Origin: Blastococcus sp. TBT05-19
GTDB taxonomy: Bacteria; Actinomycetota; Actinomycetes; Mycobacteriales; Geodermatophilaceae
Assembly: GCF_003319095.1 (NCBI RefSeq)
Contig: NZ_QOHI01000001.1
Location: 1,116,001-1,180,000, forward strand
Length of the DNA stretch: 64,000 nt
Direction: 5' to 3'
Made by a program: the position numbers and the translations under genes. Below the pieces are notes generated by a model. That model saw nothing but the letters and a program-made list of their open reading frames with translations, made no database searches and was not told the origin of the DNA. Positions 1 to 64,000 of the stretch are shown here, piece after piece; position 1 is the first letter of the stretch; the number at the start of each line of letters is the position of its first letter.

Positions 1-19
1 CACCCCCCACGGAGACGAC

Positions 20-1693
20 ATGACCGCCCCCGCCCAGTCGATGGAGATGGTGCCGCTGGCCGACCGGCTGCGGTGGCTGCTGGTGGTCCGGATCGGCGTG
101 GTGGCGCTGCCCCTGGTGGCCTGGTTCGTCACCGGCGACCGGAGCGACAGGTCCGTGGCGGTGCTCGCCGTCCCCGGCCTGCTCCTCCTGCTCACCGGGC
201 TGCTGCTGCAGTGGCGGTCGCGCCGCGGGCGCCGCTGGGCGGTCGCGGCGATGACCGTGCCGATCACCCTCGACGCCGTCTACCTGGGGTGGGCGTCGTA
301 CCTGACCGGCGGCCTGTCCGGTCCTGTCGTGTACGTCATCGCGCTGCACGTGCTGGCCGTGACCCTGGTGGGATCGTTCCGCACGGGCGTGAAGATGGCG
401 TTCTGGCACTCGCTCGTGATCATGAGCCTGCTCGAGGCGGTCACCACGGGCGTGCTGCCGTCGGGCGGCCCGGGCACCGAGTTCCACGGACTCCGGTACG
501 GCGTCTTCCTGGCGGTCGTGTGGGTCACCGCCGTCACCACCGCCGTGCTGGCCGGGGTGAACGAGCGGGAGCTGCGGCGGCGGCGCTACGACGAGGCGGT
601 GCTGCGCCGCCTCTCGGCGGCGCTCCACGAGGCCGAGACCGGGGTGGAGGTCGCCGAGGCGCTCCTGGACTTCACCCTCGACGCCGGGGACGCCACGCTC
701 GCGGCCGTCCAGTGCCGGCTGGCGGCCGGCGACTCCGAGGCGAGCACCCTGCTCGCCCGCAAGCGGCAGGATGAGCCGCTCGAGGTGCTCCGGGACGTGG
801 CCGAGCCCGGCCCCGGGTCGCTCGTCGAAGCGGTGACGGCGGCGGGCACCACGATGCTGGCGGCGATGCGCGCCCCGGACCCGTGGGTGGACGACGTGCT
901 CGACGGGGCGCCCCGGGTGGTCGCGGTGCCGTTCGCCATCGAGGGGCAGGGCACCGGCGCGCTGGTCTTCCAGAACGATGCCCGCGCCGGGTCCCGGATC
1001 GAGCAGCGCCGGGTCGCGGTCGTGGAGCAGGCGGTCGCGCACACCGCCACCGCCCTGGCCCGCGTCGCGCTGCTCGAGCAGCTGCAGCGCAGCGCCCTCA
1101 CCGACGGCCTGACCGGGGTGGCCAACCGGCGCGCCTTCGACGTCGCGCTGACCCGGGAGATCGCGCTCGCCGGCCGCACGGATGCGGCGCTGGCGGTGAT
1201 CATCCTCGACCTCGACAAGTTCAAGAGCCTCAACGACACCTACGGCCACCTCGCCGGCGACGACGTCCTCCGCGGGGTCGGCGCGGCCCTGCGGCAGTGC
1301 ACCCGGCAGGGCGACCTCGTCGCCCGCTACGGCGGCGAGGAGTTCGTGCTGCTGTTGCCCGGGGCGACCGAGGAGGACGCCATCAGCGCCGCCCGGCGGG
1401 TGCGCAGCGTCCTGCGAGGGGTCGAGGGCCCCCGGACGATCACCGCCAGCCTCGGGATCGCCCGCTGGCCCGTCCACGGGGCCACCGGCCCGGAGCTGCT
1501 GGCCGCCGCCGACTCCGCGCTCTACGCCGCGAAGGAGGGCGGGCGCGACCAGGCGCGGGTGGCCGGCCGGGAGGGCCCGGTCACCGGCGGCGACGGCGAG
1601 GACGGCCTCGACAGCTGGGACGACGTCCGCCCGCTCGACGTGCGGGCGGTGCCGGTGCCGCCCCCGCTGCGGTCGGCCTCCGTCATCGGCTGA
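20..1693 (+). CDS. Membrane-anchored GGDEF diguanylate cyclase
   Basis: Predicted to make cyclic di-GMP from two GTP at the inner face of the membrane. The 557-aa product has about six hydrophobic segments in residues 20-185, then a GAF-like region (about 200-350) and a C-terminal GGDEF domain. The active-site motif RYGGEEF is intact (GGEEF at residues 438-442) and an RxxD inhibitory site (RQGD, residues 429-432) lies five residues upstream, so product feedback inhibition is expected. No EAL domain is present. The start is supported by GGAGACGAC just before the ATG. The signal sensed by the N-terminal part cannot be told from sequence. The gene stands alone on its strand, followed by a secreted-protein gene. 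Confidence 0.93.
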   Translation: MTAPAQSMEMVPLADRLRWLLVVRIGVVALPLVAWFVTGDRSDRSVAVLAVPGLLLLLTGLLLQWRSRRGRRWAVAAMTVPITLDAVYLGWASYLTGGLSGPVVYVIALHVLAVTLVGSFRTGVKMAFWHSLVIMSLLEAVTTGVLPSGGPGTEFHGLRYGVFLAVVWVTAVTTAVLAGVNERELRRRRYDEAVLRRLSAALHEAETGVEVAEALLDFTLDAGDATLAAVQCRLAAGDSEASTLLARKRQDEPLEVLRDVAEPGPGSLVEAVTAAGTTMLAAMRAPDPWVDDVLDGAPRVVAVPFAIEGQGTGALVFQNDARAGSRIEQRRVAVVEQAVAHTATALARVALLEQLQRSALTDGLTGVANRRAFDVALTREIALAGRTDAALAVIILDLDKFKSLNDTYGHLAGDDVLRGVGAALRQCTRQGDLVARYGGEEFVLLLPGATEEDAISAARRVRSVLRGVEGPRTITASLGIARWPVHGATGPELLAAADSALYAAKEGGRDQARVAGREGPVTGGDGEDGLDSWDDVRPLDVRAVPVPPPLRSASVIG

Positions 1694-1790
1694 CCTCCGC
1701 CGCCGCGCCGCTCAACCCCGGGCACGTTTCTGCCGACATGGGGGAGAGGACCCCGACCCACGGAGCGGGCGGGCGGAGCGTGGAGGTGGC

Positions 1791-2843
1791 ATGCGGGCGC
1801 AGCGTGGTTCCCGCCGAGGGCTGCGCGCCGTCGCGGCGGCGCTCGCCGCGCTGGCCCTCGTCCTCGCGCCGACGGCCCTCGACGGCACCCGCGCGGCCTT
1901 CTCGGCGACGACGTCGAACGCCGGCGACGAGATGGCGACTGCCCAGCTGCAGCCACCGTCGACCCTGTCGGCCACGCAGAGCTGCGCGTCCACGCCGACG
2001 ATCACGCGTCGGCCCTTCAGGGGTGGCGCCGGTACCACGACGGTCACCGCCGCGATCCCCACCGGGACCACCACCGGGGACGTGATGTTGGCGCAGATCG
2101 CCTACCCCGGCGGACCCGAGACGATCACCGCGCCCAGCGGCTGGACCCTGCTGCTGACGACCAGCAGTGGCACGCGGCTCACCTCGGCGATCTACTGGAA
2201 GGCCGCCACCGCGGCCGAGCCCTCGGTGACCTTCAGCCGGCCGGCGGGCAGCACCGGCGACTTCGCCCTCGGGGTCGTCACCTACGTCGGCGCCCGGCTG
2301 AGCGTCCCCACGGTGCACGGGAGCGGCGCCGGAACAGGGACGACGGCGACGACCCCGTCGCCGAGCACCACGGGCACCACGACCGAGGTCACGCACTTCC
2401 TGACCCAGCGGCAGGGGCTCCTGTCCGTGCCCGCCGACACCGCCCAGGTGTACAGCGGCTCCACCAGCAGCACGACCGCCGCCGTGGGTCTGGTCGCGGC
2501 TGCCGAGACCTTCCCCGGGCCCGGGGCCCTCCCGACCCGCACGGCCACCTCGACGACCAGCGACGCGTGGGTCGCGCAGACCGTCGTGCTCCGGCGGGTC
2601 GCCGGGACGCCGACGGCCGGCCTGGCGTGGACGGCGAGCCCGAGCTCGTGGGGGAGCGGCTACCAGCTCGCCCGGCAGGTCGGCGGCAGCACCCAGTCGA
2701 CCGGGACCGTCGCGGACCCGGCGACGACCAGCACGACGGACGGCCCGCTCGTCAACGGCACCACCTACACCTTCCGGCTGGCGGCGTACCGGGGCAGCTG
2801 GCGTTCCACCGCGGTGACGGCGAGCCTCACCCCGGACTGCTGA
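1791..2843 (+). CDS. Secreted Ser/Thr-rich beta protein with FN3-like C-terminus
   Basis: A 350-aa exported protein of unknown function. Residues 1-36 form a signal peptide followed by AAFSATTSNAG, a sequence typical of proteins cleaved by SipW-type signal peptidases (TasA/CalY-like). The body is rich in Thr, Ser and Gly, with a repeat-like beta domain (about 60-250) seen in many actinobacterial surface proteins, and the last 90 residues resemble a fibronectin type III fold. Only two cysteines remain in the mature protein. GGAGGTG precedes the ATG. No sipW gene is visible nearby. Membership of a cell-surface or matrix protein class is inferred; no enzymatic motif is seen. Confidence 0.7.
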   Translation: MRAQRGSRRGLRAVAAALAALALVLAPTALDGTRAAFSATTSNAGDEMATAQLQPPSTLSATQSCASTPTITRRPFRGGAGTTTVTAAIPTGTTTGDVMLAQIAYPGGPETITAPSGWTLLLTTSSGTRLTSAIYWKAATAAEPSVTFSRPAGSTGDFALGVVTYVGARLSVPTVHGSGAGTGTTATTPSPSTTGTTTEVTHFLTQRQGLLSVPADTAQVYSGSTSSTTAAVGLVAAAETFPGPGALPTRTATSTTSDAWVAQTVVLRRVAGTPTAGLAWTASPSSWGSGYQLARQVGGSTQSTGTVADPATTSTTDGPLVNGTTYTFRLAAYRGSWRSTAVTASLTPDC

Positions 2844-2869
2844 TCGAGCCCTGCCGCGAGGGAAGCGGC

Positions 2870-3076
2870 TCAGCGGGACGAGCGCACCACCGCGACGGCG
2901 ACCAGCACGATGCCGGCCACCAGGCCCGCCCAGCACAGCAGCAGCATCGCGCCCTCGGCGCTGCCGCGGGTGGACTCCTGCGCCAGCCCGATCCACATCA
3001 GCCCGAGCACCGACAGCAGTGCGACGACCCCGCCCACGAGCGCGATCGCGCCGTTCCGTGATGTCCGCTGCTCCAC
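2870..3076 (-). CDS. Small two-span membrane protein
   Basis: A 68-aa protein with two hydrophobic segments (about residues 10-32 and 42-64) separated by a short loop, and basic residues at both ends. It has no recognisable motif. It is convergent with the secreted-protein gene and divergent from the radical SAM gene beginning at 3208. The hydrophobic pattern and high third-position GC support it as a real gene, but I cannot assign a family. Confidence 0.55.
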   Translation of the reverse strand: MEQRTSRNGAIALVGGVVALLSVLGLMWIGLAQESTRGSAEGAMLLLCWAGLVAGIVLVAVAVVRSSR

Positions 3077-3207
3077 CGGGCTCTCCTCGTCTGGCGTCGG
3101 ACGGCCAGTCTGCCCTCTGCACCCAGAGGCGCGCCGCGCCGGGAGATCGGGCCCGCGGCGCCCGAGGGCGGGGAGCGGCGGGGAACGCCGTCTACCCTGG
3201 ACCGGTC

Positions 3208-5151
3208 ATGACTGCAGAGCTCCGCACCACCGCAGGCGAGTCGCTCTACCCGCGACTCGAGCCGCTGCTGGCCCAGATCCAGAAGCCGATCCAGTACGTC
3301 GGCGGTGAACTCAACGCCCAGCTGAAGCCGTGGGAGACCGCGGACGTGCACTGGGCGCTGATGTACCCCGACGCCTACGAGGTCGGCCTGCCCAACCAGG
3401 GCCTCATGATCCTGTACGAGGTGCTCAACGAGCGCCCGGACACCCTCGCCGAGCGGACCTACGCCGTCTGGCCCGACCTCGCCGCGCTGATGCGCGAGCA
3501 CGGCGTCGGCCAGTTCACCGTCGACGGCCACCGCGCCGTCCGCGACTTCGACCTGCTCGGCGTCAGCTTCGCCACCGAGCTCGGGTACACCAACCTGCTC
3601 GAGGCGCTCGACCTCGCCGGCGTGCCCATCCACGCCATCGACCGCGACGAGAGCCACCCGGTCGTCGTCGCCGGCGGGCACGCCGCCTTCAACCCCGAGC
3701 CGGTGGCCGACTTCGTCGACTGCGCGGTGCTCGGCGACGGCGAGCAGGCCGTCGGCGACATCACCGACGTCGTCAAGGCGTGGAAGGCCCAGGGCCGCCC
3801 CGGCGGTCGCGAGGAGCTGCTCGCCCGGCTGGCCCGGGTCGACGGCGTGTACGTGCCGCGCTTCTACGCCGTGAGCTACGGCGTCGACGGCACGATCGCG
3901 GCCGTCACCCGCACCCGGGACGACGTGCCCGAGCGCGTCGGCAAGCGCACCGTCATGGACCTCGACGAGTGGCCCTACCCGAAGACGCCGCTGGTCCCGC
4001 TGGCCGAGAGCGTCCACGAGCGCATGAGCGTGGAGATCTTCCGCGGCTGCACCCGTGGCTGCCGCTTCTGCCAGGCCGGCATGATCACCCGTCCGGTGCG
4101 CGAGCGGACGATCACCGGCATCGGCTCCATGGTCGAGCAGGGCCTCAAGGCGACCGGCTACGAGGAGGTCGGCCTGCTCTCGCTGTCCAGCGCCGACCAC
4201 TCCGAGATCGGCCAGGTCGCCAAGGAGCTCGCCGACCGCTACGAGGGCACCAACACCGGCCTGAGCCTGCCCAGCACGCGCGTGGACGCCTTCAACGTCA
4301 CGCTGGCCAACGAGCTGTCCCGCAACGGCCGGCGCTCCGGGCTCACCTTCGCCCCCGAGGGGGGCAGCGAGCGCATCCGCCGGGTCATCAACAAGACGGT
4401 GTCCAAGGAGGACCTCGTCCGCACGGTGACGACGGCGTACGCCAACGGCTGGACGCAGGTGAAGCTCTACTTCATGTGCGGGCTCCCCACCGAGACCGAC
4501 GAGGACGTCCTGGAGATCGCCGAGCTCGCGGTCGAGGTCATCCGCGCCGGCCGCGAGGCCAGCGGGCGCAAGGACATCCGCTGCACCGTCTCCATCGGTG
4601 GCTTCGTGCCCAAGCCGCACACCCCGTTCCAGTGGGCGAGCCAGGCCAGCGCCGAGACCATCGACCACAGGTTGAGGGTGCTGCGGCAGGCGATCAACGC
4701 CGACCGGCGCATCGGCCGCTCGATCGGCCTGCGCTACCACGACGGCAAGCCCGGCGTGATCGAGGGACTGCTGTCCCGCGGTGACCGCCGCGTGGGCCGG
4801 GTCATCGAGCGCGTCTGGCGCGAGGGCGGCAAGTTCGACGGCTGGAGCGAGCACTTCTCCTTCGACCGCTGGACGGCGGCCGCCGCCGAGGAGCTCGCCG
4901 CCTTCGGCGTGGACCTCGACTGGTTCACCACCCGCGAGCGCACCCAGCACGAGATCCTGCCCTGGGACCACCTGGACTCCGGGCTGGACAAGGAGTGGCT
5001 CTGGGACGACTGGCAGGACGCGCTCTCCGAGGAGGAGGTCGCCGACTGCCGGTGGACCCCCTGCTACGACTGCGGTGTCTGCCCGACCATGGGCACCGAG
5101 ATCCAGATCGGCCCGACCGGGCGCAGCCTGCTGCCGCTGACGGTCGTCTGA
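3208..5151 (+). CDS. B12-type radical SAM protein (TIGR03960-like)
   Basis: A 647-aa radical SAM enzyme of the family found next to RNase E/G in actinobacteria. The [4Fe-4S]-binding CX3CX2C is at Cys281, Cys285 and Cys288 (FRGCTRGCRFCQAG). The first 200 residues resemble the cobalamin-binding-like N-terminal region of this family, and the C-terminus carries a Cys cluster (CYDCGVCP) near residue 625. The ATG at 3208 is preferred over upstream in-frame codons because it begins the conserved region and follows a TACCCT -10-like hexamer at 3193-3198. Its stop overlaps the next start by one base, so the two products are probably made together. Substrate unknown; an RNA-related role is only a guess from synteny. 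Confidence 0.9.
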   Translation: MTAELRTTAGESLYPRLEPLLAQIQKPIQYVGGELNAQLKPWETADVHWALMYPDAYEVGLPNQGLMILYEVLNERPDTLAERTYAVWPDLAALMREHGVGQFTVDGHRAVRDFDLLGVSFATELGYTNLLEALDLAGVPIHAIDRDESHPVVVAGGHAAFNPEPVADFVDCAVLGDGEQAVGDITDVVKAWKAQGRPGGREELLARLARVDGVYVPRFYAVSYGVDGTIAAVTRTRDDVPERVGKRTVMDLDEWPYPKTPLVPLAESVHERMSVEIFRGCTRGCRFCQAGMITRPVRERTITGIGSMVEQGLKATGYEEVGLLSLSSADHSEIGQVAKELADRYEGTNTGLSLPSTRVDAFNVTLANELSRNGRRSGLTFAPEGGSERIRRVINKTVSKEDLVRTVTTAYANGWTQVKLYFMCGLPTETDEDVLEIAELAVEVIRAGREASGRKDIRCTVSIGGFVPKPHTPFQWASQASAETIDHRLRVLRQAINADRRIGRSIGLRYHDGKPGVIEGLLSRGDRRVGRVIERVWREGGKFDGWSEHFSFDRWTAAAAEELAAFGVDLDWFTTRERTQHEILPWDHLDSGLDKEWLWDDWQDALSEEEVADCRWTPCYDCGVCPTMGTEIQIGPTGRSLLPLTVV

Positions 5152-5918
5152 TGGCCCGTCAGCCCGACGGCCCGCCGCCGCCGCCGACCGTCCAGAAGCT
5201 GCGCATCCGGTACGCCAAGCGGGGTCGCCTCCGCTTCGCGAGCCACCGCGATCTGGCCCGTGCCCTGGAGCGCGCCCTGCGCCGGGCGCAGGTGCCGATG
5301 GCGTTCTCGGCCGGGTTCAGCCCGCACCCCAAGATCTCCTACCTGGGGGCGGCGCCCACGGGCTCGGCCAGCGAGGCGGAGTACCTGGAGGTCGGCCTGG
5401 CGCGCAGGTGCGACCCGGAGGCCGTGCGGGCCGCGCTGGACGCCGCGCTGCCGGTCGACATCGCCGTGATCGAGGCCGTGGAGGCCGCCGAGGGCACCGG
5501 CTCGCTCGCCGACCGGATCGACACCTCGGTGTGGCGGCTGGAGCTCCCGGGCCTGAGCCTGGCGGAGCTCCAGCCGGCCGTGGAGGCCTTCCTCGCCAGC
5601 GAGGTCGTCACCGTCGCGAAGCGCACCAAGAACGGCCTCAGGGACATCGATGCACGCCCGGCCGTGGCCAGCGCGTCGGCGGCCGAAGAGGCCGGTTGTG
5701 CCATACTGCACATGGTCGTCCGGCAGGTCACACCCGCTGTTCGACCAGACGACGTGTTGGCCGCCCTGGCTGCCGTCGCCGACCTGCGCCCGCCGTCGCC
5801 CCCACGGGCCGTGCGTGTGGCGCAGGGCCGGCTCGACGACACCGGGACCGTGGCTGATCCGCTCGGTCCCGACCGCATGGCGAGCACCCGCTGCCAGGGG
5901 GAGCCCGCACCGGTCTGA
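5151..5918 (+). CDS. TIGR03936/DUF2344 radical-SAM-associated protein
   Basis: A 255-aa partner of the preceding radical SAM enzyme; in other bacteria the two are adjacent or fused. The N-terminal part contains the family hallmark LRIRYAKRGRLRFASHRDL and FSAGFSPHPKISY. The ATG overlaps the upstream TGA by one base, implying translational coupling. No catalytic residues can be assigned. The last 50 residues are poorly conserved in appearance and proline-rich. A 351-base gene-free stretch follows before rne. Confidence 0.88.
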   Translation: MARQPDGPPPPPTVQKLRIRYAKRGRLRFASHRDLARALERALRRAQVPMAFSAGFSPHPKISYLGAAPTGSASEAEYLEVGLARRCDPEAVRAALDAALPVDIAVIEAVEAAEGTGSLADRIDTSVWRLELPGLSLAELQPAVEAFLASEVVTVAKRTKNGLRDIDARPAVASASAAEEAGCAILHMVVRQVTPAVRPDDVLAALAAVADLRPPSPPRAVRVAQGRLDDTGTVADPLGPDRMASTRCQGEPAPV

Positions 5919-6269
5919 CCGGACGGAGCCCTGGAGGACTCGCGCCGTCGAGCGGCACGGCTGCCAGACGTGACGCACCCGTCCCGGGCCAACCCGGCCC
6001 GGACGCCCCAGCCCAGCACCACCGCAGACCACCGCAGGACCGGCACCACCGAGTTCCACCGCGTCCAGCACCACCGGGCGCGGGCACCGCAGCACTCCGG
6101 CCCTCGCAGCGGCAACCGCCGCGCGAGAGCCGCATCAGACTTTTCGCAGGACGAGCCCGACCGCCGTAACCCCGCGCGGCGGCCCGTCCCGCCCAACCCG
6201 TGCACCTGCGCGGCCGCCAGTCCCCCCAGATCGGCGCCCGGGAGCACCACACAGGAGGCGAGAGCCCTC
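5919..6269 (+). other. Gene-free leader region upstream of rne
   Basis: This 351-base stretch separates the DUF2344 gene from the proposed GTG start of RNase E/G. The reading frame stays open through it in the rne frame, but the translation (Pro/Arg/Thr/Ala-rich, no family similarity) and the strong AGGAGG at 6253-6258 argue that it is untranslated. A long 5' leader would fit the autoregulation known for enterobacterial RNase E. I see no clear conserved RNA element in it. Confidence 0.4.
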
Positions 6270-9200
6270 GTGGCTGACACCGACCACAGCACCAGCGGCA
6301 CGACCGACCAGGGAGCCGGCACCGGGCCGGACACCCCGCAGCCGGCCGAGGCCGAGGTGACCGGCATGCCGGCGACCCCCGACGAGGGGGCCCCTGCCGA
6401 GGAGTCCCCGGTCGACGCCGCTCCCGAGGACGCGGCCGACGAGGACGTTCCCGACGCCGACGTCGCGCCGAACACCCCCCAGCCCGCCGAGGCGGAGGTG
6501 ACCGGCATGCCGGCGACCCCCGACGAGGGCGCACCCGAGGAGCCGGCCCACTCGCCCTTCGGCGCGCACTTCAGCTCTCCGGAGCCCACCGCCGTCGTCG
6601 CCCGGCCCCGCCGCCGGGCCACCCGGCCGGCCGCCGCCCCCGATCCCGACGCCGCCCCGCCGGTGACGCCGCCCGCCCCCGTCGCAGCGGCCCCGGCCTT
6701 CATCAGCTTCATGGCGCCCGCCGCCGACGCTCCGGCGCCCCGCCGCCGCAGCCGCCGGCCGGCGGAGTCGCCCGACCCCGAGGTCCTCGACGAGGTCGCG
6801 GACGCCGCCGACGACGACCGCGACGAGGCCGACGTCGAGGCCCCCCGCAGCCGGCGCGGCCGCTCCCGCGGCCGCCGTCCGGCCGAGGACCGCCTCGAGG
6901 CCGAGCCGGTCGACGCCGACGACGACGAGCAGGCCGAGGACGCCGAGGACCGCGACTCCGGTGAGGACCGCGAGGACGGCGGCTCGGCGGGCAGCCGGCG
7001 CCGCCGCCGCGGACGTCGCGGCCGCGGCCGTGGCCGCAGCGGGGAGGACTCCGCGGACTCCGACGACGAGGCCGACGACCGTCCCGCCGATGCCGGGTCC
7101 GACGAGGACGACGACGACACGGAGTCCGCCGACGAGCAGGCCGGGTCCGACGACGACGGCGAGGAGGGCACGTCCGGGTCGAGCACCCGCCGGCGCCGCC
7201 GCCGTCGCCGTCGTGGCGGCAGCTCCGGGGGCGACGACGCCTCCGACGACGGCGACGACGACGACCGCCCGGAGCGGGCCGGCCGCAACGGTCGCGCCAC
7301 CAGCGACGACGACGTCCGCGGCATCACCGGCTCCACCCGCCTGGAGGCCAAGCGCCAGCGCCGCCGGGACGGCCGGGACACCGGTCGCCGCCGCCAGCCG
7401 ATCCTCAGCGAGGCCGAGTTCCTCGCCCGCCGCGAGGCCGTGGACCGCAAGATGGTCATCCGGCAGCGGGGCGAGCGCACGCAGATCGCCGTCCTCGAGG
7501 ACGACGTGCTCGTCGAGCACTACGTGACCCAGGCGCAGGCGACGTCCTTCGCCGGGAACGTCTACCTCGGCCGCGTGCAGAACGTGCTGCCCTCGATGGA
7601 GGCGGCGTTCGTCGACATCGGCAAGGGGCGCAACGCCGTCCTGTACGCCGGTGAGGTCAACTGGGACGCCGCGGGTCTCTCGGGCAAGCAGCGCTCGATC
7701 GAGACGGCGTTCAAGTCCGGCGACAAGATCCTGGTGCAGGTCACCAAGGACCCGATCGGCCACAAGGGCGCCCGGCTGACCCAGCAGATCAACCTGCCCG
7801 GCCGCTTCCTGGTCTACGTGCCCGGCGGCTCGATGACCGGGATCAGCCGCAAGCTGCCCGACACCGAGCGCCAGCGGCTCAAGGACATCCTCAAGCGGAT
7901 CGTCCCCGAGGACGCCGGCGTGATCATCCGGACCGCGGCGGAGGGCGCCTCGGAGGAGGAGCTCACCCGCGACGTCAACCGGCTGACCGCGCAGTGGGAG
8001 GTCATCAAGCAGAAGTCGGAGTCGACGTCGAGCGCGCCGACCCTGCTCTACGGCGAGCCGGACCTCGCGATCCGCGTCATCCGCGACGTCTTCAACGAGG
8101 ACTTCAAGGACCTGGTCGTCCAGGGCGACGACGCCTGGGACACCGTCGAGGCCTACGTCGCGCACGTGAGCCCCGAGCTGACCGAGCGGCTGTCCCGCTA
8201 CACCGGCCAGGGCGACGTCTTCCACGACCTGCGCATCGACGAGCAGCTGGCCAAGGCGCTGGACCGCAAGGTGTGGCTGCCCAGCGGCGGCTCGCTGGTG
8301 ATCGACCGCACCGAGGCGATGACCGTCGTCGACGTCAACACCGGCAAGTTCACCGGCTCCGGCGGCAACCTCGAGCAGACCGTGACGCGGAACAACATGG
8401 AGGCCGCGGAGGAGATCGTCCGCCAGCTCCGGCTGCGCGACATCGGCGGCATCATCGTCATCGACTTCATCGACATGGTGCTCGAGAGCAACCGCGACCT
8501 CGTGCTGCGGCGGCTCACCGAGTGCCTGGGCCGCGACCGCACGAAGCACCAGGTCGCCGAGGTCACCTCGCTGGGCCTGGTCCAGATGACCCGCAAGCGC
8601 GTGGGCCAGGGCCTGCTCGAGGTGTTCTCCGAGAACTGCGAGCACTGCCGCGGGCGCGGCATCATCGTCAGCACCGACCCGGTCGACGAGAAGCGCCGGG
8701 GCAACGGCGGCGGCAACGGCAACGGGAACGGCGGCGGCGGCAAGGACTCCGGCGGTGCCAAGGAGTCCGGTGGCCGGAACCGCGGCGGCCGGGACCAGTC
8801 CCGCGACGCCGGCAAGGAGACCGCGCCGGAGCCGGACACCGACGAGAGCGCCGAGGCGTCGACGGCGACCGACGCCGAGCCGACGGAGGGCACCCGCAGC
8901 GGTGGTCGTCGCAACCGCGGCCGTCGCAACCGCGGGCAGTCGGGGGAGGACCGCGCCGCCGAGGACGCCGCCGTGCTCGCCGGTACCCGGGACGAGGGCG
9001 GCTCGCCGGTCGAGCCGGCTGCCGACGGCTCCGCGGAGACGGTCGAGGACGTCGTCCCGCCCGTGCCCGCGGTCGAGCCGCCGGCCGCAGCGGTAGCCGA
9101 CGCCGAGCCTGCCGCCGAGCCCGAGGTCGACGACGTGCTGCCCGCCGGCGAGGTCGCGATGGTGGAGGCGCCGGAGCAGGACGCGATGCCGATCACCCCG

Positions 9201-9365
9201 GCCACGACGGCCGCTGACGTGACCCCGGACGGCGTCGCGCACAGCACCGACGCCGGTCCGGAGGCGTCGGTGGCCCCGGCCGCCGCGGAGGAGGAGGCGC
9301 CGGTCGCGGCCTCCCGTCCGCGCCGTCGCCGGGCCGCCAGCCGCCCGGCCGGGCCGCCGGCCTGA
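6270..9365 (+). CDS. rne: Ribonuclease E/G
   Basis: A 1031-aa endoribonuclease of the RNase E/G family that initiates mRNA decay and processes stable RNA. The catalytic core is in the middle (about residues 380-800): S1-like segment [10 protein letters not shown] near 425, catalytic Asp in VVDVNTGKF (about 688) and IVIDFIDM (about 731), and the zinc-link CEHC at Cys790/Cys793. Long, low-complexity flanks, acidic and Arg-rich in the N-terminus and Gly/Asn/Arg-rich in the C-terminus, match the disordered arms of actinobacterial RNase E. GTG at 6270 is chosen because AGGAGG lies 11 bases upstream. Two near-identical 20-codon repeats occur at 6331-6390 and 6472-6531. Upstream of rplU-rpmA-obg, as usual in actinobacteria. 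Confidence 0.92.
6331..6531 (+). repeat. Tandem-like internal repeat in rne
   Basis: Positions 6331-6390 and 6472-6531 are nearly identical at DNA level and both encode the peptide [20 protein letters not shown]. The copies are 141 bases apart. They differ mainly at third codon positions, so they are kept in frame and probably at protein level. They lie in the disordered N-terminal arm. Confidence 0.8.
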
Positions 9366-9422
9366 GGCCCCGTCCGGAGGCTCGCCCCGAGCTCGCGAGG
9401 GGCGAGGAGAACGGGGTCCTTC
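9366..9422 (+). repeat. 57-nt dispersed palindromic repeat, copy A
   Basis: Begins GGCCCCGTCC and ends ACGGGGTCCTTC, starting the base after the rne stop codon. Outer arms CCCCGT/ACGGGG and inner arms CTCGCCCC/GGGGCGAG can form a double-stem hairpin. Three further copies of the same length occur at 10155-10211 (inverted), 42778-42834 and 53488-53544. This copy could also serve as the rne terminator. Confidence 0.8.
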
Positions 9423-9429
9423 GATCGGG

Positions 9430-9435
9430 TACGCT
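9430..9435 (+). promoter_or_regulatory. Putative -10 hexamer for rplU-rpmA
   Basis: TACGCT, fitting the actinobacterial TANNNT -10 pattern, eight bases past repeat copy A. It would give an L21 leader of about 135 bases. No good -35 is visible. Confidence 0.35.
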
Positions 9436-9576
9436 GGTCGGGTTGCTGCGCCACCGCGCAGGCGCTCCCGGGCGCCGCGGGATCGGTGGGAGCGGCTCGT
9501 CCAAGCACCCGGCGCCCCCCGGTCGTGCGCGCCGGACACAGAGCTTGACGTGAAGAAGCAAAACGAGGAGTCAGTG

Positions 9577-9888
9577 GTGTACGCAGTGGTGAAGGCCGGC
9601 GGCAGCCAGCACAAGGTGGCCGTGGGCGACACGTTCACGATCAACCGCCTGGCTGGTGCGGCGGGCGACAAGGTCGCTCTCCCGGCCATCCTCCTGGTCG
9701 ACGGCGACACCGTCACCAGCGACGCGGCGGCCCTGGCCAAGGTGACCGTGACCGGTGAGATCGTCGAGCACGGCAAGGGCCCGAAGATCCACATCCACAA
9801 GTTCAAGAACAAGACCGGCTACCACAAGCGGCAGGGGCACCGTCAGCCCCTGACCAGCGTCGTGGTCCGCGACATCTCGAAGGGCTGA
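9577..9888 (+). CDS. rplU: 50S ribosomal protein L21
   Basis: A 103-aa ribosomal protein that binds 23S rRNA in the large subunit. It begins [18 protein letters not shown] and ends with the family motif [16 protein letters not shown] at 9577 is chosen because it gives the usual family length and N-terminus and lies six bases after GAGGAG; the GTG at 9574 is possible. It forms an operon with rpmA seven bases downstream. Confidence 0.96.
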
Positions 9889-9895
9889 CCTCGAC

Positions 9896-10153
9896 ATGGC
9901 ACACAAGAAGGGCGCATCGTCCTCCCGCAACGGTCGTGACTCGAACGCGCAGCGCCTCGGCGTCAAGCGCTTCGGTGGTCAGGTCGTGAAGGCCGGCGAG
10001 ATCATCGTCCGCCAGCGCGGGACCCACTTCCACCCGGGCCTGGGCGTCGGTCGCGGCAGCGACGACACGCTGTTCGCGCTCGCGGCCGGTGCGGTCACGT
10101 TCGGCACGCGGCGGGGACGCAAGACGATCTCCATCTCCGCGGTCGAGGCCTGA
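9896..10153 (+). CDS. rpmA: 50S ribosomal protein L27
   Basis: An 85-aa ribosomal protein located near the peptidyl transferase centre. It starts [20 protein letters not shown], the family N-terminus without a cleavable leader, and contains the conserved [13 protein letters not shown]. It follows rplU closely and is followed by an inverted copy of the 57-nt repeat, then obg, the standard rplU-rpmA-obg order. Confidence 0.97.
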
Positions 10154-10154
10154 C

Positions 10155-10211
10155 GAAGGACCCCGTCCTCCCCGCCCTTCGCACGCTCAGGGCGGGACCC
10201 GGGACGGGGCC
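10155..10211 (-). repeat. 57-nt dispersed palindromic repeat, copy B (inverted)
   Basis: Read on the minus strand it starts GGCCCCGTCCCGGG and ends GACGGGGTCCTTC, aligning without gaps to copies A, C and D. Arms CCCCGT/ACGGGG and CCCGCCC/GGGCGGG are perfect. It lies directly after the rpmA stop and may act as a terminator or attenuator before obg. Confidence 0.8.
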
Positions 10212-10279
10212 GTTCCATCCGCGTTCGAGCGCACGGGCCGACGCCCGTGCGCTCGAGGCGTTTCTGGAGTAATTGACAC

Positions 10280-11797
10280 ATGGCCGCTTTCGTCGACCGC
10301 GTCACCATCCACGTCGCCGCTGGTAACGGCGGGCACGGCGTGGCCTCGGTGCACCGCGAGAAGTACAAGCCGCTCGGTGGACCCGACGGGGGCAACGGAG
10401 GAGACGGCGGCGACGTCGTCCTCGAGGTGGACCCCAGCGTGCACACCCTGCTGGACTTCCACCACCGCCCGCACCAGAAGGCCGCCAACGGCCGCCCCGG
10501 CGCCGGCAGCAACCGGCACGGCGCCCGTGGTGAGGACCGCGTGCTGCGCGTCCCCGAGGGCACCGTCGTCACCGCCGGCGGGCGGGTGATCGCCGACCTC
10601 ATGGGTTCCGGCACCCGCGTCGTCCTGGCGCACGGCGGCAAGGGCGGGCTCGGCAACGCCGCGCTGGCCAACTCCCGGCGCAAGGCCCCGGGCTTCGCGC
10701 TGCTCGGCGAGCCGGGCGAGGAGCTCGACGCCGTCTTCGAGCTCAAGAGCATCGCCGACGTCGGCCTGGTCGGGTTCCCCTCGGCGGGCAAGTCCTCGCT
10801 GGTCGCGGCGATGTCCGCGGCCCGGCCGAAGATCGCCGACTACCCGTTCACCACGCTGGTCCCCAACCTCGGCGTGATCCGCTCCGGCGACACCGTCTAC
10901 ACGATGGCCGACGTCCCCGGCCTGATCCCCGGGGCGTCGACCGGCAAGGGCCTGGGCGTGCAGTTCCTCCGCCACGTCGAGCGCTGCGCCGTGCTGGTGC
11001 ACGTGATCGACATGGCGACGATGGAGCCCGGCCGCGATCCCGAGACCGACATCGACGCCCTCGAGCACGAGCTCGCGGAATACGGTGGCGACGAGCTCGA
11101 CCTGGTCGGCCGGCTGCGGATCGCCGTCCTCAACAAGATCGACGTCCCCGACGGCCGGGAGCTGGTGGACCTCGTCCGCGGCGCCCTCGAGGCGCGGGGC
11201 CTCGAGGTGTTCCCGATCAGCGCCGTCACGGGGGAGGGGCTCAGCGCCTTCGGCTACGCCCTCGCCCGCGCCGTCGAGGAGCACCGCGCCTCGCTGCCCG
11301 CGCCCGAGCCGGTGCGCATCACGCTCACCCCGCGCGCGGTGGACGACTCGGGCTTCACCGTCGAGCGCGACCCGGAGGACCCGGACGGCTTCGTGGTCCG
11401 CGGCGTCAAGCCCGAGCGCTGGGTGCGGCAGACCGACTTCACCAACGACGAGGCCGTGGGCTTCCTCGCCGACCGGCTCAACCGGCTGGGTGTCGAGGAG
11501 GAGCTGGCCAAGTCCGGGGCCCGCGAGGGCGACGCCGTCACGATCGGCGGGGTCACCTTCGACTGGTCGCCCACGCTGCCCGCGGGCACCCTCACCGTCG
11601 AGGAGGCCGCCGGGCTGGGAGGCCGCGGTACGGACAACCGCCTCGAGGACAACAAGCGCGTGGGCGCCGCCGAGCGGCTGGCCGCCAAGCAGGCCCGCCG
11701 CATCCCCTTCGAGGCGACCGACGAGGGCTGGACCGACGAGGACCTCGAGGGCCTCGACCCCCTGGCCGACGACGTCCTGGTGGACGGCGACCGGTGA
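10280..11797 (+). CDS. obg: GTPase Obg/CgtA
   Basis: A 505-aa ribosome-associated GTPase involved in 50S maturation and stress control. It has the glycine-rich Obg fold at the N-terminus (residues 1-158), the G domain with P-loop GFPSAGKSS and [10 protein letters not shown], and an extended C-terminal OCT domain ending in an acidic tail, typical of actinobacterial Obg. ATG at 10280 follows GGAG. The stop overlaps the GTG of proB by four bases, so ProB is probably translationally coupled. Confidence 0.96.
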
Positions 11798-12939
11798 CCG
11801 CGCAGGTCCCCGTCGACGTCCCCGCCCGCCCGGAGATCGCCGGTGCGGGCCGGGTCGTGGTCAAGGTCGGCTCGTCGTCCCTGACCACGCTGCCCGGAGG
11901 GCTCGACGTCGACCGGCTCACCGCGCTGGTCGACGTGCTCGCCGCCGTCCGGGCCTCCGGGCGCGAGGTCGTGCTGGTGTCCTCCGGCGCCATCGCGGCG
12001 GGCCTGTCGCCGCTGGGTCTGGACGGGCGCCCTCGCGACCTGGCCACCGCGCAGGCTGCGGCCAGCGTGGGGCAGCTGCGGCTGGTGCAGACCTACGCCG
12101 ACGCCTTCGGCCGGCACGGGATCACCGTCGGGCAGGTGCTGCTCACCGCCGACGACCTCACCCGCCGCAGCCACTACCGCAACGCCCGCCAGACCGTCGA
12201 CCGGCTGCTGGACCTGGGCGTGCTGCCGATCGTGAACGAGAACGACACGGTGGCCACCGAGGAGATCCGGTTCGGCGACAACGACCGGCTCGCCGCGCTG
12301 GTCGCGCACGTGGCCCGCGCCGAGGCGCTGGTGCTGCTGTCCGACGTCGACGGGGTCTACGACGGCGACCCGCGCACCGGGCCGGCCGAGCTGGTGGACA
12401 CGGTGCGGGAACCGGCCGACCTGGCCGCGGTCACGCTCGGCTCCGCCACCCGCAACGGCGTGGGCACCGGCGGCATGGCGACCAAGGTGGAGGCCGCGTT
12501 CATCGCCGCCCACGCCGGCGTCCCCGTCGTCGTCACCTCCACCCCGCAGGCCGGCGGCGCGCTCGCCGGCGACCGGGTGGGCACCCTGTTCGCCCCGATG
12601 GGCAAGCGGCCCAGCGCCCGCCAGTTCTGGCTGCGCTACGCCAGCCGCCCCCGTGGCCGGCTGATCCTCGACGCCGGCGCGGTGACCGCGGTGGTGGAGC
12701 GGCACGCCTCGCTGCTGGCCGCCGGCATCACCGGGCTGGCGGGGGAGTTCGTCGCCGACGACCCGGTCGAGCTGGTCGGGCCCGACGGAGCCGTGGTCGC
12801 CCGTGGGCTGGTGGCCTACGACGCCCGCGAGATGCCGGCGCTGCTCGGGCGGAAGACCGGGGACCTGCCGCCGGAGCACCGCCGCGAGGTCGTGCACCGC
12901 GACGAGATGGTGCTCGTCTCCCGCCCGCGCCGCGTCTGA
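11794..12939 (+). CDS. proB: Glutamate 5-kinase
   Basis: A 381-aa enzyme that phosphorylates glutamate to glutamyl-5-phosphate, the first step of proline synthesis. The amino acid kinase domain starts [10 protein letters not shown] and has the [12 protein letters not shown] and [11 protein letters not shown] motifs; the last 100 residues form a PUA domain. The GTG start lies inside the end of obg. proA, which normally follows, is 3.9 kb away beyond def and the zinc-uptake genes. Confidence 0.95.
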
Positions 12940-12974
12940 CCGCCGCGTGCGGCGTGCTCGTGGCGGCGGGAGCC

Positions 12975-12998
12975 GACGGGGCCGGTCGGGGCCCCGTC
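12975..12998. terminator. Hairpin between proB and def
   Basis: Nine-base arms GACGGGGCC and GGCCCCGTC with a six-base loop, without a T-run. It could terminate the long rplU-rpmA-obg-proB transcript. Confidence 0.45.
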
Positions 12999-13020
12999 GA
13001 GCGGCTGAGAGACTGCCCCG

Positions 13021-13503
13021 GTGACGATCCGCCCCATCCGCGAAGTCGGTGACCCCGTCCTGCGCACGCCGGCCGACGAGGTGCGCTCGTTCGACCGCGA
13101 CCTGGCCGCGCTGGTGCGCGACCTGCTGGAGACCGTCGACCACCCCGGCCGCGCCGGCCTCGCGGCGACCCAGATCGGCGTGGGCCTGCGGGCGTTCTCC
13201 TACAACATCGACGGCGTCATCGGGCACGTCGTGAACCCGCGGATCGTGGAGCTGTCCGAGGAGACCCAGGACGGCGACGAGGGCTGCCTCTCGGTCCCCG
13301 GCATCTGGGCGCCCACCGTGCGGGCGATGCACGCCGTCGTCGAGGGCGTCGACGTCAAGGGCCGGCCGGTGCGGGTCGAGGGCAGCGGCCTGATGGCCCG
13401 GTGCCTGCAGCACGAGGTGGACCACCTCGACGGCAAGCTCTTCCTCGACCGGCTCACCGGCGAGGCGCGGAAGTCGGCCCTGCGGGCGCTGCGCGACCGC
13501 TGA
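13021..13503 (+). CDS. def: Peptide deformylase
   Basis: A 160-aa metalloenzyme that removes the formyl group from new proteins. All three family motifs are present: [21 protein letters not shown] (metal-ligand Cys) and QHEVDHLDG with the metal-binding HEXXH at His131/Glu132/His135. GTG start. The gene converges on zur with nine bases between the stops. It breaks the usual proB-proA linkage together with the znu genes. Confidence 0.95.
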
Positions 13504-13512
13504 ACCGAGGGC

Positions 13513-13932
13513 TCAGGCCCGGGCGGCGGCGCAGGCGGCGCAGGTGCCGAACACCTCGACGTCGTGCTGCACGTCGACGAAGCCGTGCTCAGCGGCGATC
13601 CGGGCCGCCCAGCGCTCGACCGGCGGGTCGGCGACCTCCACCGTCCGGCCGCACGAGCGGCAGACCAGGTGGTGGTGGTGGCTGGAGGAGCACCGCCGGT
13701 AGGCGGCCTCGCCGTCCGTGCTGCGCAGCACGTCGAGCTGGCCGTCGTCGACCAGGGCCTGCAGCGCCCGGTACACCGTCGCCAGCCCCACCGAGTCGCC
13801 GCGTTCGCGCAGCAGGGCGTGCAGGTCCTGCGCGCTGCGGAAGCCGTCCAGCTCGTCGAGCAGGGCGAGCACCGCGTTGCGCTGCCGGCTCTGCCGCCGG
13901 GGTCCGCCCTCCGGCTGCTCCGTCACGCTCAT
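13513..13932 (-). CDS. zur: Zinc uptake regulator, Fur family
   Basis: A 139-aa Fur-family repressor: a winged-helix DNA-binding half (QRNAVLALLDELDGF, TVYRALQALVDDG) and a metal-binding half with a His run before CRSCG and a second CxxC (CAAC) near the end, the structural zinc site. Its start overlaps the znuB stop by four bases (ATGA), so it is the last gene of the znuACB-zur operon. That position, and the palindrome at the znuA start, identify it as Zur and not iron Fur. Autoregulation by zinc is inferred. Confidence 0.9.
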   Translation of the reverse strand: MSVTEQPEGGPRRQSRQRNAVLALLDELDGFRSAQDLHALLRERGDSVGLATVYRALQALVDDGQLDVLRSTDGEAAYRRCSSSHHHHLVCRSCGRTVEVADPPVERWAARIAAEHGFVDVQHDVEVFGTCAACAAARA

Positions 13933-14957
13933 CGGGCGCCCTCCGTCGCGGCCCGGTCCGCCGGAGCGGCGTCCGTGCCGTGCTCGTCGTAGTGCACGCC
14001 CGTACCGGTCAGGTGCGGGGCGTGCAGGTGGCCGTCGTGGTCGTAGTCCACGTGGTCGCCGTGCGGCACGGCCTGGTGGCCGCACCCCGGGCCGTGCTCG
14101 TGCGGGTGGGCCGCGTGCACCTCGCCGCGCCGGCGGTGCCGCCGTCGGGCGGTGGCCTCGCGGAGCGCCACGGCGGCGGCGACCAGCAGGAACAGCGCGA
14201 TCGCCAGCAGCACGATCGTGCCGCCCGAGGGGGTGCCGGTGTAGTAGGACGCCGTCGTCCCCGAGACGCTGACGACCAGCCCGATGCTGCAGGCGAGGTA
14301 CAGCGCCTGGCGGAAGCTCCGGGCCAGCAGCTGGGCCACCGCGCTGGGCACGATCATCAGGGCGCTGATGAGCAGCAGGCCGACCACGCGCATCGACAGC
14401 ACGACGGTGCAGGCGACGAGGGCGGCGAGCACGATGTTCAGCGCCAGGACCGGCAGGCCGACGGCCCGGGCGTACTCCTCGTCGTCGCTCACCGCGTAGA
14501 GCCGCTGCCCGAGCAGACCGACGACGAGCAGCACGCACAGCGCGATGACGGCGAAGACCGCCAGGTCGCCGGAGCTGGTCGTCGTGATGGCGCCGAAGAG
14601 GTAGGCCTCGAGGTTGGTCGCCTGGCCGCGCGGGGCGAGGCTGAGCAGCACCACACCACCGGCGATGCCGCCGTAGAAGAGCACCGCCAGCGCGACGTCG
14701 CCGCTGGTGCGGCCGCGCGCCCGGACCAGCTCGATGAGCACCGCACCCAGGACGGCGGCGACGAGGGCCGCACCGACCGGCGCGGTGGAGGTGAGGACGC
14801 CGATGGCCACCCCGGTGAGGGCCACGTGGCCGAGGCCGTCGCCGAGCAGCGAGAGCCGCCGCTGCACCAGGAAGATGCCGACCGCCGGGGCGACCAGGCC
14901 CACCATCAGCGAGGCGAGCAGCGCGCGCTGCATGAAGCCGTACTCGAGGATCTCCAC
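13929..14957 (-). CDS. znuB: Zinc ABC transporter permease with His-rich tail
   Basis: A 342-aa membrane subunit of the ABC-3 family with about eight spans in residues 10-275. After the last span there is a cytoplasmic tail of about 60 residues unusually rich in His and Asp (HAAHPHEHGP, DHVDYDHDGHLHAPH), which could bind zinc. Enterobacterial ZnuB lacks such a tail. GTG start at 14957 lies one base beyond the znuC stop. It works with ZnuA and ZnuC. Confidence 0.92.
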   Translation of the reverse strand: MEILEYGFMQRALLASLMVGLVAPAVGIFLVQRRLSLLGDGLGHVALTGVAIGVLTSTAPVGAALVAAVLGAVLIELVRARGRTSGDVALAVLFYGGIAGGVVLLSLAPRGQATNLEAYLFGAITTTSSGDLAVFAVIALCVLLVVGLLGQRLYAVSDDEEYARAVGLPVLALNIVLAALVACTVVLSMRVVGLLLISALMIVPSAVAQLLARSFRQALYLACSIGLVVSVSGTTASYYTGTPSGGTIVLLAIALFLLVAAAVALREATARRRHRRRGEVHAAHPHEHGPGCGHQAVPHGDHVDYDHDGHLHAPHLTGTGVHYDEHGTDAAPADRAATEGAR

Positions 14958-14958
14958 G

Positions 14959-15759
14959 TCAGCGGCCTCCGCTCGTCGACCGCACCGCGACGGTGGGCTG
15001 GTCCAGCCGGTAGCCGGGGCGCACCATCTCGTCGGCCGGGAGGCAGTGGTGGTCGCCGTGCCCGGTCGCCGCGCCGGCCAGCGGGCCGTCGTAGCTGATC
15101 CGGCCCTGGTCCACGACGACGGCGCGGGTGAGCACCGAGGCCAGCGGGCCGGTCTCGTGGGTGACGACCAGCAGCGTGGTGCCCGCCGCCGACACGCGGG
15201 CGAGCACCTCGGCCAGGGCGTCCTGGCTCGCGGCGTCCACGCCGGCGGTGGGCTCGTCCATGATCAGCAGCTCGGGCTGGGCGGCCAGGGCGCGCGCCAC
15301 GAGGACCCGGCGCTGCTGCCCGCCGGAGAGCGAGGCGACCGGCTCCTCCATGCGGTCGGCGAGCCCCACGGCGGCGACGGCCTCGCCGACGGCCACGCGG
15401 TCGGCCGCCCTCAGCCGGCGGAGCAGTCCCAGCCGCGCCAGCCGGCCCACCGACACGACCTCGCGCACCGTCGCCGGCACGGCGCCGCTGACCGTGTGCC
15501 GCTGGGGCACGTAGCCCACCCGGCCCCGGTCGCGCAGCCGGCCCACCGGCGCGCCGAGCATCTCGACCTCACCACCGAGCACGGGCGCCAGGCCCAGCAG
15601 GCCGCGGGCCAGCGTCGTCTTGCCCGAGCCGTTGGACCCGAGGACGGCGACCGCCTCGCCGTGCCGCACCGTCAGGTCGACGCGGGAGACGATCGGCACG
15701 TCGTCGTAGCCGATGCTGGCGTCCTGGAGCCGGACGGCGGCGGTGCGGCGATCGGTCAT
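14959..15759 (-). CDS. znuC: Zinc ABC transporter ATP-binding protein
   Basis: A 266-aa ATPase that powers zinc import. Walker A is GSNGSGKTT, the signature is LSGGQQRR, Walker B is LLIMDEPTAG and the switch His is in VVTHE. The ATG overlaps the znuA stop (ATGA), showing tight coupling. The C-terminal 40 residues include a His-containing stretch (GHGDHHCLP), in line with a metal substrate. An in-frame extension upstream lies antisense inside znuA and is not coding. Confidence 0.94.
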   Translation of the reverse strand: MTDRRTAAVRLQDASIGYDDVPIVSRVDLTVRHGEAVAVLGSNGSGKTTLARGLLGLAPVLGGEVEMLGAPVGRLRDRGRVGYVPQRHTVSGAVPATVREVVSVGRLARLGLLRRLRAADRVAVGEAVAAVGLADRMEEPVASLSGGQQRRVLVARALAAQPELLIMDEPTAGVDAASQDALAEVLARVSAAGTTLLVVTHETGPLASVLTRAVVVDQGRISYDGPLAGAATGHGDHHCLPADEMVRPGYRLDQPTVAVRSTSGGR

Positions 15760-16745
15760 GAACAGCCCTGGCCTTCCTGCAGCGTGGCGAGGTTGGCGCG
15801 CATCACCTGCAGGTAGTCCTCGCCGTCGGACTCGTCGGTCAGCCCCTCGAGCGGGTCGAGCACGGCGGTCCGCACCCCGGCCTCCTCGGCCACCGTCTCG
15901 GCGACGGCGGGGTCGACCAGGGTCTCGGTGTAGACGGTGGTGATGCCGCGGTCGCGGACGAGGCCGGTGATCTCGGCCAGCCCCGCGGCGCTCGGCTCCT
16001 GCGACGGGCTGAGCCCGCTGATGCCGATCACGTCCAGACCGTAGCGCTCGCCGAGGTAGCCGAAGGCGTCGTGGCTGGTGACCAGGGAGTCCACCGTGCA
16101 GGTGGCCAGGCCGGCCTCGATCTCGGTGTCGAGGGCCTCGACGTCGGCGCGCAGCGCGGCCGCGTTCTCCTCGTAGATGGAGGCGCCGTCGGGGTCGAGC
16201 TCGCCGAGGCGCTCGGCCAGGGCATCGCCCACCGCGGCCAGCCGGGTGGGGTCGAGCCAGAAGTGCGGGTCGACGGCTTCGTCGCCGTGGTCGTGCCCGT
16301 CCTCCTCGTCCCCGTACTCGTCCTCTCCGTGCTCGTCCTCTCCGTGCTCGTCCTCCGCGTGCTCCTCGGTGTGCTCGCCCGCGACCAGGTCGGCGGCCTG
16401 GCCGGCGTCCCACGCGGCGTCGCCGGCCTCGGCGGAGGCGGCCTCGTCGAGCGCGGGCTGGAAGCCCTCCAGGTACACCAGCAGGTCCGCCGACCCGACG
16501 GCGGCGACGTCCCGCGGGGTGAGCTCCAGGTCGTGCGCCTCGGCGCCGGCGGGGGTCAGCGAGGACACCTGCGCCCGCTCACCACCGACCCGGGCCGCCG
16601 CCCACTCCAGGGGGTAGAAGCCCGCCACCACGGTGGGCCGGCCGTCGTCCGCGCCGTCGCCGCCACCCGCGCCGCACCCGGCGGTGAGGAGCGCGGTGGC
16701 GGTGAGCGCGAGGGAGGCGGTCCATCGGGTCGCGTGGGTGCTCAT
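15756..16745 (-). CDS. znuA: Zinc-binding lipoprotein of ABC transporter
   Basis: A 329-aa extracellular zinc receptor. The signal peptide ends in lipobox LTAGC (Cys24). A central loop of alternating His, Glu and Asp (EEHAEDEHGEDEHGEDEYGD then HDHGDE) followed by DPHFWLDP is the hallmark of ZnuA proteins, and TSHDAFGYLGERYGL is the conserved second half. ATG at 16745 is preferred to 16754 because GGGAGA then lies nine bases upstream, and because the second choice would sit directly on that site. A Zur-box-like palindrome overlaps this start, so zinc-dependent repression of the whole operon is expected. Confidence 0.93.
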   Translation of the reverse strand: MSTHATRWTASLALTATALLTAGCGAGGGDGADDGRPTVVAGFYPLEWAAARVGGERAQVSSLTPAGAEAHDLELTPRDVAAVGSADLLVYLEGFQPALDEAASAEAGDAAWDAGQAADLVAGEHTEEHAEDEHGEDEHGEDEYGDEEDGHDHGDEAVDPHFWLDPTRLAAVGDALAERLGELDPDGASIYEENAAALRADVEALDTEIEAGLATCTVDSLVTSHDAFGYLGERYGLDVIGISGLSPSQEPSAAGLAEITGLVRDRGITTVYTETLVDPAVAETVAEEAGVRTAVLDPLEGLTDESDGEDYLQVMRANLATLQEGQGCS

Positions 16746-16759
16746 GAGAATCATTCTCC
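16745..16759. promoter_or_regulatory. Putative Zur box at the znuA start
   Basis: TGAGAATCATTCTCC contains the perfect inverted repeat GAGAAT-C-ATTCTC. It matches the general form of actinobacterial Zur operators (TGAAAATNATTTTCA-like) and overlaps the ribosome-binding site and start codon of znuA, where a bound repressor would block expression. Confidence 0.7.
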
Positions 16760-16821
16760 CACGCGGAGCCGGAGTGCTGCTCGCAGCCCCGGCGGGCCGG
16801 GGAATCAGGCGAGCCCCCGCG

Positions 16822-16827
16822 TAGGCT
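16822..16827 (+). promoter_or_regulatory. -10 hexamer of proA (leaderless)
   Basis: TAGGCT ends seven bases before the GTG of proA, placing transcription start at or next to the start codon. No ribosome-binding site is present between them. Confidence 0.5.
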
Positions 16828-16834
16828 CGGGGGC

Positions 16835-18088
16835 GTGCCCGAGGTCGCTGAGCTGCCGCTGATCGGTGCCGCCGCGCTGCGCGCGAAGGCCGCCGCCCGG
16901 GTGCTGCGCACCCTCCCGACCGACGTCAAGGACGCCGCGCTGGCCGCGATGGCCGAGGCGCTGGTCGAGCGGACCGACGAGATCCTCGCCGCGAACGCCG
17001 CCGACGTCGACGCGGCGGCCGCCGCCGGTACGCCCGCGTCGGTGCTCGACCGGCTGCGGCTGGACCCGCCCCGCATCGCGGGGGTGGCGGATGCGCTGCG
17101 CCAGCTGATCGCCCTGCCCGACCCCGTCGGCGACGTCGTCCGGGGCTCCCGGCTGCCCAACGGGCTGGACCTCAAGCAGGTCCGCGTGCCCTTGGGCGTG
17201 GTGGGCATCGTCTACGAGGCCCGCCCGAACGTGACCGTCGACGCCGCCGGGCTCTGCCTGAAGAGCGGCAACGCGGCGCTGCTGCGCGGGTCGGCGTCGG
17301 CCTCCGGCACCAACGCCGCCCTGGTGGCCGTCCTCACCGAGGCGGGGGAGAAGGCCGGCCTGCCCGCCGGCTTCGTCGAGCTGCTGCCGGCCGACCGCGC
17401 ATCGGTGGGCGAGCTGCTGGGCGCCCGTGGGTACGTCGACGTCGTCATCCCGCGCGGCGGCGCCTCGCTGATCCAGCGGGTCGTGCGCGAGGCCCGCGTG
17501 CCGGTCATCGAGACCGGCGAGGGCAACTGCCACGTCTACGTCGACGCCTCCGCGGACCCGGCCATCGCCGAGGCGGTGGTGCTCAACTCCAAGACCCACC
17601 GGGTGAGCGTCTGCAACTCCGCCGAGACGCTGCTGGTCCACCGCGACGTGCCCTTCCTCCCGCGGCTGCTGGCCGCGCTCTCCGGCGCCGGGGTCACCCT
17701 GCACGGCGACGACTCGGCGCGCACCGCGCACGACGGCGTCGTCCCGGCGACCGACGAGGACTGGGCCACCGAGTACCTGTCGATGGACATGGCCGTGCGC
17801 GTGGTCGACGACCTGCCGCAGGCCCTCGAGCACATCGCGCGCTGGAGCACCGGGCACACCGAGGCGATCGTGGCCGACTCCGCCGCCGCGATCGCCGAGT
17901 TCACCGCCGGCGTGGACGCCGCAGCAGTCCTGGTCAACGCCTCCACCCGGTTCACCGACGGCGGGGAGTTCGGCTTCGGCGCCGAGATCGGCATCTCCAC
18001 CCAGAAGCTGCACGCCCGCGGTCCGCTGGGGCTGCCGGAGCTGACCTCCACCACCTACGTCGTGACGGGCAACGGCCACACCCGCTGA
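16835..18088 (+). CDS. proA: Gamma-glutamyl phosphate reductase
   Basis: A 417-aa NADPH-dependent enzyme that reduces glutamyl-5-phosphate to glutamate semialdehyde, the second step of proline synthesis. Conserved segments include [17 protein letters not shown], the catalytic-Cys region [14 protein letters not shown] and [21 protein letters not shown]. The GTG start has no ribosome-binding site and a TAGGCT -10 seven bases upstream, so the mRNA is probably leaderless. Its upstream neighbour is znuA, divergent. Confidence 0.95.
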
Positions 18089-18116
18089 CCCGATCTCCGC
18101 CCGAACGAGGAGCCCG

Positions 18117-18998
18117 ATGCCCCGCCAGCAGTCCCCGAACTTCTCGTCGGTCGCCGACGTCAGCAAGCGGCTGTCCGCGGCGGGTTACCTGCCCGACGCG
18201 CAGATCGCGACGACGGTCTTCCTCGCCGACCGCCTCGGCAAGCCGCTGCTGGTCGAGGGGCCCGCGGGCACCGGCAAGACCGAGCTGGCCAAGGCGCTCG
18301 CGGCGTGCACCGGCTCGGAGCTGATCCGGCTGCAGTGCTACGAGGGCCTGGACGAGGCGCGGGCGCTGTACGAGTGGAACTACAAGAAGCAGCTGCTGCG
18401 CATCCAGGCCTCGCAGGCCGACGGCGGCGCGGACTGGGACACCGTCCACGACGACATCTTCGGCGAGGAGTTCCTGCTCTCCCGGCCGCTGCTCACCGCC
18501 ATCCGCCGCACCGAGCCGACGGTCCTGCTCATCGACGAGACCGACAAGGCCGACGTCGAGGTCGAGGGCCTGCTGCTGGAGGTGCTCTCGGACTTCCAGG
18601 TGACGATCCCGGAGCTCGGCACCATCACGGCCGCCCGCCGGCCGACCGTCGTCCTCACCTCCAACGCCACCCGCGAGCTCTCCGAGGCGCTCAAGCGGCG
18701 CTGCCTGTACCTGTCGCTGGACTACCCCTCGGCCGAGCGCGAGCGGGAGATCGTGCTGTCGCGGGTGCCGGACCTGGCGCCGGGGCTGGCCGACCAGCTG
18801 GTGCGCACCGTGCGCGCGCTGCGCGGGCTGGAGCTGAAGAAGTCGCCGTCGATCTCCGAGACCCTCGACTGGGCCCAGACCCTGCTGGAGCTGGGGCTGG
18901 ACACCCTCGACGAGCCGGCCATGCGCTCGACCCTCGGCGTGGTGCTCAAGCACGCCAGCGACCAGACCCGCGCCGCGGCCGAGCTCCGGCTGAACTGA
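18117..18998 (+). CDS. MoxR-family AAA+ ATPase
   Basis: A 293-aa chaperone-type ATPase. Walker A is GPAGTGKTEL (near residue 47), Walker B LLIDETDKAD, and sensor 1 TSNATRELSEALKRR. It is followed with a one-base overlap by a CoxE-type von Willebrand A protein. Such MoxR-VWA pairs act together in maturing metalloenzymes or protein complexes (for example CO dehydrogenase in the case of CoxD/CoxE). No client enzyme gene is in the window, so the target is unknown. GAGGAG precedes the ATG. Confidence 0.88.
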   Translation: MPRQQSPNFSSVADVSKRLSAAGYLPDAQIATTVFLADRLGKPLLVEGPAGTGKTELAKALAACTGSELIRLQCYEGLDEARALYEWNYKKQLLRIQASQADGGADWDTVHDDIFGEEFLLSRPLLTAIRRTEPTVLLIDETDKADVEVEGLLLEVLSDFQVTIPELGTITAARRPTVVLTSNATRELSEALKRRCLYLSLDYPSAEREREIVLSRVPDLAPGLADQLVRTVRALRGLELKKSPSISETLDWAQTLLELGLDTLDEPAMRSTLGVVLKHASDQTRAAAELRLN

Positions 18999-20404
18999 TG
19001 ACCGCGGTCGGGCACGGCGGGCTCGCGGGGCACCTCGACGGGTTCGTGCGGGCGGTCCGCGAGGCCGGCATCCCGGTCGGCATCAGCCAGGCGGTCGACG
19101 CCGCGGAGATCCTGACCGTGGTCGACCTGCTCGACCGGGAGCAGCTGCGCCACGGCCTGGCGGCCGTGCTGCTGCAGCGGGCGGCCCAGCGGCCGACCTA
19201 CGACGTGCTGTTCGACCTGTGGTGGCCGCTGGGCGACCGGCCGGTGGCCGACACCGAGGACGACGACGGCGGCCAGGGCGCGGAGGCCACCCTCGACGTG
19301 CCCGACGACGCCGCGCTCGCCGAGCTCATGCGCGCGGAGCTGCTGCGGCTGCTGACCGACGGCGACCCGGAGGAGCTGCGCCGGTTCGCCCGCGAGGCCG
19401 TCGACCAGCTCGGGCAGGGGCAGCCGACGCCGTCGGGGCAGTCGTACTTCAGCTACCGCGTGCTGCGGGCGCTCTCGCCCGACACCCTCGTCGCGCAGCT
19501 GCTCGCCGGGCTGCTGGGCGACGCCGGCACGGGCGGGCTGGCCGAGCAGGTGGCGCGGCAGACCGTGCGCGACCGGCTGAACGCGTTCAAGTCCGCCGTC
19601 GAGGCCGAGGTGCGCCGGCGGACGGCGGCGGAGAAGGGCCGCGACCGCGTGGCCAAGAACGCCGTGCGGCCGCTGGCCGACCAGGTGGACTTCCTCCGCG
19701 CCCAGGCCGCGGACCTCGCCGAGCTGCGCCGGGCGGTCACGCCGCTGGCCCGCCGGCTCGCCGTGCGGCTCTCGGCCCGCCGCCGTCTGGGGCGGGAGGG
19801 CCGGCTGGACTTCCGCAAGACCGTGCGCGCCTCGCTGGCCACCGGCGGCGTCCCGGTGGTCACCCACCACCGGCCCCGGAAGGTGCACAAGCCCGAGCTG
19901 GTGGTCCTCTGCGACGTCAGCGGGTCGGTCGCCGGGTTCAGCCACTTCACCCTGATGCTCACCCAGGCGCTGCGCGAGCACTTCAGCGGCGTCCGGGCGT
20001 TCGCCTTCGTGGACTCGACCGACGAGGTGACCCGCTTCTTCCGGCCCGGGGTCGACGTCGCCGACGCCATCTCCCGCATCGGGCGGGAGGCGCAGGTGGT
20101 CGCCTACGACGGGCACAGCGACTACGGCACCGCGTTCGAGGTGTTCGCCGACCGCTGGGCCTCGGCCGTGGGCCCGAAGACGTCGCTGCTCGTGCTGGGT
20201 GACGGGCGCACGAACTACCGCCAGCCGGGCGTCCCGGTGCTGGCCGACCTGGTGCGCCGGGCGCGCTCGGCGCACTGGCTGAACCCCGAGCCGCGCCGGA
20301 TGTGGGGGAGCGGGGACTCCGCCGCCGATCGGTACGGCGAGGTCATCGACATGGTCGAGTGCCGCAACGCCGCGCAGCTGACGGACTTCGTCACCACCCT
20401 CTGA
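18998..20404 (+). CDS. CoxE-like VWA domain protein
   Basis: A 468-aa cytoplasmic partner of the MoxR ATPase. The C-terminal VWA domain has the MIDAS motif CDVSGSV (near residue 305) and continues SHFTLMLTQALREHF and LVLGDGRTNYR, typical of CoxE. The N-terminal 250 residues are helical and charged. The ATG overlaps the TGA of the MoxR gene, so both are made together. No molybdenum hydroxylase or CO dehydrogenase gene is near. Confidence 0.85.
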   Translation: MTAVGHGGLAGHLDGFVRAVREAGIPVGISQAVDAAEILTVVDLLDREQLRHGLAAVLLQRAAQRPTYDVLFDLWWPLGDRPVADTEDDDGGQGAEATLDVPDDAALAELMRAELLRLLTDGDPEELRRFAREAVDQLGQGQPTPSGQSYFSYRVLRALSPDTLVAQLLAGLLGDAGTGGLAEQVARQTVRDRLNAFKSAVEAEVRRRTAAEKGRDRVAKNAVRPLADQVDFLRAQAADLAELRRAVTPLARRLAVRLSARRRLGREGRLDFRKTVRASLATGGVPVVTHHRPRKVHKPELVVLCDVSGSVAGFSHFTLMLTQALREHFSGVRAFAFVDSTDEVTRFFRPGVDVADAISRIGREAQVVAYDGHSDYGTAFEVFADRWASAVGPKTSLLVLGDGRTNYRQPGVPVLADLVRRARSAHWLNPEPRRMWGSGDSAADRYGEVIDMVECRNAAQLTDFVTTL

Positions 20405-20724
20405 GCGGTCCTCCGGGTCGATCCGACCGCGAGTCCGCAGGTCGCCGAGTCACCGTGTCGACATGTCGCTCCGACGTGGCGCGCGGCACACGGGCGCGAT
20501 CGAGACGGTGCCGTAACCGAATGCCCGTTGCCGCGTTGTCAACGCGGTGTCGACCTGTCGGCACCGACTGACCGCGACGACGCGGCCGGACCGCGACCGG
20601 CTGCACGGGGGAGCCGGTCGCAGCGGGTCCGCCCGTCCCGGTCCACGGACCGGGTCGGGTGGGTCCGCGGGGCCGGGGCCGGTCCTCACGGGCCGGCCCC
20701 GGACGCCCCGGATACGCTCGTCCG
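20405..20724. other. Intergenic region before nadD
   Basis: A 320-base region with no convincing gene. It holds short palindromes (CGACATGTCG near 20460, and GTCGAC-containing segments near 20547) and ends with the nadD -10. Short reading frames here are arginine/proline-rich and look like chance frames. Confidence 0.4.
20713..20718 (+). promoter_or_regulatory. -10 hexamer of nadD (leaderless)
   Basis: TACGCT lies six bases before the GTG at 20725, so the nadD-rsfS-phosphatase mRNA probably starts at the initiation codon. Confidence 0.5.
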
Positions 20725-21432
20725 GTGGCGGGACGACGAGTCGGTGTGATGGGTGGGACCTTCGATCCCGTCCACCACGGTCACCTGGTGGCCGCCAGCG
20801 AGGTCGCCGGGCTCTTCGGCCTGGACGAGGTGGTCTTCGTGCCCACCGGCGAGCCGTGGCAGAAGAGCGACAAGTCGGTCAGCCCGGCGGAGGACCGCTA
20901 CCTGATGACGGTCATCGCGACGGCGTCCAACCCGCGGTTCTCGGTGAGCCGGGTGGACATCGACCGGGGCGGCCCGACCTACACCTTCGACACCCTCACC
21001 GACCTGCACGCCCAGCGCCCGGACGACGAGCTGTTCTTCATCACCGGCGCCGACGCGCTGGCCCAGATCATGACCTGGCGCGACGGCGCCCGGTGCTTCG
21101 AGCTGGCGCACTTCATCGGCGTGACCCGCCCCGGCTACGCGCTGGCCGACGCGCACCTGCCCGAGGGCGGGGTGAGCCTGGTCGAGATCCCCGCGCTCGC
21201 GATCAGCTCCAGCGACTGCCGCGCACGGGTCGACCGCGGGATGCCGGTCTGGTACCTCGTTCCCGACGGCGTCGTGCAGTACATCGAGAAGCGCGGCCTC
21301 TACCGCCGACCGGTCGGCCGGGCGGCCGACGGCCGTCCCGCCTACGACCGTCCGACGCCGGGGAACACCCGCGCCGTCGACGGCGCTGAACCGTCCCCGA
21401 CTCCAGACCACCTCCAGGAGGTACCCCGATGA
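20725..21432 (+). CDS. nadD: Nicotinate-nucleotide adenylyltransferase
   Basis: A 235-aa enzyme that adenylates nicotinate mononucleotide in NAD synthesis. It begins with the nucleotide-binding [15 protein letters not shown] and has [10 protein letters not shown], the adenylyltransferase C-terminal motif. GTG at 20725 follows a TACGCT -10 at leaderless spacing. The last 30 residues are a proline-rich, probably disordered tail. It overlaps rsfS by four bases (ATGA). Confidence 0.93.
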
Positions 21433-21842
21433 CCGCCTCGGCCGAAGCCCGGGAAACCGCGCTCGTCGCCGCGCAGGCGGCTGCGGACAAGCTCGCCACC
21501 GACGTCTCGATCGTCGACGTCAGCGAGCGGCTCGCCATCACCGACGCGTTCGTGCTCGCGTCGGCCCCCAACGAGCGCCAGGTGCAGGCCATCGTCGACG
21601 AGGTGGAGGAGCGGCTCCGCGAGCACGGCGTGAAGCCGGTGCGCCGGGAGGGCGTCGCCGAGGCGCGCTGGGTGCTCCTCGACTTCGTCGACGTCGTCGT
21701 GCACGTCCAGCACGCCGAGGAGCGGGCGTACTACGCCCTCGAGCGGCTCTGGAAGGACTGCCCGAGCATCCCCTTCGTCGACGAGGCGCAGCCCGCGACG
21801 GACGAGCCGTCCGCCCCGGCCGTGGAGACGGCCGGCCAGTGA
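21429..21842 (+). CDS. rsfS: Ribosome silencing factor
   Basis: A 137-aa RsfS/Iojap protein that binds L14 and blocks subunit joining. Conserved segments are [32 protein letters not shown] and the [13 protein letters not shown] strand with [12 protein letters not shown]. An acidic tail follows. ATGA overlap with nadD and a GTGA overlap with the phosphatase gene place it in the standard three-gene actinobacterial operon. Confidence 0.94.
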
Positions 21843-22585
21843 CCGCTGCGGCCCTTCCCGAGCTGCCGGTCGGCCGTCTGGTCGTCTGGCGGCACGGGCG
21901 GACCGGGTGGAACGCGGCGGGCCGCTTCCAGGGGCAGCTGGACCCCCCGCTGGACGACGTCGGCCGGGCGCAGGCCGCGCACGCCGCACCCCACCTGCTG
22001 GCCGGGCTCGACGGGCAGGACGCCGTGGTGCTCTCCAGCGACCTGGTCCGGGCCGCCGACACCGCGCGGGTGCTCACCGACCTGATGGGTGTGGAGCTGC
22101 AGCTGGACGAGCGGCTGCGCGAGCACGGGATGGGCGCCTGGGAGGGCCTGACCCGGAACGAGATCGCGGACCGGTTCCCCGAGCAGTACGCCGACTGGCT
22201 GGCCGGGCGACCCGTCCTCGGCCGGGGCGGCGAGGAGACGGCGGCGGTGGCCGCGCGCGTGCTGGCAGCCCTCCAGGACCTGCCTCCCGTCGAGGTCGCC
22301 GTCATCGTCACCCACGGCGGCACGAGCGGCCGCCTGATCGAGGCGCTGCTGGAGCTGGGTCCGGGGCAGCGGCGGGTCTTCGGTCCCCTCGGCAACTGCG
22401 CGTGGAGCGAGCTGGCGCGGCAGAGCGGACGCTGGCGGCTGCTGCGGCACAACTTCTCCGCGGGGCCGCTGCCCGAGGGCGTGGCGACCCGGCGAGCGGC
22501 GCAGGACACCGGCACGACCGTCCTGCCGGGCACCGGTGGGCAGCCGGGGCCCGACCCGGTGCAGGACGCCGACGCCGTCGGCTGA
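21839..22585 (+). CDS. Histidine phosphatase family protein
   Basis: A 248-aa member of the phosphoglycerate-mutase-like phosphatases. The catalytic RHG motif is in VVWRHGRTGWN near residue 20, and the second His is in VIVTHGGTSGR. It follows nadD-rsfS, where actinobacteria commonly encode a phosphatase of this family (the mycobacterial homologue acts on glucosyl-3-phosphoglycerate). The substrate here is not proven. Its C-terminal 40 residues are low in complexity. Confidence 0.85.
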   Translation: MTAAALPELPVGRLVVWRHGRTGWNAAGRFQGQLDPPLDDVGRAQAAHAAPHLLAGLDGQDAVVLSSDLVRAADTARVLTDLMGVELQLDERLREHGMGAWEGLTRNEIADRFPEQYADWLAGRPVLGRGGEETAAVAARVLAALQDLPPVEVAVIVTHGGTSGRLIEALLELGPGQRRVFGPLGNCAWSELARQSGRWRLLRHNFSAGPLPEGVATRRAAQDTGTTVLPGTGGQPGPDPVQDADAVG

Positions 22586-22629
22586 CCGCTCCGCGGGGCG
22601 CCGGGGCCGCCGCGGGGGATGCCGCCGGT

Positions 22630-22635
22630 TAGCCT
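22630..22635 (+). promoter_or_regulatory. -10 hexamer of the degV-family gene (leaderless)
   Basis: TAGCCT lies six bases before the GTG at 22642, again giving a start-codon-proximal transcription start. Confidence 0.45.
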
Positions 22636-22641
22636 CGCCGC

Positions 22642-23505
22642 GTGCCCGTCGCCGTCCTGACCGATTCGACGGCCTACCTCCCTCGCGAGCTGGTGGCTGC
22701 CTACGGCATCCACGTCGTCCCGCTCTACGTCGTCCTCTCCGGGCGCTCGGGGCGCGAGGGCGAGGACATCTCCTCCGACGACGTCGCCAAGGCGCTGGTC
22801 ACGCGGGGGCAGAAGGTGTCCACGTCCCGGCCCACGCCGGGGGACTTCGTGGCCGCCTACCGGGCCGCGCTCGAGGGCGGAGCCGACCGCGTGGTGTCGA
22901 TCCACCTGTCGTCGGAGCTGTCGGGCACCTGGGACGCCGCCCGCGTGGCCGCCTCGCAGGTGGGGGAGCACATCGTCTCCGTCGTCGACTCCCGCTCGGC
23001 CGCCATGGCCACCGGCTTCGCCGTGCTGGCGGCGGCCCGGGCAGCGGCCGACGGCGCCGACCTGCGGACCGTGGACCGGATCGCGCGGGACACCGTGGAC
23101 CGCACCCGCACGCTGTTCGTCGTCGACACCCTGGAGCACCTGCGCCGGGGTGGGCGCATCGGCTCGGCGGCGGCGATCCTCGGGTCCGCGCTGGCGGTGA
23201 AGCCGGTGCTCCACGTCGTCGAGGGGCGGGTCGTCCCGCTGGAGAAGGTGCGCACCTCCGCGCGGGCGCTGCACCGGCTCGTGCAGCACGTCGTCGAGTA
23301 CGCCGGCGAGCGCGAGGTGTCGCTCGCCGTGCACCACCTCGCCGCCGCCGACCGGGCCGACCGGCTGGTGGCCGAGCTGCGCGCGCGGGTCCCCGCCGTG
23401 CGCGACGTGCACGTGAGCGAGCTCGGTGCGGCCATCGGGGCGCACGTGGGCCCGGGCGCGGTCGGCGTGGTGGTCGCGCTGCCGCCCGAGGGCGCGACGT
23501 CCTGA
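22642..23505 (+). CDS. DegV family fatty-acid-binding protein
   Basis: A 287-aa protein that begins VAVLTDSTAYLPRELV, the family N-terminus, and contains SRPTPGDF, HLSSELSGTW and DTLEHLRRGGRIG, all characteristic of DegV. In firmicutes the homologues (FakB) present fatty acids to a kinase; no fakA-like gene is present here, so the role is uncertain. GTG start, leaderless spacing. Confidence 0.9.
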   Translation: MPVAVLTDSTAYLPRELVAAYGIHVVPLYVVLSGRSGREGEDISSDDVAKALVTRGQKVSTSRPTPGDFVAAYRAALEGGADRVVSIHLSSELSGTWDAARVAASQVGEHIVSVVDSRSAAMATGFAVLAAARAAADGADLRTVDRIARDTVDRTRTLFVVDTLEHLRRGGRIGSAAAILGSALAVKPVLHVVEGRVVPLEKVRTSARALHRLVQHVVEYAGEREVSLAVHHLAAADRADRLVAELRARVPAVRDVHVSELGAAIGAHVGPGAVGVVVALPPEGATS

Positions 23506-23632
23506 AGTCCTGAGGCGGGGAGGCACCCGGGCATCCTGGCCTCCGGTGCACGCCCGGCCTCGTGCGTCGTCCACAGCGGGCGGGGGCATCCACAGGTGCC
23601 GCTGCACCGGGCCGCGGGGAACAGCCGCTTCC

Positions 23633-23638
23633 TAGCGT
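23633..23638 (+). promoter_or_regulatory. -10 hexamer of comEA (leaderless)
   Basis: TAGCGT lies seven bases before the GTG at 23646. Confidence 0.45.
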
Positions 23639-23645
23639 CGCCGGG

Positions 23646-24434
23646 GTGCGCCTCCCACTCCGCCGGAACGACGACGCGGACCTGATCCGTGCCCGCCTGC
23701 GGGCGCTGCTGGCGCAGGAACCGGAGCTGCCGGGCGGCTGGCTGCCCGAGGACGACGACCCGCCGTTCGACGAGGTGCCCGTCGACGACGGCCTGCCGCC
23801 GGGGCTCGGCCGGCACCGGGCGCCGGGGACCGCGGCCCGCGTGAGCACCGGGCCGCGCGGTGCGCGAGCGCTGTGGCTCGCGGCCGTGCTGGCGGTCGGC
23901 CTGCTCCTGGGGTGGACCTGGCTGGACCGGCCGGTCGTGGAGCCGGCCGCGGACCTCCCGCCGGCCGCACCTGCTCCGTCGTCCACGCCGGTCGGTGAGG
24001 CGGCGGAGACGTCCCCGACCGTGGTGGTCTCGGTGGTGGGGCAGGTGGCTCAGCCGGGTCTGGTCACCCTGCCCTCGGGCGCCCGGGTCGCGGACGCGCT
24101 GGCGGCGGCGGGAGGCCTCCTGCCCGGTGCCGACGCCACCTCCGTGAACCTGGCAGCTCCGGTCGCCGACGGCGAGCAGATCGCGGTCGGGCTGCCACCC
24201 GCGGCAGCAGCTGCGGGGAGCTCCGGGCCGTCGGCGGGTGGCGGGAAGGTCGACCTGAACAGCGCGGGCGTCGCAGAGCTGGACGCCCTGCCGGGGATCG
24301 GCCCGGTGCTCGCCCAGCGGATCGTCGACCACCGCACCGCGCAGGGGCCGTTCGGCAGCGTCGACGAGCTCGACGACGTCCCGGGCATCGGACCGTCGAT
24401 CGCGGCCGAGCTGGCCGAGCTGGTACGCGTGTGA
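23646..24434 (+). CDS. comEA: ComEA-type DNA-binding competence protein
   Basis: A 262-aa membrane-anchored DNA receptor. It has one membrane span (about residues 80-100), an SLBB domain (VSVVGQVAQPGLVTLPSG) and a C-terminal double helix-hairpin-helix (LNSAGVAELDALPGIGP then LDDVPGIGPSIAAEL). GTG at 23646 is chosen for the TAGCGT -10 seven bases upstream. It overlaps comEC by four bases (GTGTGA). The pair suggests a natural DNA uptake channel, though other competence genes are not in the window. Confidence 0.9.
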   Translation: MRLPLRRNDDADLIRARLRALLAQEPELPGGWLPEDDDPPFDEVPVDDGLPPGLGRHRAPGTAARVSTGPRGARALWLAAVLAVGLLLGWTWLDRPVVEPAADLPPAAPAPSSTPVGEAAETSPTVVVSVVGQVAQPGLVTLPSGARVADALAAAGGLLPGADATSVNLAAPVADGEQIAVGLPPAAAAAGSSGPSAGGGKVDLNSAGVAELDALPGIGPVLAQRIVDHRTAQGPFGSVDELDDVPGIGPSIAAELAELVRV

Positions 24435-26773
24435 GGGAGGTCGGGCCCGAGGAACTGCCCGACCAGCGGTGGCGCTGGCTGGACCTGCGGCTCTGGCCGG
24501 TCGCCGCCACGGTGTGGGCGCTCGGGCTCGCCGCTCCGCACCTGGCGGCGTCGACACTTGGCTGCATCGCCGCCGGTGCCGGCGTGCTCGCCGGGATCGC
24601 CGCCCGCTCGGGCCGCTCCGGTGCCCCGGTGGCCGTCGCGGTGCTGGCGGCTCTCCTCGCGGCGGCGGGGACCGGGGCGGTGCGGGCGGCCGAGCGGGAG
24701 ACCGCGCCGTTGGCCGACGTCGCCGCGACCCGGGCGACGGTGCACACCTGGCTGGCGGTGACCGGCACGCCGCACCTCGTCCGGGGCGCCGGTGAGCCGC
24801 GGGTGGTGCTCGACGCGGAGGTCCGCTCCGCCCAGCACGGGGCGGGTGCCGCGGTGCTCGTCTTCGCGCCGGCGGAGGGGTGGGCCGATCTGCTCCCGGG
24901 CCAGGAGGTGCGGGCCCGGGCCGGAACCGCCCCGCCCGGCCCCGGGGACGACGTGGTGGCGGTGCTCTCCGTCCGCGGACCGCCGGACGACGTGCGACCG
25001 CCCCCGGCGGAGCAGCGGGTGGCGGCGGCGGTGCGGACAGCGCTGGCCGAAGCCTCCGCGCGCGTGCTCGACGACCGGCCCGGCGGGCTGCTGCCCGGCC
25101 TCGTCGTCGGCGACACCAGCGCCATGGACCCGGTCCTCGACGAGGAGTTCCGCCGGGCCGGCCTGTCGCACCTCACCGCCGTGTCCGGCGCGAACGTCGC
25201 CATCGTGATCGCGGGCGTCCTGTGGCCGCTGCGCCGGCGGGCGGTCGACCGGCGCCTCCAGGCGGCGGTCGGCGTCCTCGCGCTCGCGGCGTTCGTCCTG
25301 CTGGCCGGCCCGAGCGCCAGCGTGGTGCGCGCCGCGGCGATGGGTGCGGTGACGCTGCTGGCGCTGGCCTCCGGACGGGTGCGGTCCGCCCTGCCCGCGC
25401 TCGCTGCTGCGGTGACCGTCCTGCTGCTTGCCGACCCGTCGCTAACCCGGGACCCGGGGTTCGCGCTGTCGGTCGTCGCCACCGCGTCCATCGTGCTGCT
25501 CGCGCCCGGCTGGGGCCGGCGTCTGCGCCGGCGGGGCTGGCCCGCCTGGCCGGCCGACGCCGTGGCCGTCAGCGCCGCCGCCGGGCTGGCGACCGCCCCC
25601 CTGATCGCGGGGCTCAACGGCACCGTGAGCCTGGTGTCGTTGCCGGCCAACCTCCTCGCTGCCCCAGCGGTGGCCCCGGCCACCGTCCTCGGCCTGCTGG
25701 CCGCGGGAGCCGCCGTGGTCGTGCCGCCGCTGGGCGACGTCCTGGTGTGGCTCGCCGGCTGGCCGGTGCGCTGGGTGGTGCTGGTGGCCGAGCGGGCCTC
25801 CGCGCTGCCCGACGCCGTGGCGGGCTGGCCCGGGGGAGTGCGGGGCGCGGTGGCGCTCGGCGTGCTCCTGGCCGCCGTCGGCTGGGCGCTCTGGCGGTTC
25901 TCCCGGCTGCGCCCCCTGGCGCTCGCCGCCGCGGTGGGGGTGGTGGTCGTCGGCTGGCCGCTGCGGCAGCCGCTGGACGGGTGGCCGGTGGCGGGGTCGG
26001 TGCTCGTGGCCTGCGACGTCGGTCAGGGCGACGCCCTCGTGCTGCCGCTGGGCGACGGCGCGGGCGTGCTCCTCGACGCCGGACCGGAGGTCGGCCCCGT
26101 CGACGCCTGCCTGGACCGGCTCGGCATCGACGAGCTGCCGCTGGTGCTCCTCTCGCACCTCGACGCCGACCACGTGGGCGGCCTCGCCGGCGCCCTCACC
26201 GGCCGTCGGGTGGGCGTGGTCGCGACCGGCTCGCTGTCGCCGGCCGACGACCGCGCCGGGCCGGTCGACGCGCTGGTGCGCCGGGCAGGAGGAACGCGGG
26301 AGGTGCTCGTGCCCGGCGATCGCCGGACCGCCGGGGAGGCGGTGCTGGAGGTCCTCGCCCCGTCGCCCCGCCGGGCCACCGCCGCCGCCGAGCCCAACGA
26401 CCTCTCCCTCGTCGTCCGGGTCACCGTGCGCGGCCTGCGGATCCTGCTGACCGGGGATCTCGGGGCGGAAGCGGAGGCGCGGCTCGTGCGGGACGGGACG
26501 GACCTGCGCGCCGACGTGCTCAAGGTCCCGCACCACGGCAGCGCCGACTTCGACCCGCAGTTCCTCGCCGCGTCCGGAGCCGCGGTCGCCGTGGTGTCGG
26601 TGAGCGCGGACAACACCTACGGCCACCCCGCGCCCGAGCTGCTCGACCAGCTCGCCGACTCCGGGATGCGGGTGCACCGCACCGATCGGGAGGGCGACGT
26701 CGCGGTGGTGGGGGAGGCGGGCGACTGGGGAGTGGCCTCCCGCCGCCCGGCAGGAACCGTCGGCGCCCCGTGA
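24431..26773 (+). CDS. comEC: ComEC/Rec2 DNA uptake channel
   Basis: A 780-aa integral membrane protein forming the channel for incoming DNA. It has an N-terminal hydrophobic pair, an OB-like soluble region, the Competence domain with about eight spans (GLSHLTAVSGANVAIV onward, residues 230-500), and a C-terminal metallo-beta-lactamase-like domain with HLDADHVGG and VPHHGSAD. The domain order is that of full-length ComEC. GTG start overlaps the comEA stop. Confidence 0.93.
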   Translation: MREVGPEELPDQRWRWLDLRLWPVAATVWALGLAAPHLAASTLGCIAAGAGVLAGIAARSGRSGAPVAVAVLAALLAAAGTGAVRAAERETAPLADVAATRATVHTWLAVTGTPHLVRGAGEPRVVLDAEVRSAQHGAGAAVLVFAPAEGWADLLPGQEVRARAGTAPPGPGDDVVAVLSVRGPPDDVRPPPAEQRVAAAVRTALAEASARVLDDRPGGLLPGLVVGDTSAMDPVLDEEFRRAGLSHLTAVSGANVAIVIAGVLWPLRRRAVDRRLQAAVGVLALAAFVLLAGPSASVVRAAAMGAVTLLALASGRVRSALPALAAAVTVLLLADPSLTRDPGFALSVVATASIVLLAPGWGRRLRRRGWPAWPADAVAVSAAAGLATAPLIAGLNGTVSLVSLPANLLAAPAVAPATVLGLLAAGAAVVVPPLGDVLVWLAGWPVRWVVLVAERASALPDAVAGWPGGVRGAVALGVLLAAVGWALWRFSRLRPLALAAAVGVVVVGWPLRQPLDGWPVAGSVLVACDVGQGDALVLPLGDGAGVLLDAGPEVGPVDACLDRLGIDELPLVLLSHLDADHVGGLAGALTGRRVGVVATGSLSPADDRAGPVDALVRRAGGTREVLVPGDRRTAGEAVLEVLAPSPRRATAAAEPNDLSLVVRVTVRGLRILLTGDLGAEAEARLVRDGTDLRADVLKVPHHGSADFDPQFLAASGAAVAVVSVSADNTYGHPAPELLDQLADSGMRVHRTDREGDVAVVGEAGDWGVASRRPAGTVGAP

Positions 26774-26785
26774 CACCATGCAGCC

Positions 26786-27787
26786 GTGCCTGCTTCACCG
26801 GTCGAGCCCACCTCTCGGCTGCGCGTCGTGATCGGCGAGGAGGAGCTGCTCCGGTCGCGCGCCGTGAGCGCCGTGCGCGCCGCCGTCCTCGCCCGCCACC
26901 CCGACGCGGAGGTGCACGAGCTGGCCGCGCTGGGCCTCCCGATCGGCCAGCTGGCCGACGTGCTGGCGCCCTCGCTGTTCGGCGGTCACCGGATGGTCGT
27001 GGTGACCGGCGTCAACGAGGCGGCGGGCGCGCTGGCGGACTCGCTCACGTCGTACGCGAAGGACCCGGACCCCGACCTCACGCTCGTGATCGTCCACTCG
27101 GGGGGCAAGCGCAACGAGGCGCTGGTCAAGGCGTTCAGGAGCGCCGGCGCCGCCGTCGACGAGTGCCCCAAGGTGAGCTCCGTCGGTGACCGCATCGCCT
27201 TCGTGCGCAACGAGGTCCGCACCTTCGGCGGCCGGATCGCACCCGACGCGGTCACCGCGCTCGTGGACGCGATCGGCGCCGACCTGCGCGGGCTCTCGGC
27301 GGCGGCCAGCCAGCTGGTGAGCGACTTCGGCGGGAACATCGACGCCGACGACGTCGCCCGTTTCCACCGCGGGCAGGCCGAGGTCACCGGCTTCACCGTC
27401 GCCGAGCGGGTGCTCACCGGCGACCGGGCCGGATCGATCGAGATGCTGCGCTGGGCCCTGGAGCGCGGCGTGGCCCACGTGCTCATCGCCGACGCCATCG
27501 CCGACGGCGTGCGCACGGCCGCGCGGGTGGCCTCGCTGAGCTCCACCAACCCCGGCGACCTCGCCCGCACGCTGAAGATGCCGCCCTGGAAGGTGAAGAA
27601 GGCCCAGGCGCAGGCGCGCGGCTGGAGCATCGACGGACTGCAGCAGGCGCTGGGCGTCGCCGCCGACCTCAACGCCGACGTCAAGGGGGCCGCGGCCAGC
27701 GCGGACTACGCCCTCGAGCGGGCCATCCGGCGGATCGTCACCATCCGCACCGAGACCGGCCGGGGACGCGTGCCCGGCGGTCGCTGA
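26786..27787 (+). CDS. holA: DNA polymerase III subunit delta
   Basis: A 333-aa clamp-loader subunit. It starts LRVVIGEEELLRSRAV and contains LVSDFGGNIDADDV, FTVAERVLTGDRAGSIEML and MPPWKVKKAQAQARGW, all typical of actinobacterial HolA. GTG start, 12 bases after the comEC stop. Converges on rpsT with a strong hairpin between the stops. Confidence 0.94.
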   Translation: MPASPVEPTSRLRVVIGEEELLRSRAVSAVRAAVLARHPDAEVHELAALGLPIGQLADVLAPSLFGGHRMVVVTGVNEAAGALADSLTSYAKDPDPDLTLVIVHSGGKRNEALVKAFRSAGAAVDECPKVSSVGDRIAFVRNEVRTFGGRIAPDAVTALVDAIGADLRGLSAAASQLVSDFGGNIDADDVARFHRGQAEVTGFTVAERVLTGDRAGSIEMLRWALERGVAHVLIADAIADGVRTAARVASLSSTNPGDLARTLKMPPWKVKKAQAQARGWSIDGLQQALGVAADLNADVKGAAASADYALERAIRRIVTIRTETGRGRVPGGR

Positions 27788-27808
27788 GCCGGAAGCCCGC
27801 GGAAAGCG

Positions 27809-27842
27809 ACGAGCCCCCGTCCCGGGAGGGAAGGGGGCTCGT
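27809..27842. terminator. Bidirectional terminator between holA and rpsT
   Basis: Perfect ten-base arms ACGAGCCCCC and GGGGGCTCGT around a 14-base loop, between two converging genes. No long T-run on either side. Confidence 0.7.
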
Positions 27843-27872
27843 TCGGTCCGCGCCCGCAGGCGCGGCGTCGGC

Positions 27873-28133
27873 TCAGAGGCCGGCGATGAGCTTCGTCAGA
27901 CCCGACTTGCGGTTGGCAGCCTGGTTCTTGTGGATGACGCCCTTGGAGGCGGCCTTGTCCAGCTGCTTGTTGGCGGTCGTCAGAGCGGCGGCGGCAGCAG
28001 CGGCGTCACCGGACTCGGCGGCCGTGCGGACGCGCCGGACGGCCGTCTTCAGGGCGGACTTGACGGCAACGTTGCGCTGACGCGCCTTCTCGTTGGTCTT
28101 GATCCGCTTCATCTGGGACTTGATGTTCGCCAC
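27873..28133 (-). CDS. rpsT: 30S ribosomal protein S20
   Basis: An 86-aa primary 16S-binding protein. It begins [21 protein letters not shown] and ends [21 protein letters not shown], as in the family. GTG at 28133 is chosen for this N-terminus; a longer in-frame version lacks any similarity. Separated by about 130 bases from the membrane protein gene upstream on the same strand, with a TATCTT hexamer near 28220 as a weak promoter candidate. Confidence 0.96.
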
Positions 28134-28265
28134 GCGTGAGCCTCGAAAAGTCTGGAGGGAATGGTTCTGACAGTGCGTCCGGGCGCAGCGCACGACCGCG
28201 CGACAGGACCGGTCTGCCAAGATACCAGCGACCTCGGCCCGCTCCCAACCCGGTCGATCGGGCGT

Positions 28266-29870
28266 TCAGTCACACCGGCCGGTGGGCCGCCACGAGCTGG
28301 TGAGCACGTACCTGCCCGGGCGCTCGACCTCCAGCGTCGTCCAGCCGTCGCGGTCGCCGGCGGCCAGGCACCCCCCGGCCCCTTCGAGCGACGACCACCG
28401 CGACCACCGGAGCGCGACCTCCACCCGGCCGGCGGCCGGCGCGTCCAGCACGAGCCGGGACCGGTCGCTGGACACCAGCGTGGCCCCGCCCCGCACGATG
28501 CCGCCGCCGGACACCTCGAAGAGCCGCCACGAGCGGTCGGACCACACCTCCCGCAGACCGGGGACACCTTCGCGCAGCAGCCGCGCCTCGCCGCCGGCCG
28601 GCCAGTCCAGCGGAGCGCGGGGGAGCACCACGTAGGAGACACCGGCATCCCGCAGCCAGGTCAGGTACGTGCCGGCGTCGAGGGAGCCGTCGTAGAACAG
28701 CCCGGCGTGCACGGTGTCCAGCTGCCGGAGCCACCCGCGCGCCAGCGGCACGTCCGCTGCCACCGACACGCTCTCCTGGTGGCTCTCGAGGGGCACGACC
28801 TCGATGCGGCCCACCGGGCCGCGGTCCCGCAGCTCGGCCAGCAGCGACGCGGCCTGCGGCGCGGGCGGAGCCGGCTCCCGGGGCATGAGGTCCTGGATCA
28901 CCACCGGAGGCAGCAGCCAGGCGACCCCCACCGCGGCGAGGCCGACCACCGCCGTCCGGGCGCGTGCCACCGCGACCAGCACCGGGACGGCGAACAGCAG
29001 CACCAGGCGGGTCGACGTCGAGCCCACCGGGCTCGGGACCAGCCACGTCGCCAGCAGGAGCACCGCGGTGAGGCCCGCGCCGACCAGCAGCACCCGGTGC
29101 CGCCGGGGCAGGAGCGCCGCCACCAGACCGGTCGCCGCCACGGCCGCCAGCATCTGGTGGGCGCTGGTGGGCTGGGGGCCGCTCACCGCGCCCAGCAGCG
29201 GGGCGGCACCCACCGGCAGCAGCGCGCCGACGGCGATCAGCCACGGCTCCACCGGCCCAGCGCGCCACGAGGAGGGGCGCGCCGACGGCTGCCCGCCGCA
29301 CCACCAGGCCGCAGCCGCCAGCAGCAGGAAGACCGACGCCACGGGGCTCGTCGCGCCGGCGAGCGCGGCCAGCACCGCCCCGGACAGGCGCCCCGCCCGG
29401 GTCCGGTGCCCGGACACCACGACGAGGGCCAGGCAGCCCAGTGCGGCACCCAGACCGAAGGTGGTGCGCCCGCTCCACTCGTCGGCCGCCCACGTCGCCG
29501 CGGCGCAGACCCCGGCGAGCGACGCCCGCGCCGGGGTGGGCCCGAGCCGGCCGATCAGGGCAGCGGTGGAGACGGCACCGATCACCGTGCCCGCGATCCC
29601 CACCAGCGGCAGCCCCAGCAGCGCCCCGGCCCACGGGCCGAGCAGGCTGTAGGACGCGACGGTCACCCCGCCGTACCAGCCGAGGTCCACCGGCGCCCGG
29701 TTCGACGCCGCCCACGACGCCCACCACTCCTGCGCGACCAGGTCGCCGCCGACGACCGGTGCCGCCTCCACGAGGAGGGCCAGCACCAGCGCGGCACCGG
29801 CCGTGACCACCACGGGGTGGGCCCGGAGCGGGGGCGTCGGGGAGGGCGCCGTGGCGGGTCGCGCGGTCAC
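28266..29870 (-). CDS. Large polytopic membrane protein, function unknown
   Basis: A 534-aa protein with roughly ten to twelve hydrophobic segments between residues 15 and 345, then a soluble C-terminal domain of about 180 residues probably outside the cell ([36 protein letters not shown]). The outline resembles GT-C-type glycosyltransferases or related lipid-linked-sugar enzymes of actinobacteria, but no catalytic motif is certain. GTG at 29870 is chosen because further upstream the frame runs antisense into lepA. Encoded between rpsT and lepA, divergent from lepA. Confidence 0.65.
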
Positions 29871-29991
29871 CGATCGGAGCACCCGCCCCCTCTGCCCCGG
29901 ACCGGCGCCGCCGGAACCAGCGGCCGGTCGATGTCGCGCCGGCCGGGTCGCACCGTCCCGTGCGCCGGAGCCGTGGGACGATGGCGGCACT

Positions 29992-31821
29992 GTGACGACT
30001 CCCGCTGCCACCGATCCGGCCCTCATCCGGAACTTCTGCATCATCGCCCACATCGACCACGGCAAGTCGACGCTGGCCGACCGGATGCTCGAGGTCACCG
30101 GAATCATCGAGGCGCGGCAGATGCGTGCCCAGTACCTCGACCGCATGGACATCGAGCGCGAGCGCGGCATCACCATCAAGGCCCAGAACGTGCGCCTGCC
30201 GTGGAAGGTCGGGGACACCGAGTACGTCCTCGACATGATCGACACCCCGGGCCACGTGGACTTCACCTACGAGGTGTCCCGCTCGCTGGCCGCCTGCGAG
30301 GGCGCCGTGCTGCTGGTCGACGCCGCGCAGGGCATCGAGGCGCAGACCCTGGCCAACCTCTACCTGGCCATGGAGAACGACCTCACGATCATCCCGGTCC
30401 TCAACAAGATCGACCTGCCGGCCGCCCAGCCAGAGAAGTACGCCGCGGAGATCGCGCACATCATCGGCTGCGACCCCGACGACGTCCTGCGGGTCAGCGG
30501 CAAGACCGGTGAGGGCGTGCCCGCGCTGCTCGACCAGATCGTCGCGCAGATCCCCGCTCCGGTGGGCGACGCCGACGGCCCGGCCCGGGCGATGATCTTC
30601 GACTCGGTCTACGACATCTACCGCGGCGTCATCACCTACGTCCGCGTCGTCGACGGCCGGATCTCCGGGCGCGAGAAGATCAAGATGATGTCGACCGGCG
30701 CGACCCACGAGCTGCTGGAGATCGGCGTCATCTCGCCCGAGCCCAAGCCCGTGCCCTCGCTCGGCGTCGGCGAGGTCGGCTACTTCATCACCGGCGTGAA
30801 GGACGTCCGCCAGTCCCGGGTCGGCGACACCGTCACGCTGCACCACAAGCCGGCCACCGAGGCGATCGGCGGCTACAGCGACCCGAAGCCGATGGTCTAC
30901 TCCGGCCTCTACCCGATCGACGGCAGCGACTACCCGCTGCTGCGCGAGGCGCTGGACAAGCTGCTGCTCAACGACGCCGCGCTCACCTACGAGCCGGAGA
31001 CGTCGGCGGCGCTGGGCTTCGGCTTCCGCGTCGGTTTCCTCGGCCTGCTGCACCTGGAGATCGTCCGCGAGCGGCTGGAGCGCGAGGCCGGCATCAGCCT
31101 CATCTCCACCGCGCCGAACGTCGTCTACCGGGTGGTGATGGAGGACCGCAGCGAGATCACGGTGACCAACCCGAGCGACTGGCCCGAGGGCAAGATCGAC
31201 CGGGTCTACGAGCCGATCGTCAAGGCCACGATCATCGCGCCCAGCGACTACACCGGCGCGATCATGGAGCTCTGCCAGAGCCGCCGCGGCCAGCTCGGCG
31301 GCATGGACTACCTGAGCGAGTCCCGCGTCGAGCTGCGCTACACGCTGCCCCTCGGCGAGATCATCTTCGACTTCTTCGACGCCCTGAAGTCGCGCACCCG
31401 CGGCTACGCCTCCCTGGACTACCAGGAGTCCGGCGAGCAGGAGTCCTCGCTGGTCAAGGTGGACATCCTGCTGCAGGGCGAGGCCGTCGACGCGTTCAGC
31501 GCGATCGTGCACAAGGACAAGGCCTACGCCTACGGCGTGATGATGGCCGGCAAGCTCCGCGAGCTCATCCCGCGGCAGCAGTTCGAGGTGCCGATCCAGG
31601 CCGCCGTCGGCTCCCGGGTCATCGCCCGCGAGACGGTCCGCGCGATCCGCAAGGACGTCCTCGCCAAGTGCTACGGCGGTGACATCACCCGCAAGCGGAA
31701 GCTGCTGGAGAAGCAGAAGGAGGGCAAGAAGCGGATGAAGATGGTCGGCCGCGTCGAGGTCCCCCAGGAGGCCTTCGTGGCCGCGCTCTCCACGAACGAG
31801 TCGACCGCCTCCAAGAAGTGA
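29992..31821 (+). CDS. lepA: Elongation factor 4 (LepA)
   Basis: A 609-aa ribosomal translocase-like GTPase. The G domain has [26 protein letters not shown] and LNKIDLP; the EF4-specific C-terminal domain ends [23 protein letters not shown] at 29992 gives the conserved N-terminus. The stop overlaps the MOSC gene (GTGA). Confidence 0.97.
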
Positions 31822-32486
31822 CGGCGAGGGTCCCTGGCCTGGTGACCGCGGTCTGCGTCTCCGGCACCGACCTCCCGTCGGTCGCGGGCCGCAAGCCGGT
31901 CCGGACCGGCATCGACAAGCGGCTGGTCGAGGGCCGGGTCGCCGTCGGCGAGCACGGTCTGCACGGCGACGTCCAGGTCAACCGCAAGTACCACGGCGGC
32001 GACGGCCAGCAGGTCTACGCCTACGCCCAGGAGGACGCCGACTGGTGGGAGGCGGAGCTCGGTCGCGAGCTCCCGGCCGGCCGGTTCGGGGAGAACCTGC
32101 GCACGTCAGGTCTCGACCTGACCGCGGCGCTGCTCGGGGAGCGGTGGCGGGTCGGGACGGCGCTGCTCGAGGTCAGCGCGCCGCGGATACCGTGCGCCAA
32201 CTTCGCCCGCTTCTGGGACGTGCCCCAGCTGGTCAAGCGGTTCACCGCGCGCGGCACCCCCGGCGCCTACCTGCGGGTGCTGGAGACCGGTGAGCTCGGC
32301 GCCGGTGACGCGATCGAGGTCGTCTCCCGGCCCGACCACGACGTGACCATCGACCTCACCTTCCGGGCCTGGACGACGCAGAAGTACCGGGCCGCCCAGC
32401 TGGAACCGGCGCTGGCCTCCCTGCCCGAGCGCAACCGGGCCAAGGCCGCGGCGCGGATCGCCGCGCGCACCACGGCCGCGGTCTGA
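31818..32486 (+). CDS. MOSC domain-containing protein
   Basis: A 222-aa YiiM-like protein. It has the [22 protein letters not shown] segment and the conserved Cys in [11 protein letters not shown], expected to bind molybdenum cofactor or a sulfur species. YiiM homologues reduce N-hydroxylated compounds; the function here is unproven. GTG start overlaps the lepA stop. A hairpin (32492-32511) follows the stop. Confidence 0.86.
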
Positions 32487-32491
32487 GTTGC

Positions 32492-32511
32492 CGGCGCCTC
32501 TCCGGGCGCCG
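32492..32511 (+). terminator. Hairpin after the MOSC gene
   Basis: Perfect seven-base arms CGGCGCC/GGCGCCG with a six-base loop, immediately after the lepA-MOSC stop. Confidence 0.5.
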
Positions 32512-32628
32512 ACGCGCCGCCGACCGCCCTGCTCGGGCCCGGCCGGCTTCCGGGCGCCCTCGGTGCGCCGACGCACCCTGGGACCGCGGCGGCCGGGCGC
32601 GTCCCGGCCATCGGAGTCGACCGGCGAT

Positions 32629-32645
32629 GTTCTACATAGCGGAAC
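32629..32645 (+). promoter_or_regulatory. IclR-type operator upstream of the ABC operon
   Basis: GTTCTACATAGCGGAAC. It shares GTTCNACNNNGCGGAAC with 37325-37341. Both sites begin exactly 54 bases before a TAGCNT hexamer, in the same orientation. Confidence 0.65.
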
Positions 32646-32803
32646 TACAGCCACGGCCGTAGCTCTGTGCGCTACGTCACGCTAGCGTCCGCACTGCCGC
32701 CGTCCCGAAGCGTCGTCAGCACTCCGACGACGCGCAGCCGCTCCACCGGCTGTGCGGGACGCGAGCCCGTGGTCGTGAACGCCGACGTCGCCAGGAGGAC
32801 ACC

Positions 32804-33736
32804 GTGCAGCCGTCCGCCGTTCCCGCACCGGTGCACCGGGGGGAGGTGAGCACCCCCGCAGCAGGCTCTCCCCGGACCGCCGGGGCCGGTCCCACCCCGG
32901 TCGCCGGCCCCCGGGGTTCCGCGGGCAGGAACGACGGCCCGAAGGAGCCCGGCCGCGCACGTGCCCGGCTGTACCGGTTCGGGTTGGGACTGGCGGGCGT
33001 CGTCGGTGTCATCGCCCTGCTCGAGCTGGTCGTCCGCCTCGGGCTGCTGCCCGAGGCCTGGTTCCCGCCGCCGTCGGAGATCTTCCCGGCCTTCGCCCGG
33101 CTCGTCGTCAGCGGCGAGCTGTTCGGGCCGGTCGGTCAGACCCTGCAGGGCTGGGTGCTCGGCATCCTCGCCGCCGCGGCCGTCGCCCTCCCGCTGGGGA
33201 TCGCCATCGGATCGATCGAGCTGGCCCACCGGCTCACCCGGTTCATGCTCGAGTTCCTCCGGCCGATCCCGCCGGTGGCGCTCATCCCGGCCGCCGTCCT
33301 CATCTTCGGCAGCAACCTGGACATGAAGGTCTTCCTGATCGCCTTCGGCACCTTCTGGCCGATCCTGCTGCAGACCGTCTACGGCATCCACGACACCGAC
33401 CCGACGCTCCGCGACACCGCCCGCTCCTACGGGCTGCCCAGGCGCGCCCGGCTGGTCCGCATCGTGCTGCCGAGTGCCCTGCCCTACATCGCGACGGGCC
33501 TGCGCATCGCCTCGGCGATCGGCCTGATCCTCGCCATCACGGCGGAGCTCGTGGTCGGTACACCCGGGATCGGGGTCAGCATCACCGACGCGCAGTCGGC
33601 CGGTGACGCCCAGGACGTCATGTACGCGTGGATCCTGGCGGCCGGGCTGCTCGGGTTCCTGCTCAACGGCAGCCTGCAGGCCGTCGAGCGCCGGGTGCTG
33701 CACTGGCACACGTCGTTCCGGGGTGAGGCGCGGTGA
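32804..33736 (+). CDS. ABC transporter permease 1 (SsuC/TauC type)
   Basis: A 310-aa membrane subunit of an importer of the nitrate/sulfonate/taurine/NMT1 class. A 60-residue Pro/Gly-rich N-terminal extension precedes about six spans; the EAA loop that contacts the ATPase reads DTARSYGLPRRARLVRIVLPSALPYI (first part DTARSYGLPRRAR). GTG start with AGGAGG five bases upstream. The stop overlaps the second permease (GTGA). Confidence 0.9.
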   Translation: MQPSAVPAPVHRGEVSTPAAGSPRTAGAGPTPVAGPRGSAGRNDGPKEPGRARARLYRFGLGLAGVVGVIALLELVVRLGLLPEAWFPPPSEIFPAFARLVVSGELFGPVGQTLQGWVLGILAAAAVALPLGIAIGSIELAHRLTRFMLEFLRPIPPVALIPAAVLIFGSNLDMKVFLIAFGTFWPILLQTVYGIHDTDPTLRDTARSYGLPRRARLVRIVLPSALPYIATGLRIASAIGLILAITAELVVGTPGIGVSITDAQSAGDAQDVMYAWILAAGLLGFLLNGSLQAVERRVLHWHTSFRGEAR

Positions 33737-34644
33737 TCCGGGCCCGCCTCGGTGACTGGGCGCTGGCCCTGGTCGTGCCCCTGCTGCTCCTCGTCGGCTA
33801 CGACCTGTGGGCCCGCGGCGCGGGCGACTTCTTCTTCCCGCCCCTGTCGGTCATCGGCGGCAACTTCGCCGACGACTGGCTCTTCGAGCGCGTGCCCACC
33901 GACCTGCTCCCGAGCCTGGCCCGGATGCTCGCCGGCTACGCCATCGCGGTGGCCATCGGCGTGGTGGCCGGGATGGTGCTCGGGTCGCTCCGGACGCTGG
34001 CCATCGCGCTGGACCCGGTGCTGCAGTTCCTGCGCGCCCTGCCGCCGCCGACCCTGATCCCCGTGTCGCTGCTCGTGTTCGGCGCCGGCGACAGCGCGAA
34101 GATCTTCCTGATCGCCCTCGGTGCGCTGTGGCCGGTGCTGCTCAACACCGTCGACGGCGTGCGCGGGGTCGACCCGACCGTGCTGGACATGGCCCGGTCC
34201 TACCGGATCCCGGCGCGCGCCCGGCTGCTCCGCGTCGTCCTGCCCGCCGCCCTGCCGCGGATCTTCGCGGGCGCCCGGACGGCGCTGGCGATCGCGATCA
34301 TCCTCATGGTCGTCAGCGAGCTGGTCGGGGCCTCCAACGGGGTCGGGCACACGGTGCAGCTCGCCCAGCGCGGGTTCAACATCCCCGAGATGTGGGCGGG
34401 CACCGTCCTGCTCGGCCTGGTCGGCTTCGCCTTCAACGCCCTGTTCGTCGCCGTCGAGCGGCGGGCCCTGGGCTGGCACCACGGCAGCACCGGCCGCGGC
34501 GGCGCTCCCACCCGGCGCACCCGTCTGCGGCGCGAGCGCCCGCGCCCCGTGCTGACCCCCACCCGCACCGCCGTCGCCGTGGAGTCCGCAGCCGCGGGCC
34601 CGGCCCCCACCGAAGGGAGCGTCCCCGATGCTCGTCGTCAGTGA
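33733..34644 (+). CDS. ABC transporter permease 2 (SsuC/TauC type)
   Basis: A 303-aa second permease, homologous to the first (EAA loop DMARSYRIPARARLLRVVLP), so the importer likely has a heterodimeric membrane part. A basic, proline-rich tail of about 60 residues follows the last span and overlaps the start of the ATPase gene by 17 bases, an unusually long overlap. GTG start coupled to the upstream gene. Confidence 0.9.
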   Translation: MIRARLGDWALALVVPLLLLVGYDLWARGAGDFFFPPLSVIGGNFADDWLFERVPTDLLPSLARMLAGYAIAVAIGVVAGMVLGSLRTLAIALDPVLQFLRALPPPTLIPVSLLVFGAGDSAKIFLIALGALWPVLLNTVDGVRGVDPTVLDMARSYRIPARARLLRVVLPAALPRIFAGARTALAIAIILMVVSELVGASNGVGHTVQLAQRGFNIPEMWAGTVLLGLVGFAFNALFVAVERRALGWHHGSTGRGGAPTRRTRLRRERPRPVLTPTRTAVAVESAAAGPAPTEGSVPDARRQ

Positions 34645-35392
34645 CCTGAGCAAGACCTACGCCCCGGGCGGCGAGCCGGCGATGGCCGGCCTGGACTTCA
34701 CGGTGGGGGAGCGGGAGTTCGTCTGCATCGTCGGGTCCTCCGGCTGCGGGAAGACGACGATGCTCCGCTGCCTGTCGGGGCTGATCCCGCCGACCGAGGG
34801 CTCCATCGAGCTCGAGGGGCGCGCGGTGCAGGGTCCGCCGGAGGACATGGCCTACGTCTTCCAGGACTACAGCCGCTCGCTGCTGCCGTGGCAGACCGTC
34901 GCCGGCAACGTCTCGTTCCCCCTGAAGTACAAGGGTCTGTCCAAGGCCGAGGCGGCCGCCGCCACCGAGGAGGCGCTCGCCGCGGTCGGGCTCGCCGACC
35001 GCGGGCGCAGCTACCCGTGGCAGCTCTCCGGCGGCATGCAGCAGCGCGTGGCCATCGCCCGCGCGCTGGCCTACAAGCCGCGGATCCTGCTCATGGACGA
35101 GCCGTTCGCCTCCGTGGACGCGCAGACGCGGGCCGAGCTGGAGGACCTCCTGCTCGACATCTGGCGGCGCTTCGAGATCACCGTCCTCTTCGTCACGCAC
35201 GACATCGACGAGGCGGTCTACCTCTCGCAGCGGGTCCTGGTCCTGCACAAGCCGGCGCACGTCTTCGAGGCGATCGACGTCGACCTGCCGGCCGAGCGCG
35301 ACCAGATGGACACCAAGAAGCTGCCGCGCTTCGGCGAGCTGCGCTCGCGCGTCCTGGCCAGCCTCCGGGCCCCGGACACGACCTCGGCGTGA
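34628..35392 (+). CDS. ABC transporter ATP-binding protein (SsuB/TauB type)
   Basis: A 254-aa ATPase with Walker A GSSGCGKTT, signature LSGGMQQRVAIARAL, Walker B ILLMDEPFASVD and switch VTHDIDEA. GAAGGGAGCG precedes its ATG. It energises the two upstream permeases. The family imports small organic or sulfonated anions; the substrate here is not determined by the ATPase. Confidence 0.93.
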   Translation: MLVVSDLSKTYAPGGEPAMAGLDFTVGEREFVCIVGSSGCGKTTMLRCLSGLIPPTEGSIELEGRAVQGPPEDMAYVFQDYSRSLLPWQTVAGNVSFPLKYKGLSKAEAAAATEEALAAVGLADRGRSYPWQLSGGMQQRVAIARALAYKPRILLMDEPFASVDAQTRAELEDLLLDIWRRFEITVLFVTHDIDEAVYLSQRVLVLHKPAHVFEAIDVDLPAERDQMDTKKLPRFGELRSRVLASLRAPDTTSA

Positions 35393-35448
35393 GCCGACCT
35401 CACGCCGTCCCTCCGACCGCACCACTCATCCGACGAAAGGGCTCCTCC

Positions 35449-36429
35449 ATGACCACCTGGCCACGAATCGGCGCCGCCATGGCCGCTGCCGCCCTGCTCA
35501 TCTCCGGCTGCGGCTCGGACTCCGGATCGGGCGGCAGCGGGAGCGGTGGTGGCGGGGACGACGGCCCGATCACGCTGCGCGTCGCCGACACCAACGGGGC
35601 TCCGCTGTACTTCCTCCAGTACGGGATCCAGGAGGGGTTCTTCGAGGACGCGGGCGTGACGCTCGAGGCCACCGCCTCCAGCGGCGGTGCGACGGTCATC
35701 CCGCAGCTGGTCAGCGGCGACCTCGACATCGCCGGGTCGAACGTGGTGTCCGTGCTCATCGCCAGCAGCCAGGGTCTGCCGCTGAAGATGGTCGCCGCCG
35801 GGACGGCGACGTCCGAGGAGCCGGAGCAGGACTTCTCCGCGCTCATGGTCCCGGGCGACAGCCCGATCGCGGACATCAGCCAGCTGGAGGGTCAGAAGGT
35901 CGCGGTGAACACCCTCCGCAACGTCAACGACATCGTGCTGGGCAACATGCTCGAGGACGCCGGGCTCTCCTTCGACAGCGTGGACCTCGTGGAGATCCCC
36001 TTCCCGGACATGGCGGCCGCGATCGAGTCCGGTGACGTCGCCGCCGGTGTGCTCATCGAGCCGTTCATCACGGTCGCCGAGCAGCGCGGGCTGAAGATCA
36101 TCGGGCGTCCCTACTCCGACCTGAAGCCGGGGCTGCAGATCGGCACGTACGTGATGACCGAGCAGTTCGTGAACGAGAACCCGGACGCCGTCGAGGCCTT
36201 CCAGGAGGGCGTGCAGGCGACCGCGGATGCCATCGCGGAGGACCCGGAGGCGTTCCGGCAGGCGCTGCCCGAGCTCGGCGACATCTCTCCCGAGCTGGCC
36301 GAGAAGGTGCGGATCAACCTCTGGAGGGGCGAGACCGACCGGGAGTCCCTCGAGCTCATCCAGGAGCTGATGGTCGAGTACGAGCTCATCGAGGACGAGG
36401 TCGACCTCGACGAGCTCGTCGTCGGCTGA
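35449..36429 (+). CDS. ABC substrate-binding lipoprotein (SsuA/NMT1 type)
   Basis: A 326-aa lipoprotein: signal peptide with lipobox ISGC (Cys21), a Gly/Ser linker, then two alpha/beta lobes starting ITLRVADTNGAPLYFLQ. Segments such as SSGGATVIPQLVSGDLDIAG and VLIEPFITVAEQRG fit the NMT1/SsuA fold. Fourth gene of the importer operon. Linked regulation with an aromatic-type monooxygenase (see IclR motif) suggests an aromatic or related organic acid as substrate, which is inference. Confidence 0.9.
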   Translation: MTTWPRIGAAMAAAALLISGCGSDSGSGGSGSGGGGDDGPITLRVADTNGAPLYFLQYGIQEGFFEDAGVTLEATASSGGATVIPQLVSGDLDIAGSNVVSVLIASSQGLPLKMVAAGTATSEEPEQDFSALMVPGDSPIADISQLEGQKVAVNTLRNVNDIVLGNMLEDAGLSFDSVDLVEIPFPDMAAAIESGDVAAGVLIEPFITVAEQRGLKIIGRPYSDLKPGLQIGTYVMTEQFVNENPDAVEAFQEGVQATADAIAEDPEAFRQALPELGDISPELAEKVRINLWRGETDRESLELIQELMVEYELIEDEVDLDELVVG

Positions 36430-36438
36430 GACGGCGGT

Positions 36439-36472
36439 CGGTGGCCGGCGGGGGAGACCGCGCCGGCCACCG
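36439..36472. terminator. Bidirectional terminator after the ABC operon and iclR
   Basis: Perfect twelve-base arms CGGTGGCCGGCG/CGCCGGCCACCG with a ten-base loop, filling the 44 bases between two converging stops. Confidence 0.75.
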
Positions 36473-36473
36473 G

Positions 36474-37289
36474 TCAGCTCGGGACGGTCAACCGGTGGTG
36501 CACCAGCTCGGCTGCGCGCAGGACCGCGGGGCCGAAGGCGCGGATGGCCTCCCGGGTGCCGATCCGGCTGCTCGGCGCGGCGATCCCGAGGCCCGCGAGG
36601 GGCTGGCCGACGGTGTCGCGGAGCGCGACGGCGACGGCGCACACGCCCTCGCCGCTCTCCTCCCAGTTGAGCGCGAAGCCCTGGTCGCGGATCTCGACCA
36701 GCTCCGCCTTGAGGCGGGTCATGTCCCGGAGGGCCGCGCTGGTGGAGGCCTCGGGCAGCCGGCCGTCCGGGTAACGGCGGTCGAGCTCCTCCTCGGAGAG
36801 CCCGGCCAGGATCGCCTTCCCCACGGCCGAGGCGTGCGCCGGGCGGATGACGCCGGTGCGGTTCCCGACGCGCACCGACCGCGGGCTCTCGACGCAGTCG
36901 ATGAACCGCACCGAGGTGCCCTCGAGCACCACGAGGCTCACCGTCTCCTGCGTCTCCTCGCGCAGCTGCTCGAGGACCGGGCGGGCGACGCGGCGGATGT
37001 CGATGCGGCCCACCGCGGCGAGACCGATCTCGTAGAGCGCGGGGCCCGGGCGGTAGGCGCCGTTGGGCCGGTCCTGGTTCACGAACCCGCGGCGGCGCAG
37101 AGCCGTGAGCAGCCGATGAGCGGTCGACCGGGCGACGCCGAGCAGATCGGCGGCCTCCGCCACCCGCAGGGCCTGGCGCTCACCGATGAGCTGCAGGAGC
37201 CAGAGCGCGTTGTCCACCGAGGTGGACGTCGTCCCGTCCGGTACGGGCACCGGCGTGCGGCGGCCGGACGGGGGCTGGTCGTTCGACAT
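36474..37289 (-). CDS. IclR family transcriptional regulator
   Basis: A 271-aa regulator: N-terminal winged helix (NALWLLQLIGERQALRVAEA, GVARSTAHRLLTALRRRGF) and a C-terminal effector-binding domain (RVGNRTGVIRPAHASAVGKAIL; GVCAVAVALRDTVGQPLAGL). IclR proteins often control aromatic-compound catabolism and can activate from sites upstream of -35. ATG at 37289 is preferred, since the longer frame would cover the operator. The gene lies between the importer and the monooxygenase and is divergent from the latter. Confidence 0.9.
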   Translation of the reverse strand: MSNDQPPSGRRTPVPVPDGTTSTSVDNALWLLQLIGERQALRVAEAADLLGVARSTAHRLLTALRRRGFVNQDRPNGAYRPGPALYEIGLAAVGRIDIRRVARPVLEQLREETQETVSLVVLEGTSVRFIDCVESPRSVRVGNRTGVIRPAHASAVGKAILAGLSEEELDRRYPDGRLPEASTSAALRDMTRLKAELVEIRDQGFALNWEESGEGVCAVAVALRDTVGQPLAGLGIAAPSSRIGTREAIRAFGPAVLRAAELVHHRLTVPS

Positions 37290-37324
37290 GGGGGCAGCGT
37301 AGGTCGGCGTCGTCCGGCCGTAAA

Positions 37325-37341
37325 GTTCGACCCTGCGGAAC
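37325..37341 (+). promoter_or_regulatory. IclR-type operator between iclR and the monooxygenase
   Basis: GTTCGACCCTGCGGAAC, matching the site at 32629-32645 at 13 of 17 positions including both half-sites. It begins 54 bases before TAGCCT (37379-37384) and 36 bases upstream of the iclR start codon, so it could both activate the monooxygenase and control iclR. Confidence 0.65.
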
Positions 37342-37378
37342 TTGATGCTGCTTTCTCCCATGCAGGGGAACGCGTGAC

Positions 37379-37384
37379 TAGCCT
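37379..37384 (+). promoter_or_regulatory. -10 hexamer of the monooxygenase gene
   Basis: TAGCCT with no recognisable -35, as expected for an activator-dependent promoter. Predicted leader about 78 bases. Confidence 0.45.
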
Positions 37385-37468
37385 TCGGACCAGATCGCGC
37401 CGGGGGATCCGCACGGAGCCGGCGGCGGACCGCGCGGCCACCACGAGAGACAGGGCTGGGAAGGCGTC

Positions 37469-39052
37469 ATGAGCAGGCGTTACGAGGTCATCATCGTGGG
37501 GGCGGGCCCCGTGGGCGTCGCGCTGGCGCTGGAGCTGGGCATGCGCGGGGTGTCGTGCGCCGTCGTGGAGCGCCGGACCGAGCTCTCGCGCATCCCCAAG
37601 GGGCAGAACCTGACGCAGCGCACCATGGAGCACTTCCGGTTCTGGGGGCTGGCCGAGAAGCTGCGCGCCGCCCGCACGATGCCCCCCGGGTCGCCCATCG
37701 GCACCGTGGTCGCCTACGGCGACCTCCTGGGCGAGTTCTGGCACGCCCCTCCCGGTCGTGAGCAGGTGGCGAACTTCTTCGTCGAGCGCAACGAGCGCCT
37801 GCCCCAGTACCGGACGGAGGAGGTCCTGCGCGGGGCGATGACCGAGCAGGACTCCGTGGAGGCGTTCGCCGGGTGGAAGGCCACCCGGGTCGAGCAGGAC
37901 GACTCCGGCGTCCGCATCAGCATCGAGCGGGACGGCGAGGAGCAGGTCCTCGAGGCCGAGTACGTGGTCGGGTGCGACGGCGGGCGCTCCGTCGTGGCCG
38001 AGCAGAGCGGCGTGCAGCGGTCGGGTTCGGACTTCGACCAGGTGGTGGCCCTCGCCGTCTTCCGCTCCACCGAGCTCGACGCGATCCTCGAACGGTTCCC
38101 GCCGCGCTCCACCTACCGCGTGGTGGCGCCCTACCTCAAGGGCTACTGGGCCTTCTTCGGCCGGGTGGACGCCGAGGGCACGTGGTTCTTCCACGCCCCC
38201 ATCCCCGAGGGCACCACCGCGGAGACGGCCGACGTCGAGCAGATGCTGCACCGGGCGGTCGGTCAGGAGTTCGCCCACCAGGTGGATCACCTCGGCTTCT
38301 GGGACCTGCGCGTGCAGGTGGCCCACGAGTACCGGTCGGGCCGGGCGTTCATCGCGGGGGACGCGGCCCACACGCACCCCCCGTACGGGGGCTTCGGCCT
38401 GAACAACGGTCTCGAGGACGCGGTCAACCTCGGGTGGAAGCTGACCGCGGTGCTCCGGGGCTGGGGCGGGGACGCGCTGCTCGACTCCTACAGCGCCGAG
38501 CGCCGTGCGGTCTTCCACGACATCGGGCAGAACATGATCGCGGCGCAGATCGAGCGCGAGCGCGAGTTCGTCGAGAAGTACCGGCCCGAGGACGGGCGGG
38601 CGGAGTTCGAGGAGGCCTTCGCCCCGATCGGCGGCGCGGGCGGTGAGATCGCGGTGCACGACTACGAGCCCAACTACGCGGGGTCGGCGGTCGTGGCCGG
38701 TCCTCCCGGGGCGGTGAGCAGCGCCTTCGGCTCGCACTCGTTCGAGGCGCAGGCCGGCCACCACCTCGCGCCGCAGGTCCTGACGTCCGGGGAGAACGTG
38801 CTCGACGCGCTGGGGCGCGGGTTCAGCCTGCTGGCCCTCGACGCGCCGGAGTCCTCGGTCCGCTCGTTCGAGGTCGCGGCGGACGCGCTGGGCGTGCCGC
38901 TCACCGTGCTGAGGGACAGCTTCGCCGAGGGTCGCGCGGCCTACGCGTCCCGGCTGGTGCTGGTCAGGCCCGACCAGCACGTCGCCTGGGCCGGGGACGA
39001 CGCCCCCGAGGACGTCGACGCTCTGCTCCGGATGGTCACCGGGCAGCGCTGA
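37469..39052 (+). CDS. FAD-dependent aromatic monooxygenase
   Basis: A 527-aa class A flavoprotein hydroxylase. It has the FAD-binding GAGPVGVALALELGMRG at the N-terminus, the GCDGGRS motif near residue 170, and the second FAD motif FIAGDAAHTHPPYGGFGLNNG near 295. The C-terminal thioredoxin-like domain places it near the pentachlorophenol 4-monooxygenase / phenylpropionate hydroxylase group. It probably hydroxylates an aromatic acid or phenol brought in by the adjacent importer. No ring-cleavage gene is in the window. Confidence 0.88.
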   Translation: MSRRYEVIIVGAGPVGVALALELGMRGVSCAVVERRTELSRIPKGQNLTQRTMEHFRFWGLAEKLRAARTMPPGSPIGTVVAYGDLLGEFWHAPPGREQVANFFVERNERLPQYRTEEVLRGAMTEQDSVEAFAGWKATRVEQDDSGVRISIERDGEEQVLEAEYVVGCDGGRSVVAEQSGVQRSGSDFDQVVALAVFRSTELDAILERFPPRSTYRVVAPYLKGYWAFFGRVDAEGTWFFHAPIPEGTTAETADVEQMLHRAVGQEFAHQVDHLGFWDLRVQVAHEYRSGRAFIAGDAAHTHPPYGGFGLNNGLEDAVNLGWKLTAVLRGWGGDALLDSYSAERRAVFHDIGQNMIAAQIEREREFVEKYRPEDGRAEFEEAFAPIGGAGGEIAVHDYEPNYAGSAVVAGPPGAVSSAFGSHSFEAQAGHHLAPQVLTSGENVLDALGRGFSLLALDAPESSVRSFEVAADALGVPLTVLRDSFAEGRAAYASRLVLVRPDQHVAWAGDDAPEDVDALLRMVTGQR

Positions 39053-39144
39053 CACCCGGCTGGTCGGCGTGGTGCCGGGGCCCCCGCCGCGCTACTGTCC
39101 GCCGTCGGTACGCCGGGTCCACCCGGTGGGACGGGGAGGTCGTC

Positions 39145-39852
39145 ATGCTCATGCGCCGGTCGCGGATCCCGCTGGTCGCGCTCGCCCTCGTCGTCGGGCC
39201 GGTGCTGGCCGGCTGCAGCGGCAGCGAGGAGGCCGGTGAGTCGGCGACCGACGTGCTGGAACGGGCGAAGCAGACCCTCGACGAGGCGTCGAGCGCGCAC
39301 TTCGTCCTCGACAGCGAGGGGGCGCCCGACTCCGGCACGGCGCTGGTCGGCGGCGAGGGCGACATCGCCCGCCCGGCGTCGTTCGAGGGGACGTTGAAGG
39401 TGGTGGCCCTCGGCTCCACGGTCGACCTGGACGTCGTCTCGGTCGACGGCACCGTCTACGCGCAGCTGCCCTTCGCCTCGGGCTTCAGTGTGATCGACCC
39501 GGCGCAGTTCGGCATCGGCGACCCCGGCGCGCTGCTGGACCCCGAGACCGGCATCTCGCAGCTGTTCACCGAGGCCCGGTCCGCGGAGCTGGGGGAGGAG
39601 CGGCGGGTCGACGGCGAGGTCGTCCGCGAGGTCACCGCGGAACTGCCCGGCGACCTGGTCGAGCAGCTGCTGACCAGCAAGGACCCGTCGCAGGCGGTGC
39701 AGGCCACGTTCTCGATCGCCGCCGAGTCCGGTGAGCTGCGCCGGGCGACGCTGACCGGCCCGTTCTTCACCGCCGGTGAGGACGGCACCTACACGCTCGA
39801 CCTCACCGACTTCGGGGCCGATGTCCAGATCACCGCTCCGGCGACCGGCTGA
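39145..39852 (+). CDS. LprG/LppX-family lipoprotein
   Basis: A 235-aa lipoprotein with lipobox VLAGC (Cys24) and the LppX_LprAFG fold: SATDVLERAKQTLDEASSAHFVLD at the start and AESGELRRATLTGPFF near the end. Mycobacterial LprG carries acylated lipids through a hydrophobic pocket and is co-transcribed with the MFS pump P55; the same order is seen here. The downstream gene overlaps it by 32 bases. Confidence 0.87.
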   Translation: MLMRRSRIPLVALALVVGPVLAGCSGSEEAGESATDVLERAKQTLDEASSAHFVLDSEGAPDSGTALVGGEGDIARPASFEGTLKVVALGSTVDLDVVSVDGTVYAQLPFASGFSVIDPAQFGIGDPGALLDPETGISQLFTEARSAELGEERRVDGEVVREVTAELPGDLVEQLLTSKDPSQAVQATFSIAAESGELRRATLTGPFFTAGEDGTYTLDLTDFGADVQITAPATG

Positions 39853-41572
39853 GCCCTCCGCCGTCGCCCGGGTCCCGGGCCTGGCGGCGGTCGCCCTCGC
39901 CACCCTGGCGGTGCTCGTCACCGCCGCCGACACCTACGTCGTCGTCCTCGCGCTGCCCGACATCCTCACCGGGGTCGGCGTCGGGCTGGACGACCTGCAG
40001 CGGGCGACGCCGATCGTCGGTGGCTTCCTGCTCGGGTACACCGCGACGCTGCCGCTGCTGGGCCGGCTGGCCGACCTGCGGGGCCGGACGCCGGTGCTCA
40101 TCGGCTGCCTGCTGCTGTTCGCCCTCGGCTCGCTGCTGACCGCGACCGCGGACTCCCTCGGCCTCGCCGTCGCCGGCCGCGGGCTCCAGGGCATCGGCGC
40201 CGGTGGCCTCGTGCCGGCCACCCTCGCGCTGGTCGCCGACCGGTGGTCGCCGGAGCGCCGCTCGGTGCCGCTCGGCGTGGTCGGCGCCGTGCAGGAGGCC
40301 GGTGCGGTGCTCGGCCCGCTGGCCGGAGCGGCCGTGCTCGCGGTCGCGGACTGGCGGGCCATCTTCTGGCTCAACCTGCTCCTGGGGGTCGGGCTGGCCG
40401 CCGGGGTCGCCGTCGCCGGACGGGTGCGGCGGCCCGACGTCGTCGGCCTGGTGCTGGTCGTCCTGGTTGCGTCGGCGCTCGGCCTCCAGCTGGCCGAGCC
40501 GACGGCGCTGGCCGAGGACGTGACCCTGGGCCTGCTCTACGTCCCGCTGGTCGAGGCCTGGCCGTGGACCACCCCGCTGGTGCTCGGCGCGCTGGTCGCG
40601 GGCGCGGGGTCGGTCGCCCGGAGCCTGGTGCACCCGACCGGCGCGGTGCTCCCGCTGCGCGGCCTGGGCGCGCTGGCCCGCGAGGTCGACGTCGTCGGCT
40701 CGGTGCTCGCCGTGGTCGCCCTCGGCGCCCTCGTGTGGGCCTTCGCCGCCGCCGATCCCGAGGAGCAGGTCGTCGCGCACGGCTGGGTGCTGCTGCCGCT
40801 CGCCGGGATCGCCGGCCTGCTCTTCGTGCTGCACGAGCGCCGTGCGGCCAACCCCGTGCTGCCCCTGGACGCCCTGCGGCCGGTCGGTGCCTGGGGTGCC
40901 CTCGTGGTGAACCTGCTCGTCGGCGTGGCGCTGGTGGCCGCGCTCGTGGACATCCCGCTCTTCGCCCGCGCCACCACCACGCCGGGCGACCAGCTGGGTG
41001 CGGCGCTGGTGCTGGTGCGCCTGCTCGTCGCCGTCCCGGTGGGCGCGGTGCTCGGCGGGTGGCTGTGCCGGTCGGTCGCCCCGCGGGGAGTGGCGGCGGG
41101 CGGCATGGGGCTGGCCGCCGTCGCCTTCGTCCTGATGACCCGGTGGGACTCCGGTGCGCTGGACGGCGCCGGTTCGTGGGCGGTCCTGCTGGCCGCGGGG
41201 CTCGGTTTCGGCCTGGCGATCGCGCCGGTCAACGCCGTCCTGCTCGCCGTCACCCGCCCCGAGGTGCACGGCAGCGCCGGAGCGCTGGCCGTCGTCGCCC
41301 GCACCGTCGGGATGCTGGTCGGGCTGTCGCTGCTGACCGCCGTCGCGCTCCGCCGGTTCACCGCCGAGGTGGCGGCGATCGGCACGCCGATGCAGCTGTG
41401 CCCCTCGACCCCGGCGGACTGCGCGGCCTACGACGCCGCGACCGAGGCCGCCCTGCTCACCCAGCTGCACACGGTGTTCGCGGGTGCGGCGATCGCGGCG
41501 GCGCTGGCCGCGGTCGCCGCGCTGGCGCTGCTCAGGGGTTCAGGACCAGCGCGAGGTCCTGCCGCAGGCTGA
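39821..41572 (+). CDS. MFS transporter (P55/DHA2-like)
   Basis: A 583-aa drug/lipid-type major facilitator with about 14 spans. Motif A reads LPLLGRLADLRGRTP and the antiporter motif C region QEAGAVLGPLAGAAV is clear. The ATG at 39821 lies inside the lipoprotein gene (32-base overlap), so the two are coupled as lprG-P55 are in mycobacteria. The 3' end overlaps the end of the convergent Clp-N gene by 41 bases. Confidence 0.85.
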   Translation: MSRSPLRRPAEPSAVARVPGLAAVALATLAVLVTAADTYVVVLALPDILTGVGVGLDDLQRATPIVGGFLLGYTATLPLLGRLADLRGRTPVLIGCLLLFALGSLLTATADSLGLAVAGRGLQGIGAGGLVPATLALVADRWSPERRSVPLGVVGAVQEAGAVLGPLAGAAVLAVADWRAIFWLNLLLGVGLAAGVAVAGRVRRPDVVGLVLVVLVASALGLQLAEPTALAEDVTLGLLYVPLVEAWPWTTPLVLGALVAGAGSVARSLVHPTGAVLPLRGLGALAREVDVVGSVLAVVALGALVWAFAAADPEEQVVAHGWVLLPLAGIAGLLFVLHERRAANPVLPLDALRPVGAWGALVVNLLVGVALVAALVDIPLFARATTTPGDQLGAALVLVRLLVAVPVGAVLGGWLCRSVAPRGVAAGGMGLAAVAFVLMTRWDSGALDGAGSWAVLLAAGLGFGLAIAPVNAVLLAVTRPEVHGSAGALAVVARTVGMLVGLSLLTAVALRRFTAEVAAIGTPMQLCPSTPADCAAYDAATEAALLTQLHTVFAGAAIAAALAAVAALALLRGSGPARGPAAG

Positions 41573-42065
41573 ACGGGTCGACGCCGCGGTCGTGCAGCAC
41601 CTTCATCGCCAGGCCCTCGCCCTCGCGGAGCAGCCCGAGAGCGATGTGCCCGTCGGCGATGCTCCGGGACTTCATGGCGATCGCCTCGCGCAGCGACAGC
41701 TCGAGCACCTTCTTGGCCCGCGGCGTGAACGGGATGTGCCCGCCGCGCTCGGGCTTCCGCTTCGGGTCGTCGAGCGCCCCGGGGCCGAAGGCCGCCTCCA
41801 CGCTGCTGCGCACGGAGTCCAGGTCGATGCCCACGCTGGTCAGGGCATCGGCGTCCAGGTCGTCGCCGGTGAGCCGGACGACGTCGGCCGTCACGTCGTC
41901 GGCCGTGAGCCCGTGCCGGGTCAGGGCCGACGCCGACGGCGTCGGCCGGCGGAGCAGCGCGATCAGCAGGTGCTCGGTGCCGATCGTGGGGGAGCGGAGG
42001 GTCCGGGCCTCCTGCTGGGCGCCGACGACGACGGCGCGCGCCTCGGGGGTGAACCGTTCGAACAT
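41532..42065 (-). CDS. Clp-N-domain-only protein (ClpC2-like)
   Basis: A 177-aa protein with the double Clp N-terminal repeat found in ClpC (MFERFTPEARAVVVGAQQEA; GTEHLLIALLRR; FTPRAKKVLELSLREAI; IADGHIALGLLREG) but no ATPase domain, so it cannot unfold proteins. Standalone Clp-N proteins in mycobacteria (ClpC2) have been linked to binding of ClpC1-targeting cyclic peptides and degradation tags. It follows the small HTH gene by two bases and probably shares its promoter. Confidence 0.85.
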   Translation of the reverse strand: MFERFTPEARAVVVGAQQEARTLRSPTIGTEHLLIALLRRPTPSASALTRHGLTADDVTADVVRLTGDDLDADALTSVGIDLDSVRSSVEAAFGPGALDDPKRKPERGGHIPFTPRAKKVLELSLREAIAMKSRSIADGHIALGLLREGEGLAMKVLHDRGVDPFSLRQDLALVLNP

Positions 42066-42067
42066 GG

Positions 42068-42301
42068 TCAGTCCTTCCGTCGGAGCGGCCCGCGACCGCT
42101 CGCGTACTTCTTGTGCACCGCCTGCCGGGTGACGCCGAGCAGCTGCGCGATCTGCTCCCACGTCCAGCCCTGGTCGCGGGCGTTCTGCACCTGGAGGGCC
42201 TCCAGGCGCTCGACGAGCACCCGCATCGACCGGACCGCCCTGAGGCCCACGGACGGGTCCTTGCTGCCGGCGGCGGTGGCCACCTCTGTCGTGTCGGCCA
42301 T
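42068..42301 (-). CDS. Small HTH protein, probable autoregulator
   Basis: A 77-aa protein whose C-terminal half is a helix-turn-helix (WTWEQIAQLLGVTRQAVHKKY) followed by a basic tail. It is translated from ATG at 42301, where the predicted transcript also starts, so its mRNA would be leaderless. Two palindromes in its promoter are likely its own binding sites. Operon with the Clp-N gene; divergent from gdx. Confidence 0.8.
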   Translation of the reverse strand: MADTTEVATAAGSKDPSVGLRAVRSMRVLVERLEALQVQNARDQGWTWEQIAQLLGVTRQAVHKKYASGRGPLRRKD

Positions 42302-42307
42302 GGCTGT

Positions 42308-42348
42308 CAACCTAGGTTGCGCTACCCGAGCCGTCAACCTGGATTGAC
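42308..42348. promoter_or_regulatory. Divergent promoter with two palindromic operators
   Basis: Minus strand: -35 TTGACG (42332-42337), 17-base spacer, -10 TAGGTT (42309-42314), giving a start near 42301. Plus strand: TTGACA (42344-42349) and TATGGT (42365-42370), 15-base spacer. Palindrome CAACCTAGGTTG (42308-42319) covers the minus -10; near-palindrome GTCAACCTGGATTGAC (42333-42348) covers both -35 elements. Confidence 0.7.
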
Positions 42349-42394
42349 ATGAGTACGGGACGGCTATGGTCGGGGCGAGCCGCGACCCCGGCTC

Positions 42395-42436
42395 CCGGAC
42401 GAGCGGTGCCGTACCCGGTGTGCGACAAGACGGCGC
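42395..42436 (+). ncRNA. Guanidine-III riboswitch (ykkC-III)
   Basis: The segment contains CCGGACGAG, GCCGUACCCGG and GACAAGACGGCGC in the order and spacing of the guanidine-III aptamer (about 41 nt) known from Thermobifida and other actinobacteria. It ends two bases before GAGGAG, the ribosome-binding site of gdx, so guanidine binding would free the site and turn on translation. Confidence 0.88.
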
Positions 42437-42450
42437 CAGAGGAGTTCGTC

Positions 42451-42765
42451 ATGTCGTGGTTCGTGCTGGTGATCTCGGGGATGCTCGAAGCGGTCTGGGC
42501 CGCGGCGCTGGACCGCTCGGACGGCCTCAGCCGGCTGGTGCCCTCGATCGTGTTCGCCGTCGCCCTCGTGGCGAGCATGGGCGGGCTGGCCTTCGCCATG
42601 CGCGAGCTGCCGCTGGGCACCGCGTACGCGGTGTGGGTCGGCATCGGCGCGGTGCTCACCGTCGTCTACGCGATGGTCACCGGCGCCGAGGCCGTCTCGG
42701 TGGTGAAGATCCTGCTGCTGGCCGGGATCGTCGGCTGCGTCGTGGGCCTGAAGGTCCTGCACTGA
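42451..42765 (+). CDS. gdx: Guanidinium exporter (Gdx/SugE)
   Basis: A 104-aa small multidrug resistance protein with four membrane spans and the conserved membrane Glu near residue 13 (SGMLEAVWAAALDRS), the proton/substrate site. The guanidine-III riboswitch directly upstream identifies it as a guanidinium-specific exporter and not a general QAC pump. ATG at 42451 follows GAGGAG by six bases. A 57-nt repeat copy follows its stop. Confidence 0.93.
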   Translation: MSWFVLVISGMLEAVWAAALDRSDGLSRLVPSIVFAVALVASMGGLAFAMRELPLGTAYAVWVGIGAVLTVVYAMVTGAEAVSVVKILLLAGIVGCVVGLKVLH

Positions 42766-42777
42766 CCCCGAGCGGTC

Positions 42778-42834
42778 GGCCCCCTGCAGGGACCCGCCGC
42801 GCGCTCGCGAGGGGTGGGGGGCAGGGGGTCCTTC
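42778..42834 (+). repeat. 57-nt dispersed palindromic repeat, copy C
   Basis: Starts GGCCCCCTGC and ends GCAGGGGGTCCTTC. Outer arms CCCCCT/AGGGGG differ from copies A and B by a compensated pair (position 7 G to C, position 47 C to G). It fills the space between the converging gdx and quinone oxidoreductase genes, ending at the stop codon of the latter. Confidence 0.8.
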
Positions 42835-43800
42835 TCAGTTCGTGAAGACGATCTTCCCGTTGGTGCGGCCCTCGAGCATGCGGGCGAAGCCCTCGCGGGC
42901 GTCGGCCAGGGGCAGCTCGACGTCGATCTGCGGCCGGATGCCGGTGACGGCGCACATCTGGATCAGCGCCTCCAGCTCGGCCTTGGTGCCCATGGTCGAG
43001 CCGATGACCGACAGCTGGGTGAAGAACACCCGGTTGAGCTCGGCGCCGGGGTTGAACCCGGTCGTGGCGCCCGAGGTGACGATGACGCCACCGGGCTTCA
43101 GCGACTTGATGCTGTGGCTCCAGGTGGCGTCGCCGACGGTCTCCATGACGCCGTCGACCTTCTCGGGCAGCCGTGCGCCGGACTCGAACGCCTGCTCTGC
43201 GCCCAGCGCCAGCGCCGCGGCGCGCTTCTCCTCGCTGCGGCCGGTGACCCAGATCCGGTAGCCGGCCGCGCGGCCGAGCACGATCAGCGCCGTCGCGACG
43301 CCGCCGCTGGCGCCCTGAACCAGGACGGTCTGACCGGGGCGCAGGCCGGACTTCACAAAGAGCATCCGGTAGGCGGTCAGCCACGCGGTGGGCAGGCAGG
43401 CGGCCTCGGCGAAGGAGAGCTCGGCGGGCTTGGGCAGCAGGTTCCGCCGGGGGACGGCGACCTGCTCCGCCATCGACCCCTGGTGGACCTCGGAGAGCAG
43501 CGACCGCTTCGGGTCGAGGGTCTCGTCGCCCATCCAGTCGGGGGTGGCGATGACGCCGTGGACGACGACCTCGTTGCCGTCCTCGTCGAGGCCCGCGGCG
43601 TCGGTGCCCAGGATCATCGGCATCCGCTCGGCCGGCAGGCCGATGCCCTGGAGGCTGAACAGGTCGTGGTGGTTGAGGGAGACCGCCTTCACCCGGATCG
43701 CCGTCCAGCCCTCGGGTGCCTCGGGCTCGGGGCGCTCGCCGATCTCCAGCACGGAGAGCGGGTCCTTCGGGGCGGGGGTGGAGACGAAGGCAGCCAGCAT
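42835..43800 (-). CDS. NADPH:quinone oxidoreductase-like MDR protein
   Basis: A 321-aa medium-chain dehydrogenase/reductase. It has the GroES-like N-terminal domain (AIRVKAVSLNHHDLFSLQG) and a Rossmann domain with VLVQGASGGVATAL. The cysteines of zinc alcohol dehydrogenases are absent. It starts 10 bases after the tetR stop, forming a tetR-qor operon, so reactive quinones or electrophiles may be the inducer. Confidence 0.87.
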   Translation of the reverse strand: MLAAFVSTPAPKDPLSVLEIGERPEPEAPEGWTAIRVKAVSLNHHDLFSLQGIGLPAERMPMILGTDAAGLDEDGNEVVVHGVIATPDWMGDETLDPKRSLLSEVHQGSMAEQVAVPRRNLLPKPAELSFAEAACLPTAWLTAYRMLFVKSGLRPGQTVLVQGASGGVATALIVLGRAAGYRIWVTGRSEEKRAAALALGAEQAFESGARLPEKVDGVMETVGDATWSHSIKSLKPGGVIVTSGATTGFNPGAELNRVFFTQLSVIGSTMGTKAELEALIQMCAVTGIRPQIDVELPLADAREGFARMLEGRTNGKIVFTN

Positions 43801-43810
43801 GATCGCGAAC

Positions 43811-44377
43811 CTAACCGACGAGGCGGGCGGCTGCCTTCCGTGCCGTGGTCAGGGCCTCCGGATCGTTCCCCGCCGTGGAGGCGACGAGCGCTCCCTCGTA
43901 CAGGAGGTGGAGCGTCGCGGCCACGGCTTCCGGGGCTGTTCCGCCGGCCTCGGTGACGAGGTCGGTGAAGCGTCGCCGCATCCACTCCTTCTCGGTGCGG
44001 ATCACCGGGAGGGCGGGGTGGTCGGTGCCGCCGACCTCGGCATAGGCGTTGACGAACGCGCAGCCGCGGTCCTGCCCGTCCTGCCAGCGCCGGGCGGCGT
44101 CGAAGACGGCGAGCACGCGCTCGGCGCCCGGGGGAGCCGCCTCGATCTCCGCGTCCAGGAACCGCTGCCAGGTGCGGGCGCGGCGTTCCAGGTAGAGCGC
44201 GACGAGCGCGTCCTTGGAGCCGAACCGGTCGTAGAGGGTCTTCTTGGTGGTGCCCGCGGCGTCGGCGATGGTGTCCACCCCGACCGCGCGGATGCCGTGG
44301 GCGTAGAACAACGCCGAGGCGGCGGTGAGCAGGCGCTCGGCCGCGGGGGTGAGCGCACGGTCAACGGCGTCGGTCAT
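43811..44377 (-). CDS. TetR family regulator
   Basis: A 188-aa repressor. HTH region: LFYAHGIRAVGVDTIADAA and TTKKTLYDRFGSKDALVALYL. The C-terminal ligand domain is short. GGAGGACCG precedes the ATG. It is divergent from an EamA transporter and upstream of the quinone oxidoreductase gene. Its stop is TAG, one of only four in the window. The palindrome ACCGACCGGT (44411-44420) is its probable operator. Confidence 0.88.
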   Translation of the reverse strand: MTDAVDRALTPAAERLLTAASALFYAHGIRAVGVDTIADAAGTTKKTLYDRFGSKDALVALYLERRARTWQRFLDAEIEAAPPGAERVLAVFDAARRWQDGQDRGCAFVNAYAEVGGTDHPALPVIRTEKEWMRRRFTDLVTEAGGTAPEAVAATLHLLYEGALVASTAGNDPEALTTARKAAARLVG

Positions 44378-44410
44378 CGGTCCTCCGTCAGGCAGGTACA
44401 CGGCGAGTAT

Positions 44411-44420
44411 ACCGACCGGT
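44411..44420. promoter_or_regulatory. Putative TetR operator
   Basis: ACCGACCGGT (ACCG-AC-CGGT) within TATACCGACCGGTGTGG, between the divergent tetR-qor and eamA genes. Confidence 0.55.
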
Positions 44421-44437
44421 GTGGTTACCTCAGGCCC

Positions 44438-45334
44438 GTGAACGGAGGGCGGAAGGACGCGGCAGCGGCGTCCGTGCTGGTCGTGTGCTGGTCCTCCGGT
44501 TTCGTCGGGGCCGAGCTGGCCACCCAGGACGCGCCGGTGGAGACCGTGCTGGCCTGGCGGACCGGGCTCGCGGCGGCCCTCCTCGGCGGGTGGGCGCTCC
44601 TCCGGGGGGAGCGCGTCCGCCGGGCATCGCTGCTCCGGCAGGCCGTCCTCGGGTTCCTCGTGCAGGTGGTGTACCTGGGTGGGGTCTTCGCGGCCGCGGG
44701 GGCCGGGATCTCCGCCGGGACCTCGGCGCTGGTCGCGGCCCTGCAGCCTCTGGTCGTCGCCGCGCTCGCCGGCCCGCTGCTGGGGGAGCGGACGTCGGTG
44801 CGGCAGCGGGTGGGCCTGGCCATCGGGGCGAGCGGTGTGGCCCTGGTCGTCGCCGGCGACCTGGGCGCGGGCGGCGCGGCGCCGGCGGCCTTCCTGCTGC
44901 CGGTGGTGGCTCTCGCAGGGCTCGCCGCGGGCACCCTGTTGGAGCGCCGGTGGGCCCCGTCGGCGTCGCTGGTGGTGTCGCTCGCGCTCCAGTCGGCCGT
45001 GGCGGCGCTCGTCTTCGGCGTGGTGGCCGGGGCCCGGGGGCAGCTCGTCCCGCCGGCCGGGGCGGAGTTCTGGACGGCGATGGCCTGGCTGGTGCTGCTG
45101 TCCACCGTCGGCGGTTACGGCAGCTACCTGTTCGTCGTCCGCCGCTCGGGTGCCACCACCGCCAGCACCCTGCTCTACCTGACCCCTCCGGCGACCGCGC
45201 TGTGGGCGTGGGCGATGTTCGGCCAGGCGCCCGGACCGACGGCCCTCCCCGGGGTGCTGGTCTGTGCCGTCGGGGTGGCCCTGGCGCTGCGCCGGGCCGG
45301 TGCACCGGAGGTCGACCGCGCCCTCCGGGCCTGA
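44438..45334 (+). CDS. EamA/DMT family transporter
   Basis: A 298-aa exporter of the drug/metabolite superfamily with ten predicted spans in two EamA repeats (SVLVVCWSSGFVGAELA; STVGGYGSYLFVVRRSGAT; AWAMFGQAPGPTALPGVLVC). GTG at 44438 lies just after the TetR operator region, so it is probably under the same repressor. Substrate unknown. Confidence 0.85.
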   Translation: MNGGRKDAAAASVLVVCWSSGFVGAELATQDAPVETVLAWRTGLAAALLGGWALLRGERVRRASLLRQAVLGFLVQVVYLGGVFAAAGAGISAGTSALVAALQPLVVAALAGPLLGERTSVRQRVGLAIGASGVALVVAGDLGAGGAAPAAFLLPVVALAGLAAGTLLERRWAPSASLVVSLALQSAVAALVFGVVAGARGQLVPPAGAEFWTAMAWLVLLSTVGGYGSYLFVVRRSGATTASTLLYLTPPATALWAWAMFGQAPGPTALPGVLVCAVGVALALRRAGAPEVDRALRA

Positions 45335-45341
45335 GCGCGGG

Positions 45342-46349
45342 TCACCGGACGACGACGGTGAACTCCCCGCGCGGCACGAACTCGCCGATCACCGGGGAAC
45401 CGGGGATCTCGCCGCCGAGCAGCAGACCCCCGGAGGTCTGGGCGTCGGCCAGCAGCAGCGCCTCGTCCTCGCTGATCGCCGACAGGTCGGCGTGCGGGCG
45501 CACCCAGTCGAGGTTGCGGCGGGTGCCGCCGGAGACGAACCCGTCGGCCAGCGCCTCGCGGGCACCGGTCAGGTACGGGACGGCGGCGGCGTCGACGACC
45601 GCGGTCACGCCGCTGGCCCGCGCCATCTTGTAGAGGTGGCCGAGCAGGCCGAACCCGGTGACGTCGGTACCCGCGCGGATGCCGGCGGCGACCGCGGCCC
45701 GCCCGGCGTCGCGGTTGAGCGCGGTCATCGAGGCGATCGCCTCCTCCGACACCTCGCCGGTCTCCTTCATCCGGCTGTTGAGCACGCCCACGCCCAGCGG
45801 CTTGGTGAGGGTGAGCGGGGTGCCGGCGACCGCGCCGGAGTTGGTGATCAGCCGGTCGACGTCGACCACGCCGGTCACCGCCATCCCGTACTTCGGCTCG
45901 GGGTCGTCGATGGAGTGCCCGCCCCCGACGTGGCACCCGGCTTCCTGGGCGACCTCGAGCCCGCCGCGCAGCACCTCGGCGGCGAGCTCCGCGGGCAGCA
46001 CGTCGCGTGGCCAGCCCAGGAGGTTCACCGCGACGACCGGGGTGCCGCCCATGGCGTAGACGTCGGACAGCGCGTTGGCCGCGGCGATCCGGCCGAAGGT
46101 GTACGCGTCGTCGACGACCGGCGTGAAGAAGTCGGTGGTCAGCACGAGGCCCTGACCGCCCGCGATGCGGACCACGGCCGCGTCGTCGCCGTCGTCCAGG
46201 CCGATCACCAGCTCGGACGCCGGGTCGACCGGCCCCTGGGCGGTGAGCCCGGCGACCACGGCCTCCAGCTCACCGGGCGGGATCTTGCAGGCGCAGCCGC
46301 CGCCGTGGGCGTACTGGGTGAGCCGGATGCGGGCGGGTGCGGTCGTCAC
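45342..46349 (-). CDS. selD: Selenide, water dikinase
   Basis: A 335-aa enzyme that makes selenophosphate from selenide and ATP, the selenium donor for Sec synthesis. The N-terminal active site reads QYAHGGGCACKIPP, with catalytic Cys19, Cys21 and Lys22; it is a Cys form, not Sec. VIGLDDGDDAAVVR and DVTGFGLLGHL are family motifs. GTG at 46349 is seven bases after a TAGATT -10, so the mRNA is leaderless. It is transcribed away from selC-selA-selB. Confidence 0.96.
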   Translation of the reverse strand: MTTAPARIRLTQYAHGGGCACKIPPGELEAVVAGLTAQGPVDPASELVIGLDDGDDAAVVRIAGGQGLVLTTDFFTPVVDDAYTFGRIAAANALSDVYAMGGTPVVAVNLLGWPRDVLPAELAAEVLRGGLEVAQEAGCHVGGGHSIDDPEPKYGMAVTGVVDVDRLITNSGAVAGTPLTLTKPLGVGVLNSRMKETGEVSEEAIASMTALNRDAGRAAVAAGIRAGTDVTGFGLLGHLYKMARASGVTAVVDAAAVPYLTGAREALADGFVSGGTRRNLDWVRPHADLSAISEDEALLLADAQTSGGLLLGGEIPGSPVIGEFVPRGEFTVVVR

Positions 46350-46356
46350 GGCACCG

Positions 46357-46362
46357 AATCTA
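46357..46362 (-). promoter_or_regulatory. -10 hexamer of selD (leaderless)
   Basis: TAGATT on the minus strand, seven bases before the selD GTG. Confidence 0.5.
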
Positions 46363-46371
46363 GGCCGGATC

Positions 46372-46956
46372 TCAGGCGAGGCCGCCGGGGAGCAGCCGGA
46401 GGCGGGGTGCCTGCGGCTGCGCGACCGGGCTACGGGGGAGCTTCCGCCCGGCCGGGTGGTTCGACGACGGCGGTGCGCCGAGCCCGTCGAGCTCACGGCG
46501 GGGGGAGACCTCGTCGGTGATCTGGACCTCGCTGATCCGGTCCTCGCGGAACCAGCGCAGCGCCTGGCGGTCGCGGCACCAGGCGACCAGGAACTGGTGC
46601 GCCCCGGAGCGGACGAGCGCCTGCGGCTCCACGGTCCGCTCCGACCAGCGGTTCTGCGCGTCGCAGTAGTCGAGCACCAGCACCCGCCGCTCGGTCAGCC
46701 CCTGCTCCACGCGGCGCCGCAGCTCGGCGTCGCGCGCGGCCTCGGCCGCGACCCAGCGGCTGCTGGCCAGCATCTGGCCGCGACGGCCGGCGTCGGGCTC
46801 CAGCGCCGTCAGCACCTTCTCGAGCGCGGACTCCCCGGCCTCGGCGAACTGGCCGGGAGGCCGGCCGGTCAGCGCGGCGACGACCGCGGCGGCCTCCTCC
46901 GGGGAGAGGTCGACCGGGGGCAGCGGCGCGGGGGTGCGGTGCTCGGTGCGGGTCAC
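46372..46956 (-). CDS. WYL-domain protein lacking an HTH
   Basis: A 194-aa protein resembling the effector part of WYL regulators: LSPEEAAAVVAALTG and SALEKVLTALEP are the segment that normally follows the winged helix, and VLVLDYCDAQNRWSERTVEPQ is the WYL fold core. The N-terminal DNA-binding domain (about 60 residues) is missing, and the sequence upstream leads straight into selC. It sits between selD and selC. It may be a truncated regulator or a standalone ligand-binding protein; a link to selenium is only positional. Confidence 0.7.
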   Translation of the reverse strand: MTRTEHRTPAPLPPVDLSPEEAAAVVAALTGRPPGQFAEAGESALEKVLTALEPDAGRRGQMLASSRWVAAEAARDAELRRRVEQGLTERRVLVLDYCDAQNRWSERTVEPQALVRSGAHQFLVAWCRDRQALRWFREDRISEVQITDEVSPRRELDGLGAPPSSNHPAGRKLPRSPVAQPQAPRLRLLPGGLA

Positions 46957-47009
46957 GGATCGGATGCTGGCAGGAGCCACCGACAATTCCGCGACGTAGG
47001 CTCCCGGGT

Positions 47010-47105
47010 GGAGGCGTCAGGGTGTCTGGTGGCCCCCGCGGCCTCTAAAGCCGACGTGGTCGAGCATCTCGGCCAGGCGGGTTCGATTCCCGTCCGCCTC
47101 CGCCA
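47010..47105 (+). tRNA. selC: Selenocysteine tRNA with CUA anticodon
   Basis: A 96-nt tRNA with encoded CCA. Acceptor GGAGGCG (47010-47016) pairs CGCCTCC (47095-47101). D arm GGGTGTC/GGCCCCC with a short TGGT loop, anticodon stem CGGC/GCCG with loop CTCTAAA, long variable arm TGGTCGAG/CTCGGCCA (eight pairs), T arm with loop TTCGATT, discriminator G. The extended D stem with four-base loop and the 13-bp acceptor-T helix mark it as tRNA-Sec. Read as eight plus five pairs the eighth is a U-C mismatch; read as seven plus six all pair. The anticodon, 47045-47047, is CUA, so it reads UAG. The flanking loop bases C32 U33 and A37 A38 are as in ordinary tRNA-Sec. Confidence 0.93.
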
Positions 47106-47116
47106 GTCCACCGGGC

Positions 47117-47151
47117 GCGACCGGGCCCGGCAGCACGCCGGACCCGGTCGC
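47117..47151 (+). terminator. Hairpin between selC and selA
   Basis: Fifteen-base arms with 14 matches (GCGACCGGGCCCGGC and GCCGGACCCGGTCGC) and a five-base loop, 12 bases after the tRNA. Likely selC terminator. Confidence 0.6.
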
Positions 47152-47163
47152 CGTCGGTGCGCC

Positions 47164-47169
47164 TACGCT
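47164..47169 (+). promoter_or_regulatory. -10 hexamer of selA
   Basis: TACGCT, eight bases before the selA ATG; the selA-selB mRNA is probably nearly leaderless and separate from selC. Confidence 0.5.
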
Positions 47170-47177
47170 CCCTGGCG

Positions 47178-48488
47178 ATGAGCGCCGACCCGCGCCGGCA
47201 GGTGCCGCGCACCGACACGCTGCTCGCCGATCCGCGCCTGGCGGCCGCCGGCGAGCGGCTCGGACGTGCGCTGGTGAAGGGCGCCGTCCAGCGCGTGCAG
47301 CAGCGGGTGCGGGCCGGCGAGGTGGCCCCGGACGCCGCGGTCGACGCCGTCGTCGCCGAGCTGCCGGGCACCGCGTCGAGCCTGCGCCCGGTGCTCAACG
47401 CGACCGGCGTCGTCGTGCACACCAACCTCGGTCGGGCGCCGCTCTCCGACGCGGCCGCCGAGGCGATCGCGGCCGCCACCGGCACCACCGACGTCGAGCT
47501 CGACCTGCGCACCGGACGGCGCGGACCGCGCGGCGAGGCGGCGATCGCCGCCCTGCTGGCGGCCGTCCCCGCCGCGGAGGCCGCGATCGTGGTCAACAAC
47601 TGCGCCGCCGCGCTGGCCCTGGTCGCCACCGCGCTCGGCGGCGAGCTGGTGATCGCCCGGGGCGAGCTGGTCGAGATCGGTGACGGCTTCCGCATCCCGG
47701 AGCTGCTGGAGAGCACCGGTGCCCGGCTGCGCGAGGTCGGCACCACCAACCGGGTCACGGGAGCGGACTACCGGGGCGCGCTCGGCCCGGACACCGGCGC
47801 GGTGCTCAAGGTGCACCCCTCGAACTTCGTCGTCCGGGGCTTCACCCGGGCGGTCGAGGTGGACGAGCTGGCGGCGGTGCTGGCGGGCACCGGGGTGCCG
47901 CTCGTCGCCGACGTCGGCTCCGGCCTGCTCCGCCCGCACCCCGTGCTGCCAGACGAGCCCGACCTGCAGACGACGCTCGCCGCCGGTGCCGACCTCGTCC
48001 TGGCCAGCGGCGACAAGCTGCTCGGCGGGCCCCAGGCCGGGCTGGTGCTGGGCCGTGCCGAGCTGGTGCAGCGGCTGCGCCGGCACCCGCTGTACCGGGC
48101 CCTGCGGGTCGACAAGACCACGCTCGCCGCGCTGGAGGCCACGCTCCGGGGACCGGTGCCGCCGGTCCAGCAGATGCTCGCCGCCGACGTCGAGGGACTG
48201 CGGGCGCGCGCCCGGGCGCTCGCCGCCCGGCTGAGCGGCGCCGGGATCGACGCCGTCGCGGTCGACGCCGAGTCGCGCGTCGGCGGGGGAGGGGCGCCCG
48301 AGCACCCGCTGCCCGGCGCCGCCGTCTCGCTGCCCCGGGAGTTCGCCGAGCCGCTGCGCCTCGGCGCCCGGCCGGTCGTGGGCTACGTGGAGGACGACCG
48401 CACCCTGCTCAACCTGCGCAGCGTCCTGCCCACCGCCGACGACGCCCTGGCCGACGCGGTCCTGGAGGTGGCGGGCACGTGGACGTGA
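47178..48488 (+). CDS. selA: L-seryl-tRNA(Sec) selenium transferase
   Basis: A 436-aa PLP enzyme that converts Ser-tRNA(Sec) to Sec-tRNA(Sec) using selenophosphate. The PLP-binding Lys280 is in LASGDKLLGGPQAG, and NATGVVVHTNLGRAPLS and EVGTTNRV are typical SelA motifs. Length is normal, so the enzyme should be active on the CUA-type tRNA. ATG at 47178. It overlaps selB by ten bases. Confidence 0.96.
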   Translation: MSADPRRQVPRTDTLLADPRLAAAGERLGRALVKGAVQRVQQRVRAGEVAPDAAVDAVVAELPGTASSLRPVLNATGVVVHTNLGRAPLSDAAAEAIAAATGTTDVELDLRTGRRGPRGEAAIAALLAAVPAAEAAIVVNNCAAALALVATALGGELVIARGELVEIGDGFRIPELLESTGARLREVGTTNRVTGADYRGALGPDTGAVLKVHPSNFVVRGFTRAVEVDELAAVLAGTGVPLVADVGSGLLRPHPVLPDEPDLQTTLAAGADLVLASGDKLLGGPQAGLVLGRAELVQRLRRHPLYRALRVDKTTLAALEATLRGPVPPVQQMLAADVEGLRARARALAARLSGAGIDAVAVDAESRVGGGGAPEHPLPGAAVSLPREFAEPLRLGARPVVGYVEDDRTLLNLRSVLPTADDALADAVLEVAGTWT

Positions 48489-50224
48489 TCGCGACGGCCG
48501 GGCACGTCGACCACGGCAAGTCCGCGCTCGTCCGCGCGCTCACCGGCATGGAGCCCGACCGCTGGGCCGAGGAGCGCCGCCGCGGGCTGACGATCGACCT
48601 CGGCTTCGCCTGGACGACGCTGCCCTCGGGCCGCCGGCTCGCGGTCGTCGACGTGCCGGGGCACGAGCGGTTCGTCGGCAACATGCTCGCCGGTGTCGGC
48701 TCGGTCCCCGCCGCCCTGGTCGTGGTCGCGGCCGACGACGGCTGGTCGGCCCAGACCGCCGAGCACGTCGCCGTCCTGGACGCCCTCGGGGTGCGGCACG
48801 CGCTCCTCGCCGTCACCAAGTCCGACCTGGCCGACCCGGCACCCGTCCTGGCCGACGTCCGGGAGCGGCTGGCCGCCACGTCCATGGGCGAGGTCCCCGG
48901 TGTCGCCGTCAGCTCGGTGACCGGGGCCGGTGTGCCGGAGCTGACCGCCGCCCTCGAGCGGCTGCTGGCGGAGCTGCCCGCTCCCGATGCCGCCGCACCG
49001 GTGCGGTTGTGGATCGACCGGGCCTTCACCATCACCGGTGCCGGCACCGTCGTCACCGGGACGCTCGCAGCCGGCACCGTCGCCGCCGGCGACCGGTTCG
49101 TGCTCGGTGACCGCGAGGTGGGCGTGCGGGGTGTGCAGTCGCTCGGGGAGCCGGTCGACCGGGCCCCGGCCACGGCCCGCGTCGCCGTCAACCTGCGCGG
49201 CGTCGCGGTCGAGGACCTGTCCCGGGGCGACGCGCTGCTCACCCCTGGCGCCTACCGGCTGACCGACGTCGTCGACGTGACCCTGGACGCGGCACCCGAG
49301 GACCAGCTCCCGGCCGAGCCCGTGGTGCACGTCGGGTCGGCCACCGTCGGCGCCCGGCTCCGGCCGCTGGACGGCGCCGCGCTCCGGCTGCGGCTGACCC
49401 GGCCGCTGCCGCTGCGGATCGGTGACCGGCTGCTGCTGCGCGACCCCGGCGCCCGCCGGGTGCTCGGCGCCGACGTCCGCGACGTCGACCCGCCGGAGCT
49501 CCGCCGTCGGGGTGCGGCCCGGCAGCGGGGCGCCGACCTGGTCGCCCAGCCCGGCGGCGACGCCGGAGCGGCCGCGGACCTGGCGCGCCGCCGGATCGTG
49601 CGCGCCGCCGACTTCGCCGCGATGGGGTGGCCGGTGCCCGTCGGCGCGACCCAGCAGGGGACGTGGCTGCTGGCGCCCGGTCTGGCCGACGAGCTGGGCG
49701 CGCGGGTGCCCGACGTCGTCGCGCGGTACCGCCGGCTCCGTCCGCTCGAGCCCGGGCCGCCGGCCGAGGTGGTGCGCCGGGCGCTCGACCTGCCGGACGC
49801 CGACCTGGTGGCGGGTCTCGTGCGCGAGCCGCTGCTGCTGCGCGAGGGCCGGGTCGTCGACGGCTCGGCCGACCTGCCGCCGGCGGTGCAGAAGGCCGTC
49901 GACGAGATCCGCGCGCGCCTGGTGCTCGACCCGTTCGCCGCCCCGGAGGCGCCGGACCTGGTCGCCGCCGGGCTCGGCGTGCGCGAGCTGGCCGCGGCGG
50001 TGCGGAGCGGTCAGCTGGTGAAGGTCGGTGAGGGCGTCTTCCTGACGCCGGAGGTCGAGGGCGTCGCCCGCAACCGGCTGGCCACGATCGCGCAGCCGTT
50101 CACGCTCAGCCAGGCCCGTCAGGCGTGGGGCACCAGCCGCCGGGTCGCCGTCCCGCTGATGGAGTGGCTGGACGCGCGCGGGGTCACCGAGCGGCTGCCG
50201 GACAACTCCCGCCGCCTCCGCTAG
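48479..50224 (+). CDS. selB: Selenocysteine-specific elongation factor SelB
   Basis: A 581-aa GTPase that delivers Sec-tRNA(Sec) to the ribosome. It starts VDVIATAGHVDHGKSAL (G1) with VDVPGHERFVGNML (G3) and TKSD (G4), followed by two beta-barrel domains and C-terminal winged helices (GVRELAAAVRSGQLVKVGEGVFLTPE; LMEWLDARGVTERLPDNSRRLR at the end, in two parts) that bind the SECIS RNA. The final winged helix looks complete. The GTG start is within the end of selA. The stop codon is TAG, notable because UAG is the predicted Sec codon. Confidence 0.95.
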   Translation: MDVIATAGHVDHGKSALVRALTGMEPDRWAEERRRGLTIDLGFAWTTLPSGRRLAVVDVPGHERFVGNMLAGVGSVPAALVVVAADDGWSAQTAEHVAVLDALGVRHALLAVTKSDLADPAPVLADVRERLAATSMGEVPGVAVSSVTGAGVPELTAALERLLAELPAPDAAAPVRLWIDRAFTITGAGTVVTGTLAAGTVAAGDRFVLGDREVGVRGVQSLGEPVDRAPATARVAVNLRGVAVEDLSRGDALLTPGAYRLTDVVDVTLDAAPEDQLPAEPVVHVGSATVGARLRPLDGAALRLRLTRPLPLRIGDRLLLRDPGARRVLGADVRDVDPPELRRRGAARQRGADLVAQPGGDAGAAADLARRRIVRAADFAAMGWPVPVGATQQGTWLLAPGLADELGARVPDVVARYRRLRPLEPGPPAEVVRRALDLPDADLVAGLVREPLLLREGRVVDGSADLPPAVQKAVDEIRARLVLDPFAAPEAPDLVAAGLGVRELAAAVRSGQLVKVGEGVFLTPEVEGVARNRLATIAQPFTLSQARQAWGTSRRVAVPLMEWLDARGVTERLPDNSRRLR

Positions 50225-51000
50225 TCGGCCGCCGGCACCCAGCGGGCGGGGCGCTTCTCGCGGAACGCGGCGATGCCCTCCTGGCCCTCCTCGCCGGCGA
50301 AGAACCGGGCCGAGAGGTCGAGCAGGTCGTCGAAGGCGAGTGCACCCTGCCGGGCACGCAGCAGGCGCTTGGTCTCCGCCAGGGCCGTGGGCGCCCCGGC
50401 GGTCAGGTGCGCGAGCTGGGCGGACAGCTCCGCGTCGACGTCGGCGTCCGGGACGACGAGGTCGACCAGCCCGCCCGCCGCGGCGGTGGCGGCGTCGAAG
50501 ACCTGACCGCCGAGCATCAGCCGGTGCGCTACGTGCGGCGCCATGCGCGGCAGCACGACGGCGGAGATGACCGCGGGCACGAGACCGAGCCGCACCTCCG
50601 AGAACGCGAAGGTCGAGGACTCGGCCGCGACCACGACGTCGCAGGCGGCGAGCAGCCCGACGCCCCCGGCGCGGGCCGGCCCGCGCACGACCGCGACCAC
50701 CGGCTTCGGCGAGGACCAGATCAGCTCGAGCAGCTCGGGGAACTCGCGCACGCCCTGGTCCTCGCTGGCCCCGCCGGCGGCCTCGGAGAGGTCCATCCCC
50801 GAGCAGAAGACCCGGCCGGTGTGGTCGAGCACGATGGCGCGCACCGCGTCGTCGGCCAGGGCCTGCTGCACGGCGGCCCGCAGCTGCCCGCGCATCGCGC
50901 GGGAGAGCGCGTTGCGGTTGGCGGGGGAGTCGAGCACGAGCGTCGCGACGCCGCGCGACACGGACACCTGCAGCACCTGGTCGGAGGTCACGCCGGGCAT
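50221..51000 (-). CDS. Enoyl-CoA hydratase/isomerase family protein
   Basis: A 259-aa crotonase-fold protein. It has LDSPANRNALSRAM near the start, oxyanion-hole segments GRVFCSGMDLSEA and PARAGGVGLLAACD, and RLGLVPAVISAVVLPRM, which resembles methylglutaconyl-CoA hydratase-type members. The usual first catalytic Glu position is Gly here, so the exact reaction is uncertain. ATG at 51000 is chosen over upstream frames that lack similarity. Its TAG stop shares the CTAG tetranucleotide with the selB stop on the other strand. Confidence 0.83.
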   Translation of the reverse strand: MPGVTSDQVLQVSVSRGVATLVLDSPANRNALSRAMRGQLRAAVQQALADDAVRAIVLDHTGRVFCSGMDLSEAAGGASEDQGVREFPELLELIWSSPKPVVAVVRGPARAGGVGLLAACDVVVAAESSTFAFSEVRLGLVPAVISAVVLPRMAPHVAHRLMLGGQVFDAATAAAGGLVDLVVPDADVDAELSAQLAHLTAGAPTALAETKRLLRARQGALAFDDLLDLSARFFAGEEGQEGIAAFREKRPARWVPAAD

Positions 51001-51040
51001 CCTGCCGGTCCGGGGCGACGGCGCGGCACACTGGGAGCAG

Positions 51041-52279
51041 ATGAACACCGTCCTGCCGCTGCTGAACGACGCGGGTTTGCCACCCGGCTCACCCGGACCC
51101 GACCGGCTCCCCGACAGCGCCCGCGAGGGCCTGGCCAGCACACCGTTCGGGCTCTACGTGCACGTGCCGTTCTGCGCGACCCGGTGCGGCTACTGCGACT
51201 TCAACACCTACACCTCCGAGGAGCTCGGCCCCGGCGCCAACCGCAGCGAGTACGCGGGCACCGCGATCGCCGAGCTGGAGCGGGCCGCCCGCACGCTGGG
51301 GCCTGACCTGCCGACCGTCTCCACGGTCTTCGTCGGCGGGGGCACGCCCACGCTGCTCCCGGCCGACGACCTGGCGGCCGTGCTGGGCGCGATCCGCGAG
51401 CTCTTCCCGGTGGCCGACGACGTCGAGGTGACCACGGAGGCCAACCCCGAGACGGTGTCCCCGGCGTCGCTGGCCCGGCTGCGCGAGGCCGGCTACACCC
51501 GGCTCAGCCTCGGCATGCAGTCCGCGGCGCCGCACGTGCTGGCCGCACTCGACCGCCGGCACACGCCCGGCCGCGCGGTCGAGGCCGCGCACGAGGCCCG
51601 CGCGGCGGGCTTCGAGCACGTGAACCTGGACCTGATCTACGGCACGCCGGGGGAGAGCGACGCCGACTGGGCGACCTCGCTGGACGCCGTCCTCGCCTCG
51701 CCGGTCGACCACGTCAGCGCCTACGCGCTGATCGTCGAGGAGGGCACGAAGCTGGCCCGCCGGATCCGGCGCGGCGAGCTCCCCATGCCCGACGACGACG
51801 TCCTCGCCGACCGCTACGAGCAGGCCGACGCCACGCTCCGGACGGCGGGCTTCGAGTGGTACGAGGTGTCCAACTGGGCCACCTCCGACGCCGCCCGGTG
51901 CCGGCACAACGAGCTGTACTGGGCCAACGCCAACTGGTGGGGCGTCGGCCCCGGTGCGCACAGCCACGTCGGCGGCCTGCGCTGGTGGAACGTCAAGCAC
52001 CCGGCCGCCTACGCCGACCGGCTGGCCCGCGGTGAGAGCCCGGCCCAGGACAGCGAGCTGCTCGACGACGCCGACCGCGCGCTGGAGGCCGTGATGCTCG
52101 GCCTGCGGCTGCGCGACGGGCTGCCGCTGACCGCCCTCACCGACGTCGGCCGGGCGCGGGCGCGCGCAGCCGTCGCCGACGGTCTCCTGGACCCGGCGGC
52201 CCACGCCGACGGCCTCGCCGTCCTCACCAACCGCGGCCGCCTGCTGGCCGACGCGGTGGTGCGCGACCTCACGGACTGA
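51041..52279 (+). CDS. hemW: Radical SAM heme chaperone HemW
   Basis: A 412-aa HemN-related protein. The radical SAM CX3CX2C is at Cys45, Cys49 and Cys52 (PFCATRCGYCDFNTY), followed by VFVGGGTPTLLP and FEWYEVSNWA. The second half has WWGVGPGAHSHVGGLRWWN, typical of HemW. In actinobacteria such genes lie near hrcA-dnaJ. It is divergent from the hydratase gene with 40 bases between starts. Confidence 0.92.
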   Translation: MNTVLPLLNDAGLPPGSPGPDRLPDSAREGLASTPFGLYVHVPFCATRCGYCDFNTYTSEELGPGANRSEYAGTAIAELERAARTLGPDLPTVSTVFVGGGTPTLLPADDLAAVLGAIRELFPVADDVEVTTEANPETVSPASLARLREAGYTRLSLGMQSAAPHVLAALDRRHTPGRAVEAAHEARAAGFEHVNLDLIYGTPGESDADWATSLDAVLASPVDHVSAYALIVEEGTKLARRIRRGELPMPDDDVLADRYEQADATLRTAGFEWYEVSNWATSDAARCRHNELYWANANWWGVGPGAHSHVGGLRWWNVKHPAAYADRLARGESPAQDSELLDDADRALEAVMLGLRLRDGLPLTALTDVGRARARAAVADGLLDPAAHADGLAVLTNRGRLLADAVVRDLTD

Positions 52280-52663
52280 AGGACGGCCCCGTCCCGGCAC
52301 GGCACCAGCGGTTCACCCGAAAGGGCGGGTTCGTGACGGACGTCATGGGCTAAGGTCCTGCGTTCCGGCAACGGCGCCGGGAGGACCGAGGGGGTGTCGG
52401 CGATGGATGAGCACGCGTTCCACCGAACGGCGTCGAACCGCGGTCTCCGCCCCGCCGCCGCACCCGCCCTCTCCGGCGGCATGCTGGTCGCCCTGGCGAT
52501 GAACCGGAGAGCCCGAGGTCTGCGAGGACTCGACGTCCTCCGTCGCAGCCAGGACCGGGCCCCGCCGCGCACCTCCTGACTCCTCCCCGGAGTCATCAGC
52601 GCCCCTCCTGACGCGACACCGACCGGTGACCGCGTCCTCCCGCGTTGCTCGAAGGAGATCCGC
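52280..52663. other. Gene-poor leader region upstream of the DksA-like gene
   Basis: A 384-base region. It holds a short hairpin GGACG/CGTCC after hemW (52281-52294), a palindrome TGACGGACGTCA (52333-52344), a -10 TAAGGT (52351-52356), a long hairpin (GGTCCT/AGGACC and CCGGC/GCCGG, 52354-52387) and a possible small reading frame (52403-52579). Confidence 0.5.
52403..52579 (+). CDS. Possible small upstream ORF (58 aa)
   Basis: A 58-codon frame beginning MDEHAFHRTASN and ending in TGA. GAGGGGG lies about ten bases upstream and third-position GC is high. It has no family similarity that I recognise. It may be a leader peptide or a chance frame in the 5' region of the DksA-like gene. Confidence 0.3.
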   Translation: MDEHAFHRTASNRGLRPAAAPALSGGMLVALAMNRRARGLRGLDVLRRSQDRAPPRTS

Positions 52664-52978
52664 ATGTCCGCCAAGCTCGACACCATGACCCCCGCCTCGG
52701 CGGACCGGTTCCGCACCCAGCTGCAGGCCCACCGCGCCGAGTGCGTGCAGCACCGCGAGGAGGCCCTCGCCGAGTGCGCCACCTCGGTGCCCGACCCGGT
52801 CGCGCAGCGCCGCAGCGCCGACCTCCAGCGCACCATCGAGGAGATCGACGCGGCGCTGTCCCGCATCGACGGCGGCACCTACGGCCGCTGCACCGGGTGC
52901 GGCGCCTCGATCCCCGAGGAGCGGCTCGAGCTGCGCCCGTTCGCCCGCACCTGCGTCGCCTGCACCGCCGCCGCCTGA
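52664..52978 (+). CDS. DksA/TraR C4-type zinc finger protein
   Basis: A 104-aa protein with a helical first half and a C4 zinc finger at the end (GRCTGCGASIPEERLELRPF then CVACTAAA). It lacks the long coiled-coil of E. coli DksA and belongs to the short actinobacterial group, which may bind RNA polymerase. AAGGAG precedes the ATG. A long leader with a hairpin and a possible uORF lies upstream. Confidence 0.88.
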   Translation: MSAKLDTMTPASADRFRTQLQAHRAECVQHREEALAECATSVPDPVAQRRSADLQRTIEEIDAALSRIDGGTYGRCTGCGASIPEERLELRPFARTCVACTAAA

Positions 52979-53012
52979 GCCCTCCGGCCGGTGCTCCCGG
53001 TCCGCGCGGCGC

Positions 53013-53390
53013 TCAGCCGTTGCGCGGGCCGGGGACCGGCGGCTGCGCCGGGATGGACGCCGTGTCCGGCCCCAGGTGCGCCTCGACCGGGCCGGCCGAG
53101 TCCAGGTCGAGCACCCGCACGTGGATCACGTTCCGCTGCTGCAGGGCCGCCCGCAGCGCCCGGTGCAGCCCGTCCTCCAGGTACAGCTCACCGTGCCACT
53201 GCACCGCGTGCGGGAACAGGTCGCCGTAGAACGTCGAGTCGTCGGCCAGCAGCGCGTCGAGGGCCAGCTCGCGCTTCGTCGTCGTCAGCGTGTCCATGCG
53301 CACCTGACGCGGCGGGATCATCGCCCAGTCGCGGGGCTGGAGGCCGTGGTCGGGATAGGGGCGGCCGTCGCGGACACCTTTGAAGATCAG
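53013..53390 (-). CDS. Conserved actinobacterial protein, probable CTG start
   Basis: A 125-aa protein of unknown function, conserved next to hrcA in actinobacteria (as in mycobacteria, to my knowledge). The frame is open upstream of the first ATG (53321) and encodes the family-like start [16 protein letters not shown]. The only start-like codon for it is CTG at 53390, with GGAGG nine bases before it. Downstream core: [20 protein letters not shown] and [20 protein letters not shown]. Divergent from hrcA. Confidence 0.75.
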
Positions 53391-53487
53391 GGGGACCGAC
53401 CTCCGCTCTCAGCCCCCGGCGGGGCGCCCGACGGGCCCACCCTAACCGCCGGGCCACGTGCTCTGCCGCCCGTACCGCTGCGTGGGT

Positions 53488-53544
53488 GGCCCCCTGCGGA
53501 GCCTCGCTCCGAGCGTGCGAGCAGGGAGGAGGAGGGGGTCCTTC
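53488..53544 (+). repeat. 57-nt dispersed palindromic repeat, copy D
   Basis: Starts GGCCCCCTGC and ends AGGGGGTCCTTC, ungapped with copies A-C; outer arms CCCCCT/AGGGGG. It ends four bases before the hrcA -10, so it occupies the -35 region of the heat-shock promoter. Confidence 0.8.
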
Positions 53545-53547
53545 GAG

Positions 53548-53553
53548 TATGCT
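53548..53553 (+). promoter_or_regulatory. -10 hexamer of hrcA-dnaJ-rsmE
   Basis: TATGCT directly upstream of CIRCE; predicted transcript starts inside the CIRCE element. Confidence 0.5.
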
Positions 53554-53556
53554 GGC

Positions 53557-53583
53557 TTGGCACTCTGTCCGTGCGAGTGCCAG
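53557..53583. promoter_or_regulatory. CIRCE operator
   Basis: TTGGCACTC, nine-base spacer, GAGTGCCAG: the standard HrcA-binding inverted repeat (consensus TTAGCACTC-N9-GAGTGCTAA). It overlaps the start of the hrcA transcript, indicating autoregulation. Confidence 0.95.
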
Positions 53584-53635
53584 CCCCGAGAGGGCCCGCC
53601 GCACGGCACGTCGACCGGTACGGGGAGGTGTCACC

Positions 53636-54658
53636 GTGGCGCACGACGAACGCCGCCTGGAGGTGCTCCGGGCCATCGTCCAGGACTTCGTGTCGACCAA
53701 CGACCCGGTGGGCAGCAAGGCCCTCGCCGAGCGGCACGACCTCGGCGTCTCCCCTGCGACCATCCGCAACGACATGGCGGTGCTGGAAGAGCAGGGCTAC
53801 ATCACCCAGCCGCACACCAGCGCCGGCCGGGTGCCCACCGACAAGGGCTACCGCCTGTTCGTCGACCGGCTCTCCGCGGTCAAGCCGCTCTCGTCGGCCG
53901 AGCGCCGCGCGATCGAGCGCTTCCTCGACGGCGCCGTCGACCTGCACGACGTGCTCGGCCGGACCGTGCGCCTGCTGGCCCAGCTGACCCGCCAGGTCGC
54001 GGTCGTCCAGTACCCGACGCTCTCGCGCAGCGCCGTCCGGCACCTGGAGGTCGTCCAGGTCGCCGCCTCGCGGCTGCTCGTCGTGCTCATCACCGACACC
54101 GGGCGGGTCGAGCAGCGGGTGGTCGACTCGCCGGTCGAGGTCGACGCCGGAGCGGTCGCCGACCTGCGCGCCCTGCTCAACCAGGCCTTCGCGGGGGTCA
54201 AGCTCGCCGAGGCCGGCGACAAGGTCCCCGACCTGCTCGACACCGCTCCCGCGCACCTGCGCGGTCTGGTCGCGACCGTCAGCACCACGCTGGTGGAGAC
54301 CCTCGTCGAGCCGAGCGAGGACCGGCTGGTCATCGGCGGGACGGCGAACCTCGCCCGCGGCAGCGCGCTGGACTTCCCCGGCACGATGCGCCCGATCCTC
54401 GAGGCGCTCGAGGAGCAGGTCGTCGTCCTCCGGTTGATGAGCGAGGTCGACGCGAGCACCGTGCTGGTGCGGATCGGCGAGGAGAACGCCCACGAGGCGC
54501 TGTCGGGGGCCTCGCTGGTCACCGTGGGCTACGGCTCGGCGGACCGGTCGCTCGGCGGCCTGGGCGTCGTCGGGCCGACCCGCATGGACTACCCAGGGAA
54601 CATGGCCGCGGTCCGAGCCGTGGCCCGCTACGTCGGCCATCTGCTGGCCGAGAGCTGA
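53636..54658 (+). CDS. hrcA: Heat-inducible repressor HrcA
   Basis: A 340-aa repressor of heat-shock genes that binds CIRCE. The winged-helix N-terminus reads [21 protein letters not shown] and [20 protein letters not shown]; the dimer/inserted domains follow. GTG at 53636 lies after GGGGAGGTG. A CIRCE element upstream shows self-control. First gene of hrcA-dnaJ-rsmE. Confidence 0.95.
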
Positions 54659-54674
54659 GGACGAGACAACACCC

Positions 54675-55805
54675 ATGGCAACCGACTACTACGGCGTGCT
54701 GGGCCTTGCCCAGGGGGCGACGGACAGCGAGATCAAGAAGGCCTACCGCCGTCTGGCGCGCGACCTGCACCCCGACGTCAACCCCGACGCCGAGGCCAAG
54801 GAGCGCTTCCAGGAGGTCACCCGGGCCTACGAGGCGCTGACCGATCCGGAGAAGCGCCGCATCGTCGACCTCGGCGGCGACCCCTTCGACCCGGGGGCCG
54901 GCGGGGGCGCCGGGTTCGGCGGAGCCGGCTTCGGCGGCCTCGGCGACATCATGGACGCCTTCTTCGGCGGCGCCGCCGCCCGCGGGCCGCGCAGCCGCAC
55001 CCGCGCGGGCCGAGACGCGCTCATCCCGGTCGAGCTCGAGCTCGACGAGACCGTGTTCGGCACCACCAAGGAGCTGACGGTCGACACCGCCGTCCTCTGC
55101 GACGCCTGCTCCGGGGCCGGGACGGCGCCGGGCACGCACCCGGCCACCTGCGTCACCTGCTCCGGTCGCGGCGAGGTGCAGAGCGTGCAGCGCGGGTTCC
55201 TCGGCCAGGTCGTCTCCAGCCGGCCCTGCCCGACCTGCTCCGGCACGGGCCAGGTCATCCCGGAGCCGTGCCCGAAGTGCGCCGGCGACGGTCGCGTCCG
55301 GGCCCGCCGCACGATCTCGGTGAAGGTGCCCGCCGGCGTCGAGGACGGCATGCGGATCCGGCTCACCGGCCACGGCGAGGTCGGCCCGGGCGGCGGGCCC
55401 GCCGGTGACCTGTACGTCGAGGTGCGGGAGGTCCCGCACCCGGTGTTCACCCGCGAGGGCGAGGACCTGCACTGCCGGGTCACCCTGCCGATGACCTCGG
55501 CCGCGCTCGGCACGACCCTGAGCCTCAAGACCCTCGACGGCGAGGAGGACCTGGACATCCGTCCGGGCACCCAGTCCGGCAGCGTCCTGACCCTGCGGGC
55601 GCACGGCGCCCCGCGGCTGCGCGCCACCGGCCGCGGCAACCTCGTGGTGCACGTCGAGGTGCAGACCCCGACCCGCCTCGACGGCGAGCAGGAGAAGCTG
55701 CTGCGCGAGCTGGCGGCGCTGCGCGGGGAGGACCAGCCCGAGTCGCACCGGGAGGCGCAGGGCGGCCTGTTCTCCCGCGTCCGCGACGCGTTCAAGGAGC
55801 GCTGA
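54675..55805 (+). CDS. dnaJ: Chaperone DnaJ
   Basis: A 376-aa DnaK co-chaperone: J domain with HPD at residues 32-34, a Gly/Phe region, four zinc repeats ([32 protein letters not shown]) and the C-terminal peptide-binding domains. Linkage to hrcA marks it as the DnaJ2 type of actinobacteria. It starts 16 bases after hrcA and shares its CIRCE-controlled transcript. Confidence 0.96.
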
Positions 55806-55808
55806 CCG

Positions 55809-56561
55809 GTGAGCACCGAGGCCCCGGAGCTGGACGGCTCGCCGCTGTTCCTGGTCGACGAGCTGCCCGACGTCCCGGAGCTGCTGGTCGACGGCCAGGA
55901 GGGCCGGCACGCCGTCGACGTGCTGCGGCTGCAGAGCGGTGAGCGGGTGCACGTCGGCGACGGCGAGGGGACCCTCGCCGAGGGCGAGGTCGTCTCCGCC
56001 GGGCCGGAGGGCCTGCGGGTCGTGGTGCGGAACCGGTTCGAGGTCCCCGCGCCGACGCCGGAGTTCGTGCTCGTCCAGGCGCTGCCCAAGGGCGACCGCG
56101 GACCGCTGGCCGTCGACCTCGCCACCGAGCTCGGCGTGGACCGGATCGTGCCCTGGCAGGCCTCCCGCTGCGTGACCCGCTGGCGCGAGGACCGGGTGGA
56201 CAAGGGTGTGGCCAAGTGGCGCGCCGCGGCCCGGGCGGCGAGCAAGCAGTCCCGACGTCCGTGGCTGCCGGAGGTCACCGAGCCGATGAGCACCCGCGAG
56301 GTCGCCGGGATGCTGGCCGACGTCGAGCTCGCCGTCGTGCTGCACGAGCAGGCCCGGCGTCCGCTGGCCGAGCTGACCGTCCCGACGTCGGGCACCGTGG
56401 TGATCGTGGTCGGGCCCGAGGGCGGGCTCACCGACGGCGAGGTCGTCGCCTTCCGTGCGGCCGGCGCGCACCCGGTGCGGCTGGGCCCCGAGGTGCTGCG
56501 CACCTCCACCGCCGGCGCCGCCGCGCTCGCCGCCCTGAGCTTCGGCACCCGCTGGAGGTAG
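55809..56561 (+). CDS. rsmE: 16S rRNA m3U1498 methyltransferase RsmE
   Basis: A 250-aa SPOUT methyltransferase. The N-terminal PUA-like part contains EGRHAVDVLRLQSGERVHVGDG, and the knot motifs VIVVGPEGGLTDGEV and RLGPEVLRTSTAGAAAL are intact. It starts three bases after dnaJ. Its stop is TAG. A perfect 20-bp hairpin follows. Confidence 0.94.
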   Translation: MSTEAPELDGSPLFLVDELPDVPELLVDGQEGRHAVDVLRLQSGERVHVGDGEGTLAEGEVVSAGPEGLRVVVRNRFEVPAPTPEFVLVQALPKGDRGPLAVDLATELGVDRIVPWQASRCVTRWREDRVDKGVAKWRAAARAASKQSRRPWLPEVTEPMSTREVAGMLADVELAVVLHEQARRPLAELTVPTSGTVVIVVGPEGGLTDGEVVAFRAAGAHPVRLGPEVLRTSTAGAAALAALSFGTRWR

Positions 56562-56574
56562 CGGTCGCGCTCTC

Positions 56575-56620
56575 ACGTCAGAGGGTCGCTATCCACGATG
56601 GGATAGCGACCCTCTGACGT
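56575..56620. terminator. Perfect 20-bp hairpin between rsmE and ybdD
   Basis: Arms ACGTCAGAGGGTCGCTATCC and its exact complement, loop ACGATG. It lies between converging genes and would terminate both; it is notably less GC-rich than its surroundings. Confidence 0.8.
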
Positions 56621-56632
56621 ATCAGGGCGCGT

Positions 56633-56821
56633 TCAGCAGCAGCGGCTCATCGGGTTGGCCTCGGCCGCGTCGGCGCGCTCCCGCTCGAACTGCCGCCGGC
56701 TCATGGGCTCGTGCCCGTGCTCCGCGCAGTGCGCCAGGTAGTCGTCCCAGCGGGCCTCGCCGGTGAACTCCTTGAGGTACCAGCGCAGCCCCTCCCAGGC
56801 CCGGGTCAGCGTGGCGGTCAC
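56633..56821 (-). CDS. YbdD/YjiX family CstA-associated protein
   Basis: A 62-aa protein of the family encoded next to CstA (WEGLRWYLKEFTGEARWDDYL, EPMSRRQFERER). It ends SRCC followed by TGA. Some family members are annotated as selenoproteins with Sec in this C-terminal motif; here both positions are Cys. GTG start overlaps the cstA stop, so the two are translated together. Confidence 0.9.
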   Translation of the reverse strand: MTATLTRAWEGLRWYLKEFTGEARWDDYLAHCAEHGHEPMSRRQFERERADAAEANPMSRCC

Positions 56822-59040
56822 TTCTCCTCCGCCTCGCTGCGGCCGGCGCCCGCTCCGACGAGGCGGTCGCGGTCGGCCATGGCCCGCTTCTCCTCGGCGG
56901 TCGCGAAGAGTCCGGCCGGCTCGACGAGCTTCGACTCCACCGCCGGCTCCTCCGTGGTCGGCAGACCCCCGGCCTTGATCGCCCGGGCGATCACGAGCGC
57001 GGCGTGCACGGCCACCACCAGCGTCAGCAGCGCGAAGACCGACTGCAGGATGCCGTTGAGCGTGGAGTTGAAGATGACCTGGTCCATCTGGTCCTGGTTC
57101 TGCGCCGGGGCCAGCACCTCACCGGCGGCCCGGGCGTCGGAGTACACGCCCGCCTGGGTGAAGTAGCCGACCCGCGGGTCGGCGGAGAAGATCTTCTGCC
57201 AGCTCGCGGTCATGGTGATGACGAGGTCCCAGGCCAGCGGGATCCCGGTCACCCAGGCGTAGCGCAGCTTGCCGTGCTTGACCAGCAGCACCGTGCACAG
57301 CGTCAGCGCGATGGCCGCCAGCAGCTGGTTGGCGATGCCGAACAGCGGGAAGAGCTGGTTGACGCCGCCCAGCGGGTCGGTGACGCCGATGTACAGGACC
57401 GTGCCCCAGAGGCCGACGACGACGGCGCTGGCGATGATGTTGCCCGGCCGCCACGACAGGTCGCCGAACTTCTTCCAGACGTTGCCGATCGTGTCCTGCA
57501 GCATGAACCGGCCCACGCGGGTGCCGGCGTCGACGGCGGTGAGGATGAACAGCGCCTCGAACATGATCGCGAAGTGGTACCAGAACGCCTGGCCTCCGCC
57601 GCCGAACGCCTGGCTGAAGATCTGGGCCAGGCCGACGGCCAGCGCGGGGGCGCCACCGGTGCGGGAGACCAGCGAGTCCTCCTGGACGGCGGCCGACGCC
57701 GCGGCGATCGACTGCGCGGTGGTGTCGAACCCGAGGCCCTGGACGAACGCGGCGGCGGACTCCGCCGTGCCGCCGGTGGCGCCGGCCGGGCTGTTCATCG
57801 CGAAGTACAGGCCCTGGTCGATGACCACCGCGGCGATCAGCGCGCTGATGGCCACGAACGACTCCATGAGCATGCCGCCGTAGCCGATCAGCCGGACCTG
57901 GCCCTCCTTGGCGACCATCTTCGGCGTGGTGCCGGAGGAGATCAGCGCGTGGAAGCCCGAGAGCGCGCCGCAGGCGATCGTGATGAACACGAACGGGAAG
58001 AGGCTGCCGGCGAACACCGGCCCGGTGCCCTCGCGGGCGAAGTCGCTGACGGCGTCGGCCTGGATGACCGGCCGGGCGACGATCAGGCTGATCGCCAGGA
58101 GGACGATGACGCCGATCTTCATGAAGGTCGACAGGTAGTCGCGCGGGGTCAGGAGCATCCAGACCGGCAGCACCGAGGCGACGAACCCGTAGACGACCAG
58201 CGCGAGGACCAGCCACTCCTTGGACAGCGTCAGGGTCTCGCCCAGGGCGGTGTCCTGGATCCAGCCGCCACCGACGATGGCCAGCAGCAGCAGGGCGACG
58301 CCGATGCCGGTGGCCTCGAGCACCCTGCCCGGCCGCAGCACCCGCAGGTAGAAGCCCATGAAGAGGGCGATCGGGATGGTCAGCGCGATCGAGAAGACGC
58401 CCCACGGCGACTCGGCCAGCGCGTTGACCACGATCAGCGCGAGCACCGCCAGGATGATGATCATGATGGCGAAGACGGCGATCAGCGCCGCGATGCCGCC
58501 GACCAGGCCGATCTCCTCGCGGATCATCTGGCCGAGGCTCTTCCCGTTGCGGCGCATCGAGAAGAACATGACGACCAGGTCCTGCACCGCCCCGGCGAAG
58601 ATGACGCCGACGACGATCCAGATCGTGCCGGGCAGGTAGCCCATCTGCGCCGCGAGCACCGGACCGACCAGCGGGCCCGCGCCGGCGATGGCGGCGAAGT
58701 GGTGGCCGAAGAGCACCCGGCGGTCGGTGACGTCGAAGTCGACGCCGTTCTCCAGCCGCTCGGCCGGGGTGGCCCGGCGGGAGTCGGCGCGGAGCACCCG
58801 GTAGGTGATGAAGCGCGAGTAGAAGCGGTAGGCGATCGCGTACGAGGACAGCGCCGCGAACAGCAGCCAGAGCGCGGAGATCGTCTCGCCCCGGGCGATG
58901 GCCAGCACGCCCCAGCAGACCGCGCCGACCAGCGCGACCGCGGTCCAGATCAGCACGCTCTTCATCGACAACCGGCTGCCGCCGGAGCCCGCGGAGGACG
59001 CGCCCCCGCCGTCGTCGGTCCTGGTCATCGTCCCGGCCAT
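56818..59040 (-). CDS. cstA: Carbon starvation protein CstA
   Basis: A 740-aa transporter with about 16-18 spans, of the peptide/pyruvate uptake family. Conserved segments: GHHFAAIAGAGPLVGPVLAA, GVIFAGAVQDLVVMF and GFHALISSGTTPKM. ATG at 59040 is chosen; a second ATG 12 bases downstream is possible. The N-terminal 35 residues are Gly/Ser-rich. It is paired with YbdD. Confidence 0.93.
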   Translation of the reverse strand: MAGTMTRTDDGGGASSAGSGGSRLSMKSVLIWTAVALVGAVCWGVLAIARGETISALWLLFAALSSYAIAYRFYSRFITYRVLRADSRRATPAERLENGVDFDVTDRRVLFGHHFAAIAGAGPLVGPVLAAQMGYLPGTIWIVVGVIFAGAVQDLVVMFFSMRRNGKSLGQMIREEIGLVGGIAALIAVFAIMIIILAVLALIVVNALAESPWGVFSIALTIPIALFMGFYLRVLRPGRVLEATGIGVALLLLAIVGGGWIQDTALGETLTLSKEWLVLALVVYGFVASVLPVWMLLTPRDYLSTFMKIGVIVLLAISLIVARPVIQADAVSDFAREGTGPVFAGSLFPFVFITIACGALSGFHALISSGTTPKMVAKEGQVRLIGYGGMLMESFVAISALIAAVVIDQGLYFAMNSPAGATGGTAESAAAFVQGLGFDTTAQSIAAASAAVQEDSLVSRTGGAPALAVGLAQIFSQAFGGGGQAFWYHFAIMFEALFILTAVDAGTRVGRFMLQDTIGNVWKKFGDLSWRPGNIIASAVVVGLWGTVLYIGVTDPLGGVNQLFPLFGIANQLLAAIALTLCTVLLVKHGKLRYAWVTGIPLAWDLVITMTASWQKIFSADPRVGYFTQAGVYSDARAAGEVLAPAQNQDQMDQVIFNSTLNGILQSVFALLTLVVAVHAALVIARAIKAGGLPTTEEPAVESKLVEPAGLFATAEEKRAMADRDRLVGAGAGRSEAEEK

Positions 59041-59142
59041 GTGCGCCTCCACCCCCGGCGGCGACACCGACGTCACCGCGCGGCAGCAGCATAGGAGCCG
59101 GATCCGTTCCGACGCGAAGAAACGGCGCGACGCGTCCCGGGT

Positions 59143-60750
59143 TCAGCGGAGCGCGGCGCGGGCCCGCTCGCTGAGCAGGTCGACGGCGAGACCGAGCAGC
59201 ACGATCGCGGCCAGCACGGTGGCGACCGCCGGCCAGTCGAACGACGCCGTCGACGCCGAGAGGAGCACCCCGATGCCGCCGGCGCCCAGCAGCCCGACCA
59301 GCACGGTGTCGCGGATCGCGACCTCCCAGCGGTAGCAGGCCAGCGCCACCACCGGCCCGGCCAGCGACGGCACCGTGCCGTACAGCCAGGCCGCGGCGGG
59401 TGGGGCACCGGCCGCCCGCAGGGCCTCGCGCGGGCGCTGGTCGGACTCCTCGACCGCCTCGCCGACCAGCCGGCCCAGCACGCCGAGCGTGTAGACGCCC
59501 AGCGCCAGCGCGCCGGGGAGGACCCCCGGCAGGAGCACGAACAGCAGCACCAGCGCCCACACCGGCGGGGGCACGGCCCGCAGCAGGAGGAGCGCGGTGC
59601 GCACCGCTCCACCCGCGATCCGGCGGACCGGTCCGGCCGAGCGCGGGCGCGCGACGAGTCCGGCCAGGGCCACCGCCCCGAACGCGGCGAAGGCGATCGC
59701 CAGCACCGACATGAGCACCGTGTCGACGGCGGCGGCCAGCACGGCGGCCAGCAGGTCGCGGTCGGTGGCCGGCGGCCAGGCGGCGGAGAGGACGTGGCCC
59801 AGCTGCTCGCGGGCCCGGGCGGAGACCAGGGTGGCGGGGGAGAGGGCCAGGAACCAGACCGCCCAGCCGGCGAGCACGAGGACGGCCCAGACCGCGCCGG
59901 CGAGGACGGGATCCCGCCCCGCCCCGGCCCGGGGGTCGGCCGCCCGCCGCCGGACCGCCCGACCGGCGGCCTCCGCGGCCAGGCACAGGACGGCGAGGGC
60001 GTACACCGTCGTCCACACCTGCTCCCAGCGCAGCGAGGTGAACGACAGCGACAGCTGGTAGCCCAGCCCGCCGGCGCCGATCAGCCCGAGCACGACGGCG
60101 GAGCGCACGGCGCACTCCAGCCGGTAGAAGGCGTAGGAGAGCAGGCTCCCGGTCGCCTGCGGCAGCAGCCCGTACAGCGTGGCGGTGCCGCGACCGGCGC
60201 CGGCGGCGAGCAGCGCGTCGAAGCCGCCGCGGGGCACCTCGTCGAGGATCCCGGCGAAGACGGTCGCGGTCACCGCGCCGTAGGGGAGGGCGATGGCGAG
60301 CACGCCGACCCACGGGTCGAGGCCGAGGACGTTGAGCAGCAGCAGCCCCCACACCGCCTCGTGCAGGCCGCGCGGCACGGCGAGCACCCCGCGGACGACG
60401 AGCCGGCCCGCCCGGCGTCGTCCCCAGGTGGTGCGGGCGACCGCGAGCGCACCCGCGGCGCCGAGCAGCACGGCCAAGCCGCCGCCGAGCACCGCGTAGG
60501 CGACGGTGACCAGCACCGACTCCCCGACGACGGCGAGGAACTCCGGCGCCAGCTCCGGGCGGAGCGCGGCCGAGGCGAAGCGGCCGAACTGCGCCACCCC
60601 GCCGGGGTTGAGCACCGCGCCGGAGAACAGCCCGCTCGCGGCCAGCGCCCAGCCGACCAGCGCGAGCGCCCCGAGCGCCCAGGCCCAGCGGCGGCGGTCC
60701 CGGACCAGCGGCGGCGCCACCGGCACCGGACGGTCGAGGAGGGTGGTCAC
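59143..60750 (-). CDS. Fused double PhnE-type ABC permease
   Basis: A 535-aa protein in which two PhnE-like permease domains are joined head to tail (about residues 1-265 and 275-535). Each has its own EAA-type loop (first LLAAGAGRGTATLYGLLP, second ALRAAGAPPAAAWLYGTVP) followed by a G-L-I/L-G-A-G-G segment. A single polypeptide would thus supply the whole membrane pathway. GTG start overlaps the ATPase stop. It is last in the operon with the PhnD-like receptor and the ATPase. Confidence 0.86.
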   Translation of the reverse strand: MTTLLDRPVPVAPPLVRDRRRWAWALGALALVGWALAASGLFSGAVLNPGGVAQFGRFASAALRPELAPEFLAVVGESVLVTVAYAVLGGGLAVLLGAAGALAVARTTWGRRRAGRLVVRGVLAVPRGLHEAVWGLLLLNVLGLDPWVGVLAIALPYGAVTATVFAGILDEVPRGGFDALLAAGAGRGTATLYGLLPQATGSLLSYAFYRLECAVRSAVVLGLIGAGGLGYQLSLSFTSLRWEQVWTTVYALAVLCLAAEAAGRAVRRRAADPRAGAGRDPVLAGAVWAVLVLAGWAVWFLALSPATLVSARAREQLGHVLSAAWPPATDRDLLAAVLAAAVDTVLMSVLAIAFAAFGAVALAGLVARPRSAGPVRRIAGGAVRTALLLLRAVPPPVWALVLLFVLLPGVLPGALALGVYTLGVLGRLVGEAVEESDQRPREALRAAGAPPAAAWLYGTVPSLAGPVVALACYRWEVAIRDTVLVGLLGAGGIGVLLSASTASFDWPAVATVLAAIVLLGLAVDLLSERARAALR

Positions 60751-61493
60751 CGGGTGACCCCGTAGAAGCCCTCGAGGGAGGTCACGGTCAGCGACGCCGC
60801 CGGGGCGTCCATGACCACCCGGCCGTGCTCCAGCCCGACGACCCGGTCGCAGTGCCGCAGCGCCAGGGCCGGGTCGTGCAGCGCGGCGACCAGCGCGCCG
60901 CCCTGCTCGGCAGCGAGGGCGCCGAGCAGGGTCAGGACGACGTCGGCCAGCGCCGGGTCCAGCGCCGACGCCGGCTCGTCGGCCAGCACCAGCTCCGGCC
61001 GCTGCAGGAGCAGGCGGGCGACCGCCACCCGCTGCCGCTGCCCTCCGGAGAGCCGGTCGGTGCGCTCGTGCAGGCGGTCGGCCAGGCCCACGCGATCCAG
61101 GGCCGCCAGGACCTCCGCCGCCCCCTGCGGCCGCAGCAGCGACCAGGCCGCGCGCGCGGCCGACCACGACCCGAGCCGGCCGGCGTTGACGTTGTGCACC
61201 ACCCGCAGCGGCCCCGGGAGGTCCAGCTGCTGGCGCACGGTGCCGGTGCGCGCCCGGAGCCGGCGCAGCTCCCGGCCGCGCAGCGTCGTCGGGTCGGAGC
61301 CGTGCACCTCGACGGTGCCGGCCGTGGGCGCCACGGTGCCGTCGAGGACGCCGAGCAGCGTGGACTTCCCCGCGCCCGACGCACCGACGACGGCGACGCG
61401 TTCGCCCGCGGTCACCGCGAGGTCCACCCCGGCGAGGGCGGTGGTGCCGGGGTAGCGGACCTCGACGCCGGTGAGCCGCGCGATCGCGGTCAG
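60747..61493 (-). CDS. PhnC-type ABC ATPase, probable CTG start
   Basis: A 248-aa ATPase: Walker A GASGAGKST, signature LSGGQRQRVAVARLL, Walker B LVLADEPASALD. The first GTG (61427) would cut off the conserved N-terminal strand IARLTGVEVRYPGTTALAGV. The frame continues upstream to CTG at 61493, whose CTGA overlaps the stop of the receptor gene, so translation likely starts at CTG by coupling. It powers the fused permease. Confidence 0.84.
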   Translation of the reverse strand: MTAIARLTGVEVRYPGTTALAGVDLAVTAGERVAVVGASGAGKSTLLGVLDGTVAPTAGTVEVHGSDPTTLRGRELRRLRARTGTVRQQLDLPGPLRVVHNVNAGRLGSWSAARAAWSLLRPQGAAEVLAALDRVGLADRLHERTDRLSGGQRQRVAVARLLLQRPELVLADEPASALDPALADVVLTLLGALAAEQGGALVAALHDPALALRHCDRVVGLEHGRVVMDAPAASLTVTSLEGFYGVTR

Positions 61494-62440
61494 CGGATCA
61501 GCCCGAGGTCGCGGCCGATCTGCTCGATCTGCGCGTAGTTAGCCGCCTCCGTCGGGATGAACGACTGCGCGCCGAACAGCTCCAGCACCTCGGCGTCGTC
61601 CTCGGGGGAGAGGCCGGTGAACCAGTCGGTCAGCCGCCGCGGCAGGTCCTCGCCGAGCCGCTCGACCGCCCGCGGGCCGAGCAGCCAGTGGTAGTCGTGG
61701 TAGGCCGGGGTGCGGGTGTAGGCGACCACCGCCGGGTCGACGTCGCCGGCCTCGCTGCGCGCGCTCCACACCTGCTCGTTGAGCACGCCGGCCTCGTAGG
61801 TGCCCGACGCCACGAGGGCGAGGGTGGCGTCGTGCGAGCCGGAGAACCCCGGGCCGCCCGGGAAGCCCTGCGGGTCGATCCCGGCCTCGCGCAGGAACCA
61901 GGCGGGCATCAGCCGGCCCGAGGTCGAGGTCTCGCTGCCGTAGGTGAACCGCAGGCCGGCGAGCGGGCCCAGGTCGTCGGAGGGGGCGAGGCCCGTGGCG
62001 GTGTTGACGACGAACACCGAGTGGAAGTCCTCGTCGATGTCCCGTTGGGCGATCGGCACGGCACCCGGGGTCTGCAGGCGGGCCTGCACGCCGGTGAGCC
62101 CGCCGAACCAGACGAGGTCGAGGTCGCCGGTGCGGAACAGGGAGACGGCGGCGGCGTAGTCGGTGACCGGGCGGTACTCGACCTCGAGGTCGAGGCCGGC
62201 GGCGAGGGACCCGGCGAGGGTGCCGTGCAGGCGCTGCAGGACCTCGGGGTCCTGGTCGGGGATGGCGCCGATGCGCAGCGGGGCGGCGCGGTCCTCGGCG
62301 GCGGAGCTGCCGCAGCCGGCGAGCGCGGCGGCGAGGGCGAGCCCGGTGCCGGCCAGCAGGGCGCGGCGGGAGAACGGCGGGGGGAGCGGGGACGTGCTCG
62401 GGGCGGGGCCACCCGACCGGGCGGCGCGGAGGGCGCTCAC
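61490..62440 (-). CDS. PhnD-family binding lipoprotein, putative selenate clade
   Basis: A 316-aa extracellular receptor. A twin-arginine-like SRRALLAG and lipobox LAGC (Cys43) mark its export. The mature part starts LRIGAIPDQDPEVLQRLHG and contains DLDLVWFGGLTGVQARLQ, IAQRDIDEDFHSVFVVNT and PGFSGSHDATLALV, features I associate with the putative selenate ABC receptor group (TIGR04553-like) and not with phosphonate PhnD. First gene of a three-gene transporter. The selenium assignment is inference supported by the Sec locus 9 kb away. Confidence 0.8.
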   Translation of the reverse strand: MSALRAARSGGPAPSTSPLPPPFSRRALLAGTGLALAAALAGCGSSAAEDRAAPLRIGAIPDQDPEVLQRLHGTLAGSLAAGLDLEVEYRPVTDYAAAVSLFRTGDLDLVWFGGLTGVQARLQTPGAVPIAQRDIDEDFHSVFVVNTATGLAPSDDLGPLAGLRFTYGSETSTSGRLMPAWFLREAGIDPQGFPGGPGFSGSHDATLALVASGTYEAGVLNEQVWSARSEAGDVDPAVVAYTRTPAYHDYHWLLGPRAVERLGEDLPRRLTDWFTGLSPEDDAEVLELFGAQSFIPTEAANYAQIEQIGRDLGLIR

Positions 62441-62748
62441 TACGTCCTCGTGGGGGGGAGGGGAACGGGCACGGCGGACCTCCGGTCGGGCGGGGACGGG
62501 CACCTCATCCTCTCCCGGCCGCGGGGAGCCGTCGCGCCGGTGGGCGGGGAGCCGCCGGCGTCGTCAGTCACGTTCTGGGCACGGTCGCCGACCCCTTCCC
62601 CGATCGGGCGGCCCGGCTGCCTACTGTGACGCCGGTAACCGGCCCGGCACGGCGGCCGGGGACCTCGCGCCCGGGTGGACCGGGACCGACGCGGGAGCCG
62701 ACGACCACCCGGCCCGGCAGGGTCGTCGTGCACGAACAGGGGAGAACC

Positions 62749-63927
62749 ATGCGCAGCACCACGCTCCACACCGTCGCCGCGGCCACCGCCGCGGTCTTCG
62801 TCCTCGCGTCCTGCTCGTCGGAGGGCGGCAGCGGCGGGTCCGAGGCCTCCGGCGAGCTCTCCGGCGAGGGCACCGGCGACTCCTGCTCCATCGAAGGCGA
62901 GGTGCCCCTGGGCGCCGTCCTGAGCCTCACCGGTGCCGCCGCCAGCTACGGCGAGTCGCAGCAGCGCGGGCTCGAGCTGGCCGCCAAGGAGCTGGCCGAG
63001 AAGGGCGGGATCACCTACGACCTCACGATCGAGGACGACCAGACCGACCCGAAGCAGGGCATCACGCTGTTCGACCAGTTCGTCAACGACGGCGCCAGCC
63101 TGATCATCGGCCCGACGCTGTCCAACGCGGCCGTGCAGTCCGACCCCATCGCCCAGGAGGCCGGCGTCCCGGTGCTGGGCATCTCCAACACCGCTGCCGG
63201 CATCACCGACATCGGTGACTACATCTTCCGCAACTCGCTGACCGAGCAGGCCGTCATCCCGCAGACGATCGCGAAGGCGACCGAGGAGTTCGGGCTCGAG
63301 AAGGTCGTCGTGATGTACAGCAACGACGACGCCTTCACCGAGTCCGGCTTCGAGGCCTTCGAGGCGGCCCTCGAGGACGAGGGGGTGGAGATCGCCGACA
63401 CCCTGACCTTCTCCAAGGCCGACACCGACTTCCGCGCGCTGCTCACCGAGGCCCAGGGCCTCGAGCCCGACGCGCTGGTCGTCTCCGGGCTGATCGAGGC
63501 CGCCATCCCGCTGGTCACCCAGGCCCGCGAGCTCGGCATCGACGTCCCGATCATCGGCGGCAACGGGTTCAACAACCCGCGGCTGATGGCCGACGCCGGC
63601 GAGGCCGCCGAGGGCGTCGTCGTCGGCGCCGCGTGGAACTCCGCCTCCGACAACCCGGAGAACCAGGCGTTCCTCGAGGCCTACCAGGCCGAGTACGACG
63701 CCGCGCCCGACCAGTTCGCCGCCCAGGCCTACACCGGTCTGATGCTCATCGACGAGGCCATCCGCTCCGAGTGCGCCGCCGACCGGGAGAGCCTGAAGAC
63801 GGCGCTGGGCGAGCTGGAGGACGTGCCGACCGTGCTCGGCGAGTTCTCCATCGACGAGAACCGCGACGCCGTCCACCCGGCCGTCGTGCAGGTCGTGCAG
63901 GACGGGAAGTTCGCCGTCCTGGAGTGA
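62749..63927 (+). CDS. LivK-type ABC substrate-binding lipoprotein
   Basis: A 392-aa receptor of the branched-chain amino acid/amide family. Lipobox VLASC (Cys22) is followed by an acidic linker and the periplasmic binding fold (VPLGAVLSLTGAAASYGESQ, LIIGPTLSNAAVQSDPIAQE, VPVLGISNTAAGITDIGDYI). Conserved Thr/Ser of the ligand pocket are present. GGGGAGA precedes the ATG. Its permease and ATPase genes are not in the window and may follow it. Confidence 0.88.
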   Translation: MRSTTLHTVAAATAAVFVLASCSSEGGSGGSEASGELSGEGTGDSCSIEGEVPLGAVLSLTGAAASYGESQQRGLELAAKELAEKGGITYDLTIEDDQTDPKQGITLFDQFVNDGASLIIGPTLSNAAVQSDPIAQEAGVPVLGISNTAAGITDIGDYIFRNSLTEQAVIPQTIAKATEEFGLEKVVVMYSNDDAFTESGFEAFEAALEDEGVEIADTLTFSKADTDFRALLTEAQGLEPDALVVSGLIEAAIPLVTQARELGIDVPIIGGNGFNNPRLMADAGEAAEGVVVGAAWNSASDNPENQAFLEAYQAEYDAAPDQFAAQAYTGLMLIDEAIRSECAADRESLKTALGELEDVPTVLGEFSIDENRDAVHPAVVQVVQDGKFAVLE

Positions 63928-63934
63928 TCGGTCC

Positions 63935-63966
63935 GGTGCCCCCCGGCCGCGCGGCCGGGGGGCACC
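63935..63966 (+). terminator. Perfect 32-nt palindrome after livK-like gene
   Basis: Arms GGTGCCCCCCGGCCGC and GCGGCCGGGGGGCACC, eight bases after the stop; a strong GC hairpin without T-run. It would end the receptor transcript before any downstream transporter genes, or attenuate it. Confidence 0.65.
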
Positions 63967-64000
63967 CCGCCATCCCCATCCACGACGAGAACGGGACCGC

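Follow-up and report, generated by a model that had tools for sequence, protein, structure and literature searches.

Some bacteria spell selenocysteine (Sec) with UAG or with Cys codons (PMC10778597, PMC8124441). The closest case is found in the Geodermatophilaceae, for which passages of the Secmarker study (Santesmases 2017, PMC5330540) report three genomes carrying tRNA-Sec with the anticodon CUA, cite Mukai 2016 for UAG-Sec forms of formate dehydrogenase (FDH) and UGSC in this family, and add an AhpC with Sec-TAG from Blastococcus saxobsidens DD2. tRNA-Sec variants whose anticodons read Cys or other sense codons have also been described, for example in Aeromonas salmonicida ssp. pectinolytica (PMC10778597, PMC5756416). 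Here we describe the sel locus in a stretch of 64,000 nucleotides (the window) from Blastococcus sp. TBT05-19, and follow the Sec codon and its anticodon through the family. The initial annotation of the window had mentioned reports of CUA forms of tRNA-Sec from Geodermatophilaceae, in agreement with the passages of PMC5330540 cited above.

Results

A tRNA-Sec gene with the anticodon CUA. The selC gene, which includes its CCA end and encodes a long variable arm, occupies positions 47010..47105 of the forward strand, as identified with Rfam model RF01852, ARAGORN and an alignment. The anticodon CUA lies at 47045..47047 (+) according to the sequence, ARAGORN (position 36) and the alignment, and is embedded in the loop CTCTAAA. 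RF01852 accepts the tRNA at full length (47010-47101, 65.8 bits, cut-off 47, E 1.9e-13). The coordinates, sequence and anticodon given in the initial annotation thus stand, as does its identification of the gene as a tRNA-Sec, which was to be checked with a covariance model. When selC was aligned with 21 other actinobacterial tRNA-Sec (13 CUA, 8 UCA), the anticodon arm was typically GGTCTTCAAAACC in the UCA rows and GGCCTCTAAAGCC in the CUA rows. The two types differ by two anticodon substitutions and by the pair that closes the loop (T-A in UCA rows, C-G in CUA rows including the window), and the stems are otherwise kept. In all 22 sequences position 8 is unable to form an eighth acceptor pair, T8 and the C facing it are invariant, and an acceptor/T branch read as 7+6 keeps 13 pairs.

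RF01852 produced nine matches in the Blastococcus sp. TBT05-19 genome (3.92 Mb, 99.89% complete), selC among them. ARAGORN identifies the other eight as tRNA-Ser (3), tRNA-Tyr, tRNA-Leu (2) and tRNA-Met (2), the best being a tRNA-Ser(TGA) that at 51.8 bits likewise exceeds the cut-off of 47. A second selC with the anticodon UCA, whose presence the initial annotation had named as evidence against a UAG code, was looked for across the whole 99.89% complete assembly with a sequence pattern and RF01852, and none was found.

The sole tRNA that ARAGORN reports in the window is the one at 47010-47105 (+), with the anticodon CTA, and the program labels it tRNA-Pyl. Taken literally, this label would make UAG a pyrrolysine codon. 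We regard this as extremely improbable, as the variable arm is long, unlike the three-base arm of tRNA-Pyl (PMC7609411), the full-length RF01852 score is 65.8 bits, and the gene has selD on one side and selA-selB on the other. Pyrrolysine is also disfavored by the UAG sites described below, which are Sec/Cys positions with UGA or Cys in orthologues.

The sel genes around selC. The genes that flank selC all encode proteins above the NCBIfam cut-offs, consistent with the earlier description of intact selenocysteine machinery at this locus. Selenophosphate synthetase is encoded by selD on the reverse strand (ORF extent 45342..46496; TIGR00476, 389.1 bits, cut-off 125). The TIGR00476 match begins at residue 58 of the ORF, and the true start probably lies further inside it. 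The protein is the Cys form of SelD, with the motif GGGCACKIPP. Downstream on the forward strand, selA (L-seryl-tRNA(Sec) selenium transferase) occupies 47178..48488 (TIGR00474, 421.8 bits, cut-off 267.9), with the ATG at 47178 a likelier start than the listed ORF start at 47157. It is followed by selB at 48479..50224 (+), which encodes the Sec-specific elongation factor (581 aa; TIGR00475, 282.6 bits, cut-off 242.25) and itself ends in TAG. The SelA protein is 94% identical to that of Blastococcus sp. LR1, which also has the closest SelB among those compared (92%). In a SelB tree the window protein sits within a clade of CUA genomes (100/100 support).

UAG in the selenoprotein genes of the window genome. 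Four selenoprotein families were searched for in the genome: fdhA, AhpC-TSA, UGSC and AhpD-like. As TIGR01591 splits actinobacterial fdhA, 220 residues around the Sec site were used as the query instead. The fdhA gene contains one in-frame TAG (G000:C7:131219-131221) at the Sec site NQARI-U-HSATVPGL, and the same position is TGA in orthologues of other actinobacteria. With this TAG translated as Sec, FdhA scores 1442 bits against NF041513 (formate_DH_Act; cut-off 1400). A second gene with UAG is one of six matches in the Pfam AhpC-TSA search; it encodes a peroxiredoxin-like protein with a W-U-P-Y-C motif, the TAG lying at G000:C10:478763-478765. UGSC and the UGA-type AhpD-like protein gave no match in this genome. 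Two further molybdopterin oxidoreductases, both distant (32% and 27%), have Cys at the Sec position. The prediction that UAG serves as the Sec codon was therefore met with TAG, not TGA, at the fdhA Sec site and with a second TAG gene from the AhpC-TSA search, and no in-frame TGA, the other observation named as evidence against it, was seen in the families searched.

The genome might nevertheless use both UGA and UAG for Sec, as its relative Geodermatophilus sp. LHW52908, with two tRNA-Sec, seems to do (see below). We consider this very unlikely for the window genome, which has neither a UCA tRNA-Sec nor a match to the UGA AhpD-like protein. By ordinary pairing rules, moreover, CUA does not read UGA.

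A conserved hairpin follows the Sec codon of fdhA. The SECIS hairpin expected after the in-frame TAG is present in fdhA, where a stem of seven pairs with the loop GGUCU and the core CCCGGUCUGGG lies 3' of the Sec codon. This core does not vary among 43 distinct UAG and 10 UGA fdhA sequences. The hairpin shows covariation at synonymous positions: the third base of a Val codon is paired with the third base of a Gly codon, standard pairing holds in 43/43 UAG sequences, and four pair types occur (GU 20, CG 15, GC 5, UA 3), a level of conservation equaled by none of 10,000 shuffles. The lower stem is weakly kept, with pair 12-35 present in 14 of the 43 sequences and the outermost of the seven pairs in 5 of the 10 UGA sequences. 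Two fdhA genes (L336 and L337) have a changed loop, and the Cys orthologue of Actinophytocola has lost the core. Folding of single sequences gave nothing unusual for fdhA (z -1.57) or for the peroxiredoxin-like gene (z -0.25). For the latter, an inverted repeat, CCAGGCGGTCCGYCTGG, is found 3' of the TAG in 29 of 30 loci, and the remaining one (L302) differs by one base.

The codon follows the anticodon in the Geodermatophilaceae. We examined 80 selA loci from named genomes. A CTA tRNA was present in 38/38 loci from Geodermatophilaceae and in 0/42 from other actinobacteria, of which 28 had TCA and 14 had no tRNA-Sec inside the locus; the 38 include a locus from a record titled Bacillus sp. AZ43. 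Because of this division between the family and other actinobacteria, the CUA tRNA is not a product of chance. The AZ43 record, flagged UNVERIFIED_ORG, has a Blastococcus-like selA (87%) and a CTA tRNA, and is evidently a mislabelled member of the Geodermatophilaceae.

The Sec codon of fdhA was surveyed in 50 genomes, comprising the window genome, 37 of the 38 family genomes (that of locus L037 being left out) and 12 from the 42 other actinobacteria. The 38 family genomes gave 44 matches, each with one TAG. Among the 12 other actinobacteria a close match was found in 11, with TGA in 10 and TGC (Cys) in Actinophytocola; one genome (G047) has a further 38% match without a stop and another (G044) has no match. 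The selA locus of Actinophytocola still has a UCA tRNA-Sec beside the Cys codon and lost SECIS core of its fdhA. In a further 80 family genomes, chosen by kinship, fdhA matched in 70, with one TAG in 68 of them. Many genomes of this set appear to share their species with genomes of the first (e.g., G107 and G011), so that the two sets of counts are not independent. The two remaining matches lack the Sec site: one (G145) is partial, and in the other (G128) a segment is deleted, the frame is broken and a TGA lies off site. Both fdhA copies of G128 (L266 on C4, L267 on C12) are without the stretch that holds the Sec codon and hairpin and have frame shifts there, which reflects either a deletion or an assembly dropout at the hairpin. 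The Sec codon position was read directly in 85 of 87 fetched fdhA loci (74 TAG, 10 TGA, 1 TGC) and in 12 further loci (10 TAG, 2 TGA); for matches outside these loci the codon rests on the stop count of the search.

Other selenoprotein genes behave in the same way. The peroxiredoxin-like gene matched in 30 of 112 family genomes, with TAG in 30/30 loci read. In two of these loci, from different genera (L302 in G153 and L303 in G077), the TAG is kept and the frame is lost in the same way just before the inverted repeat. UGSC occurs in 19 of the 50 genomes with 36 matches, of which 25 have one TAG, 11 have no stop and none has TGA; in the 25 of 30 UGSC loci read (L157, L159, L163, L164 and L169 were left out) there were 16 TAG and 9 Cys codons.

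Such broken genes in relatives, namely, the fdhA copies of G128 and the peroxiredoxin-like frames of G153 and G077, could be taken to mean that selC is dead or mutated and that the TAGs inside reading frames arose as nonsense mutations during gene decay. We give this explanation almost no credence, given that the same CUA tRNA is present in 101 of the 112 family genomes, that all 44 fdhA matches in the set of 38 carry TAG, that the reading frames are open on both sides of the TAG, and that the fdhA hairpin covaries at synonymous positions.

A probable single anticodon switch. The exact CUA tRNA-Sec pattern was found in those 101 genomes, covering 9 of the 12 genera. A UCA pattern was found in 8 of the 112, namely, in 7 of the 9 genomes of three genera (g5, g6 and g7; loci L226-L230 and L344-L350) and in Geodermatophilus sp. 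LHW52908 (G107, genus g3), which matches both patterns; four incomplete genomes match neither. No fdhA match was obtained in any of the nine g5, g6 and g7 genomes. Among 397 genomes drawn from the order, CUA was found in 75 Geodermatophilaceae and in 1 of 322 genomes from elsewhere (G279). This last genome was considered as a CUA case outside the family, and mis-binning is the likelier account: the tRNA (L326, C194) is on a 4.8-kb contig whose selA DNA is Geodermatophilaceae-like, and the SelB of the bin is 55% identical to that of the window. The SelB tree has 43 rows, and its 16 CUA rows fall into a single clade (100/100) whose sister is the UCA genus g5 (98/95); g6 and g7 are placed elsewhere with weak support. 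The simplest reading is a single switch from UCA to CUA after g5 had split off.

Repeated changes of the fdhA codon. A tree of 51 FdhA proteins was constructed with the Sec column masked. The distribution of UAG on this tree requires five changes, four of them forced by well-supported branches, in a count that does not separate gain from loss. Since no UGA or Cys row belongs to the family (two are from plasmids, eleven from the 50-genome search), we take the direction of change to be from UGA to UAG. Constraining all UAG rows to group together cost 179.8 log-likelihood units (p-AU 1.4e-58). One UAG copy (L334) groups with a Nocardioidaceae MAG (100/98); another set (L131-L133 and L335) is nested among UGA rows (group support 100/99, closest fork 94/86); L130 groups with the Actinophytocola Cys copy (100/99); and L336 stands beside the L334 and L130 lineages (84/85). 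In CUA genomes, fdhA copies of this kind, second or divergent and with foreign affinities (L130, L131-L133 and L334-L336), have TAG in all ten cases read, which suggests that acquired fdhA genes had their Sec codon re-spelled after transfer.

Such transfer is plausible because complete selB-selA-tRNA-Sec(UCA)-selD-nrfD-FeS-fdh cassettes are present on two plasmids, from Arthrobacter and Tsukamurella (L324, L325, L337 and L338), the former of which is typed as conjugative. The PLSDB gene table, which is without RNA genes, has no feature under the plasmid tRNA-Sec match. The foreign-looking UAG lineages could also descend from ancient paralogues recoded together in one step, when the anticodon switched. 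One lineage (L131, L132, L133 and L335) does occur in four genomes of more than one genus, as old paralogues might, but the remaining ones (L334, L130 and L336) are each known from a single genome and placed next to rows from other families that have UGA or Cys, and we think paralogy the less likely source, though one with a real chance of being correct. Whichever reading holds, paralogy or acquisition, the tree demands no fewer than four separate changes.

A strain with two tRNA-Sec. Geodermatophilus sp. LHW52908 has a tRNA-Sec(CUA) at selA, and TAG in its fdhA and UGSC genes (L235 and L155). It also has an intact tRNA-Sec(UCA) (G107:C17:1169-1263, reverse strand, 81.8 bits). Divergent to the latter lies an AhpD-like gene of 192 codons (G107:C17:1579-2157, +; both in L223), which is above cut-off for PF02627 and TIGR01926 and below it for NF041238 (AhpD_rel_CFYUT). 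Its codon 98 is an in-frame TGA in a CxxU site, CFYU, where 16/16 aligned homologues (19 other loci were fetched) have the second Cys of a CxxC motif. A local hairpin 3' of the TGA is statistically not unusual (z -0.04). The genome encodes one SelB (81%), the second match being a distant GTPase (36%).

The UCA gene lies toward the end of a 69-kb contig, of which 60 kb was read. The first 15 kb, the end with the tRNA-Sec(UCA), have a G+C content of 0.64-0.71 and contain IS elements; the next 45 kb have a G+C content of 0.73-0.785 and host-like tetramers. This composition favors a foreign island over contamination, though the contig may be chimeric. The other family genomes of the 112-genome set contain no close copy of the AhpD-like gene, their matches having at most 40% identity and no stop. 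Among plasmid proteins, all 333 records were below 60% identity to it, the best rows at 28-34%, and a search of viral contigs for a source of the UCA tRNA or the AhpD-like gene returned nothing. In plasmid DNA the tRNA part of the region alone matched; two of the five matches were opened, and both proved to be full sel cassettes. From one strain with a draft assembly, at a contig end and for a gene without a close homologue, these data indicate that LHW52908 probably uses two Sec codons, UAG and UGA, in one cell.

Discussion

Our results make it very probable, from the genomic record, that Blastococcus sp. TBT05-19 inserts Sec at UAG by means of tRNA-Sec(CUA), SelA, SelD, SelB and SECIS hairpins. 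In the proposed system, the single-copy tRNA-Sec(CUA) would be charged with serine, and SelA would convert the seryl-tRNA to Sec-tRNA with selenophosphate from SelD. SelB would then recognize the hairpin and carry the Sec-tRNA to UAG codons that a SECIS follows, which in this genome would be those of fdhA and the gene for the peroxiredoxin-like protein with W-U-P-Y-C, so that both proteins should contain Sec. Release factor 1 would presumably compete at these codons. UAG elsewhere, which ends 3 of the 47 called genes of the window, selB included, should remain a stop because no SECIS follows it.

The initial annotation had proposed that UAG is the less costly codon to recode in a genome where 56 of 60 genes end in TGA and 4 in TAG. 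With a simple home-made gene caller, applied to the window and the fetched sel loci, we did not recover these exact numbers in the window, and the picture is the same (44/47 TGA, 3 TAG and 0 TAA). TGA ends 282 of 324 called genes in CUA loci versus 235 of 296 in other actinobacterial sel loci, and TAG, somewhat rarer in CUA loci, 39/324 versus 53/296, in loci that share orthologues. The cost argument fits such numbers and explains little, because most genes in the sel loci of actinobacteria that use UGA for Sec also end in TGA. It is the dependence on SECIS, more than the rarity of the stop, that should protect ordinary UAG stops.

For the family, we favor, with some reservation, the view that one switch from UCA to CUA created a code barrier, and that incoming selenoprotein genes either were re-spelled, as fdhA would have been several times, or brought their own tRNA, as in LHW52908 with its two codons. 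If this is true, LHW52908 serves one 21st amino acid by two codons and two tRNAs. The family holds both states, with three UCA and nine CUA genera, together with the repeated fdhA changes and the one strain with two tRNAs, so that a code change and its effect on gene transfer can be tested in living relatives. The locus also adds a clear-cut example of Sec apparently encoded by a stop codon that is not UGA, and annotation with the standard code would truncate both fdhA and the peroxiredoxin-like gene here. A literature search that stopped short of full texts found no published report of the genus-level map of CUA and UCA, the repeated recoding of fdhA or a strain with two Sec codons.

The system of the window is a further instance of the UAG-Sec published for the Geodermatophilaceae. 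It shares with the published cases the CUA tRNA-Sec, TAG in FDH and an AhpC-type gene with Sec-TAG, and UGSC with TAG is likewise present in the family. The window genome differs in having FDH and the peroxiredoxin-like gene without a UGSC match. The scale also differs, with three genomes named in the passages of PMC5330540 compared with 112 family genomes, and three UCA genera, here. The canonical actinobacterial UGA-Sec system likewise has selA, selB, selC, selD, SECIS and fdhA together, with the core CCCGGUCUGGG in 10/10 sequences, and the same sel genes are together with a UCA tRNA-Sec on plasmid pYA7-1a and Tsukamurella plasmid 17; the window differs in having CUA for UCA and TAG for TGA. 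As in the Aeromonas-type variants, SECIS and SelB would let the anticodon change, but there it is a Cys codon that is recoded, whereas the system of the window would recode a stop codon. With the pyrrolysine system it has in common the anticodon CUA and a UAG that is read as an amino acid, and it is distinguished from that system by the tRNA-Sec fold, the long variable arm, the sel genes and the SECIS hairpin.
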